Below, piece after piece: positions 1-38,636 of a DNA stretch of 38,636 nucleotides. The stretch's first letter is position 1; every line of letters begins with the position of its first letter. The notes under the pieces were generated by a model. It had not been told where the DNA came from. It made no database searches and was given only the letters and a program-made list of their open reading frames with translations. Both the position numbers and the translations under genes were made by a program. This DNA is from a virus. Location: the IMG/VR virus record IMGVR_UViG_3300046777_000623, positions 1-38,636 of that record; one strand, given 5' to 3'.

Positions 1-1237
1 TGTCTCGGTAGTTCGTGACTTCGTTGTTGCTGGTAACGTGGCTGGTTCTGAATCCACTGTTTATTGGTCTGACATAAACAACGAAGTTAACTGGACTCCT
101 GCTGCATCGAGCCAAGCAGATTCTCAAGTTTTGCCTGATGGCGGTGATATTACTGGCCTGTCTGGTGGTGAATACGGGCTTGTATTCCTTGAGAGAGCAA
201 TTTATCGGATGACCTATTCAGGATCTCCGTTTTTCTTCCAATTTGATGCAATTTCTAGGGCAATTGGGTGCATTGCTAATGGCTCTATTGCTCAACTTGC
301 AGACAAAACATACTTTTTAGCTGATGATGGCTTTTATGTATGTAACGGCCAGTCTGTTACGCCTATTGGCGCTGAGAAAGTTAACCGTTGGTTCTTTGAA
401 AATGCCGCTCCTGACCTGCTTAAAACGCAGATGAGCGCAACAATTGACCCAATTCGCTCTCTAATTATTTGGACTTTGCCAACAAACTCAGGAAATAAGC
501 TGCTGATCTATAACGCTCAGGTCAATAAATGGTCTTATTCTGACGAGGCGCTTGAATCGCTTGCTTATTTGCTTACGTCTAGTGCAACTCTTGAAAGCTT
601 GGATAAGATTTCCATTACTCCAGGACAAAATACACAGAATGGCACTTATACGCAGTCAGGGACAACCGTAACTGTTACTTTAACTGATCATAAACTTGAA
701 ACTAACGCCTATGTTTACTTTAATGCTACATCTGGCGGAGCAACTGATGGCTTTTATCAAATAACAAAAGTTGATAGCAATACTTTTACGATAACAGAAA
801 CAGTATCAGCAACAATTTCTACGTCAAATTGCGTTATATCACTGCCGTCGCTTGAAAGTTTAACTGCAAGCTTTGATGATCGAGCATATTCTGGTGGGAC
901 TTGGTTCTTGGGTGGAGTTAAAGCTAACCAAATTTATGGATTTACTGGTGGGCTGCAATCAGCATCTATATCATCCAATGATATAGATATTGGCCGGTCA
1001 TTGATTACGTTGGCAAAGCCGATTGTTGATAATGGTTCTGCTGATGTATCTGTAGCTTCTCGTGTTTTGCTTGGAGATCCAGTTGGATTTGGAACGGCGG
1101 TATCGGCTGATGCTGAAAACCGTGTTTCTTTGCGATCTAACGGCAACTATCATCGAATTCGTGTGTCGCCTACTGGAGCAGGATGGAAAACTGTGGTTGG
1201 TGTAGACATTGAATACTCAACGCAAGGTACACGATGA
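1..1237 (+). CDS. Tail/packaged-DNA stabilisation protein, 5'-truncated copy
   Basis: The reading frame is open from base 2, so the gene enters from outside the window. What is present corresponds to residues from about 143 to the end of the 553-residue copy at 36574-38235. The family resembles P22 gp10-like or T7 gp12-like tail hub proteins of podoviruses, which close the head-tail channel after packaging. This assignment rests on overall sequence style and on the position before fibre and ejection-protein genes. Compared with the full copy, the middle of the protein (window bases 408-1105) carries many substitutions. Both ends, including the C-terminal segment with SADAENRVSLRSNGNYHRIR, are conserved. 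The stop overlaps the next start in an ATGA. The internal methionine at base 38 is not the true start. Confidence 0.7.
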   Translation, partial: VSVVRDFVVAGNVAGSESTVYWSDINNEVNWTPAASSQADSQVLPDGGDITGLSGGEYGLVFLERAIYRMTYSGSPFFFQFDAISRAIGCIANGSIAQLADKTYFLADDGFYVCNGQSVTPIGAEKVNRWFFENAAPDLLKTQMSATIDPIRSLIIWTLPTNSGNKLLIYNAQVNKWSYSDEALESLAYLLTSSATLESLDKISITPGQNTQNGTYTQSGTTVTVTLTDHKLETNAYVYFNATSGGATDGFYQITKVDSNTFTITETVSATISTSNCVISLPSLESLTASFDDRAYSGGTWFLGGVKANQIYGFTGGLQSASISSNDIDIGRSLITLAKPIVDNGSADVSVASRVLLGDPVGFGTAVSADAENRVSLRSNGNYHRIRVSPTGAGWKTVVGVDIEYSTQGTR

Positions 1238-1638
1238 CTAAGTTCCGCACTTTGCCAATGTTCGGCAACGATGAGCGAAACGTCGCAGAGGTCGTTCGCG
1301 GTATCATGGACGGCAAAACGAACAATACAGGCACGATTACTCTTGCTACTGGCAATGCGGCAACGACAACGCTTTACGATGAGCGGATAGGTTATGACAG
1401 CCTGATTTTCTTTGTTCCAGTATCTGCTGCTGCCTACGATGACAATGCGCCCTATGGGGCGTTTAGCGACTCTACATCGCAAACTGCCGCAAGCACTACG
1501 TCTGGATATGCATTTACATACAATACAACCGAGCAAAACAATGGCGTATATGTATCAAATAGCTCTCGTATAAATATTAGAAATTATGGAATTTACAATA
1601 TCCAATTTTCTGCTCAGTATAAAAATACGACAAATGAT
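1..1638. repeat. Redundant end, copy 1 (pairs with 36999-38636)
   Basis: This end matches the last 1638 bases at a constant offset of 36998, with no insertion or deletion. It covers most of the stabilisation-protein gene and the first half of the next gene. Similarity is uneven. Bases 61-407 show about seven mismatches by eye. Bases from about 408 to about 1105 differ heavily, while 1106-1638 are again nearly identical. This fits the joined ends of a circular or permuted genome taken from two related strains. A genuine gene duplication is less likely, because both window edges fall inside genes. Confidence 0.9.
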
Positions 1639-2022
1639 GGTCAAGATGTAGACGTTTGGTTTTCAATTAACGGAACCAATGTAGCCAATTCAAATAGTAA
1701 ATTTCATATTCCAGCTAGGAAAAGCACTGGCGACCCATCTTATTTGATTGCCGCGTTAAATATATTTCTTGAATTGCAAGCAAATGACTATGTTGAAATA
1801 TTTTGGAGTACAACTAGCACTAGCGTAACTATAGATGCTATTGCATCACAAAGTGGGCCAACAAGACCGGCAACACCGTCTATAATTGCAACTGTGCAAT
1901 ACATAGCACCTTCAGCAACTAGTAATCTTTACGTTTCATCACAGCAACAAGGGCAAGCCACAATTTCACATTGGGCTAATTCAACAGCAGATAAAACTTA
2001 CGGTTACATAATCGTCGGATGA
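1234..2022 (+). CDS. Virion protein with jelly-roll (C1q/TNF-like) style C-terminal half
   Basis: This 262-residue protein starts at an ATGA overlap with the stabilisation gene and ends in another ATGA overlap, so it is translationally coupled on both sides. The stretch from about residue 108 (NYGIYNIQFSAQYKN) through DVDVWFSINGTNVANS to YVEIFWST has the alternating beta pattern and the 'YNIQFSAQ ... W..(K/I)NG' wording common in phage proteins of the C1q/TNF-like jelly-roll class. A role as a tail appendage or head decoration is therefore likely. No enzymatic motif is visible. The start of a second copy lies at the other end of the window (38232 onwards). Exact function is unknown. Confidence 0.6.
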   Translation: MTKFRTLPMFGNDERNVAEVVRGIMDGKTNNTGTITLATGNAATTTLYDERIGYDSLIFFVPVSAAAYDDNAPYGAFSDSTSQTAASTTSGYAFTYNTTEQNNGVYVSNSSRINIRNYGIYNIQFSAQYKNTTNDGQDVDVWFSINGTNVANSNSKFHIPARKSTGDPSYLIAALNIFLELQANDYVEIFWSTTSTSVTIDAIASQSGPTRPATPSIIATVQYIAPSATSNLYVSSQQQGQATISHWANSTADKTYGYIIVG

Positions 2023-2420
2023 TTGAATTTAAATACATTGAGCCTAATCAACTTCGTAAATGGTGGCCTAGTATTAAAGATGGATTATCTAAAATTAAAT
2101 CGCATAGTCCAGAAAATTGGATACCTGAGGACGTATATACCGACTGCTTTAATCGTGTTAGTGATTTGTTTGTGGTTATCAGTGGGCAGCGCTTTGCTGG
2201 CTTTTTTGTGTTGCAGCCGTTAGAAAACACAGTTCATGTGTGGGCAGCATGGACAGTAGAAAATGATTATCAAATAGTTGATGCTGGATTAAAATACGTA
2301 AAATCTTTGGCAAGTCAAGCGGGCGCTAAATATTTAACTTTTTCCAGCCATCGTAAAGGATGGCAACGTAGGGCGGCAGCGTATGGGTTCCGTCCCAACA
2401 AGTATATATGTGAGGTGTAA
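2019..2420 (+). CDS. GNAT-like acetyltransferase-fold protein
   Basis: This 133-residue protein has the layout of a small GNAT (acyl-CoA N-acyltransferase) domain. A beta-rich centre (DLFVVISGQRFAGFFVLQP) is followed by an Ala/Gly-rich helix entry (IVDAGLKYVKSLASQAGAK) and an 'R(K)GWQRRAAAYGFRP' ending that looks like the GNAT 'YGF' C-terminal strand. Podoviruses often carry such a protein between tail and internal virion genes. In T7 the equivalent position is gp13, an internal virion protein. An acetylation substrate cannot be deduced, and the protein may be structural. It is coupled to the upstream gene by an ATGA overlap. Confidence 0.55.
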   Translation: MIEFKYIEPNQLRKWWPSIKDGLSKIKSHSPENWIPEDVYTDCFNRVSDLFVVISGQRFAGFFVLQPLENTVHVWAAWTVENDYQIVDAGLKYVKSLASQAGAKYLTFSSHRKGWQRRAAAYGFRPNKYICEV

Positions 2421-2422
2421 TT

Positions 2423-3445
2423 ATGGGTGGAGGCGGCGGCGGTACTTCAACGACAAAACCTTGGGAAGAAGCGCAGCCTTATATTCTTAAAGGCTATCAA
2501 GAAGCGCAAAATATTTATAACCAAGGTGCTCCACAGTTTTTTCCTGGGCAAACTTATGTAAGCCCATCTGAAGCCACTACAAACGCCCTAAACATGGCAG
2601 AGCAGCGCGCCATGGCTGGATCTCCGCTAATTGGGCAAGCTCAAAGTTCATTGGGAAATCTAATGAACTATACAAACCCATATGCCGCTCAAGTTTCAAA
2701 GCTTGGTGCTACTGCCAATGACCCATCTGCTGAGTTTTATCGGCAAATGATGGAAGGTCAGATTGGCAAAGATTCTGAGTCTTTGGATATGCTTCGGCGT
2801 ACTGCTTCTGGCGAGTACCTGAACGGGAATCCTTATCTTGAAGGAGCTTTGTCTCGTGCTAATCGCCTTGCAACTGAATCCTATCAGGAAGGTTTGCGTG
2901 GCCTTCAGTCTCAGGCATCTGCTGCTGGTCGTTATGGATCTGGCGCGATGGGGCAACAAGTTTCTAAAGGCCAAGATGTATTTGCTCGAGCATTGACTGA
3001 GCAGAACCAGCAAGCTTATGCCCAAAACTATGCTCAGGAACGTGCGGCACAGGAAGCGGCAATTGCTCGAATGATGGGCTTTGAACAGCAGGGCATTCAA
3101 AATCGTATGGCTGGCGCTAATGCGTTGACTGCTGGACAACAGCAAGCTCTGTCTACTCAGCTTAATGCGCTGGTTAATGCTGGTCAAATGACGGCTGCAG
3201 ATGCTAATCGTCAGCTACAGGCGGCACAGTTGGCTCCTCAACTTGCAGAGGCTGATTATGCTGATATGCAAAAGCTTCTGATGGTTGGTCAGGCTCGTGA
3301 AGGCTACGATGCCGCAGCACTTCAGGATGCAATGTCACGATGGAATTATGAGCAAAATGCTCCATGGGAAAACCTGCAACGCTATCAATCTGCCATTAGC
3401 GGTTATCCAATGGGTACTGTTAACGCCGCAAGCGGAGGTAAATAA
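2423..3445 (+). CDS. Internal virion / DNA ejection protein, Ala-Gln-rich
   Basis: The protein has 340 residues. The N-terminus is a run of glycines (GGGGGGTSTTKPWEEAQPY), followed by a long helical Ala/Gln-rich region. The wording 'SAAGRYGSGAMGQQ' near residue 170 is typical of a family found before the ejection proteins of many podoviruses. Such proteins line or pass through the tail during DNA entry. It has no signal peptide and no catalytic motif. The next gene starts at its stop (TAATG), so the two are likely translated together. Assignment to the ejection apparatus is by family resemblance and gene order. Confidence 0.6.
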   Translation: MGGGGGGTSTTKPWEEAQPYILKGYQEAQNIYNQGAPQFFPGQTYVSPSEATTNALNMAEQRAMAGSPLIGQAQSSLGNLMNYTNPYAAQVSKLGATANDPSAEFYRQMMEGQIGKDSESLDMLRRTASGEYLNGNPYLEGALSRANRLATESYQEGLRGLQSQASAAGRYGSGAMGQQVSKGQDVFARALTEQNQQAYAQNYAQERAAQEAAIARMMGFEQQGIQNRMAGANALTAGQQQALSTQLNALVNAGQMTAADANRQLQAAQLAPQLAEADYADMQKLLMVGQAREGYDAAALQDAMSRWNYEQNAPWENLQRYQSAISGYPMGTVNAASGGK

Positions 3446-4005
3446 TGTTTTGGATACCTATTATGGCTGGTGCGGCTATCGGCGCACTAGCAAATCGGCG
3501 TAATCCGCTTCAGGGCGCATTGCTTGGGGCTGCCGCTGGGGCAACTGGCGGCGCTGCAGCAGGATTGCTTGGTGGTGCTGGGGCTGCTGGCGCTGGTGCG
3601 GCTGGGGCTGCTGGTGCTGGAGCGGCAAGTACTGCAGGCGCTGGCACTGCTGCTCTTACTGCTGGGGGAGGTGTTGGCCTAACAGCACCAACTATGGCAG
3701 GCCTTGGCCTTACTTCAGCATCGTCTGGATTGGCGGCTGGGCAAGCGGGGCTTACCGCTTCTAGTGGCCTTCTTGCCCCATCTTTGGGCGCTGGCACAGC
3801 AGGAGCTGCTGCTGGCGGTGGGCTGGGAGCTTTTATGCAACAAAATCCTGTATTGTCACAAATGGCAATGAATGCAGGGACGCAAGCAATGAAGCCGCAA
3901 GAAGTTCCGCAAGGAAACCTCATGCAAGGCAGAGTAAATCAAATGCAGCTAACGCAAATGCCTATGCAGCCATTTATGAATCAACGAAAAATCTCGCTTA
4001 TCTAG
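3445..4005 (+). CDS. Ala/Gly-rich glycine-zipper protein, probable ejection component
   Basis: This 186-residue protein consists almost wholly of Ala and Gly from residue 8 to about 130 (GALLGAAAGATGGAAAGLLG and similar). The composition is that of glycine-zipper membrane segments. The last 50 residues are polar, rich in Met and Gln (QMQLTQMPMQPF). Podoviruses often have a short protein of this kind among the internal virion genes, where it may help form a membrane conduit for DNA. The start shares one base with the preceding stop (TAATG). A function beyond membrane association is inference. Confidence 0.55.
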   Translation: MFWIPIMAGAAIGALANRRNPLQGALLGAAAGATGGAAAGLLGGAGAAGAGAAGAAGAGAASTAGAGTAALTAGGGVGLTAPTMAGLGLTSASSGLAAGQAGLTASSGLLAPSLGAGTAGAAAGGGLGAFMQQNPVLSQMAMNAGTQAMKPQEVPQGNLMQGRVNQMQLTQMPMQPFMNQRKISLI

Positions 4006-4012
4006 GTGACAT

Positions 4013-5659
4013 ATGGCTTGGGAAGATTACATACCTAATATTTTTGGTGCTGGTATGCCGCAATACTTGCCCGGCCTATTGGGTGAGCAAGAATCTACGG
4101 ATCTACAAAATCGCGCCAAAGTACAAGGATTGCTAGGGGCTGGTATTGCACTGGCTCAAGGGATGAGCTCTGTTGGGCCTAGGCGATCTGCTGCCCAAAA
4201 TATTCTTAGTGCATTGGCTGGAGGTATTTCTGCTGGTCAAGGAGCATATCAAGGAGCAACGCAGAATTACATGATGCAGCAGAAGATTGCTGAGTCTATG
4301 CTTGAGCGTCAAAAAGCACAGATGGATATTGAGGGTCGGCGTAAATTTGCTGAGATGTATCCAAATCTTGCTCCGATTGCTGCACTTAATGCTCCTGAAG
4401 CGGCAAGACAAGCAGGTGAAATTGAAGCATTTAAGCCAATTCAAGAAATTTTTGCTAGAGGTAGTAATCAAGTTATTCCGGCAATTCAACAATCGGCAAT
4501 TTCTCAGCCAGTTCCTGCTCAAGCACTCAATGTTACTGGCGGGGCAATCCCATCTCCTATAGAACAGCCAGACGTTAGTGCGCCAACAACAGAAAAACCT
4601 CTGCCTGGAGTTCTTGTTGAAGCAAAAGCAGTTGCTCCACAAGTTGCTAATCTTATGCAAGAAAGAGACAGGCTTATTGCAATTAACACTCAGCTTCGCG
4701 GTGTACGAGGTGGTGGCAAATATATTGATGATAATAACAAAAGTATTGAAGCGATTGATAAGCAGCTTGGTGCATATACGACCCAATCGTTTGACTTCCA
4801 GACGTTTAAAGCAATGCTCCCAGAGCAATTTAAGCCAATGGTTGATAACCTTGAGTCGCTTTCTTACTCTGGGGCAATTACTCCGAAAGACTTGAATAAA
4901 GAGATTTCTGATATTAGCAAAGCTGTAAATGAATTCCAGCAAAAACAATCTGATTACACTAATGAAGTAAGGCGAGTTGCTGCGTCAATGTTCCCCAATA
5001 AGCAGCTAAACCAACTTACACCTATTGAGTTGGCGCAACTTGATGAAAAACTTCAAGCAAAAGATGTGGATGCTAGAAAAGCCGGTGCATCAAATGTAAA
5101 TGTTTCTGTTGGAGAAAAAAAGTTTTCTGAGACACTCGGCAAAAACATTGCTGATTCTGTTCAAAAAACTTATGACAACGCAACAAAAGCAAATGACTCA
5201 ATTGCAACTATAAAAACAATTAAGCCATTGATTGAAAAAGGCGTTTATTCTGGGCCGCTTAGTGGCGCACCTCAATTCATTGGTCAATTGGCGACTTCTT
5301 TTGGGTTTTCTACTGGGTCAACGCAAGAAAAACTTGTTAGAACTGCTGAGGTTATGCAGGGCATGGCAAAACTGCAACTTGACGCCGCTTCAGCAATGGC
5401 AGGTCAAGGTGCAATTACAGATTTTGAGCGCGGTTTGATTGCTAAAGCTGCTGGCGGTGATTTGCAATCATTTACTCATAAAGAACTTATTGGGCTTTTA
5501 AATGGCCTTGAAAAAGTGTCAAGAGCAAAAGTTTCTATTCATAAAAAAAATCTTGAACGGCTTAAGAAAAATAAAGATATGTCTGAATTGGCTCCTTATT
5601 ATGAAATTGATGAAGAGCCTGTAAAACAATACAATCCATCAACTGGGAGGATTGAATAA
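4013..5659 (+). CDS. Internal virion / DNA ejection protein
   Basis: This 548-residue protein starts with an aromatic segment (MAWEDYIPNIFGAGMPQYLPGLLG). A Gly/Ala-rich hydrophobic stretch (residues 43-85, LLGAGIALAQGMSSVGPRRSAAQNI and on) is followed by long charged helices with coiled-coil character. It matches the general pattern of podovirus ejection proteins: an amphipathic N-terminus and a long helical body. The gene ends in a TAATG overlap with the next ejection-type gene. No lytic transglycosylase or peptidase motif is seen. The molecular role is inferred from its neighbours. Confidence 0.55.
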   Translation: MAWEDYIPNIFGAGMPQYLPGLLGEQESTDLQNRAKVQGLLGAGIALAQGMSSVGPRRSAAQNILSALAGGISAGQGAYQGATQNYMMQQKIAESMLERQKAQMDIEGRRKFAEMYPNLAPIAALNAPEAARQAGEIEAFKPIQEIFARGSNQVIPAIQQSAISQPVPAQALNVTGGAIPSPIEQPDVSAPTTEKPLPGVLVEAKAVAPQVANLMQERDRLIAINTQLRGVRGGGKYIDDNNKSIEAIDKQLGAYTTQSFDFQTFKAMLPEQFKPMVDNLESLSYSGAITPKDLNKEISDISKAVNEFQQKQSDYTNEVRRVAASMFPNKQLNQLTPIELAQLDEKLQAKDVDARKAGASNVNVSVGEKKFSETLGKNIADSVQKTYDNATKANDSIATIKTIKPLIEKGVYSGPLSGAPQFIGQLATSFGFSTGSTQEKLVRTAEVMQGMAKLQLDAASAMAGQGAITDFERGLIAKAAGGDLQSFTHKELIGLLNGLEKVSRAKVSIHKKNLERLKKNKDMSELAPYYEIDEEPVKQYNPSTGRIE

Positions 5660-7563
5660 TGCCTATTAAAGACATACCTGGGGTTGGGCGAGTTCAATTC
5701 CCTGACAACATGTCAGAAGAAGAAATTAATGCAGCAATTCGTGCAAATCAGACAAGCGAATCAGTATTTAATCCTAAAGTTCAATATTCTGCTCCAGCAG
5801 AAACTATGCGAACAATTGCTGGCGGCCCTACTTTTGGGTTTCAAGAAAACATTGAAGCTGCGTTGCGAACTGGGTCAATGTCTAGCCCAGAATATATAGA
5901 ACAAAGAGATGTTCTTCGCGCAAAACAAAAGGCTTTTCGAGAAGATTACCCAGTTATAGGCACAGTTTCTGATATTGGTGGTCAGCTAGTTGGCCCATTG
6001 GCATCATTAAAACTTCTTGGGAAAGCGCCTATTGCTGTTCAAGAAGCTGTAACTGGGACAACATTGCCAGGGCAAATTGGTAGAGCAGTAACAGCCGGTG
6101 GGGTTACTGGGGCGCTATCGTCTGCTGGTCAAGCAGATTCTGACTTAGGTAAAGCCGCTATATATGGTGGCGTTTTTGGCGCATCTTTGGGTGGTGTTGC
6201 TCCTTTTGTTGTCAATGGTGCGGGTACTGTTATTAGGAATGCGCTTAATGCTTTTGGAATTGGTGACCAACAAACAGCGGCATCTAAAATACTTGCGGCA
6301 AATCTTAAAAGAGATAATTTGACAATTGATGAGGCTCAAGCAACTTTAGATGAGCTTAGACGGATTGGTGTTCCTAATCCTGTTATTGCTGATCTTGGCA
6401 AAAGCATGAGAGATTTGGCTCAATCTTCTTATTTTGTTCCATCTAAAGCAAAAGGAGCGACAGAGGCATTCCTTGAAGGAAGGCTTATTGACCAGCCTAG
6501 CGATATTGTTAAAGGGATTGCAGAAAAAGCAAATTTAAACCCAAATGTTAATGGATATGAATATTTAAACAGTTTGGTTCAAAATCAACGTGCAGCAGCA
6601 TCGTCAAAATATCCTCAAGCATATTCAAAAGCTTTGGATGCTAGAGATTTTAGAAAATATGTAGACAGACCAGTATTTCAACAAGCATACGAAGAAGCAA
6701 AAAAACGCGCTGCTGTTCGTGGCCAAATATTGCCAGATCTTGAGCAAATTCGTAATGCACAATTTGTGCCTACAGATATACTTCATCAAATAAAGATAGG
6801 ACTTGATGGGATTATTGAAAGTCAAACTGATGTTGCTGGTAAAGTAACTGGTTATGGCAGAGAGATAATTTCAGTTAAAAATGAATTTAATGATTTAATA
6901 AAACAAAAAAATCCAATTTACGCAAAAGCTAATGCTGAATTTGCTGATTCTCAGAGGATTCAAGATTCATTTGTTTTCGGCACGAAATATCAATCTTTAG
7001 ACCCAATGGCGGCTTTAGATAAACTTAAAAAAATGAATCCAGCCGAAAAAGAATCGTTCCGACTTGGAATGATGTCCGACATAAATCGTAGAGCCTCTGA
7101 ATTTAAAGGCGGCGATTTTTCAAGGCAAGTATTTAAAAGCCCAAAACAAAAATCTTTGCTTCGCTATGCTTTTGAAGATCAAAAATCATTTGATGAATTT
7201 TCAAAATTCATGAATGCTATTGATGAGCAAACAAAAACAGCAAAAAATATAGTTCGCGGATCGCCAACAGCGGAAAGACTTGCGACTTCTGAAAATGCTG
7301 CTCAACTTGGGCAATTGGCTCAAACTTATGCAACTCGCGGAATGAGCGGTGTGGCATTAGATATGCTTCGTCAAGGCGCTGGCCGAATGAAGGGAATTAG
7401 CGGAGAAACATCCGCAGAATTGCAAAAGCGGCTTTTTGAGGTTGCCCCAGTTGAGCAACGTGCGATATTGGAAGAACTTAGAAAGAGAACTCAGTCAACG
7501 CTGACTGGGATAGTCCCAACAGCAGCAGCGGCAGGGTCGTTTGCTGGATTACTTGGTCAATAG
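5659..7563 (+). CDS. Large internal virion / DNA ejection protein
   Basis: This is the longest protein in the ejection block (634 residues). It opens with MPIKDIPGVGRVQFPDNMSE, followed by EEINAAIRAN. This short 'G.VQFPD.MS..EI..AI' module is common at the N-terminus of phage internal virion and ejection proteins. It is followed by Gly-rich hydrophobic segments at about 110-175 and a long helical, lysine-rich body. It starts in the stop codon of the preceding gene. A murein-degrading domain, present in some relatives, is not recognisable here. Confidence 0.55.
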   Translation: MPIKDIPGVGRVQFPDNMSEEEINAAIRANQTSESVFNPKVQYSAPAETMRTIAGGPTFGFQENIEAALRTGSMSSPEYIEQRDVLRAKQKAFREDYPVIGTVSDIGGQLVGPLASLKLLGKAPIAVQEAVTGTTLPGQIGRAVTAGGVTGALSSAGQADSDLGKAAIYGGVFGASLGGVAPFVVNGAGTVIRNALNAFGIGDQQTAASKILAANLKRDNLTIDEAQATLDELRRIGVPNPVIADLGKSMRDLAQSSYFVPSKAKGATEAFLEGRLIDQPSDIVKGIAEKANLNPNVNGYEYLNSLVQNQRAAASSKYPQAYSKALDARDFRKYVDRPVFQQAYEEAKKRAAVRGQILPDLEQIRNAQFVPTDILHQIKIGLDGIIESQTDVAGKVTGYGREIISVKNEFNDLIKQKNPIYAKANAEFADSQRIQDSFVFGTKYQSLDPMAALDKLKKMNPAEKESFRLGMMSDINRRASEFKGGDFSRQVFKSPKQKSLLRYAFEDQKSFDEFSKFMNAIDEQTKTAKNIVRGSPTAERLATSENAAQLGQLAQTYATRGMSGVALDMLRQGAGRMKGISGETSAELQKRLFEVAPVEQRAILEELRKRTQSTLTGIVPTAAAAGSFAGLLGQ

Positions 7564-7570
7564 GTAAAAC

Positions 7571-8629
7571 ATGGCTAACACAAAAATCAGCGAATACAGC
7601 AACATTCCTGCAAATAATACCGAGATTGACGGTATTAACATTGCTGAAGGCTGCGCTCCGTCAGGCATTAACAACGCCATTCGCGAGCTTATGGCGCAAC
7701 TTAAAGATTTTCAATCTGGAACGGCTGGTGATGATTTTACTGTAGGTGGTGAATTATCTGTTACTGGAGCAGTAAATCTTACTCAGGTGCTGACTGTCGC
7801 TAATGGTGGTACTGGCCTTAGCACAGTAACTGCTGGAGATATTTTGTATGCAAGTGGTTCTAATACTCTTGCTCGATTGGCTGGAGCATCAACCACTGGT
7901 AGCGTATTACTTTCTGGCGCGACTGCTCCATCATGGGGGAAAGTCCCTCTTACAACGCATGTAACTGGAACTTTGCCAGTAGCTAACGGTGGAACCGGAG
8001 CATCTACAGCAACAGGAGCTATTAACGCGCTGCTTCCATCGCAAACTGGAAACGGGAACAAGGTTCTCCAAACTGATGGATCTAATGTTTCTTGGCAGAC
8101 GGTGGCTTCTGGAACAGGCGGAATTTCGTCAATTACTGCTGGTGCAGGCCTGTCTGGTGGGACGATTACGTCTAGCGGGACTATCTCAATGGGGACTCCC
8201 GGCGACTTGAGTTCTAGCAGTACCAGCACTGCAACTGGATCTACGCATACACATGCTGTTACATTTCCGGTAACATCTGTTAAAGGAAGTGCAAGTGATA
8301 CGCAAAGCGGAACTGGCAACGTAATCCTTAGTAGCCTTGATTCTTTTGGTAAGTCTCACGGCGCTAACGGTTATCAAAAGCTTCCTGGTGGTTTGATTAT
8401 GCAATGGGGCTATAAATCTGGCTCTGGCGCTCAGACTGTTGCATTTAACTCTGCTCCTAACATTGCATTTACTACAGCATGCCATTCAATGACTGTAACG
8501 CAAACAGCAACTGCAGGTAATTCTCCGCTTGGGTCTGCTGCGACTGTTACGGCGCTTAGTTCAACATCTGCAACTGTATACACAGGTGCATCTGCTACTG
8601 GTTTTTATTGGATTGCTATAGGTGTTTAA
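7571..8629 (+). CDS. Tail fibre/spike with VANGGTG repeats and gp53-like tip
   Basis: This 352-residue fibre has an N-terminal segment (KISEYSNIPANNTEIDG) of a type used for virion attachment. The shaft contains two copies of VANGGTG(L/A)ST, a repeat typical of phage fibres. From about residue 268 the tip reads GYQKLPGGLIMQWGYKSGSG and closes with GFYWIAIGV. That is the signature of the gp53-like tail fibre C-terminal domain, which is thought to contact the host surface. The position between ejection and lysis genes suits a late receptor-binding protein. An acidic-free RBS, AGGTAAAACATG, precedes the start. Confidence 0.75.
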   Translation: MANTKISEYSNIPANNTEIDGINIAEGCAPSGINNAIRELMAQLKDFQSGTAGDDFTVGGELSVTGAVNLTQVLTVANGGTGLSTVTAGDILYASGSNTLARLAGASTTGSVLLSGATAPSWGKVPLTTHVTGTLPVANGGTGASTATGAINALLPSQTGNGNKVLQTDGSNVSWQTVASGTGGISSITAGAGLSGGTITSSGTISMGTPGDLSSSSTSTATGSTHTHAVTFPVTSVKGSASDTQSGTGNVILSSLDSFGKSHGANGYQKLPGGLIMQWGYKSGSGAQTVAFNSAPNIAFTTACHSMTVTQTATAGNSPLGSAATVTALSSTSATVYTGASATGFYWIAIGV

Positions 8630-8631
8630 TA

Positions 8632-8859
8632 ATGAAAGACGCGACTATGACAGCTCACGATTCCGCTATGGCTGCGATTGGCAGCAAAGCCACTTACACA
8701 GGCGCTTCTGCAAGTGTCCTTAGCTGGTTTCTATCTAGTGAATTCGGTATCCTTGTTGGTATGATTATTGGTGTAGTTGGCTTGATAATTAATTGGTATT
8801 ACAAGGCCAAACAAGATCGCCGTGAAGAACGTGAGCATAAGAAGCGCATGGCCGAATGA
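8632..8859 (+). CDS. Holin, pinholin (S21)-like
   Basis: I place the start at ATG 8632 rather than at the earlier in-frame TTG (8608), because AGGTG lies nine bases upstream. The product has 75 residues. It has a weakly hydrophobic Gly/Ala/Ser segment (about 12-32, AAIGSKATYTGASASVLSWF), one strong membrane span (about 36-56, FGILVGMIIGVVGLIINWYY) and a highly charged tail (KAKQDRREEREHKKR). This layout resembles the phage 21 pinholin, whose first segment can leave the membrane. A second in-frame ATG at 8647, five codons later, leaves room for holin/antiholin dual starts. The stop overlaps the endolysin start. Confidence 0.7.
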   Translation: MKDATMTAHDSAMAAIGSKATYTGASASVLSWFLSSEFGILVGMIIGVVGLIINWYYKAKQDRREEREHKKRMAE

Positions 8860-9311
8860 ATCGCATACAGGTCGCGTCTTTAAGTCTTTCTGCTGCTGCA
8901 ATCATAGGAATTGCGGCGCATGAAAGCTTTCGATCTGACGCTTATATACCGGTTTCAGGAGACGTTCCTACGATAGGATTCGGAACGACTGACGGCGTAG
9001 AGATGGGTGATAAGATCAGCGTTGAAAGAGCATTGGTCAGGCTGCTTAACGATGCTTCTAAATTTGAAAAATCAGTAAGACGTTGCGCCCCTGTCCCTAT
9101 GTATCAGTATGAATTTGATGCTTATGTGTCGCTAACATACAACATTGGAGAAGGGGCTTTTTGCCGTTCTACGCTTGCAAAAAAGCTAAATTCTGGTGAT
9201 TATGTCGGCGCTTGTGAGGAAATCTTGCGTTGGAACAAGTTTAAAGGTAAGCCTTTAGCTGGTTTAACGAAGCGTCGCCAGCAGGAATACGCACAATGTT
9301 TGGGTCAATAA
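8856..9311 (+). CDS. SAR endolysin, GH24 phage lysozyme
   Basis: This 151-residue lysozyme hydrolyses peptidoglycan glycan strands. Residues 6-21 (VASLSLSAAAIIGIAA) form a weakly hydrophobic Ala/Ser/Gly-rich segment typical of signal-anchor-release endolysins, which the Sec system exports and the pinholin later frees. The glycosidase region follows directly. E23 in HESF is the expected acid, and the loop VSGDVPTIGFGTT supplies D36 and T39 as candidates for the other catalytic positions. The spacing E-to-D differs from T4 lysozyme, so the D assignment is tentative. AYVSLTYNIGEGAFCRST and GLTKRRQQEYAQCL are also family-typical. It overlaps holin and spanin genes. Confidence 0.85.
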   Translation: MNRIQVASLSLSAAAIIGIAAHESFRSDAYIPVSGDVPTIGFGTTDGVEMGDKISVERALVRLLNDASKFEKSVRRCAPVPMYQYEFDAYVSLTYNIGEGAFCRSTLAKKLNSGDYVGACEEILRWNKFKGKPLAGLTKRRQQEYAQCLGQ

Positions 9312-9748
9312 ATCTCATACCTGTTGCCTTAATTGGCGCTGCTGTTTTAACAGTTGCTGCTTACGTCAAAGGCCGTTATGACGGCTCTGATGCTATTGCA
9401 ATTGAGTTTGAGCGTTACAAGAAAGAGCAAATTCAGGCGCAAGCTAAACAGGTTGATGAGGCTAGAGCTAAAGAAAAGGAACTACAAGTCATAGCGAACA
9501 AGCTGAGAGAGGAAAAGAATCGTGAATCTAAAAAGGTTGCTGCCCTTAATGACGATCTTCTTAACAGCTTGCGCGACCGTGAATCCAGGCCAATGCCCGA
9601 CAATCCCGACGCTGGACAAAGTGGATGTACCGGAAAAGAGCTTTACAGAGAAGATGCAGAGTTTCTTGCAAGGATTGCCAGAGAAGCAGACGAAATGAGA
9701 ATTGCTTTAAAACAATGTTATAGCCAGTATGACTCACTAACCAAATAG
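9296..9748 (+). CDS. Rz: Rz-like i-spanin
   Basis: The protein has 150 residues. One N-terminal membrane span (about 6-24, NLIPVALIGAAVLTVAAYV) leaves a periplasmic body of charged coiled coil from about 36 to 95 (EIQAQAKQVDEARAKEKE type). The C-terminal region (GCTGKELYREDAEFLARIAREADEMRIAL) is seen in many phage Rz-like proteins. The i-spanin sits in the inner membrane and pairs with the outer-membrane lipoprotein encoded inside this gene (9522-9698) to fuse the two membranes at lysis. The gene begins 16 bases before the endolysin stop. Confidence 0.8.
   Translation: MFGSINLIPVALIGAAVLTVAAYVKGRYDGSDAIAIEFERYKKEQIQAQAKQVDEARAKEKELQVIANKLREEKNRESKKVAALNDDLLNSLRDRESRPMPDNPDAGQSGCTGKELYREDAEFLARIAREADEMRIALKQCYSQYDSLTK
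9522..9698 (+). CDS. Rz1: Rz1-like o-spanin lipoprotein, embedded in Rz in the +1 frame
   Basis: A 58-residue reading frame lies wholly inside the Rz gene. From a GTG start it reads (M)NLKRLLPLMTIFLTAC, a short lipoprotein signal peptide with lipobox LTAC and lipidation at Cys17. The mature part is small and proline-containing (ATVNPGQCPTIPTLDKVD, then VPEKSFTEKMQSFLQGLPEK). The ending '(F)TE.MQ.FL.G.LPE' is typical of Rz1-like o-spanins. AGAGAGGA lies about eight bases before the GTG, which supports this start. ATG 9549 would leave a signal peptide of only seven residues and is unlikely. The embedded arrangement is that of lambda Rz/Rz1. Confidence 0.85.
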   Translation: MNLKRLLPLMTIFLTACATVNPGQCPTIPTLDKVDVPEKSFTEKMQSFLQGLPEKQTK

Positions 9749-9756
9749 GTGAAATC

Positions 9757-9975
9757 ATGAAGCCTCTAGCACTTACCTTAATTTTTGCAAGCACTGTAGC
9801 AATTGCAGCAGTTCAAAATGAAGATGGCAGTGTTTTCCTAGAGGCTGATGAGGCGCAATACATTGTCAGGGTGTTCAATGACATGCAGGAAAAGATTGCT
9901 CTTCAGCAGATGTATATCAAAGAGCTGGAAGGCGAGAACAAAGTAATTAAGCAATCGCATTGCGCAAAATGGTAA
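9757..9975 (+). CDS. Small exported protein of unknown function
   Basis: This 72-residue protein starts with a clear signal peptide (MKPLALTLIFASTVAIAA, cleavage likely near residue 18) and continues as an acidic, partly coiled-coil segment (VQNEDGSVFLEADEAQYIVR ...). AGGTGAAATC precedes the ATG. It lacks a lipobox cysteine, so it is not an o-spanin. The position directly after the spanins suggests it acts in the periplasm during late infection, but no family is recognised. The final residues (SHCAKW) overlap the next gene. Confidence 0.6.
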   Translation: MKPLALTLIFASTVAIAAVQNEDGSVFLEADEAQYIVRVFNDMQEKIALQQMYIKELEGENKVIKQSHCAKW

Positions 9976-10166
9976 AGAAAAAAGTAGAAGATGCCAAAAA
10001 ATGCGAATGCTGCCTATTTTTCCTAATTGAGAAGAACGAAGAATTAGGAGAATGCCGGAGAAATCCTCCGTCTATGTATTCAGAGGATGGCGAGATTGGT
10101 TATGCCTTCCCTATCGTTCCGCTAACCGAATGGTGCGGCGAATTCCAAAGAAAGCTTGATTCATGA
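9969..10166 (+). CDS. Small Cys-rich (zinc-binding-like) phage protein
   Basis: I chose ATG 9969 over an in-frame TTG nine bases upstream; the product has 65 residues. It contains CECC near the N-terminus, then GECRRNPP and WCGEF. That spacing of cysteines (CxCC ... C ... C) suggests a small metal-binding fold. The wording 'CLFF ... GECRRNPP ... FPIVP.T.WCGEF' recurs in small phage proteins of unknown role. The gene is coupled to the phosphoesterase gene by an ATGA overlap at 10163. Confidence 0.6.
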   Translation: MVKKKVEDAKKCECCLFFLIEKNEELGECRRNPPSMYSEDGEIGYAFPIVPLTEWCGEFQRKLDS

Positions 10167-11119
10167 AGCCAGCTTGTTCTGAAGATGAATTTATCCGATT
10201 GTGGAATGAACTTCAATCAGTTACGTTAGTCGCAAAACATTTAGGCATTGCGACAAGAAACGTACAGCTACGCCGAAAAAATATAGAAAAGAATCGCGGT
10301 ATTCTGCTGACTTCGCCAGATAAACGAAGCCCAACATTTAACGTAACGATACCTAATAATGGTGTAAGGGTTGGAGTTGAAGTAGGGGATGGCATTATCG
10401 TTGTAGGGTCAGATGCTCATTACTGGCCTGGCATAATTAGCACAGCGCATCGTGCATTCGTAAAGATCATTGCGGAGCTAAATCCTCAGATGGTCGTTAT
10501 GAATGGTGATGCTTTTGACGGCGCTAAGATTAGCCGTCATCCTGTTTCTGGCTTTGAGGTTCGGCCTAATGTAAAGCAGGAACTAGAAGCCGTTACAGAG
10601 CGCCTAGGAGAGATTGAGGCGGTATCTGGTAACGCTAAATTGCATTGGACATGGGGCAATCATGATATGCGCTTTAATGCTCGTATCGCTACAATTGCTC
10701 CAGAGTATGAGGGCGTAACAGGGTTTTGCCTGACAGATCATTTTCCTCGATGGAGGTTTTCCACTTCCATCATGGTAAATAACCATACGCAGATTAAACA
10801 TCGCCTTTACAACGGCATTCACGCTGCTTACAACGCGACGGTTAAGTCAGGCATATCTACGGTAAACGGGCATTTGCACAGCCTTAAAGTCACTCCTTGG
10901 ACTGATATGACTGGCACAAGGTACGGGGTAGATACCGGATCTTTGGCTGATGTATGGGGAGATCAGTTTGCCTATACTGAGGATTCAACGAGGAATCATC
11001 GAGCAGGGTTCGCTGTATTAACGTTCTATAAAGGAAAACTAATGCCGCCAGAGCTTTGCGAAGTTATTAGCGAAGATGACGGCCTAGTGTACTTTAGAGG
11101 AAGCGTAATTAAAGTGTAG
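10163..11119 (+). CDS. Calcineurin-like metallophosphoesterase with N-terminal HTH
   Basis: Residues 1-45 look like a helix-turn-helix (SEDEFIRLWNELQSVTLVAK ... RNVQLRRKNI). From residue 80 the two-metal phosphoesterase motifs appear in order: GSDAHYW (D84, H86), NGDAFDG (D116), GNHD (N166, H167) and NGHLHS (H237, H239). All metal ligands expected for the family are present, so the protein is likely active on a phosphodiester or phosphomonoester, possibly nucleic acid or nucleotide. The substrate cannot be read from sequence. At 318 residues it is the last + strand gene before the convergent early operon, and its final 11 bases overlap the opposing gene. Confidence 0.8.
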   Translation: MKPACSEDEFIRLWNELQSVTLVAKHLGIATRNVQLRRKNIEKNRGILLTSPDKRSPTFNVTIPNNGVRVGVEVGDGIIVVGSDAHYWPGIISTAHRAFVKIIAELNPQMVVMNGDAFDGAKISRHPVSGFEVRPNVKQELEAVTERLGEIEAVSGNAKLHWTWGNHDMRFNARIATIAPEYEGVTGFCLTDHFPRWRFSTSIMVNNHTQIKHRLYNGIHAAYNATVKSGISTVNGHLHSLKVTPWTDMTGTRYGVDTGSLADVWGDQFAYTEDSTRNHRAGFAVLTFYKGKLMPPELCEVISEDDGLVYFRGSVIKV

Positions 11120-11285
11120 CTGCTTTTTCTGCTTCGTCTGCGTATTCTTTAGCCATACGCATGATTAGCTCTATAGATAGTCCGTTGCTTTTTGCTATCA
11201 ATCCAGAAATAGATGCTGAGTAATACAATTTCCATTCGTCAGATCGTTTTTGTTCTGGCTCTATAATCTTTCGCGGCCTTCCCAT
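11109..11285 (-). CDS. Small protein of unknown function (58 aa)
   Basis: This short reading frame begins with MGRPRKIIEPEQKRSDEWKL and ends with RMAKEYADEAEKAATL. Its ATG shares a base with the stop of the upstream - strand gene (TAATG), an arrangement seen throughout this operon. The N-terminal GRPRK resembles an AT-hook-like basic patch and the remainder is helical. It is the last gene of the leftward operon and overlaps the stop of the convergent phosphoesterase by 11 bases. Function is unknown. Confidence 0.6.
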   Translation of the reverse strand: MGRPRKIIEPEQKRSDEWKLYYSASISGLIAKSNGLSIELIMRMAKEYADEAEKAATL

Positions 11286-11479
11286 TATCCTAGTCCCATT
11301 TCATGATTTCGTTCTTGGATGATCTCATGCAACCTAGCTATTTCAGATCGCATTGCTTCAATCTTTGATTGTGATGATTCTTTACCTGCTTGGAATGCCA
11401 TGTAAGCATCCATTGTAGGGCGTACATCTGCTTTTATTGTCCAGTCAAAGAATTCTGCGTAATCCATTGTGTTATCCAA
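11285..11479 (-). CDS. Small helical protein (64 aa), unknown function
   Basis: This 64-residue acidic protein (MDNTMDYAEFFDWTIKADVR at the start) has a C-terminal helix with coiled-coil spacing (SKIEAMRSEIARLHEIIQER). A second in-frame ATG lies four codons downstream. Its first 46 bases overlap the end of the upstream gene, and its stop is fused with the next start (TAATG), so it is embedded in a tightly coupled set. No family is recognised. Confidence 0.5.
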   Translation of the reverse strand: MDNTMDYAEFFDWTIKADVRPTMDAYMAFQAGKESSQSKIEAMRSEIARLHEIIQERNHEMGLG

Positions 11480-11883
11480 TCTGGTTTAATCTTTATCCGC
11501 TTTGCTCTACGTTTAGCATTGATAACGTCTAGCTTTTCTTCATCTTTTTTAATATTTTGACGATACCGTTTACATTTTTCAGATTTTGTAAGAGGTGGCG
11601 GCTTTGGTTTTGATTTTTTACTTCCTGCTCTATAAAAAGGCCAACTCATTGTTCGTTGACCGAATTTTGTCATTTTCCAAGAGCTAATATATATTTGTTT
11701 TGTAGTAATAAGATATTTTATGTAATTATGAAGATGGCTTTTATTCAAATGGATAAGTTCCATTATTTCTGGAGAAGCCATTTCTTTCTCTGAAAGAATA
11801 GACAATATTTTTTTTATCTTTGCTTGTGATGCAGCAAAATTAAAAGAATATTTACTGATCCTTGATCCAGACGCCGCTCTCAT
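11434..11883 (-). CDS. Basic winged-helix-like DNA-binding protein
   Basis: I prefer ATG 11883 (149 residues), which has AAAAGG eight bases upstream. The earlier ATG at 11916 lacks an RBS. Residues about 15-70 contain KIKKILSILSEKEMASPEIM, then ELIHLNKSHLHNYIKYLITT and KQIYISSW. This fits a helix-turn-helix followed by a wing, as used by replication or regulatory proteins. The second half is strongly basic (KKSKPKPPPLTKSEKCKRYR). The gene overlaps the MazG-like gene upstream and the 64-residue gene downstream. A regulatory or DNA-binding role is inference. Confidence 0.5.
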   Translation of the reverse strand: MRAASGSRISKYSFNFAASQAKIKKILSILSEKEMASPEIMELIHLNKSHLHNYIKYLITTKQIYISSWKMTKFGQRTMSWPFYRAGSKKSKPKPPPLTKSEKCKRYRQNIKKDEEKLDVINAKRRAKRIKIKPDWITQWITQNSLTGQ

Positions 11884-12160
11884 TGAGGAAGCCTTTTCGG
11901 TCTTTGATTTGGTCATAAGCGTAAGCGAAACATTTCTTTACATCGAGATCTTCAATAGCAGCGACCATAGTAAGACATACAAGAACGTCGCCAAGTCCAT
12001 CAATAATTCCTGTTTTGTCTCGCTTGGTAATTGCATCTGCTAGTTCTCCAATTTCGGATACAGCTTTAAGCAATTGGGTCTTAGAGTCTGAATTCTTGAC
12101 AATGCCCCTGGCTTCTCCCCACCTTACTACCTGCATTTCTGTAATTTCGTAGCTAGTCAT
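11852..12160 (-). CDS. MazG-like nucleotide pyrophosphohydrolase
   Basis: This 102-residue all-helical protein carries the MazG/NTP-PPase signature. E36 and E39 lie in SEIGELADAI, and about 18 residues later come D54 and D58 in IIDGLGDVLVCL, which would bind Mg2+. The canonical ExxD has G at the E position, as in several phage variants. The enzyme would hydrolyse nucleoside triphosphates to monophosphates, or act on (p)ppGpp-like substrates, helping nucleotide economy during infection. It is coupled to the membrane-protein gene by an ATGA overlap at 12157-12160. Confidence 0.75.
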   Translation of the reverse strand: MTSYEITEMQVVRWGEARGIVKNSDSKTQLLKAVSEIGELADAITKRDKTGIIDGLGDVLVCLTMVAAIEDLDVKKCFAYAYDQIKDRKGFLNESGVWIKDQ

Positions 12161-12360
12161 TTACCGCATACCTTTCGTTTAACTTCTTTCATATTTGCGT
12201 CAAACATCCATTTAGCGCAAACTTTATCTACATCCTCTTTTTCAACAGAATTAACGCCAGCATCAAAGCCTGACTTGTAAGCATTTGAAACAAGTTTGTC
12301 TTGCTCAGAAATAATGTAAAAAGAGAAAATTATTGAGCAGATGGCGATGACGTATTGCAT
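12157..12360 (-). CDS. Small membrane-anchored protein (67 aa)
   Basis: The N-terminus (MQYVIAICSIIFSFYIISEQ) is one hydrophobic span or uncleaved signal. It is followed by a polar domain with YKSGFDAGVNSVEKEDVDKVC and two cysteines. The pattern of an N-terminal anchor plus a short charged helix is frequent in phage accessory proteins. It sits between the regulator and MazG genes, overlapping both. The function is not recognisable. Confidence 0.5.
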   Translation of the reverse strand: MQYVIAICSIIFSFYIISEQDKLVSNAYKSGFDAGVNSVEKEDVDKVCAKWMFDANMKEVKRKVCGK

Positions 12361-12545
12361 AGTGATTTAATCTCCGCAATAGGTATATTAAAAACTTCAT
12401 GGATGCGAATAATCATTTCCGCACTGACTTTAGTATGGCCGTTGCGAATGCGGCTGATGACTGGAGTTGAAATATCAAGTTTGTCAGACAGTTCACGGTC
12501 GTTTTTTAAACTATAAGTTTCAATTAAATAATCCAGTAGTTTCAT
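12330..12545 (-). CDS. Cro/CI-like helix-turn-helix regulator
   Basis: This 71-residue protein contains a full XRE-type helix-turn-helix: LIETYSLKNDRELSDKLDIS, then TPVISRIRNGHTKVSAEMII. The recognition helix lies around residues 28-38. There is no C-terminal dimerisation or cleavage domain, so it resembles Cro or a short repressor rather than full CI. GGAGG precedes the ATG. Likely targets are the related palindromes in the divergent control region (14881-14950), but this link is inference. No integrase or second repressor is evident in the window. Confidence 0.7.
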   Translation of the reverse strand: MKLLDYLIETYSLKNDRELSDKLDISTPVISRIRNGHTKVSAEMIIRIHEVFNIPIAEIKSLCNTSSPSAQ

Positions 12546-12659
12546 TTTTCCTCCGTTGTTATCGCCGCTTACGGCGGCTAGTCGGCAATTTCAGCGCAGG
12601 AGAAACGCCAATTGCTGCCGTGGTTACAGTACGCACCACTCACGGCTAGGCGCGGCTGA

Positions 12660-12812
12660 TTAGAAACAGGTTGTATTGCAGCTTGCTCCGTAACAACAGG
12701 TAGTGCAAACAACCATTCGTCCCTGATACATATAAGTATGGGTAGAGCATTGTTGCGCCCATGCCAGCGTAGCGACTCCAGCCAACATTGCGCCAATCAG
12801 ATATTTAATCAT
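12660..12812 (-). CDS. Cys-rich exported microprotein (50 aa)
   Basis: A 50-residue frame starts at an ATG preceded by CTAGGAG. It has a signal peptide (MIKYLIGAMLAGVATLAWA) and a mature part of about 31 residues with six cysteines: QQCSTHTYMYQGRMVVCTTC, then CYGASCNTTCF. The CTTCCYG ... CNTTCF ending recurs in tiny phage and prophage proteins of unknown role. It would be disulfide-rich in the periplasm. A different frame over the same bases is longer but lacks this signal and RBS. Expression from the leftward early operon suggests an early role at the cell envelope, which is inference. Confidence 0.65.
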   Translation of the reverse strand: MIKYLIGAMLAGVATLAWAQQCSTHTYMYQGRMVVCTTCCYGASCNTTCF

Positions 12813-12825
12813 TACAAACTCCTAG

Positions 12826-13083
12826 TTAAAAAGGGATTATGTCATTCCCAAAATCATCATCAGTTTGTTTTTGCTTTGCAGGTTTTGCTTTAGCTTCTTT
12901 AGGCTTAATTGATAGACTAAGAAACTTATTCCCTGCTTTGCTTTCTTTCGTCCATGCTGACAACCAAAACTCTTGCCCGTCAATGTTGATTGAGCCTGAC
13001 AGATCAGGGTGATTATCGGCGGTCTTATTCGGATTTTTCATGAGCATTCCGCGATTTTCATTGCTATATTGTTGATTAGACAT
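12826..13083 (-). CDS. Small SSB-like protein with acidic C-terminal tail
   Basis: This 85-residue protein has a compact beta-rich core (NRGMLMKNPNKTADNHPDLS, then GSINIDGQEFWLSAWTKE and FLSLSIKPKE), a basic linker and an acidic tip, DDDFGNDIIPF. That tip imitates the DDDIPF tail by which bacterial SSB recruits partner proteins. The core resembles small phage proteins annotated as ssDNA-binding or DUF736-like. Its position after an Erf-type annealing gene supports a role in recombination or replication. The core has not been matched to an OB fold here, so the SSB label is tentative. Confidence 0.6.
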   Translation of the reverse strand: MSNQQYSNENRGMLMKNPNKTADNHPDLSGSINIDGQEFWLSAWTKESKAGNKFLSLSIKPKEAKAKPAKQKQTDDDFGNDIIPF

Positions 13084-13597
13084 TCCACATTTCCTTGCGC
13101 TTTATTTTTGAGATAAGAGGTTGAGATACGCCAAACATTTTTGCTAACTTGCGTTGTGACATATCAATACTTCGTATTTGATTTACTTGATCTATAGTTA
13201 GCTTGCTATTCCAAATTTTTTCTCCTCTTGGTCTATTTTTAGATTGCGCTTCTGCAAGCTGCTTTCCTTTTGCTTGCCTATTTTTTCTTACTTTATCGTC
13301 ACTATTGTCTTTATTTGTTCCTAAAAACAAATGATATGGATTTACGCAAGCAGGATTGTCGCAATGGTGGCATACAAGCATTCCATTAGGAACTGCTCCA
13401 ATATATCTTTGGTATGAATATTTATGTGCCTGCATTGCTTTTCCGTTTACTTTAATGCGGCCATATCCATTTGACCCTTGTTCTTCGCCTAACCATAGCC
13501 AGCATCCAGAAATTGGTTCAGGCATATACGATGCGTCAAACCTTTCTGCATGAGATTTTGGCTTTGATCCGCCAAGTGACTTTAGATTAGGAAGCAT
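13076..13597 (-). CDS. HNH homing-type endonuclease with C-terminal HTH
   Basis: This 173-residue protein has the phage HNH layout: GCWLWLGE near residue 31, H58 in MQAHKYSYQRY, then GMLVCHHCDNPACVNPYHLF with C76, C79, C84 and H89 as zinc or catalytic ligands. FLGTNKDNSDD follows. The C-terminal part (KLTIDQVNQIRSIDMSQRKL, then AKMFGVSQPLISKI) is a helix-turn-helix likely to bind the target DNA. It is inserted between the Erf and SSB-like genes and overlaps the latter by eight bases. Such genes are often mobile, though no scar is visible. Confidence 0.8.
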   Translation of the reverse strand: MLPNLKSLGGSKPKSHAERFDASYMPEPISGCWLWLGEEQGSNGYGRIKVNGKAMQAHKYSYQRYIGAVPNGMLVCHHCDNPACVNPYHLFLGTNKDNSDDKVRKNRQAKGKQLAEAQSKNRPRGEKIWNSKLTIDQVNQIRSIDMSQRKLAKMFGVSQPLISKIKRKEMWNV

Positions 13598-13605
13598 ATA
13601 TTTCC

Positions 13606-14265
13606 TTATTTAACAGTCAGTTTTTTAATAGCAGAGCGTTGCTTAGAATCAAGCTGGCCCCATAGTGCAGTTTTCCAGTCTGCATCCAGTTCCAACGAAT
13701 TGATGTACTCAAGCGCACCTTCAATATCGCCATCATTCGTTAGATTCGTGACGTTCATTGCAAACGACAGAATCATTTCTTTTTCATCCTCAGTCATCAA
13801 GTCAAAAACGTTTTTGCTGACAGACTTTGCAGACTTACGTTCTACGATAGGTTCTGATGCGTCAACTGCGTCATGCTCTACGATGGCTAGAGCCATAACG
13901 AGAAGGTATCGTGTGATGTAAGTAATCGATGCACCAAGATTCTGTACCGGATGGCATCCTTTAAGTTCAGCCTCTGCCATAGGGCAGGAGAACTTAGCGT
14001 CTCCGCCGTTTTCCGTATCAATAACGCGAAGGATGGCCACTTCAGGATAAAACTCTAGTGTATGGCAAAGCTTCAAATCAGCAAAAATCTTGTTTACTGT
14101 CGGCAGGAAGTCTGCCAGTTCAAAGTATTTGTATCCTGCGAACTTATTATGGCCTGATTTTTTAAGATCCTGGCTCTGGAGGGCGATACGAGCAGCCTGA
14201 AGCTTGTCGTACACAATCCATTGCTGACGCTCTTCTTTCTCTTGCTGTTGGCGGTAGTTTTCCAT
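13606..14265 (-). CDS. erf: Erf-family single-strand annealing protein
   Basis: The protein has 219 residues. The conserved Erf block is visible at KSGHNKFAGYKYFELADFLP (residues 36-55) and again at LGASITYITRYLLVMALAI (about 110-128), matching the family pattern 'G..ITYA.RY.L...L'. Erf proteins anneal complementary single strands and circularise phage DNA by recombination. That fits a genome with redundant ends. The C-terminal 80 residues are acidic and less conserved. ATAATG links the start to the end of the small gene upstream. Confidence 0.8.
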   Translation of the reverse strand: MENYRQQQEKEERQQWIVYDKLQAARIALQSQDLKKSGHNKFAGYKYFELADFLPTVNKIFADLKLCHTLEFYPEVAILRVIDTENGGDAKFSCPMAEAELKGCHPVQNLGASITYITRYLLVMALAIVEHDAVDASEPIVERKSAKSVSKNVFDLMTEDEKEMILSFAMNVTNLTNDGDIEGALEYINSLELDADWKTALWGQLDSKQRSAIKKLTVK

Positions 14266-14268
14266 TAT

Positions 14269-14433
14269 TTAGCCTTTATTGCGTTTTTGAGACTGCATAT
14301 TAGTGAGTTTCCTGACTTTCGATACGCTTTGAATCGTTGCCATTTCTTGACGTATACGCTCGAAAGTCTTGCGAATATCTGTGTGTTCAGCTGGAACATA
14401 GTTAAAGGTAGGATATAAGATAGATTTATTCAT
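14269..14433 (-). CDS. Small basic protein upstream of Erf (54 aa)
   Basis: This 54-residue frame begins MNKSILYPTFNYVPAEHTDI and ends in a basic helix (MQSQKRNKG). Its ATG lies inside the last codons of the 33-residue membrane microprotein gene, and its stop is three bases before the Erf start region, so it is part of the coupled chain. The family is not recognised. Its position next to Erf suggests an accessory recombination role, with low confidence. Confidence 0.5.
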   Translation of the reverse strand: MNKSILYPTFNYVPAEHTDIRKTFERIRQEMATIQSVSKVRKLTNMQSQKRNKG

Positions 14434-14527
14434 AGGATGACAAAACAATCAAAGCAAACAAAACAATCAAAGCAACGTTAGGGTGTTTGGCTAAAAATTG
14501 AGCCAATTTGTCGTTAGCGTTAAACAT
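14426..14527 (-). CDS. Single-span membrane microprotein (33 aa)
   Basis: The frame reads MFNANDKLAQFLAKHPNVAL followed by a hydrophobic span IVLFALIVLSSYE. The ATG shares its A with the TAA of the upstream 102-residue gene (TAATG), and the stop overlaps the next start by eight bases. This chain of overlaps argues that it is real despite its size. It is probably a membrane-inserted accessory peptide; no function is known. Confidence 0.5.
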   Translation of the reverse strand: MFNANDKLAQFLAKHPNVALIVLFALIVLSSYE

Positions 14528-14835
14528 TACATGCCCTCCGCTTGACGATCTTTTTTCTCGTCATAGTAACGGTCGCATTCCTCCAGCCAGTTGCCTTCTT
14601 CGTCAACGTAATCGCCTGACAATCCTTTAAGTTTTTTGTTGTGGTCAGCGATTCGATAGCACATTTGCTTGATATGCCGATCAAGCGCACCATTAAGCTT
14701 GTCAGAGTCCTTAAACACGCTCCATGTATACATTAGCTCTGCAAGTTCTTCTTCCATCCATTCTTTTGGAATTTGTGCAGTAACGTCATATACGCCGCCG
14801 TTAAGTGCTTCTTGATACATTTCGCGCTCGTTCAT
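14527..14835 (-). CDS. First gene of the leftward early operon, acidic protein of unknown function
   Basis: This 102-residue acidic helical protein (MNEREMYQEALNGGVYDVTA ... DEEGNWLEECDRYYDEKKDR) has a strong RBS (AGGAGATAAAT) and lies directly downstream of the promoter-like pair at 14867-14894. As the first early leftward product it may act on the host, or it may belong to the recombination set. No motif identifies it. Confidence 0.6.
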   Translation of the reverse strand: MNEREMYQEALNGGVYDVTAQIPKEWMEEELAELMYTWSVFKDSDKLNGALDRHIKQMCYRIADHNKKLKGLSGDYVDEEGNWLEECDRYYDEKKDRQAEGM

Positions 14836-14866
14836 ATTTATCTCCTAGTTGTGCTGCGGTGAAAGA

Positions 14867-14894
14867 ATCATAGTTCAGCAGCAAAATTTTGCAA
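14867..14894 (-). promoter_or_regulatory. Candidate leftward early promoter
   Basis: On the - strand, TTGCAA (14894-14889) and TATGAT (14872-14867) are separated by 16 bases, a good sigma70-type pair. Transcription would begin near 14860, just ahead of the RBS of the gene at 14835. The -35 box overlaps the palindrome at 14881-14892, so a regulator bound there could block it. Confidence 0.55.
14881..14892. promoter_or_regulatory. Palindromic operator-like site A
   Basis: GCAAAATTTTGC is a perfect 12-base palindrome. It overlaps the -35 box of the candidate leftward promoter. It may be a binding site for the Cro/CI-like regulator or a host factor. Confidence 0.45.
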
Positions 14895-14902
14895 ACAAAA
14901 AT

Positions 14903-14935
14903 ATTTCTATAGCAAAAGTAATTTCTATAGAAATT
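14903..14935. promoter_or_regulatory. Pair of related operator-like sites
   Basis: AATTTCTATAGAAATT at 14920-14935 is a perfect 16-base palindrome. Eighteen bases upstream (centre to centre) the related ATTTCTATAGCAAA (14903-14915 region) repeats the same core with one side changed. A third relative, TTTTCTATTTGCAA, lies at about 14935-14947. The helical spacing and shared TTTCTATA core suggest an operator array for a dimeric repressor in this divergent control region. Confidence 0.55.
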
Positions 14936-14941
14936 TTCTAT

Positions 14942-14970
14942 TTGCAAGTTTCTTGTCGTTGGCCTACTGT
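14942..14970 (+). promoter_or_regulatory. Weak candidate rightward early promoter
   Basis: TTGCAA (14942-14947) is followed after 17 bases by TACTGT (14965-14970), a poor -10 match. It mirrors the TTGCAA used by the leftward promoter and by the RNA promoter at 18901. The -35 overlaps the third operator-like repeat. A better promoter was not found before the first rightward gene. Confidence 0.3.
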
Positions 14971-15010
14971 TTCCATGCGTTGATTGACGCGGCATTGTGA
15001 GGTGTCGACA

Positions 15011-15100
15011 ATGGACATTTGGCAATTTGTAGATGTGTTTGAACTATATGCAGCTGTTGGGATAATCCTGGTTGCTGCCATTCTATGGAGGCATGAATGA
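15011..15100 (+). CDS. Membrane microprotein (29 aa), first rightward gene
   Basis: This frame reads MDIWQFVDVFELYAAVGIIL followed by VAAILWRHE, a single membrane span with short polar ends. GAGGTG lies seven bases before the ATG, and the stop overlaps the next start (ATGA). The strong RBS and coupling support translation. The role is unknown. Confidence 0.5.
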   Translation: MDIWQFVDVFELYAAVGIILVAAILWRHE

Positions 15101-15270
15101 AATACGAAGAAACGCTAAAGCGACTACAAAAAGAAAGTGAAGAACAGGGCATTTTTAAGCCGCTAAAACTTACCTATCCAACCGAATCACCAAGAGGTCA
15201 ACCAATTGAAAGAAAACACTTCAAAATCCTTGCCAGCAACGTCCCAATCGTCTGGAACAACCAGCTATAA
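15097..15270 (+). CDS. Small charged protein (57 aa), unknown function
   Basis: This 57-residue protein (MKYEETLKRLQKESEEQGIF at the start, KILASNVPIVWNNQL at the end) begins in the stop of the membrane microprotein gene. It is charged and partly helical, and its second half overlaps the next frame. No family is recognised. Confidence 0.5.
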   Translation: MKYEETLKRLQKESEEQGIFKPLKLTYPTESPRGQPIERKHFKILASNVPIVWNNQL

Positions 15271-15376
15271 CTTCAAACTGCAATACTGCAAAGGTTGTAA
15301 ACGATCCAGGTCTGGAAGCCAGTTCGTGAACAGTAACGTTTGCAGGATTTGTCAGCAGCGAGGCGTTACAGTATGA
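15206..15376 (+). CDS. Small zinc-ribbon-like protein, TTG start
   Basis: This frame overlaps the previous gene and continues past it. It starts at TTG 15206 with AAGAGGT about seven bases upstream and encodes 56 residues. The second half, YCKGCKRSRSGSQFVNSNVC, then RICQQRGVTV, has two CxxC pairs (C28/C31 and C46/C49) separated by 14 residues. That is a classic small zinc ribbon. Such proteins occur in early regions of lambdoid-type phages (compare Nin-type proteins), but the exact relation is not established. The stop lies just before the structured RNA at 15381. Confidence 0.6.
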   Translation: MKENTSKSLPATSQSSGTTSYNFKLQYCKGCKRSRSGSQFVNSNVCRICQQRGVTV

Positions 15377-15380
15377 TGTA

Positions 15381-15493
15381 AACGTGCTTGGCGGCACGTT
15401 CGGATAAGCCCTAGACGGGACTCTGCTGGTATCCGCCAGTCCGCCAACTCCGACAATTTAAAGTCGGTGAGAGTCTCGCCTAGGGCTTTTTTT
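15381..15493 (+). ncRNA. Structured RNA with loop pseudoknot, capped by a terminator
   Basis: Between the zinc-ribbon gene and the replication gene, several pairings nest or cross. Hairpin P1 pairs AACGTGC (15381-15387) with GCACGTT (15394-15400). The whole six-base P1 loop TTGGCG (15388-15393) is complementary to CGCCAA (15442-15447), which makes a pseudoknot. A 19-pair closing stem joins 15406-15424 with 15470-15488, with one mismatch and one G-U. It encloses two small hairpins: CTGG/CCAG at 15426-15439 and CCGAC/GTCGG at 15450-15467. Seven T's follow at 15487-15493. No known RNA family is recognised. It may be an attenuator or a stable small RNA. Confidence 0.6.
15406..15493 (+). terminator. 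Terminator-like long stem with T run, before replication gene
   Basis: The arm AAGCCCTAG at 15406-15414 pairs with CTAGGGCTT (15480-15488), and the stem continues inward through GACTCT/AGAGTC. Seven T's close it at 15487-15493. The next gene starts 13 bases later, so read-through or antitermination would be needed for transcription from the upstream promoter. Confidence 0.6.
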
Positions 15494-15505
15494 ATTGGAA
15501 AAGCT

Positions 15506-16159
15506 ATGAACTATTACCAGTTCCACATAGGTGACTACATTAGTCATACGTATCATTTGACTGATGAAGAAGATCTAACGTATCGTAGGATGCTTGATTT
15601 TTACTATCAGTCTGAGCAACCTTTTTCTAGCTTTGATGTTGAAAAAATTGCAAGAAAAATAAAGTGCCATCCTGAGACAGTACAAACTATCCTTGAGGAA
15701 TTTTTTGACCATGACGGCGACGAAAATTGCTGGCACAACAAAAGAGCTGATGCCGAAATAGAAAAGTATCATCTGAAATCAGATAGCGCCCGCAAAGCGA
15801 ATCAGAAGCGGTGGGACTCTGGATCTGATCTGAAATCAGATGCGTTACAGATCCTAACCAATAACCATAAACCAATAACCAATAACCAAGAACATATTGA
15901 TCGATTTAGTTCTTTTTGGAAACACTACCCTCGTAAGGTTGCAAAGCCTAATGCGATGAAAGCATGGGCCAAGCTAAAGCCTGATGATTCCTTAACGGAA
16001 AAAATCATAGCCGCAATAAAACGGCAAAAGCTTTCCGATAGAGATATTCAATTTGTTCCGCATCCTGCAACGTGGCTAAATGCTCGCAGGTGGGAAGATG
16101 AAGAAACCCCACTTACTAAGACTAACGTTGATGTTTTTGCTGGGAGGCGCGTCATATGA
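15506..16159 (+). CDS. YdaU/DUF1376-like replication initiation protein
   Basis: I use ATG 15506 (GGAAAAGCT upstream) rather than an in-frame GTG inside the terminator stem, giving 217 residues. The N-terminus MNYYQFHIGDYISHTYHLTD, then EEDLTYRRMLDFYYQSEQPF, matches the DUF1376 (YdaU) family, which replaces DnaA-like or DnaT-like initiators in phage and prophage replication modules. The C-terminal part (SSFWKHYPRKVAKPNAMKAW ... FVPHPATWLNARRW) is the usual domain of phage replication proteins that recruits helicase. The zinc-finger and helicase genes follow directly. Confidence 0.75.
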   Translation: MNYYQFHIGDYISHTYHLTDEEDLTYRRMLDFYYQSEQPFSSFDVEKIARKIKCHPETVQTILEEFFDHDGDENCWHNKRADAEIEKYHLKSDSARKANQKRWDSGSDLKSDALQILTNNHKPITNNQEHIDRFSSFWKHYPRKVAKPNAMKAWAKLKPDDSLTEKIIAAIKRQKLSDRDIQFVPHPATWLNARRWEDEETPLTKTNVDVFAGRRVI

Positions 16160-16584
16160 TCGGAAATCTTCTCAATCGCCTAGAGAAAGTCAAAGGCAAG
16201 AAAGGCCGTTGGACTGCTTGCTGTCCTGCTCACGGCGACAAAAGCCCGAGCCTGGCTATCACGCAACTTGATGATGGTCGAATCTTGCTAAAGTGCTTTG
16301 CTGGTTGCTCTGCCTACGAAGTGGTTTCAGCCGTAGGCATGGACATGACTGATCTGTTTCCCAAAGAAAATAAGATCGCCTTTAAAGGTGAGCATCAAGG
16401 ATTAAAACCAGTAGCTAGGCCGTTCTACGCAACAGACTTGCTAAAAATTATCCATTTTGAGGCACTTGTAACGTCGCTAGTTGCGTTTGATATATCAGAA
16501 GGTAGGCAAGTATCAGACGCAGACAGAAAACGGCTTAAAACAGCTTTTGAGCGTATCAACGAGGCGGCGGGGTATATCCAATGA
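16156..16584 (+). CDS. Stand-alone CHC2-type primase zinc finger protein
   Basis: The first 70 residues match the zinc-binding domain of DnaG-type primases: RWTACCPAHGDKSPSLAIT (C23, H26), then DGRILLKCFAGCSAYEV (C47, C51). MDMTDLFP completes the typical ending. The remaining 70 residues lack a TOPRIM catalytic domain, so this 142-residue protein is not a complete primase. It could recognise priming sites for the host primase or be a partner of the helicase encoded three genes on. It overlaps the replication gene (ATGA). Confidence 0.75.
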   Translation: MIGNLLNRLEKVKGKKGRWTACCPAHGDKSPSLAITQLDDGRILLKCFAGCSAYEVVSAVGMDMTDLFPKENKIAFKGEHQGLKPVARPFYATDLLKIIHFEALVTSLVAFDISEGRQVSDADRKRLKTAFERINEAAGYIQ

Positions 16585-16844
16585 ACAGAGACCAAATTAT
16601 CCGAATTGCTGATGATGCTGGATTAACAATTTTTGAGGGATCACAAGATCGCATTCTGTTTGATGGGAGCATTGTTGACTCACTAGCTCGTTTTAGTGCG
16701 TTAGCAGCAGCGCATGAACGAGAGGAGTGCGCGAAAGTGTGCGAGGGAAAAATTTGCGCTGGAGATGGTGACTATACCAACGGCGCAAACATGGCGCGCA
16801 GAGAAGATGCCGGAGCTATCCGCGCAAGGGGGCAAGCAAAATGA
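16581..16844 (+). CDS. EREECAKVCE-family small protein, member 1
   Basis: The 87-residue product opens MNRDQIIRIADDAGLTIFEG and carries the family core AAHEREECAKVCEGKICAGD. It ends in GAIRARGQAK. Two other proteins in this window share 'EREECAKVCE ... IRARG' (16841 and 20495). The cysteines and the helical N-terminus suggest a small helical or metal-binding unit, but the function is unknown. Both ends overlap neighbours through ATGA. Confidence 0.55.
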   Translation: MNRDQIIRIADDAGLTIFEGSQDRILFDGSIVDSLARFSALAAAHEREECAKVCEGKICAGDGDYTNGANMARREDAGAIRARGQAK

Positions 16845-17044
16845 TTCTAGCTAAAGAATTTGAAGGCGAGTTGTGGGTAAAAGCGGCAGACCACCACAGA
16901 GAAGTTAAACGCTCAATTGAAGTAGAGCGTGAGGAGTGCGCGAAGGTGTGTGAAGATCACATGGAATGGGGAGAAATAAGCCCAACGATTGCGATTGCTG
17001 CTGGTAATTACGCTGATTTAATTCGTGCTAGGGGCGATAAATGA
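16841..17044 (+). CDS. EREECAKVCE-family small protein, member 2
   Basis: This 67-residue protein has a different N-terminus (MILAKEFEGELWVKAADHHR), followed by VEREECAKVCEDHMEWGE and the ending LIRARGDK. It lies directly after member 1 and is coupled at both ends, so the pair looks like a tandem duplication that has diverged outside the core. Confidence 0.55.
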   Translation: MILAKEFEGELWVKAADHHREVKRSIEVEREECAKVCEDHMEWGEISPTIAIAAGNYADLIRARGDK

Positions 17045-18036
17045 GCATTGAGGCTAGAGCATTAGACCTAGATGCCGCCAGAAAAGCGCGGATTATCAAA
17101 TCAGATTCAATTGACGTAGAGAAATATCTACATGCCAATGACGTAACGATACGAGTTAAGAAAGCTATTGATTGGCTAGAAACGATTAAAGAAAACTATC
17201 TTTCTGACCAAAGCCATCACCAAATTACTTTGCCGTGGACGAAAACGCATAACGGTTTTGCGTATCGTACTGGAGAGGTAACTGTCTATGCTGGTGGTAA
17301 TGGTGGCGGCAAGTCGCTGATTACTGGGCAGATTGCATTAAACCTAGTGAAGCAAGGCCAAACCGTTTGTATCGCTTCGTTTGAGATGAAGCCGGAGCGG
17401 ACGTTAGAACGAATGATGCGCCAGTTTGCCGGTGAGTTTGTTGATTCACCGATGACGCATGACAGGAAAAATTACATTGAGAAACTTGTTGGCAGGATGG
17501 ATAAGTTCCTGTCTGACAAGATGTACATTTACGATCAACAAGGGACGACCTCAGCAGATAAAGTCATTGCAATGGCTAGGTACTGTGCGATTGAGTTGGG
17601 CGTACAGCATATTTTTATCGACTCGCTGATGAAGTGCGTTAAGGGTGAGGATGACTTTAACGGGCAAAAAAGCTTTATTGATGAGCTGACGGCGATTGCT
17701 CGTGACCATAATGTACACATTCATTTAGTCCACCATATCCGCAAGCTGGTGAACGAGGAACAGCAGCCGAACAAGAATGATTTGAAGGGGTCTGGATCTA
17801 TTTCAGACCAAGTGGACAACGTATTTTTGATGTGGCGCAACAAGAAGAAAGAAAACCTGCGGAACATGGGCGAACAGGTAGATGAGTCAATGCCGGATGC
17901 GTACCTAATGTGCGAGAAGCAGCGTAACGGAGAAGCCCAGGAGTGGTATTCACTTTGGTATCACGCCAGCAGCCAGCAGTTTGTCGAGAAACTTGGCGCA
18001 TTACCTCAAGATTTTGATAACGTAGGAAAATTGTGA
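17041..18036 (+). CDS. Replicative DNA helicase, DnaB/RecA fold
   Basis: This 331-residue protein corresponds to the C-terminal ATPase half of DnaB-type helicases. Walker A is AGGNGGGKS (84-92), followed by SFEMKPERTLERMM. Walker B is HIFIDSL (D194). VHHIRK (about 230-235) is the sensor loop, and GSGSISDQVDNVFLMW is the arginine-finger region. The N-terminal primase-interaction domain is short or absent, like other phage helicases of this size. It would unwind DNA at the fork together with the YdaU-like protein and the zinc-finger protein. Confidence 0.85.
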   Translation: MSIEARALDLDAARKARIIKSDSIDVEKYLHANDVTIRVKKAIDWLETIKENYLSDQSHHQITLPWTKTHNGFAYRTGEVTVYAGGNGGGKSLITGQIALNLVKQGQTVCIASFEMKPERTLERMMRQFAGEFVDSPMTHDRKNYIEKLVGRMDKFLSDKMYIYDQQGTTSADKVIAMARYCAIELGVQHIFIDSLMKCVKGEDDFNGQKSFIDELTAIARDHNVHIHLVHHIRKLVNEEQQPNKNDLKGSGSISDQVDNVFLMWRNKKKENLRNMGEQVDESMPDAYLMCEKQRNGEAQEWYSLWYHASSQQFVEKLGALPQDFDNVGKL

Positions 18037-18233
18037 TTGATAGCGAAGAATACCGCCATCAATGCGAAGTCAGATACGTACTTCAATGGCGCACAGCAGA
18101 TCGTAATGTAGCAATCAATTACTTATCTGACGTAAGGCAAAAGCGTGGTGATGCGGCTGCGGATATGTTAGAAGAAGATTGCAAGAATCAATGGGCCGCT
18201 GGAAATCGCGGTGCAAAAGGAGATTGGCGTTGA
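18033..18233 (+). CDS. Conserved small phage protein (GTG start)
   Basis: This 66-residue product starts at GTG inside the helicase stop (GTGA). The sequence CEVRYVLQWRTADRNVAINY, then LSDVRQKRGDAAADMLEEDC, ending GNRGAKGDWR, recurs in replication modules of phages. The function is unknown. It lies directly before the nuclease gene. Confidence 0.6.
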   Translation: MIDSEEYRHQCEVRYVLQWRTADRNVAINYLSDVRQKRGDAAADMLEEDCKNQWAAGNRGAKGDWR

Positions 18234-18514
18234 GAGCATACAAAGTAGATACAAACCAGCGGGAAATCGTACATGGCCTTCGTGAAGCTGGATACACAGT
18301 CCAGCATTTACACAAAGTCGGACAGGGTTGTCCGGATATTTTGGTCGGCGCAAGGAATGGGCTGCGGAAATTTAACTTGTTGCTTGAAATCAAAGATATT
18401 TCTGGAAAACTAACAACTCAGCAAATTGTTTGGCATGGAGATTGGCTAGGACAAGTTGCTGTCGTTCGTAATCTTAAAGAGGCTTTAGAGGCGGTAAAAA
18501 ATGCCATCAAATAA
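18230..18514 (+). CDS. VRR-NUC-type nuclease
   Basis: The start is TTG 18230, supported by AAGGAGA seven bases upstream and the overlap with the preceding stop; the product has 94 residues. It shows the VRR-NUC pattern: VDTNQREIVHGLREAGYTVQ, GCPDILVG (D36), LLLEIKDISGKLTTQQ (E53, K55). The PD...(E)xK set is that of a compact nuclease domain used on branched DNA during phage recombination or resolution. A longer in-frame start upstream overlaps the previous gene too far. Confidence 0.75.
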   Translation: MRAYKVDTNQREIVHGLREAGYTVQHLHKVGQGCPDILVGARNGLRKFNLLLEIKDISGKLTTQQIVWHGDWLGQVAVVRNLKEALEAVKNAIK

Positions 18515-18920
18515 AAAACCGCGCAAACGCAAAACGGTCGTTCGCTCTGGCATTCCTTTGACCATTCGTCACAATGCTGATGAAGAAATATCTCTTCAGC
18601 TTGTACCGCATATGGAACTAACAAAGTTTCGCGAAGGTATCGCAGACGAACAATCCTGGCACACGATAACTGCTCGATTGAACGTAGGTCTGACGGCAGC
18701 TTGGCAAAACGATCTTGAGATGGATGTATTCCGCCGTGGCCTAGATGCTGTTATTAACGTCAGAGAACGGCATAAAAAGTCTGGACGTTGGGCATTGACT
18801 GGCGACGATTATCGGGACATTGGCGAGGCGCTAACAGAAACTGATAACTTGCAGCTATCGCTAACTAGAAAGCAATTTGCAAAATCAATCGAATATGTCT
18901 TTGCAAATGCTGGTATGTGA
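18501..18920 (+). CDS. Conserved phage protein, possible regulator
   Basis: This 139-residue protein opens with a basic patch (PSNKKPRKRKTVVRSG). A conserved helical body follows: RHNADEEISLQLVPHMELTK, DEQSWHTITARLNVG and GDDYRDIGEAL. Proteins with this outline are common in betaproteobacterial phages at this position, where some are thought to be transcription regulators. I cannot show an HTH clearly. Its end contains the -35 box of the promoter that drives the structured RNA downstream. Confidence 0.55.
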   Translation: MPSNKKPRKRKTVVRSGIPLTIRHNADEEISLQLVPHMELTKFREGIADEQSWHTITARLNVGLTAAWQNDLEMDVFRRGLDAVINVRERHKKSGRWALTGDDYRDIGEALTETDNLQLSLTRKQFAKSIEYVFANAGM

Positions 18921-18928
18921 TCTATAAT
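18901..18928 (+). promoter_or_regulatory. Strong sigma70-type promoter for the structured RNA
   Basis: TTGCAA (18901-18906) and a perfect TATAAT (18923-18928) are separated by 16 bases. Transcription would begin near 18935, four to five bases before the first long helix arm. The -35 box lies in the last codons of the preceding gene. Confidence 0.65.
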
Positions 18929-18934
18929 TTTCTT

Positions 18935-19290
18935 GTCTATGTATGCGGCGTAGATAGTCAAACTTAAGCCCTTAAAGCTTTGGTTTTCCTCCCTTAAGTG
19001 GGAACGTGCCGCATACACGGGGAAAGCCAAGACTTTAGGGGCTTTGTCATTTCCGGTACATAGGCCGTACTGATCGCGTTAGCAGTGAGTCCAAGTTCGG
19101 GACTGCCATCAAGAAAACCGAATGCGCTATACGACAGGACGGCGCAGTGAACTTGCTACAGGTATCACATAAACAAGCCAGCTAGGTTGATAACGGGTGG
19201 CCACGATACGGTCGGCTTGGAAGAAGAATGTAGTCGCGAGAGCGAGGCCATAACAGGCTTAAAGAGGTAAATCAACCTCTCGTCCTGTCC
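18935..19290 (+). ncRNA. Large non-coding RNA with two intersecting pseudoknots (novel candidate)
   Basis: This 395-base gap has no credible gene. Helix A pairs 18940-18949 with 19008-19017 (10 perfect pairs, TGTATGCGGC). Helix B pairs 18966-18983 with 19027-19044 (18 positions, 15 Watson-Crick, two G-U, one mismatch). A and B cross, so they form an H-type pseudoknot. Downstream, hairpin TGCGC/GCGCA (19123-19127, 19142-19146) has a 14-base loop. The last nine loop bases, GACAGGACG, pair with CGTCCTGTC at 19281-19289, making a second pseudoknot. Inside that domain lie stem CAAGCC/GGCTTG (19174-19219), a GAGA tetraloop hairpin (19234-19245) and AGAGGT/ACCTCT (19263-19280). AGTCC/GGACT (19088-19104) is a further hairpin. 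The RNA has its own promoter. No tmRNA, RNase P or intron core was recognised. Confidence 0.65.
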
Positions 19291-19315
19291 TATTGTCTAA
19301 TGAAATATTATTGCA

Positions 19316-19648
19316 ATGACAAAACAAATAGACCCGCATGAAGCAATCAACTTCATGATTAAAAACGCAGAAGCCTACGCAAAAGCTAAGGCTAACGTCA
19401 CATACTTGGAAAATTTCAGGAAATCAAAAAAAGCTATCATTTTCCAAAACGCATTGGGAAATACAATCGCAGACAAGGAGAGTTTCGCGTATTCTCATCC
19501 TGACTATCTAGCAGTTCTGGATGGTCTTAAGGAAGCTGTAGAGGAAGCTGAGAGACTTCGTTGGATGTTGGTAGCAGCTCAAGCTCGCATTGACGTGTGG
19601 CGATCACAAGAAGCTTCTAATCGAAATATTGATAGAAATACACAATAG
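19316..19648 (+). CDS. Conserved coiled-coil phage protein (110 aa)
   Basis: This helical protein contains AYAKAKANVTYLENFRKSKK, then FAYSHPDYLAVLDGLKEAVE and EAERLRWMLVAAQARIDVWR. The ending 'LRW.LVAAQARI.VWRSQEA' is conserved among phage proteins of unknown function. It starts about 26 bases after the structured RNA and precedes thyX by two bases. A nucleic-acid or scaffold role is possible but not shown. Confidence 0.55.
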   Translation: MTKQIDPHEAINFMIKNAEAYAKAKANVTYLENFRKSKKAIIFQNALGNTIADKESFAYSHPDYLAVLDGLKEAVEEAERLRWMLVAAQARIDVWRSQEASNRNIDRNTQ

Positions 19649-19650
19649 GG

Positions 19651-20295
19651 ATGAATATGAACGTTAAATTGCAATGGGCTGCACCAGAGATTGACAAGCA
19701 AATCATGTACATGGCAAGGGTATCTAACCCTGCTAACCAAGATAGCGAGAATTCCAAACTTCTTTACTACTGCATGGAACATGGCCACGTTAGCCCGTTT
19801 GAGATGGCTAATGTCTGCCTAGAAATTGAAACAACAAGAGACATTGCGCGGCAGATCCTGCGTCATCGGTCGTTCTCGTTCCAAGAATTTAGCCAGCGGT
19901 ATGCGGACGTTTCACTATTGCCAGAGTGGGAGGCGCGCGAATGCAGGCTTCAGGACACGAAGAATCGTCAAAACAGTATTCCGACAGATGACTCAGATGT
20001 AAACAGTCTTTGGGACACGCTTCAAAGATTTACTGCGGGCACGGCAATAGACGCATACAGGGCAGCCGTTGATTCAGGCATCGCCAAAGAGCAGGCGCGC
20101 GCTTTGCTTCCGGAAGGTCTGACGCCGAGCCGCATGTACATGAATGGCTCAATGCGCAGCTGGATCTTCTATTTGAAGCAGCGGCTTGATCCGTCGACGC
20201 AGAAGGAACACAGGTTGGTTGCAGAGCAAGTTCTCGAAGTATTGCGCCAGGTTGCGCCGATTACTATAGATGCGTTTTTCGGAGATCGCAAATGA
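19651..20295 (+). CDS. thyX: Flavin-dependent thymidylate synthase
   Basis: ThyX makes dTMP from dUMP using methylene-tetrahydrofolate, FAD and NADPH. The diagnostic RHRx7S motif is intact (RHRSFSFQEFS, R71 to S81), followed by QRY. Other family sites are HGHVSPFEMANVCLEIET, AKEQARALLPEGLTPSRMYM and NGSMRSWIFYLKQRLD. The length (214 residues) is normal. Encoding its own synthase supports DNA synthesis during infection in a host that may lack enough dTMP. It overlaps the next gene (ATGA). Confidence 0.92.
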   Translation: MNMNVKLQWAAPEIDKQIMYMARVSNPANQDSENSKLLYYCMEHGHVSPFEMANVCLEIETTRDIARQILRHRSFSFQEFSQRYADVSLLPEWEARECRLQDTKNRQNSIPTDDSDVNSLWDTLQRFTAGTAIDAYRAAVDSGIAKEQARALLPEGLTPSRMYMNGSMRSWIFYLKQRLDPSTQKEHRLVAEQVLEVLRQVAPITIDAFFGDRK

Positions 20296-20498
20296 AACTA
20301 ACACCGTGGTTCTCCGGCGACCATAAGCCGGTGCGGGTTGGGGTTTACCAAAGGCAGTATGTTTGGCCTGAGTATTCTTACTGGGATGGGCTGAAATGGT
20401 GTTATGGCGGCAGCACACCAAAGAAAGCAACTAAAAGCCCTTTGCGTAATTTTTCTTCTTCATTGCAAAACCTACCTTGGCGCGGGGTGATGAAATGA
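20292..20498 (+). CDS. Small conserved phage protein (68 aa)
   Basis: The sequence LTPWFSGDHKPVRVGVYQRQ, then YSYWDGLKWC, is a small aromatic-rich module recurring in phages and usually annotated as hypothetical. It is coupled to thyX upstream and to the third EREECAKVCE-family gene downstream. Confidence 0.55.
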   Translation: MKLTPWFSGDHKPVRVGVYQRQYVWPEYSYWDGLKWCYGGSTPKKATKSPLRNFSSSLQNLPWRGVMK

Positions 20499-20737
20499 AC
20501 AGAGACGATGTTATCCGCATGATGCGGGAAGTAATCGAAGAGCGGGGCGGCTCACGGGTGGACGACGAGGCCGATCTCCTTGCCTACTCAATTCAACTCG
20601 CCGCCCTAGTCGCAGCGCATGAACGCGAGGAATGCGCGAAGGTGTGTGAAGAAGTAGCAAAGCCGTATCAAGTCGCTGGCGCATCTGTAGCTTTGGAATG
20701 TGTCGCAGCTATCCGCGCAAGAGGAGAGATGAAATGA
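20495..20737 (+). CDS. EREECAKVCE-family small protein, member 3
   Basis: I use ATG 20495 (ATGA overlap) rather than an earlier in-frame start, giving 80 residues. It opens MNRDDVIRMMREVIEERGGS, like member 1 (MNRDQIIRIADDA), and has AALVAAHEREECAKVCEEVA with the ending AAIRARGEMK. It therefore shares both ends with member 1, about 3.9 kb away, which suggests duplication or a recurrent module. Confidence 0.6.
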   Translation: MNRDDVIRMMREVIEERGGSRVDDEADLLAYSIQLAALVAAHEREECAKVCEEVAKPYQVAGASVALECVAAIRARGEMK

Positions 20738-21297
20738 TTACCCTAACACGCGAGGAAGCGCAGCAGGCGCTGGATGCGTTGACTAAAGCATATGAAGATT
20801 CCTGTAACTATCAGGACATAAACGGCGACCAAGTTTTTGCTGCCATCGAAACCCTCCGCGCCCGTCTTGCACAGGGTGAGAAAGAACAGGCGCCAGACCA
20901 TGAAAATAGCGAACAATATCGAATGCAGATGACTGCTATATCAACAGCAGCCATCGGCTACTGGAAAGAAGGAGACGATATTCACCCTGCTTACGACACG
21001 GTTGCGTTGCGTGATGTAGCAAAACTTTATGCAAAGTACGATGCGCTTTACAAAAAGCATAAACAACAGGAGCCGGTGGCGTGGATGGATCCAACAGAGT
21101 TCGGCGCTAAAGACGCATTCAACTGGCGAAAAAACGAAATCTATACTGAGCTACTCTACACCGCCCCACCACAGCGAGAATGGGTCGGGCTGACGGATGA
21201 GGAAATAAAGGGCGTTCTTGAAACTACGCACCCAGAAAACAGGTGGACGATAGCCGAACGAATCGAAGCCAATCTGAAGGAGAAGAATTCTGTATAG
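20734..21297 (+). CDS. Hypothetical phage protein with EPVAW...TAPPQREWVGLT module
   Basis: This 187-residue protein starts at the ATGA overlap (20734). It has an N-terminal helix (MITLTREEAQQALDALTKAY) and a C-terminal module (QEPVAWMDP ... LLYTAPPQREWVGLTDEEIK) that occurs as a tail in many phage proteins otherwise unrelated. Its function is not known. Its end carries the RBS for the next gene. Confidence 0.55.
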   Translation: MITLTREEAQQALDALTKAYEDSCNYQDINGDQVFAAIETLRARLAQGEKEQAPDHENSEQYRMQMTAISTAAIGYWKEGDDIHPAYDTVALRDVAKLYAKYDALYKKHKQQEPVAWMDPTEFGAKDAFNWRKNEIYTELLYTAPPQREWVGLTDEEIKGVLETTHPENRWTIAERIEANLKEKNSV

Positions 21298-21580
21298 AAA
21301 CAAAAAACTATTAGAAATACTTAGAAATTTCCCATGCCAGCACTGCGGCAAACAAGATGGAACTGTAGTTGCGGCACACTCAAATCAGTTGCGAGATGGC
21401 AAAGGAAAAGGTATAAAGGCTAGTGACTATAGGGTTGCTAGCCTTTGTTTTATTTGCCACTATGAATTAGATCAAGGGAAAAATCTATCCAAGCAGGAAC
21501 GAATAGATATGTGGGAAGAAGCGCATAGGAAAACTATAGGGTTGCTATTTGAAAACGGCCATCTTGAGGTTAAGCCATGA
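21290..21580 (+). CDS. DUF1364 (YbcO)-like HNH/treble-clef nuclease, CTG start
   Basis: The frame is open well upstream of the first TTG at 21389. The best start is CTG 21290 (product MYRNKKLLEILRNFPCQHCG...), with AAGGAG seven bases upstream and overlap with the preceding stop; the protein has 96 residues. Conserved features are PCQHCG, AAHSN, KGIKASDYRVASLCFICHYE and LSKQERIDMWEEAH. The paired CxxC/CxxCH ligands and the AAHSN histidine match YbcO-like (DUF1364) nucleases found in recombination regions. A start at 21389 would delete the first zinc knuckle and cannot be right. Confidence 0.7.
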   Translation: MYRNKKLLEILRNFPCQHCGKQDGTVVAAHSNQLRDGKGKGIKASDYRVASLCFICHYELDQGKNLSKQERIDMWEEAHRKTIGLLFENGHLEVKP

Positions 21581-21735
21581 AAAAGACTAAAGCAGAGAAA
21601 AAGATTAGTTCTGTAATGCGTGAATACAAAGGCGGTACTCTGCATTCTGGAAAGGGTGGCCCTGTAGTTAAGTCAAAAGACCAAGCGATTGCTATTGCTC
21701 TTTCGCAGGCTGGCAAAGCCAAAAAGAAAAAATGA
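21577..21735 (+). CDS. Small basic DUF6496-like protein (52 aa)
   Basis: The 52 residues read KKISSVMREYKGGTLHSGKG, then GPVVKSKDQAIAIALSQAGK and a lysine tail. The 'GTL.SG..G..VK...QAIAIALS.AGK' pattern is that of a small, basic family often seen in phages. It is coupled on both sides by ATGA. It is probably nucleic-acid binding, but this is inference. Confidence 0.6.
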   Translation: MKKTKAEKKISSVMREYKGGTLHSGKGGPVVKSKDQAIAIALSQAGKAKKKK

Positions 21736-22289
21736 TTAGCGTAGTAATGCCGTGTTTCTTAGGTGATTACGGTGGGGCAGCGTCAAACCGTAAGGAAAAG
21801 CTACGCAGGGCGATAGATAGCTTTCTGGCTCAAGGCATTGGTGAACTAATCATTGTTCCTGACGGCTGTGAAGAAACTGTAAGGATAGCGTCAGCTTATC
21901 CAGTCAATTGCCTTGATGTGCAGCCTAAAGCCAAGCAATTTAGCGGAATCCCGAGAAATTTAGGCATTCAGGCAGCAAAATACGATTACATCGCTTATCT
22001 TGATTCAGATGACGTTTTCGGAGATGGGCATTTAGCCAAGATTGCAGAGAATTTAGATGCTGACTGGCTGTGGTGGGATGACTATGCGAACTGGAGCCGC
22101 CGAGAAACAATCCTAGAACGTGGGCGTATTGGTACTTCCTGCATTGCACATAAGAAATCACTTAACGTAATCTGGCCTGATGGATATGGGCATGACTGGG
22201 AAGTGGTGGAAAGCTTAATGAAATTTCCTGGCAGGAAGATAGAAACGCATTATCGAGTAATGCACATTCCTAGCGTACTGGACGTATGA
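21732..22289 (+). CDS. GT-A family 2-like glycosyltransferase
   Basis: The 185-residue domain starts MISVVMPCFLGDYGG and contains LIIVPDG at strand 2. The nucleotide-sugar/metal motif LDSDD lies at residues 90-94, with GIPRNLGIQAAKYDYIAYL just before it. This is the core of GT2 glycosyltransferases, short of the usual C-terminal part. A donor sugar cannot be read. Targets could be phage DNA, virion proteins or host surface glycans. It is the first of a three-gene set with the HExxH protein and a second glycosyltransferase. Confidence 0.7.
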   Translation: MISVVMPCFLGDYGGAASNRKEKLRRAIDSFLAQGIGELIIVPDGCEETVRIASAYPVNCLDVQPKAKQFSGIPRNLGIQAAKYDYIAYLDSDDVFGDGHLAKIAENLDADWLWWDDYANWSRRETILERGRIGTSCIAHKKSLNVIWPDGYGHDWEVVESLMKFPGRKIETHYRVMHIPSVLDV

Positions 22290-22672
22290 AAACAAAATGG
22301 TTAGGCGATACGCTTATTTCTTTTCAAAAACTTGCTTTATGTTTAAATGAGAAAGAATACAACGACGCTCTAAACGATTTAAACGTAGAAAAACAAGGCC
22401 GCAGACGTTGGGTAAATGATGGCGCAAATGCCACTACTCATTTTTTTGATGGCGGAGAATGTGGAGCTGTTGTTGTTTGTATGAAAGATTATGAATTTGT
22501 TGACCCAATAATGGTTGCTGGATTGCTTGTACATGAGTCTGTACATGTATGGCAAAACTATTGCGACAGGATAGGTGAAGAATTTCCTAGTTCTGAGTTT
22601 GAAGCTTACGCAATCCAAACTATTTCGCAAAAACTATTTGGCGCATTCAGAGATAAAGTATGCAAGCAATAG
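22286..22672 (+). CDS. HExxH metallopeptidase-like protein
   Basis: This 128-residue protein carries HESVH at 83-87, after a hydrophobic strand-helix (VDPIMVAGLLVHESVHVWQN), and FEAYAIQTIS with an acidic residue (E104 or E106) about 20 residues later. That is the HExxH + E arrangement of small zinc peptidases. The N-terminal half is polar and has no signal peptide. Substrate is unknown. Its place between two glycosyltransferase-like genes suggests it is part of the same cassette. Confidence 0.6.
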   Translation: MKTKWLGDTLISFQKLALCLNEKEYNDALNDLNVEKQGRRRWVNDGANATTHFFDGGECGAVVVCMKDYEFVDPIMVAGLLVHESVHVWQNYCDRIGEEFPSSEFEAYAIQTISQKLFGAFRDKVCKQ

Positions 22673-23349
22673 TTATCTGTTCCGTAGGAAGTAAAAGCCT
22701 AGACGTACTATTAGCGTCAATCAAAGCTTACGCGCCAGAAATTCCGCTATACATTAGCCACACAGAGCCGCACAAGATTCGTAATGTCGCATCCGTACTA
22801 TTTCCTAACCTAGCAAAGAACTTTGGCGATGCGTATAACGCTACTGTAGACGTAGCGTTTAGAGATGGTTTTGAAAATGTAATTATTGCTAATGATGATG
22901 TAGTGCTAACACCAGATACTATTGCTAAAATGCAAGAAGATTTGGATTTGCTGCAATCTCGGGGGTTTAATGTAGGGTTTTTGGGAGCTAGGTCTGATTA
23001 CGTATTGCCGGATCAGAACATAAGATTTCCAACGATAAACGATGAGTTTGTAGGAATAAAATATAGGTCTGAAGATAGCATTAAGCTGTCTGAAGTTGTT
23101 GCTCCAATATTTGCGTCAATAAGCAAAAAAGCATGGAATGCAGCTAAATTCCCAAGCACTAATTGGTATTCTGATAATATTATTTGCCATGACCTGAGAA
23201 AAGCGGGATTTCAGCATTTTGTAAGCAGGGCTTATGTGCATCATGCAGGAAGTCAATCAGTAGGCACAGACTTTCAGAAATGCCATGAGGAACCAAGAGA
23301 GTGGATAAGGGCCAACAGGCCGGATATGTATGAGGTGATATATGGCTGA
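22660..23349 (+). CDS. Second glycosyltransferase-like protein (GT-A fold)
   Basis: The 229 residues start with a Rossmann-like strand (AIVICSVGSKSLDVLLASIK), then FRDGFENVIIANDDVVLTPD, where NDD (78-80) takes the position of the DxD motif. GFLGARSDYVLPD and ISKKAWNAA follow. The pattern is that of GT-A glycosyltransferases of the phage type. The acceptor is unknown. It overlaps the gene before (13 bases) and the ART-like gene after (eight bases). Confidence 0.6.
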   Translation: MQAIVICSVGSKSLDVLLASIKAYAPEIPLYISHTEPHKIRNVASVLFPNLAKNFGDAYNATVDVAFRDGFENVIIANDDVVLTPDTIAKMQEDLDLLQSRGFNVGFLGARSDYVLPDQNIRFPTINDEFVGIKYRSEDSIKLSEVVAPIFASISKKAWNAAKFPSTNWYSDNIICHDLRKAGFQHFVSRAYVHHAGSQSVGTDFQKCHEEPREWIRANRPDMYEVIYG

Positions 23350-24268
23350 CGGTCTTTTGTCTGATGTGCTTGGTGCGATTGATCGCCAGAAGCAACGAAC
23401 TAAAGCTAGTCTTGGGCTTTTGTTTAGCAATCCGCAGGAATGGGCTGCTCAGGCTGTAGAACAGACTTTGCCTACTAGGTCAGAAGAACAGCAATATAGG
23501 GATATAAAAAAATCTGGCGGCGATATTTGGAATACGCCATATATGCAAAAGCTATTTAATATGTCGCAAATTCAAAGCCAGATTGCTTATCACGGAAGCC
23601 CATATAATTTTGATAAATTTAATTTGAAAAAAATTGGTGCTGGAGAAGGAAATCAATCATATGGACACGGTATGTACTTTGCTGAAGCACCAGAGGTTGC
23701 ACAATCTTACATAGCCGCTGGACAAGCAACAAAAGCGCCAAACAGAGAAACAGAAATGGTAGCTCGTGCATTAGATGCTACAGGTGGTGATAAAACCAAA
23801 GCAATGGCATGGTTGCAAAGTAGATTAGCAACATCCCCACAAGAATTTAAAGATATTTACTCAAAAGCAATTAATGGATTTGATGCTTTAATGCCTAAAG
23901 GTGGTTTGTATAAAGTAGATATTCCAGACACTAAAGTAAAAACATTTATTGATTGGGATACAAAACTTTCTAAACAGAAAAACGCATCAAAGATTGTTGA
24001 TACGTTAAATAAACAATTTGGTTTTGGATACGATACGTCATATACAGGTGGAGACTTGTATAAGGCGTTAACGGCTGACTTTATGAGTACAAACAGCCAG
24101 CTAAGTCCAATGCAAGCGCAGAAAATTGCATCGGATACGCTAAACTCGCTAGGCATTCAAGGAATAAAGTATTTCGATCAAGCAAGCCGTGGAGCAAAGC
24201 AAGGAACAAGAAATTACGTAGTATTTGACCCAACAGACGTAAAGATACTAAGTAAAGAAACAAAGTAA
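23342..24268 (+). CDS. ADP-ribosyltransferase-like protein (ART-PolyVal type)
   Basis: This 308-residue protein has a helical N-terminus (1-75) and an ART-like domain from residue 80. The motifs are IAYHGSPYNFDKFNL (Y83, H84), YGHGMYFAEAPEVAQSY (G108-Y112), YKVDIPDTKVKTFIDWD, LGIQGIKYFDQASRG and TRNYVVFDPTDVKIL (289-303). The order and wording match the ART domain of 'polyvalent' phage proteins, which transfer ADP-ribose from NAD+ to a target. The catalytic acid cannot be named from sequence alone. The gene lies directly before the small terminase, so the enzyme may be packaged and injected, or may modify host or virion proteins. That is inference. Confidence 0.75.
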   Translation: MADGLLSDVLGAIDRQKQRTKASLGLLFSNPQEWAAQAVEQTLPTRSEEQQYRDIKKSGGDIWNTPYMQKLFNMSQIQSQIAYHGSPYNFDKFNLKKIGAGEGNQSYGHGMYFAEAPEVAQSYIAAGQATKAPNRETEMVARALDATGGDKTKAMAWLQSRLATSPQEFKDIYSKAINGFDALMPKGGLYKVDIPDTKVKTFIDWDTKLSKQKNASKIVDTLNKQFGFGYDTSYTGGDLYKALTADFMSTNSQLSPMQAQKIASDTLNSLGIQGIKYFDQASRGAKQGTRNYVVFDPTDVKILSKETK

Positions 24269-24277
24269 AGTAACCGC

Positions 24278-24613
24278 ATGACACCTAAAGGTAGTGCAAA
24301 AATGGAAACAAACGAATCCAATAAAATACAGGCAAGTGGTGGAATAGCTAACCTTACTAACATGGGTAAGGGAAGGCCTAAAGGAGTACCTAACAAGTCA
24401 ACAGCTATCGTTAGAGAGGCTATTGCTAATCTATTGGAGCGCAATGCTCCGAATATGGACAAGTGGCTGAATGAAGTAGCCTCAGAAGATCCATACAAGG
24501 CACTAGACCTAATGAACAAGCTTAGTGAGTATCACATTCCTAAGCTGGCGCGTACTGAGCATACTGGCGCAGATGGTGGGCCTCAAGAGCATATGGTGAC
24601 ATGGCAGAAATAA
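24278..24613 (+). CDS. terS: Small terminase subunit-like protein
   Basis: The 111-residue protein carries KGRPKGVPNKSTAIVREAIA, then NMDKWLNEVASEDPYKALDL and LSEYHIPKLARTE. This 'GRPKG.PNK ... DP.KAL.L...L.EY..PKL.R' pattern is typical of small phage terminases and DUF5681-like proteins. It would bind the packaging site and load the large subunit. The gene ends 13 bases inside the large terminase gene, supporting coupled translation. An alternative start at ATG 24302 (METNES...) would leave the conserved part intact. Confidence 0.7.
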   Translation: MTPKGSAKMETNESNKIQASGGIANLTNMGKGRPKGVPNKSTAIVREAIANLLERNAPNMDKWLNEVASEDPYKALDLMNKLSEYHIPKLARTEHTGADGGPQEHMVTWQK

Positions 24614-25857
24614 TCATTCCTTACAAGCCGCGTAAGGAACAGGTGCAGATTCATGAGGCTATAGATAGCCATCGTTTTTCTGTAGTGGTGGCCCATCGAC
24701 GTATGGGGAAAACTGTCAGCGCAATCAATCATCTCATCAAGGCAGCAGTCCAGTGCGGCAAGCCTAATCCACGATTCGCATACATTGCCCCAACGTATAG
24801 CCAGGCCAAGCGAGTTGCATGGGATTACGTCCTAGAGTTCACCAGGCCACTAAAGGCTGTGCCAAACATTGCTGAACTTAGGGTGGACTTCTGGGGTAGG
24901 CGCATATCTCTTTACGGATCGGATAACCCAGATTCCCTGCGCGGACAATACTTTGACGGCGTGGTTATCGATGAGGTTGGAGACCAAAACCCCAAGATTT
25001 GGAACGAGATTATCCGTCCTGCGCTGGCTGACCGAGCTGGATGGGCGTTGTTTATCGGTACGCCTAAAGGCAACAACCACTTCAAAGACCTACGAGACAG
25101 GGCTGAAGAATCGCCAGATTGGGCGCTGCTGGAGTTTAAAGCCTCTCAGACTGGTGTGTTGCCAGCGTCGGAACTAAAGGCCGCGCAGCATGAAATGGGC
25201 GAGGATAAGTACAACCAGGAATTCGAGTGTTCATTTAATGCCGCAGTCGAGGGGAGTTACTACGGGAAACTTATCAACGATCTTGAAGGGCTTGGCCGCA
25301 TTACTGAGTTTCCTACTGACGATCTGTGCCGTTCGTTTGTTGCTTGGGATCTTGGCATGGGCGATTCGACTGCACTCTGGGTGGCGCAAATTACTGGCAA
25401 GGAAGTCCGGCTGATTGATTGCGTAGAGAATCACGGCGTTGGCCTAGACTGGTACGTTAGTTGGTTGCGTGAGAACAAATACCAGACTTATAGCCAAATA
25501 CTGCCGCATGACGTAGAGGTTAGGGAGTTGGGGACAGGCCGGAGCCGTAAGGAAGTGCTGATGGATGCAGGGCTGGACATTACGGTATGCCCACGACTTA
25601 GCGTTGCTGACGGCATTCAGGCTGTTCGCCGGTTAATCCCTCGATGCTGGTTCCACCCTAGAACAAAGAACGGGCTAAATGCTTTGCGGAACTATAGACG
25701 TGAGTTTGAGGAACGTAGGAATGTTTACTACGAAAAACCTTTACACGACTGGTCTAGCCATTTCTCTGACGCATTTAGATACTTGGCGATAGGTCTTGAC
25801 GAAACAGATAGTTCGTGGCAATCAACATTGCCTATTAAAACAAATTGGATTGTATAA
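24601..25857 (+). CDS. terL: Large terminase subunit (ATPase-nuclease)
   Basis: The 418-residue motor protein has Walker A AHRRMGKT (31-38) and Walker B VVIDE (D124, E125). Motif III is FIGTPKG. The RNase H-like nuclease part has WDLGMGDST (D250) and SHFSDAFRYLAIG (D390). It packages DNA into the procapsid and cuts it. Length and motif order are those of a complete gene. It overlaps the small subunit by 13 bases, and its stop lies in the hairpin before the portal gene. Confidence 0.92.
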   Translation: MAEIIIPYKPRKEQVQIHEAIDSHRFSVVVAHRRMGKTVSAINHLIKAAVQCGKPNPRFAYIAPTYSQAKRVAWDYVLEFTRPLKAVPNIAELRVDFWGRRISLYGSDNPDSLRGQYFDGVVIDEVGDQNPKIWNEIIRPALADRAGWALFIGTPKGNNHFKDLRDRAEESPDWALLEFKASQTGVLPASELKAAQHEMGEDKYNQEFECSFNAAVEGSYYGKLINDLEGLGRITEFPTDDLCRSFVAWDLGMGDSTALWVAQITGKEVRLIDCVENHGVGLDWYVSWLRENKYQTYSQILPHDVEVRELGTGRSRKEVLMDAGLDITVCPRLSVADGIQAVRRLIPRCWFHPRTKNGLNALRNYRREFEERRNVYYEKPLHDWSSHFSDAFRYLAIGLDETDSSWQSTLPIKTNWIV

Positions 25858-25876
25858 TGGCAAAAAATCGCCATTA
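25855..25876 (+). promoter_or_regulatory. Hairpin before portal RBS
   Basis: TAATGGC (25855-25861) pairs perfectly with GCCATTA (25870-25876), leaving an eight-base A-rich loop. It covers the terminase stop codon and sits 10 bases before the portal start, next to the RBS AAGGGCAAG. There is no T run, so it is not a terminator. It may affect mRNA processing or portal translation. Confidence 0.5.
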
Positions 25877-25886
25877 AGGGCAAGCT

Positions 25887-27986
25887 ATGGATGAAGGCAA
25901 AATCAAGGGCATTATCGAGAACGAGATTGATAATGCCATCGGCTATATTGAAACCGAGACTACGGAAGCCCGTCGTAAGGCGCTAGATTATTATCTACGG
26001 AATCCCTATGGCAATGAGGTTGAAGGGCGCAGCCAGATTGTTACAGGTGAAGTTGCTGAAGCCATTGATGGTGCATTGCCGCAACTTATCCGAGTGTTTA
26101 CGACTACTGAGGATATTGTCAATTTTGAGCCTCAACATCCTGGCGACGAAGAAACAGCCAAGCAAGCTACCGATTATTGCAATTGGGTTTTTTACCGCGA
26201 GAACGAAGGTCTGCTGATTCTCCACAACTGGTTTAAAGACGCGTTGCTACAAAAGGTAGGCGTGGTGAAGGCCTATTGGGAGAAGAAAGAGGATGTTAAC
26301 GTAGAGAAATACAAGAATCTGTCAGAGGACGAGCTTGCAATGCTCTTGTCTGATGGCTCGCTTGAGGTTGTTGAGCAGGAAGTTGAGTTCATGGACGGCG
26401 GCATTGATCAGATGGGTCAGCCGATTATGGTTCCTGTCTACGAGGTCAAGGTCAAGAAGGTCAAGAAGTACGGGTGTGTACGCATTGAGAACGTACCGCC
26501 AGAAGAATTCCTGATTAGCAAAACCGCACGAAGCATAGAAGATAGCCCATTTGTGGCGCATCGTCGTCTGATGACACGATCTGAGCTTATCGCTATTGGT
26601 TACGACGCTAAAGTAGTAGATGCTCTGCCGTCCTACGATGATCTTCAATTCACGCCTGAGCGCGTTGCTCGATTCTCCCAAGGCGAGCAGCCCGACGAGA
26701 ATATCAGCCTTGACCCTGCGATGCAGACGATTGAGGTGTACGAGTGCTTTATCCGCATTGACATTAACGATGATGGCATGGCCGAGCTTCGCCGTATCGT
26801 TTATGCAGGATCAGAAATTCTGGACGATGACGAGTGCGATTACGTCCCATTCCATGCGCTTTGCCCTATTCCGATTCCGCATAAGTTCTTCGGTCAATCG
26901 CTGGCTGATCGGACGATGGACATTCAGATCATCAAGTCCACGGTTACTCGTCAGATGCTGGATAACCTGTACTTAACAAACAATGCCCGTGTAGGCGTTG
27001 TGGATGGTCAGGTAAACATTGACGATATGCTGAATGCTACGCCAGGTGGCGTAATCCGCATGAAGAATCCGAACGCGATGGTTCCGATTCAAGTCCCTGC
27101 GGTGACTGCTCAAGCGTTCCCGATGCTGGAATACCTTGACCAAGTACAGGCAAAAAGGACTGGTGTTAGCGATCAACAGCAAGGCATGGATCCTGACGTT
27201 CTGAATAACGTCAGTGCTACGGCTATCGCAGCAATGATGAAGTCCAACAGCGGCAAGCTGGAATTGATTGCCCGGGTATTTGCTGAAACAGGCGTTAAAT
27301 CGCTGTTTAAGGGCATTTTGCATCTATTGGGCAAGTATCAGGATAAGCCGAAACTGGTTCGTATGCGTGGCAAGTTCGTCCAGTTTGATCCGCGTATGTG
27401 GTCGAATCAGTACGATGTATCAATTAATGTTGGCCTTGGCTCTGGCGACCGTGAGCAAAAGCTAGCCATGCTTCAGATGATTCTCGCAAAGCAAGAGATG
27501 ATTCTTCAGCAGTTTGGCCCCGCGAATCCGTTGGTTAGCGTCAAGCAATACCGCGACACTCTAGCCCGTATCGTTGAGGCTGCTGGATTTAAAGACGCTG
27601 ACAGTTTCATGAACGTGATTACTCCAGAAATAGAGCAACAACTGGCACAGCCTAAAGAGCCGCCGCCTGATATGCAAGCCGAAATGGCAAAGATGCTGGC
27701 ACAGGTTGAGCGTGAAAAGACTGAGGCCAAGAGCCAGATTGAGGCGGCAAAGATTAGCCTTGAACGCCAAAACCTGGAAGCTGAGTTTACTCGTAAGGGT
27801 ATCGAGCTTCAGATGCGTAACCAGCGCGACCAGTCTGAAATGCGGATTAAAGAGGCTGAATTAGCTGTTAAGCAGCTTCAGGCTATCTTGGCTATGGATA
27901 TTGCAGATGAGGAAAGCCGTAACCGTCAGGCAGATATTGTGCTGAAGGCTATTAAAGAGCTAGGCAATCTTACTAAGGGCGCTTAA
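25887..27986 (+). CDS. Portal protein
   Basis: The 699-residue protein has the podovirus portal outline. Its N-terminus MDEGKIKGIIENEIDNAIGY is followed by ARRKALDYYLRNPYGNEVEG, then RVFTTTEDIVNFEPQHPGDE. A long middle part contains NVPPEEFLISKTARSIED and RRLMTRSEL. The C-terminal region is a Gln/Glu-rich helix of over 100 residues. The portal ring is the entry for DNA at one capsid vertex and binds the terminase. The location directly after terL and before scaffold and capsid supports this. Confidence 0.88.
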   Translation: MDEGKIKGIIENEIDNAIGYIETETTEARRKALDYYLRNPYGNEVEGRSQIVTGEVAEAIDGALPQLIRVFTTTEDIVNFEPQHPGDEETAKQATDYCNWVFYRENEGLLILHNWFKDALLQKVGVVKAYWEKKEDVNVEKYKNLSEDELAMLLSDGSLEVVEQEVEFMDGGIDQMGQPIMVPVYEVKVKKVKKYGCVRIENVPPEEFLISKTARSIEDSPFVAHRRLMTRSELIAIGYDAKVVDALPSYDDLQFTPERVARFSQGEQPDENISLDPAMQTIEVYECFIRIDINDDGMAELRRIVYAGSEILDDDECDYVPFHALCPIPIPHKFFGQSLADRTMDIQIIKSTVTRQMLDNLYLTNNARVGVVDGQVNIDDMLNATPGGVIRMKNPNAMVPIQVPAVTAQAFPMLEYLDQVQAKRTGVSDQQQGMDPDVLNNVSATAIAAMMKSNSGKLELIARVFAETGVKSLFKGILHLLGKYQDKPKLVRMRGKFVQFDPRMWSNQYDVSINVGLGSGDREQKLAMLQMILAKQEMILQQFGPANPLVSVKQYRDTLARIVEAAGFKDADSFMNVITPEIEQQLAQPKEPPPDMQAEMAKMLAQVEREKTEAKSQIEAAKISLERQNLEAEFTRKGIELQMRNQRDQSEMRIKEAELAVKQLQAILAMDIADEESRNRQADIVLKAIKELGNLTKGA

Positions 27987-28216
27987 TGGATAAATCGCAA
28001 TGGGCAATTAACCTTCTCCGCGACGATTATTTTAAAGAAATGATGGAAAATCTTCGTGGAATGGAGTTAAGCAAGATAATCATGAGCGATTATCCAGACA
28101 TTGACGTTAGAGAAGTAGCTTATATGCGTCTTAGGGTGCTAGATAGCATTGAAGAGCATATTGAAGGACTAGCTTCTCAAAAAACTATTGACGAAAAGCG
28201 TATTAAGGTTTTTTAA
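27986..28216 (+). CDS. Small helical protein after portal (76 aa)
   Basis: This protein begins in the portal stop (TAATGG overlap). It is helical: MDKSQWAINLLRDDYFKEMM, then LRVLDSIEEHIEGLASQKTI. Short proteins here may assist head assembly, but no family is recognised. A hairpin and TATAAT follow in the intergenic stretch. Confidence 0.55.
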   Translation: MDKSQWAINLLRDDYFKEMMENLRGMELSKIIMSDYPDIDVREVAYMRLRVLDSIEEHIEGLASQKTIDEKRIKVF

Positions 28217-28221
28217 CTGAG

Positions 28222-28243
28222 TCGGGCAGTTCCCCGATATAAT
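28222..28243 (+). promoter_or_regulatory. Hairpin plus TATAAT before the scaffold gene
   Basis: TCGGG (28222-28226) pairs with CCCGA (28233-28237), and TATAAT follows at 28238-28243, then the RBS AAGGAA. The -10-like box has no good -35, so promoter activity is weakly supported. The hairpin resembles those before 25887 and 30556. Confidence 0.35.
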
Positions 28244-28255
28244 TAAGGAAACATA

Positions 28256-29227
28256 ATGAGCGATACTCATGACATGACCCCGGAAGGGAATGCAGAGTTG
28301 GATGTGAATGGTGCAGCTAACGCTATTTTGGGACTAATGGGTGATGCTTCTGGCTCCGAACAGGAACAACCAGAACAACGCGCAGAGTCCAACGATAGCG
28401 AAGCCGAATCTGATGAATACGAGGAATCGGACGAATCAGAGGTAGAACAAGAGGATGAGCAAGAGGAGCAAGAGCAGCCTAAATACCGTGTCAAAGCCGC
28501 TGGCGAAGAACGGGAGGTAACGCTCGATGAGCTTATCAAGTCTTATCAACTTGGCACAGATTACACAAAGAAATCGCAAGCAGTAGCTGAAGAACGCAAG
28601 GTTGTTGAAGCAGAACGCCAGCGTATCGAAGAAGCGAAGATGTTGCGTGACCAGTACGCGCAACGACTGCAGTTGATTGAGCAGATGTTGAATCAGCCGC
28701 AGCAAGAAGAAGATTTGGCTTACCTTAAGGAAAATGACCCAATTGGTTATGCCGTTAAGGTTGCTGAAATGTCGCAGCGAGAAAAGCAACTTGCAGCAGT
28801 TAATGCAGAGCGCCAACGGATCCAGGCGCAACAGATGCAGGAACAGCAGCAAAGCCTAGCGCAGCTCGTTCAGCAAGAGGCACAAAAACTTGCAGAAAAA
28901 CTACCTGAATTCGCTGATCCTCAAAAGGGAGAAGCAATCAAGCGTGATTTGCGAGATTTTGGCCTTAAAGCAGGATTTTCTGAGGAAGAATTGGGGAGTA
29001 TTTACGATTCCCGTCATGTGCTAACGCTTTGGAAGGCTATGCAATACGATAAGCTGCAATCTTCCAAGCCAGCAATTACTAAGAAGGTTCAGGATGCTCC
29101 TAGGTCTTTGAAATCTGGTGTGTCTAATCCTCCTGGTAAGAGCGAAGAAATGAAAAAACTGAAGCAGAAGGCGCGTGCCACAGGTCGTGTCGCAGATGCC
29201 GCTGCTGTATTTGAACGATTCTTGTAA
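28256..29227 (+). CDS. Capsid scaffolding protein
   Basis: The 323-residue protein has a very acidic N-terminal third (residues 33-75, mostly E, D, Q and S), a short beta segment (YRVKAAGEEREVTLDELIKS, then YQLGTDYTKKSQAVAEE) and a long coiled coil rich in Q, E and A to about residue 215. The basic C-terminal end would bind the capsid protein. This composition and its place just before the major capsid gene identify a scaffold. It should act in procapsid assembly and then leave. Confidence 0.75.
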   Translation: MSDTHDMTPEGNAELDVNGAANAILGLMGDASGSEQEQPEQRAESNDSEAESDEYEESDESEVEQEDEQEEQEQPKYRVKAAGEEREVTLDELIKSYQLGTDYTKKSQAVAEERKVVEAERQRIEEAKMLRDQYAQRLQLIEQMLNQPQQEEDLAYLKENDPIGYAVKVAEMSQREKQLAAVNAERQRIQAQQMQEQQQSLAQLVQQEAQKLAEKLPEFADPQKGEAIKRDLRDFGLKAGFSEEELGSIYDSRHVLTLWKAMQYDKLQSSKPAITKKVQDAPRSLKSGVSNPPGKSEEMKKLKQKARATGRVADAAAVFERFL

Positions 29228-29238
29228 AGGAAATTATT

Positions 29239-30183
29239 ATGCCTACTTTTACCGCACATTCGGCCATTGGCCAGCGTGAAGATCTGACCGATGTCATTTA
29301 TGACATTTCGCCGACTGAAACCCCGTTCATGTCGTCGATTGGCAAAACTAAAGCCACGGCGGTTTATCATGAGTGGCAAACTGACTCGCTCGCAGCAGCT
29401 ACCACTGCTAACGCTGCGATTGAAGGCGCTGATGCTACTAGCGCAACCCTTTCGCCGACGGTTCGTCTTGGTAACTATACCCAGATCATCCAGAAAACTA
29501 TTCAAGTTTCTGGCACTCTGGATTCGGTTAATAAGGCTGGTCGTAAGTCTGAAAAAGCTTACCAACTGGCTAAAGCTTCGGCAGAACTGAAGCGCGATCT
29601 GGAAACCATCCTGCTGTCGAATCAAGGCCGTTCGGCTGGTAGCTCGACTATCGCACGCTCGATGGGTTCGCTGCTGTCGTGGATTAAGACTAACACTGAC
29701 GCTGGTTCGGGCGGTGCAGATCCGGCAACTATCGGCGTTTCTACCCGTACTGACGGCACTCAGCGTACGTTCACTGAGACTCTGCTGAAGTCGGTTGTTG
29801 CTGAAGTGTTTACGTCGGGTGGTTCGCCGAAGATTCTGATGGTCGGCGCAGCAGGTAAGCAAAAAGTGTCTGGTTTTGCTGGTATCGCTGCACAGCGTTT
29901 CCAAGCTCCGTCGAATCGCCCGACTACCATCATTGGCGCTGCTGATGTGTATATGTCGGACTTTGGCACGATGAGCGTGGTTCCGAACCGTTTCATGCGT
30001 AGCCGTGATGCGCTGATTCTGGATCCGGAATACGCCGCTCTGGCTTATCTGCGTCCGTTCCAAACCAACGATCTTGCTAAGGTTGGCGACTCGGAAAAGA
30101 CTCAGATCCTGGCAGAAGTTACGCTTGAGGTTAAGAACGAAGCTGCCCACGGCGGCGTTTTCGATCTCGATATGAGTCTGTAA
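29239..30183 (+). CDS. Major capsid protein, SU10/DUF5309 type
   Basis: The 314-residue protein opens PTFTAHSAIGQREDLTDVIY, then DISPTETPFMSSIGKTKATA, the typical start of the SU10-like major capsid family (DUF5309). Other conserved parts are GNYTQIIQKTIQVSGTLDSV and the C-terminal AYLRPFQTNDLAKVGDSEKT. It forms the capsid shell with an HK97-type fold. Codon use differs from most neighbours: Ser is mostly TCG, Leu mostly CTG, Thr often ACC, which fits very high expression. A terminator follows at 30191. Confidence 0.88.
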   Translation: MPTFTAHSAIGQREDLTDVIYDISPTETPFMSSIGKTKATAVYHEWQTDSLAAATTANAAIEGADATSATLSPTVRLGNYTQIIQKTIQVSGTLDSVNKAGRKSEKAYQLAKASAELKRDLETILLSNQGRSAGSSTIARSMGSLLSWIKTNTDAGSGGADPATIGVSTRTDGTQRTFTETLLKSVVAEVFTSGGSPKILMVGAAGKQKVSGFAGIAAQRFQAPSNRPTTIIGAADVYMSDFGTMSVVPNRFMRSRDALILDPEYAALAYLRPFQTNDLAKVGDSEKTQILAEVTLEVKNEAAHGGVFDLDMSL

Positions 30184-30190
30184 TGTGATT

Positions 30191-30221
30191 GCCCCTCTGC
30201 TTAACGGTGGAGGGGCTTTTT
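30191..30221 (+). terminator. Intrinsic terminator after the major capsid gene
   Basis: GCCCCTC (30191-30197) pairs with GAGGGGC (30210-30216), extended inward by wobble pairs to about ten, and five T's follow at 30217-30221. It would raise capsid mRNA relative to downstream genes. Confidence 0.8.
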
Positions 30222-30224
30222 AAC

Positions 30225-30515
30225 ATGCGAAAACAAACAGTACATGCAGACGGTGATGGTGGAATTATCATCAAAACCGAGCAGGATGTTAGCGAGATTA
30301 TTGAGGCTAACAAAGAACAACTAGAGTTTGACAAACAGCGTACAGGCCATCTTGATGAATTGCATCATGTGGCTAGAATCCCGTTTACCGTAATTGATGT
30401 GCTTAATCAGCGCGGGATTATGAGGGGGTTTAGCGTTATTGATGATATTGGTTTTGCACGATGGCTAAATGATCCTGAAAATGCCGTCTGGAAAACTTAT
30501 CGTGGAACTATATAG
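30225..30515 (+). CDS. Conserved protein after capsid gene (96 aa)
   Basis: The in-frame extension upstream crosses the terminator, so ATG 30225 is the likely start. Recurring parts are VHADGDGGIIIKTEQDVSEI, then HHVARIPFTVIDVLNQRGIM and RGFSVIDDIGFARWLNDPEN. The module is common in phages after capsid genes and may be a head completion protein, but no function is established. Confidence 0.65.
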   Translation: MRKQTVHADGDGGIIIKTEQDVSEIIEANKEQLEFDKQRTGHLDELHHVARIPFTVIDVLNQRGIMRGFSVIDDIGFARWLNDPENAVWKTYRGTI

Positions 30516-30518
30516 AAA

Positions 30519-30539
30519 TCGGCGTTAAACTTATGCCGA
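30519..30539 (+). promoter_or_regulatory. Hairpin before the gene at 30556
   Basis: TCGGC (30519-30523) pairs with GCCGA (30535-30539), and the RBS AAAGGGG follows. It is the third hairpin-before-RBS arrangement in the structural operon, after 25855 and 28222. Confidence 0.35.
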
Positions 30540-30555
30540 ATTAAAGGGGTAAGAC

Positions 30556-30858
30556 ATGACAATTCTCGCCGAAGACCTAAATTACAACATAATTCCTTGC
30601 GTCGGTCTTGGCACTGCGCAGCGAGTTAGCTTTGATTCTTCTACGCAATCCAGCGCAACAGCAGCAAATACGCGAATTATCCGTATTGTTGCAACGACTG
30701 ATTGCCATATTGCTACTGGCTCCAACCCTACAGCAACGACTAATAGTACGTTTCTACCTGCGTATAGCATCGAGTATTTCAAGATTGTTGGCGGTCATAA
30801 GGTTGCTGCTATTAAAGCTACTACGGCTGGCGTGCTGTTCGTGACTGAGGGTTCGTAA
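30556..30858 (+). CDS. Small beta-rich virion-associated protein (100 aa)
   Basis: The sequence RIVATTDCHIATGSNPTATT, then STFLPAYSIEYFKIVGGHKV and IKATTAGVLFVTEG, has a beta-sandwich pattern shared by many phage proteins near the capsid gene. A head decoration role is plausible. The gene overlaps the next one at a TAATG. Confidence 0.55.
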   Translation: MTILAEDLNYNIIPCVGLGTAQRVSFDSSTQSSATAANTRIIRIVATTDCHIATGSNPTATTNSTFLPAYSIEYFKIVGGHKVAAIKATTAGVLFVTEGS

Positions 30859-32114
30859 TGTATAGCGTTGCTCTTAATACTTTGGGAGTTGCTTCTCAGC
30901 CGAGGTTTAGAGGGGCGACGCTTTCATTGAATTTTGCGAATACTGGTGCGCTAGATAGCCGGGTTACTTTCACGCGTAACTCTGCAGCGACGTACTTTAA
31001 CTCTAGTGGCACACTAACGTCTGCTAGTGCTAATACTCCCCGGTTCGACTATGACCCGGTAACGCTGGCTGCGCGTGGGCTGCTGATCGAGGAACAGCGG
31101 ACGAATTTGCTGACGTACTCGGAGCAGTTCGATAATGCGGCGTGGACAAAAGTTGCGGCCAGTATTTCGGCAAATGCCGTTACCGCGCCAGATGGAGCCA
31201 CAACAGCAGATAAACTGGTCGAAGACTCGACAAACGCTGCTCACCTTGTTCAACGATCAAACAGCGTTACGTCCGGGACTGCGTACACATACAGCGTGTT
31301 TGCAAAAGCCGGAGAAAGAACGCGAATTCGAGTATCGGGCGGGGCGGCTGCTTTTGGGGCAAACGACGCAATTTTTGTTTTGTCTAACGGGACAACCACA
31401 GGTGTTTCCGGTTGCACGGCAACTATTCAGTCAGTCGGTAATGGTTGGTATCGCTGCATTTGGACTGCAACGGCAACAGCAACCACAACACCGAACTTCT
31501 TTATTTACTTAGATAACGGTTCGACAACTAGTTATCAAGGCGATGGCACGTCTGGAGCATACATCTGGGGCGCACAACTTGAAGCCGGAGCCTTCGCCAC
31601 CAGCTACATCCCCACCACGACCGCACAGGTCACGCGCATCGCTGACTCCGCGACGATGACGGGGACGAACTTTTCGAGCTGGTACAACGCGACGGAGGGG
31701 ACGTTGTTTGCGGAGGCTGCAGCGTATCGCGGCGGTGGTGCTACTCAGCGCAGAATTTTTGTTGTTGACGATGGCACAGCAAACAACCGCATGACACTTC
31801 GTTTTGACATAACTCCGACAAACGTAGCGTTTACGGATAATGTTTCTGGTGTGCTTGTAGGAAATATTACTTCTGCGTCTACAGTAGTCGCAGACACATT
31901 CTACAAAAATGCTGGCGCGTACAAACTGGACGACTTTGCATTTGGATTATCCGGCACGTTGGTTGGCACAGATACTTCAGCGGCAGTCCCTGCTGTAAAC
32001 GCCGCAAGAATAGGATGCAGTTCTACTGGAGAGCAGATCAACGGATGGATCAAGCGCATCTCCTACTACCCGCGCCGCCTCACCAACTCCGAACTTCAGG
32101 CGATCACATCATGA
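30858..32114 (+). CDS. Carbohydrate-binding (concanavalin-like) fibre/adhesin
   Basis: The 418-residue protein starts with a phage head-binding-like segment (LSLNFANTGALDSRVTFTRN, then SAATYFNSSGTLTSASANTP and RFDYDP). A central lectin-like domain (YTYSVFAKAGERTRIRV ... GWYRCIWTATA ... GAYIWGAQLEAG) is of carbohydrate-binding type. The C-terminal concanavalin-like domain ends in GWIKRISYYPRRLTNSELQA. It would bind host or surface glycans. It overlaps the small gene behind it, an arrangement often seen for fibre and chaperone pairs. Confidence 0.7.
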   Translation: MYSVALNTLGVASQPRFRGATLSLNFANTGALDSRVTFTRNSAATYFNSSGTLTSASANTPRFDYDPVTLAARGLLIEEQRTNLLTYSEQFDNAAWTKVAASISANAVTAPDGATTADKLVEDSTNAAHLVQRSNSVTSGTAYTYSVFAKAGERTRIRVSGGAAAFGANDAIFVLSNGTTTGVSGCTATIQSVGNGWYRCIWTATATATTTPNFFIYLDNGSTTSYQGDGTSGAYIWGAQLEAGAFATSYIPTTTAQVTRIADSATMTGTNFSSWYNATEGTLFAEAAAYRGGGATQRRIFVVDDGTANNRMTLRFDITPTNVAFTDNVSGVLVGNITSASTVVADTFYKNAGAYKLDDFAFGLSGTLVGTDTSAAVPAVNAARIGCSSTGEQINGWIKRISYYPRRLTNSELQAITS

Positions 32115-32308
32115 GCACGGACTATTTTTTAAAGTTCAAATCCGAGGCCGAAGCCACCACGGTGCTGGAAGGCTACGAAGGCGCGATTGATGTCATCGGC
32201 GAAATCCCGGATGTTACCGGCTGGCATGTCAACGTGCGCGGGCCGGAAAGTGAATCACTAGAGCAGTACGCAGTAATCGTTGAAACCCCTTATCGAGTTT
32301 GGGCCTAA
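32111..32308 (+). CDS. Small protein paired with the adhesin (65 aa)
   Basis: The true start is ATG 32111 in an ATGA overlap. An earlier frame start lies inside the adhesin and is not used. The 65 residues contain VLEGYEGAIDVIGEIPDVTG, then WHVNVRG. This could be a fibre chaperone or attachment component, but no family function is known. Confidence 0.5.
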   Translation: MSTDYFLKFKSEAEATTVLEGYEGAIDVIGEIPDVTGWHVNVRGPESESLEQYAVIVETPYRVWA

Positions 32309-32318
32309 AGGAAAACTA

Positions 32319-32972
32319 ATGAGAATTGGCGTTTGTGTGCCGTGTCGGGATGAAGTCCATACGGGCTTTGCTTTTGATTTTGCTCGGATGACTGCACACG
32401 ATGCGTCTACCCGATGCAAGGATGGGAAAAGCGGTCTTAATCTTTACACGATGCCTGGTACGCTGATTTTTGACCAGCGTGAGAAGCTTGCAGAAGTCGC
32501 GCTAAAAGAAGGCTGCGATGCGGTCTTTTTTATTGACTCTGATATGCGTTTCCCACCTGACATTATTGACATTCTTCTGAGCCGTGAAGTGCCGATTGTG
32601 GGCGTTAATGCTACTACCCGTAGGAAACCTGTGATGCCAACGGCAAAGCTGCTCACAAAGCGGCAGGATGGCGAGAAAACGATCTTTAAATGGGAGAACG
32701 TGGATTCTCGCGGCAAAGAGGGCATTGAGGAAATTACTGCTGTTGGTTTTGGTGCTGTGCTGATTCGTCGTGAAGTGTTTGATAACGTTCCTCGCCCGTG
32801 GTTTGACGCTGGATGGGGGCCGACAGGCGTTTGTGGTGAAGATGTGCATTTCTGCGTTAAGGCTGGCGATAACGGCTTTGCCACTTATGTTGACCATGAG
32901 CTTTCTATGCACATTCGGCACATTGGCACTTATGAGTACGGCTGGAAAGACTTTGAAAAGCTAGAGGATTGA
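32319..32972 (+). CDS. Glycosyltransferase-like protein (GT-A fold), structural region
   Basis: ATG 32319 is preferred (AAAGGAAAACTA upstream) over an in-frame start 39 bases earlier; the product has 217 residues. It opens MRIGVCVPCRDEVHTGFAFD and has the DxD motif FFIDSDMRFPP (D73, D75), with VGVNATTRRKPV and VGFGAVLIRREVFD further on. CGEDVHFCVKA matches the typical 'GED..FC' end of phage-type GT2. This is the third such protein in the genome. Substrate is unknown. Confidence 0.7.
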   Translation: MRIGVCVPCRDEVHTGFAFDFARMTAHDASTRCKDGKSGLNLYTMPGTLIFDQREKLAEVALKEGCDAVFFIDSDMRFPPDIIDILLSREVPIVGVNATTRRKPVMPTAKLLTKRQDGEKTIFKWENVDSRGKEGIEEITAVGFGAVLIRREVFDNVPRPWFDAGWGPTGVCGEDVHFCVKAGDNGFATYVDHELSMHIRHIGTYEYGWKDFEKLED

Positions 32973-32973
32973 A

Positions 32974-33588
32974 ATGTCTATTGCAACGTATTCCGACTTG
33001 CAAAGCACTATAGCAACGTATCTTGCCAGGACTGATTTGACTAGCGTTATTCCTGATTTTATTCGGTTGGCAGAGCAACGTCTTTCGCGTGATTTGAGAA
33101 TCCGTCAGATGCTGGCTGTATCTACAGCGACTACAACTGCTGGCGATACTACAGTTGGATTGCCAACGGATTTTATGGAGATGCGTGATATTCATTTGAA
33201 TACAACGCCCATCTCTGGCCTAACGTATATGGCTCCAAATAACTTTTATCGAAAAGCCAGGGTTACTGATTCTGGTAAGCCGGTAAATTACACGACTTTG
33301 GCGCAAGAAATCCAACTTGCCCCTATACCTGACGCGGAATATACTTTGCAAATGCTTTATTATGCACAGCCGCCAGTATTAAGCGCAAATAATCCTAGTA
33401 ATGTATGGTTGGCGTATTGTATTGATGCGTTGCTTTATGCGTCTTTAGCAGAAGCAGAGCCATATCTTATGAACGATGGCCGTATCCAGACATGGGCGGC
33501 GCTTTATCAGAGAGCTGTTGATGCCATTTCTACGGCAGATCAAAGCAGCGAGTATAGCGGCCAGCCTATGGCTATGACTTTTAATTGA
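32974..33588 (+). CDS. Head-tail adaptor/connector protein
   Basis: The 204-residue protein is helical. The start ATYSDLQSTIATYLARTDLT, then IPDFIRLAEQRLSRDLRIRQ, is typical of phage adaptor proteins that join the portal to the tail (compare T7 gp11 and P22 gp4 roles). GLPTDFMEMRDIHLN and ALYQRAVDAIS are also family-like. It follows capsid genes and precedes fibre genes. Confidence 0.72.
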   Translation: MSIATYSDLQSTIATYLARTDLTSVIPDFIRLAEQRLSRDLRIRQMLAVSTATTTAGDTTVGLPTDFMEMRDIHLNTTPISGLTYMAPNNFYRKARVTDSGKPVNYTTLAQEIQLAPIPDAEYTLQMLYYAQPPVLSANNPSNVWLAYCIDALLYASLAEAEPYLMNDGRIQTWAALYQRAVDAISTADQSSEYSGQPMAMTFN

Positions 33589-33596
33589 GGTGAATC

Positions 33597-33983
33597 ATGG
33601 CAGAAATGTCGAACTACCTTGAGAACGCGATGATTAATGCCGTTCTTCGGGCAACTACCTACACCAGCCCTGCTAACGTCTATGTGGCTCTGTTTACATC
33701 AGACCCTACTGACGCAGGCAGTGGCACTGAAGTATCCGGTGGGTCTTATCAGCGAACAGCGGCAACGTTTGGCTCCCCATCTAATGGCGTAACGACCAAT
33801 AGCGGCGCAATCACATTCCCAACAGCAACTGGTTCGTGGGGCACTGTGACGCATATCGGCATTATGGATGCTTCAACTAGTGGTAATTTGCTGTTCCATA
33901 CTGCATTGGATACATCGAAATCCGTATCTTCTGGTGATATTTTCACGATTTCTACTGGCAATCTTTCCGTAACTCTGGAGTAA
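33597..33983 (+). CDS. Conserved beta-rich virion protein (128 aa)
   Basis: The protein has YVALFTSDPTDAGSGTEVSG, then GSYQRTAATFG, AITFPTATGSWGTVTHIGIM and ISTGNLSVTLE. This module recurs in many phages near fibre genes and is usually unassigned. A fibre-adaptor or decoration role is possible. Confidence 0.6.
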   Translation: MAEMSNYLENAMINAVLRATTYTSPANVYVALFTSDPTDAGSGTEVSGGSYQRTAATFGSPSNGVTTNSGAITFPTATGSWGTVTHIGIMDASTSGNLLFHTALDTSKSVSSGDIFTISTGNLSVTLE

Positions 33984-33986
33984 TGT

Positions 33987-34865
33987 ATGGCGCTTGTTAT
34001 TGCTGACCGGGTACGGGAAACGTCCACCACAACCGGCACTGGCACTCTCACTCTGGGCGGCGCTGTAACTGGTTATCAGACTTTTTCCAGCGGCATTGGC
34101 AATGGCAATACATGCTATTACGCTATTACTCTTGATTCGTCATGGGAAGTAGGTCTTGGAACATATACGGCATCCGGGTCTACTTTGTCGCGAGATACCA
34201 TCCTTGCGTCATCTAACTCCAATTCCGCAGTTAACTTTGGTGCTGGCACAAAGGACGTATTTGTTACCTATCCTGCTGGCAAGTCTGTATATAAAGATGC
34301 AAGTGGCAATGTTCCTGGTCTTACAATCGGCACTGATGTTCAAGCTTATGACGCTGACCTAACGACATGGGCAGGTAAAACTGCGCCTAGCGGAACTGTT
34401 GTTGGCAATAGCGATACTCAGACGCTAACGAATAAGACAATTGCGCTTGGCTCTAACACAGTATCAGGCACGATTGCTCAGTTCAATACTGCCGTTACGG
34501 ATGCTGATCTTGCTACGTTGGCCGGTACTGAAACGCTAACAAATAAGCGCATTACTCCACGAGTATCCACAACTACATCCAGCGCAACGCCGACAATCAA
34601 TACGGATAACGTGGATATTTATGGTCTGACTGCTCAGGCTGTGGATATTACGTCATTCACGACTAACCTATCTGGCACGCCTACGGACGGTCAGAAACTG
34701 TGGATTTACATTGTTGGCACGGCTGCTAGGGCAATCACTTGGGGAGCTTCGTTTGAGGCATCTACCGTGGCTTTGCCTACAACTACTGTAACGACTAACC
34801 GTCTTGATGTTGGTTTTGTTTGGAATGCCGCTACTTCCAAGTGGCGCTGTGTTGCTTCTGCATAA
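33987..34865 (+). CDS. Tail fibre-like protein
   Basis: The 292-residue protein opens ALVIADRVRETSTTTGTGTL and ends in a beta-rich part with VGFVWNAATSKWRC. Between these are repeats of TLTNK (DTQTLTNKTIALGSN and ETLTNKRITPRV), a known short repeat of phage fibre shafts. It sits four bases after the previous gene and is part of the tail-appendage cluster. Confidence 0.65.
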   Translation: MALVIADRVRETSTTTGTGTLTLGGAVTGYQTFSSGIGNGNTCYYAITLDSSWEVGLGTYTASGSTLSRDTILASSNSNSAVNFGAGTKDVFVTYPAGKSVYKDASGNVPGLTIGTDVQAYDADLTTWAGKTAPSGTVVGNSDTQTLTNKTIALGSNTVSGTIAQFNTAVTDADLATLAGTETLTNKRITPRVSTTTSSATPTINTDNVDIYGLTAQAVDITSFTTNLSGTPTDGQKLWIYIVGTAARAITWGASFEASTVALPTTTVTTNRLDVGFVWNAATSKWRCVASA

Positions 34866-34874
34866 GAGGGATAA

Positions 34875-35066
34875 ATGTCTGTTTGTCTTGTCATAGATGA
34901 GGCCACACAAACAGTGGTTAATCGCATTGTTGCAAGCCCTACTGACGTTGCGCCGGTAGGCTGTTACTTGGTTGAGCAGACTGATATGAGCGTAGATATT
35001 GGATGGACTTGGGATGGTCAGAACTTCGTAAATCCTAATCCTCCAGTTGAAGGAGTCCCTGAGTAA
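34875..35066 (+). CDS. Small fibre-associated protein (63 aa)
   Basis: The sequence CLVIDEATQTVVNRIVASPT, then VDIGWTWDGQNFVNPNPP, resembles the short tail of fibre-assembly proteins. Its position between two fibre genes, and its stop overlapping the start of the next (TAATGG), suggest a chaperone or adaptor, with low confidence. Confidence 0.45.
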   Translation: MSVCLVIDEATQTVVNRIVASPTDVAPVGCYLVEQTDMSVDIGWTWDGQNFVNPNPPVEGVPE

Positions 35067-36109
35067 TGGCAACGAAAACCATACTGATTACATCAGGCTC
35101 GTCGTTTACAGTTCCTGCTGATCTTGATTCCACGGTAAATGCCACAGTAATTACGATTGGCGCTGGTGGCGGCGGTGGTAAGCCTACTAACTCGGCTGGC
35201 ACTGGTTATGGTGGTGGTGGTGGTGGTGCATGGTCTAGCAGCGCGTTGAATTTAACTGCTGGCGCAACGGTTTTTTATTCAATTGGCGCTGCTGGTACTG
35301 GCGCAACCACACAGACAACTAATGGCACTGCTGGCGGCGACACTTGGATTAATTGGGATACAAGTGCTAGATCGTCATCTAATACTGCACCAACGTCAAA
35401 TACCACTGGCGTACTAGCCAAAGGCGGATCTGCTAGTAATGGAACAAGCGCAACAGGCGCTACTGGCGGGGCTTCTGCCTCTGGCTTTGGCACGACAAAA
35501 GCATCTGGTGGCGCTGCTGGTGGCGGCGGTGTTTCAACGGCTAGAACGTCTGGTGGTGCGGGTGGCGCTGCTGGTAGTTCATTGGGTGTTGGAGGCGCAG
35601 GTGCAACTGCTAGAACAACATCTGGAGCCGGTGGTGGTGGTGGTGGCGGTGTAGGTGGCGCTGGATCTCAGGCGGCTGCTTCTGGTGGTAGCACTGGCGG
35701 AACTGGTGGCAATACTTATTCTGGTGCTGCTGGCGGCGCTGGCAGCACTGCTCCTAGTGCTGGAACAAACGGAGCAAATGGCGGTGGTGCTGGTGGCGGT
35801 GGTGGGTCAACTACAAGCGCAACAAATGCTGGCGCTGGCGGAACTGGTGGTGATGGTACTGAATACACTATTACAGCAGGTGGAACAGCAGGTTCTGGCG
35901 GCGGCGGTGGTGCAGGTGGCGCTAATAGTGGTGGTGGATCAAGCTTTGGTGGTGCTGGCGGCGCTGGCGGCGGTTATGGCGGTGGTGGTGGTGGTGGTGG
36001 TGCTGCAAGTAATACTAGCGGCAATGGTGGAAATGGCGCACAAGGCGCAATCATCATTACTTATACTGTTGCAGTAGCAGCAACAGGAAATTTTTTTAGA
36101 ATGTTTTAA
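35066..36109 (+). CDS. Polyglycine-rich adhesin (gp38-like composition)
   Basis: The 347-residue protein has a short beta start (MATKTILITSGSSFTVPADL, then VITIGAGGGGGK) and then about 250 residues in which Gly, Ala, Ser and Thr dominate. Runs such as GGGGGGAWSS, GGAGGAAGSSLG and GGGYGGGGGGGGAA occur. This is the composition of polyglycine-sandwich adhesins at the tips of tail fibres, where variable loops between Gly runs bind receptors. It ends in ITYTVAVAATGNFF. The DNA shows GGTGGC repeats that can expand or contract. Confidence 0.7.
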   Translation: MATKTILITSGSSFTVPADLDSTVNATVITIGAGGGGGKPTNSAGTGYGGGGGGAWSSSALNLTAGATVFYSIGAAGTGATTQTTNGTAGGDTWINWDTSARSSSNTAPTSNTTGVLAKGGSASNGTSATGATGGASASGFGTTKASGGAAGGGGVSTARTSGGAGGAAGSSLGVGGAGATARTTSGAGGGGGGGVGGAGSQAAASGGSTGGTGGNTYSGAAGGAGSTAPSAGTNGANGGGAGGGGGSTTSATNAGAGGTGGDGTEYTITAGGTAGSGGGGGAGGANSGGGSSFGGAGGAGGGYGGGGGGGGAASNTSGNGGNGAQGAIIITYTVAVAATGNFFRMF

Positions 36110-36121
36110 GTAGGGGTAGCG

Positions 36122-36592
36122 ATGCTTGGATTTATACCGCTTTCCACCGTTCCGCTATCTTCTGCTGGCGAAAAAGCGGTATTGGCTTCTGCTGCAATAA
36201 CTGGAACGGCTACAGTTACTTGTATTGAAGGCGCGACCAGTTCATCTGCTGCTATTACTGGTAAAGCAACTGTTACAGCAATAGGTGGATTTGTTCAAAA
36301 TGGCGTTGCCTCTGTAACGAGTTATGCGTCAGTTTCTGCTATTGCTGGATACACAAGAATTGGAGTTGCTTCTGTTTCTGCAATAGGCACAGTATCGGCT
36401 GATGCGTTTGTACAGCAAGAGCAGCAAATTGCAGTAACAAGCCAAGCAACTGTATCTTGTGCTGCAAGAGTAAATCAATACGTTACAGTTAGTATGTCTG
36501 AAAGTGCAAATGTACGCGCTATTGGCTATATTATTGGCGAAGAATGGACTAAAACGGCTACTGAAAGTGATATATGGCTAAAACAAGGCTAG
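36122..36592 (+). CDS. Repetitive beta-strand virion protein (156 aa)
   Basis: The protein consists of repeats with alternating pattern: AAITGTATVTC, AAITGKATVTAI, VASVTSYASVSAI, VASVSAIGTVSAD. Such repeats probably build a beta-solenoid or beta-sheet shaft. The function is unknown. The last 19 bases overlap the stabilisation gene. Confidence 0.5.
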   Translation: MLGFIPLSTVPLSSAGEKAVLASAAITGTATVTCIEGATSSSAAITGKATVTAIGGFVQNGVASVTSYASVSAIAGYTRIGVASVSAIGTVSADAFVQQEQQIAVTSQATVSCAARVNQYVTVSMSESANVRAIGYIIGEEWTKTATESDIWLKQG

Positions 36593-38235
36593 TTTTTGGT
36601 GAATGGACTCCTGACCAGCCTGGAGTAACTGGTTCTGTTACTGATGCGCTGAATTGCTATCCAGTGGCTAATGGTTACGCCCCCCTTAAAAAAGTTGAGG
36701 CATATCCTAATCCTGACGTTGTAGCAGGAGAAACGCTATTTAATGCTTTTGCTGGAAAATTTGCAAGTCAGAATAATTTATTTGCTGCATCTGCAACAAA
36801 ACTTTACAAGTTTGATACAGCAAACAATGATTATGATGATGTAAGTAAAGTAGGTGGATATACAGCATCAGCATGGGATATTACTCAATTCGGCCCAAAA
36901 ATTATAGTTGCCAATGGCGTAAATAAACTTCAATCATATAATTTGGCTGGTGGTACTGCTTTTGCAGATTTGTCCTCTGATGCTCCAACTGCCAAGTATG
37001 TCTCGGTAGTTCGTGATTTTGTTGTGGCTGGTAACGTAGCCGGTGCTGAGTCTACTGTTTATTGGTCTGACATAAACAACGAAGTTAACTGGACTCCTGC
37101 TGCATCGAGCCAAGCAGATTCTCAAGTTTTGCCTGATGGCGGTGATATTACTGGCCTGTCTGGTGGCGAATATGGACTTGTATTCCTTGAGAGAGCGATT
37201 TATCGGATGACCTATTCAGGATCTCCGTTTTTCTTCCAATTTGATGCAATTTCTAGAGCAATTGGGTGCATTGCTAATGGGTCTATTGCTCAACTTGCAG
37301 ACAAAACATACTTTTTAGCTGATGATGGCTTTTATGTATGTAACGGCCAGTCTGTTACTCCTATTGGCGCTGAGAAAGTTAACCGTTGGTTCTTTGAAAA
37401 TGCTGCGCCAAACTTGATTGCTTCTCAGATTAGCGCAACAGTTGACCCAATCAAATCATTGGTTATTTGGATTGTGCCAACAAGTGGAGGTAACAAGCTG
37501 CTTATTTACAATGCACAAGTAAATAAATGGTCTTATTCTGATGAAACTGTTACATCTCTTTCTTATCTTGTTACAGCAAGCGCAACTTTAGAAAGCCTAG
37601 ATAAAGAATCAATTGCTCCAGGCCAAAATACTCAAAATGGCACATATACGCAATCAGGAACGCTTGTTACTGTTAATTTGACAAATCACAAACTAGAAAC
37701 TAATGCTTATATTCACTTTAACGCTACTTCTGGTGGCGCTACAGATGGCATTTATCAAATAACAAAAATTGACGCAAATTCATTTACGATAAATGAAACA
37801 GTTTCTGCGACTATTGGCACATCAAATTGCGTTATTTCGCTTCCTGATATTAGGAATTTGAACTCTAGTTTTGATGATCGCACATTTGCCGGTGGGGCAT
37901 GGTTTCTTGGTGGCGTTTTTGATAAGCAAATTGTTGCTTTTACTGGCGTGTTGCAAAATGCGTCCATATCATCCAATGATATAGATGTAGGCCGTTCAAT
38001 GATTACTCTTGCAAAACCGATTGTTGATAATGGTTCTGCTAACGTATCTGTTGCCTCAAGGGTTTTGCTTGGGGATACGGTTGCGTACGGCACTTCGGTA
38101 TCCGCTGATGCTGAAAACCGTGTTTCTTTGCGATCTAACGGCAACTATCATCGAATTCGCGTATCGCCTACTGGAGCAGGATGGAAAACTGTAGTTGGTG
38201 TAGACATTGAATACTCAACGCAAGGTACACGATGA
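36574..38235 (+). CDS. Tail/packaged-DNA stabilisation protein, full copy
   Basis: This 553-residue protein is the complete version of the truncated gene at the start of the window. The N-terminus MAKTRLVFGEWTPDQPGVTG, then SVTDALNCYPVANGYAPLKK, is typical of podovirus P22 gp10-like or T7 gp12-like tail-hub proteins. Beta-propeller-like repeats follow. It should sit on the adaptor and plug the channel. Compared with the other copy, residues up to about 276 and the last ~45 are nearly identical. The stretch between shows many changes, for example DVGRSMITLAKPI against DIGRSLITLAKPI. Confidence 0.72.
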   Translation: MAKTRLVFGEWTPDQPGVTGSVTDALNCYPVANGYAPLKKVEAYPNPDVVAGETLFNAFAGKFASQNNLFAASATKLYKFDTANNDYDDVSKVGGYTASAWDITQFGPKIIVANGVNKLQSYNLAGGTAFADLSSDAPTAKYVSVVRDFVVAGNVAGAESTVYWSDINNEVNWTPAASSQADSQVLPDGGDITGLSGGEYGLVFLERAIYRMTYSGSPFFFQFDAISRAIGCIANGSIAQLADKTYFLADDGFYVCNGQSVTPIGAEKVNRWFFENAAPNLIASQISATVDPIKSLVIWIVPTSGGNKLLIYNAQVNKWSYSDETVTSLSYLVTASATLESLDKESIAPGQNTQNGTYTQSGTLVTVNLTNHKLETNAYIHFNATSGGATDGIYQITKIDANSFTINETVSATIGTSNCVISLPDIRNLNSSFDDRTFAGGAWFLGGVFDKQIVAFTGVLQNASISSNDIDVGRSMITLAKPIVDNGSANVSVASRVLLGDTVAYGTSVSADAENRVSLRSNGNYHRIRVSPTGAGWKTVVGVDIEYSTQGTR

Positions 38236-38636
38236 CTAAGTTCCGCACTTTGCCAATGTTCGGCAACGATGAGCGAAACGTTGCTGAAGTCGTTCGCGGT
38301 ATCATGGACGGCAAAACGAACAATACAGGCACGATTACTCTTGCTACTGGCAATGCTGCAACGACAACGCTTTACGACGAGCGGATAGGCTATGACAGCC
38401 TAATTTTTTTTGTTCCAGTATCTGCTGCTGCCTACGATGACAATGCGCCCTATGGGTCATTTAGCGACTCTACATCGCAAACAGCATCAAGCACTACGTC
38501 TGGATATGCGTTTACATACAATACAACCGAGCAAAATAATGGCGTATATGTATCAAATAGCTCTCGTATAAATATTAGAAATTATGGAATTTACAATATC
38601 CAATTTTCTGCTCAGTATAAAAATACGACAAATGAT
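36999..38636. repeat. Redundant end, copy 2 (pairs with 1-1638)
   Basis: This end repeats the first 1638 bases at offset 36998, without indels. It contains the last three quarters of the stabilisation gene and the first 405 bases of the following gene. The divergent block corresponds to about 37406-38103. Confidence 0.9.
38232..38636 (+). CDS. Jelly-roll-like virion protein, 3'-truncated second copy
   Basis: The gene begins with the same ATGA overlap and MTKFRTLPMFGNDERN as the gene at 1234, and runs off the window after 135 codons. The DNA differs from the first copy at about a dozen positions, mostly third-codon. It supports the reading that the window continues around a circle. Confidence 0.75.
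   Translation, partial: MTKFRTLPMFGNDERNVAEVVRGIMDGKTNNTGTITLATGNAATTTLYDERIGYDSLIFFVPVSAAAYDDNAPYGSFSDSTSQTASSTTSGYAFTYNTTEQNNGVYVSNSSRINIRNYGIYNIQFSAQYKNTTND

Follow-up and report, generated by a model that had tools for sequence, protein, structure and literature searches.

The 38,636-nucleotide stretch of viral DNA analysed here (the window, a 38.6-kb IMG/VR virus record) carries, between its replication genes and its later genes, a region in which sequence comparison indicates two RNA families absent from Rfam, M1 and M2, both of the broad kind of structured phage RNA. The reading that we favour is an independent non-coding transcription unit whose front module would gate what follows. 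The best explanation that we can offer, with perhaps an even chance of being right, is a two-module phage non-coding RNA unit in which M1 would act as promoter plus attenuator and M2 would be a folded RNA. A first-pass annotation of the same DNA had proposed one large RNA with its own promoter and two pseudoknots. Its view of a new structured phage RNA with real pseudoknots holds, but the single RNA gives way to two modules, of which M1 occurs without M2 and with several other kinds of cargo.

The locus and its relatives

The RNA region is flanked by the following genes, and no open frame spans it.

15467-18920, + strand: replication genes (primosomal protein, primase, helicase, VRR-NUC/resolvase-like)
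18501-18920, + strand: 139-aa gene, function unassigned, upstream of the RNA; an inconstant neighbour
19316-19648, + strand: 110-aa gene, function unassigned, downstream of the RNA; a frequent but inconstant neighbour

After the 110-aa gene come ThyX (19651), terminase (24601), portal, scaffold and major head genes. Flanking proteins used as queries gave 24 and 80 loci; a BLASTN search of these recovered the RNA region about 20 times, and DNA-pattern scans of the viral collection added further copies of M1 and M2. On alignment, the copies of the region separated into two blocks with different distributions, which we named M1 and M2 and which are represented by 50 distinct sequences (alignment A1) and 34 distinct sequences (alignment A2), respectively. 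Many loci come from the same contigs, and counts use distinct sequences unless stated; they rest on MAFFT alignments with visible misalignment in a few columns of P2 and H7, an error expected to weaken the support and not to inflate it. The tree-based covariation test is our own re-implementation of the R-scape idea against a tree-simulated null, not the published program.

All homologues of M1 and M2 are metagenomic contigs, and the host hints are indirect, consisting of a portal relative of a Methylophilales phage and an Rfam family named for Betaproteobacteria (Betaproteobacteria-1, RF02932). The closest named isolate by portal protein is Methylophilales phage Venkman; neither module was found in it or in isolate ctXG6705, both close by portal protein. 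BLAST of the window against 50,697 named phages returned chance-level matches only, and queries from three related loci (L158, L077 and L187) returned no matches in the same set, while a query from L192 matched only through its RF02932-like part, in Acidovorax phage AP1. M1+M2 DNA gave only short, weak matches in 399 bacterial genomes, and a genome scan with the M2 core pattern gave, by our estimate, about a chance number of matches, none of which was extended convincingly by profile.

Module 1

The features of M1 and of the sequence just before it are as follows.

18901-18928, + strand: promoter-like TTGCAA-16-TATAAT; the -10 box ends 6 nt before M1
18935-19045, + strand: M1, a kissing-loop pseudoknot plus a terminator-like hairpin
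18935-18955, + strand: P1 hairpin, stem 18935-18939/18951-18955; 86% of cells paired
18940-18949, + strand: helix A, 5' strand (P1 loop), pairs with 19008-19017
18966-18988, + strand: P2, 5' strand (helix B extended, including the AAGC and GCTT segments), with pairing and compensation
19008-19017, + strand: helix A, 3' strand (apical loop of P2), pairs with 18940-18949
19022-19045, + strand: P2, 3' strand and U-tract, intrinsic-terminator-like; CTTT in the window

The promoter-like sequence is present where the first-pass annotation had placed it. The pattern as such is no more frequent than chance (two found in this stretch against 1.9 expected), but a -10-like box 6-7 nt before M1/P1 recurs in nearly all relatives. 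Helix A, proposed from the sequence as a ten-pair helix, is indeed complementary at 10/10 positions, and in the relatives it appears as a kissing helix of 8-10 bp between the P1 loop and the apical loop of P2. Across A1, 99.5% of its cells are paired and 7/10 pairs show two-sided changes. The kissing sequence is hypervariable: the 50 sequences contain 21 versions of it, and of the 41 sequence pairs with at least 93% identity elsewhere, 26 disagree here. The P1 stem is less uniform, with two-sided changes at two pairs and mismatches in some relatives.

Helix B is likewise a real pairing (17/18 pairs including two G-U, plus one C.A mismatch), but we recast it as the stem of the terminator-like hairpin P2, in which 98.9% of cells are paired over the counted pairs and four pairs are compensated. 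The tree-based test picks out three kissing pairs (E < 0.005, 0.01 and 0.03) and one P2 pair (0.005). In most relatives P2 is followed by TTTTT or longer, and in the window and in L003 by CTTT only; the window's own U-tract is weak, and a terminator pattern scan makes no call there.

The AAGC and GCTT segments within P2 are invariant (50/50 sequences), and in 50/50 sequences the 5' prefix is predicted to fold into a short hairpin between them, far weaker than P2. One C of P2 never varies, and the base opposite it is always A or C; in the local AAGC/GCTT hairpin this C would have a partner, an equally invariant G. The pattern would fit either a transient alternative fold or a protein contact. 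A different competing fold, between ACTTAAG and CTTAAGT, had been suggested beforehand; the complementarity is there (7/7), but the fold is not kept in the M1 alignment of relatives.

Module 2 and support for the two folds

Downstream of P2, the features of M2 are as follows.

19061-19300 (about 19060-19300), + strand: M2, a pseudoknotted RNA
19071-19111, + strand: H2 (19071-19074/19108-19111) enclosing H3 (19088-19092/19100-19104), with covariation
19123-19146, + strand: H4 hairpin (19123-19127/19142-19146), whose loop 19133-19141 is the PK1 5' strand
19174-19219, + strand: H6 (19174-19179/19214-19219) enclosing H8 (19199-19202/19210-19213), with covariation
19184-19278, + strand: H7 (19184-19191/19271-19278), crossing H6
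19234-19245, + strand: H9 hairpin with a GAGA (GNRA) loop; tree-based E ~0 for 19236-19243
19281-19289, + strand: PK1, 3' strand, pairs with 19133-19141

The H4 hairpin and the 9/9 complementarity of its loop to 19281-19289 had both been noticed in the window sequence, and the relatives bear them out: 99.4% of H4 cells are paired, and PK1 is 100% paired with two-sided changes at 8/9 pairs and tree-based E values of ~0 and 0.003. H2 and H3 are paired in 100% and 98.8% of cells, with two-sided changes at one and three pairs, and H6 and H8 both in 100%, with such changes at four and three pairs. H6 and H7 form a further M2 pseudoknot that had been missed at first; H7 is paired in 85.2% of cells with two compensated pairs, its outermost pair being weak and the divergent rows gapped. 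The GAGA tetraloop sits at 19238-19241, in agreement with the earlier description, and H9 is paired in 71% of cells, the hairpin differing in the divergent branch. In the tree-based test six M2 pairs have E <= 0.06. For M2 we found neither a recognisable terminator nor a constant 3' end.

Folding energy gives a divided picture, with an MFE z-score against shuffles of -4.5 for the whole region, -5.6 for M1 alone (18935-19045) and -0.85 for M2 alone, the last because a nested fold cannot hold the M2 pseudoknots. Covariation is more telling. In M1, 97.0% of cells are paired and 15 pairs have changed on both sides against 7.3 in shuffles (0/500), the structure exceeding all 500 shuffles and every slid control; in M2, 93.4% of cells are paired and 26/52 pairs have changed on both sides against 15.7 in shuffles (0/500), with slid controls at 36-44% paired (ten helices counted on A2). 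The tree-based test agrees with the shuffle tests for both modules. Two-sided changes among relatives thus occur in helix A, helix B (as P2) and 19133-19141/19281-19289, the pairings on which the first-pass annotation had staked its structure.

A held-out scan used a pattern made of the P2 3' strand and U-tract, containing no kissing strands and no part of M2, and it returned seven new contigs. All seven keep helix A fully complementary, in six sequence versions. The M2 match between loop and 3' end was found by script in L309, L310, L312 and L313; in L311 and L314 the script gave another match first, and the same GTCTTGTC partner is readable in the sequence. The comparison thus shows that both modules adopt the folds given above, with the kissing helix of M1 and the pseudoknots of M2 among them. 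To the idea that a non-functional intergenic stretch merely folds by chance we give almost no credence: the unremarkable nested energy of M2 alone is in its favour, but against it stand 15 pairs of M1 and 26 of M2 with changes on both sides, more than in any of the 500 shuffles, and the pairing confirmed in the held-out contigs; covariation refutes the idea.

What M1 heads

Cargo was clustered over the 420 nt behind M1. The largest component holds 42 unique sequences, M2 and M2-like; L051 falls in it though its RNA looks different, and may be joined to it through the downstream gene. HNH genes account for seven cargo sequences, and a further cluster of seven combines Betaproteobacteria-1 RNAs with L163, which is probably there through a shared downstream gene. 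The other cargo comprises a family in L171 and L187 and a single type in L175. Three further types of cargo RNA can thus be seen behind M1, at L175:6200-6606 (minus strand), in L187/L171 and at L051:2660-2870, and these four loci have no Rfam match at the gathering cut-off.

Betaproteobacteria-1 RNA was identified by cmscan directly behind M1 at L192:2242-2357, L208:5837-5952, L161:1785-1901 (minus strand) and L195:2253-2368. It is structured, with about 120 nt modelled, and it occupies the same slot as M2, but M2 has its own helices, and the M2 of the window has no match to the RF02932 covariance model. RF02932 also occurs independently of M1, both in Acidovorax phage AP1 and in those bacterial loci that we inspected, from a few Burkholderiales genomes. 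In phage AP1 the RF02932-like sequence lies just behind a primase gene.

Some loci carry an extra RNA between M1 and M2, namely L117, L191:9170-9355 (minus strand), L308:2350-2534 (minus strand) and L310:170-380. In the last three it has a long closing helix that varies in sequence and keeps its pairing, and it looks like one family; the inserted RNA of L117 differs from it. M2 lies behind M1 in 55/55 loci with at least 600 nt upstream (redundant loci included), M1 stands before varied cargo and RF02932 also occurs without M1, so that M1 is the portable part, and the comparison of loci shows it as a module heading different cargo.

Insertion can be followed in several relatives. L196 has two M1 copies (9297-9408 and 9968-10087) with differing kissing sequences, one heading M2 and the other an HNH gene, and its M1+HNH unit is cleanly inserted where L194 has nothing. 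The 139-aa gene abuts the 110-aa gene at an empty junction in L092 and L102, and the same junction is occupied by M1+M2 in L077 and by M1+HNH in L072. In L105 (1528-2055), an HNH gene without M1 ends at the 3' flank CTATTGTCTAAAGGAATATG, which follows M2 in relatives, as if the junction were an insertion hot spot.

These exchanges bring to mind a mobile element, a homing endonuclease cassette controlled through M1 in which the nuclease would have given way to M2 as a guide- or ribozyme-like RNA. M1+HNH and M1+M2 at one junction, the existence of empty junctions and the unrelated HNH gene at the same spot in L105 all suit this idea. We nevertheless consider it quite improbable, given that the window has no nuclease gene beside M2, that no HEARO or other guide RNA match was found in Rfam, and that no variable guide-like end was noticed, the ends not being repeats.

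A second possibility is that M1 itself is the effector, a discrete, terminated small RNA acting in trans through protein binding or loop self-pairing, with M2 merely travelling along. Promoter and terminator bound M1 neatly, both strands of P2 are strongly conserved in primary sequence (mean entropy 0.30 bit against 1.0 in the helix A core), and the differing loop pairs of the two L196 copies would fit self-specific assembly. Against this, an RNA or an HNH gene always follows M1 in the clusters examined, and M1 never appears as a lone small RNA before an ordinary gene. We regard an effector role for M1 as unlikely, though deserving of attention.

A proposed mechanism

The unit's relation to the genes behind it bears on whether it acts as a leader. 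In the window it lies directly 5' of the 110-aa gene and then ThyX, as a cis-regulatory leader (riboswitch) of the following gene would. However, the genes behind M2 vary among relatives (the 110-aa gene, a methyltransferase-like gene, DUF5843 and others), and the next gene has its own promoter-like sequence in L309, L311, L312 and L313. In one lineage, seen in L309, L311 and L313, the M1 promoter is preceded by a terminator, and M2 is followed by a new promoter-like sequence and a ribosome-binding site; the unit there is therefore its own transcription unit and not a leader. A leader function seems very improbable to us, and a riboswitch for the 110-aa and ThyX genes in particular is largely refuted by the variety of downstream genes and their separate promoters.

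We also considered whether M1/M2 might modify RNA polymerase as a processive antitermination element ahead of later genes. The model for this is HK022 put, a structured phage RNA just behind its promoter that affects transcription (PMC9378689), and its layout is that of a structured nascent RNA near the promoter (PMC9378689). The unit of the window phage sits behind a promoter, between replication and later genes. Yet put is about 70 nt with two stem-loops and suppresses termination, while M1 itself ends in a terminator-like hairpin; in addition, a new promoter follows M2 in other lineages, and M1+HNH and M1+M2 units share one genome (L196). A put-like role is in our view improbable.

For the two-module unit with an attenuating M1, we would envisage transcription beginning with the first base of P1. 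The short AAGC/GCTT hairpin would form first, P1 would then kiss the apical loop, and the long P2 helix would close as an intrinsic terminator. Most transcripts would end as an M1 RNA of about 110 nt and a fraction would read through into the cargo, such that M1 would set how much M2 is made, or how much of a different RNA or an HNH nuclease in relatives with such cargo. Where the cargo is an HNH gene, its start codon lies directly behind the U-tract and a GAGG, likely to be its ribosome-binding sequence, lies within the P2 stem and would be hidden by it, so that a single hairpin would restrain transcription and translation alike. M2 would act as a folded RNA, probably in trans, which is the plainest reading of its conservation.

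Several considerations tell against this explanation. Only CTTT follows P2 in the window and L003, and termination there may be poor; a plain attenuator would have no need of kissing loops that are hypervariable. No antiterminator state with a trigger was found for M1, the AAGC/GCTT hairpin is much the weaker of the two beside P2, and M2 shows no recognisable end signal. A bolder form of the attenuator reading, which we advance tentatively and as possible rather than probable, is that M1 represents a new class of portable RNA control element, a promoter-proximal attenuator locked by a self-specific and fast-changing kiss, as the differing loop pairs of the L196 copies would suggest, and placed before interchangeable RNAs or homing endonucleases, with M2 and the other cargo forming a set of unexplored folded phage RNAs reached through one locus.

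Relation to known systems

We know of no described system in which a portable kissing-loop head precedes interchangeable RNA or endonuclease cargo. Against Rfam 15 the window gave no match at the gathering cut-off, and at E <= 10 the region 18800-19420 gave chance-level matches only, nothing of relevance among them. The absence of a tmRNA core, already remarked on from the sequence, agrees with ARAGORN, which found no tRNA or tmRNA, and with the lack of an Rfam tmRNA match. There was likewise no match of M1 or M2 to the GOLLD and ROOL covariance models and none to HEARO or omega RNA in Rfam, and no paper under the name Betaproteobacteria-1 motif turned up in the open-access literature.

One likeness in kind is with GOLLD and ROOL, large structured non-coding RNAs that phages and prophages encode; these contain pseudoknots and kissing loops, and their function is unknown (PMC12286853). 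M1 and M2 share with them the character of structured phage RNAs with such pseudoknots and kissing loops, but they are far smaller and have a portable front module. The layout of M1+HNH resembles the control regions of T4 homing endonucleases (mobE, segB, I-TevI), where hairpins hide the ribosome-binding site and terminators limit expression (PMC2988022). Unlike these, M1 has a promoter of its own and a conserved kissing-loop structure, and its cargo is usually an RNA and not an endonuclease.

Two RNA families with complex pseudoknots and no Rfam entry thereby gain firm comparative support, an orphan Rfam family, Betaproteobacteria-1, is linked to the same phage locus, and one head module is seen to be exchanged between RNA and endonuclease cargo. 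The natural loop variants, the empty junctions and the presence of two copies in one genome offer a handle on the function of structured phage RNAs and on switching.

The downstream neighbour

The 110-aa gene at 19316-19648 is a widespread uncharacterised phage gene. Its protein has no Pfam or PHROG match, and it has 321 relatives on viral contigs together with distant relatives in Vibrio and Pseudomonas phages.
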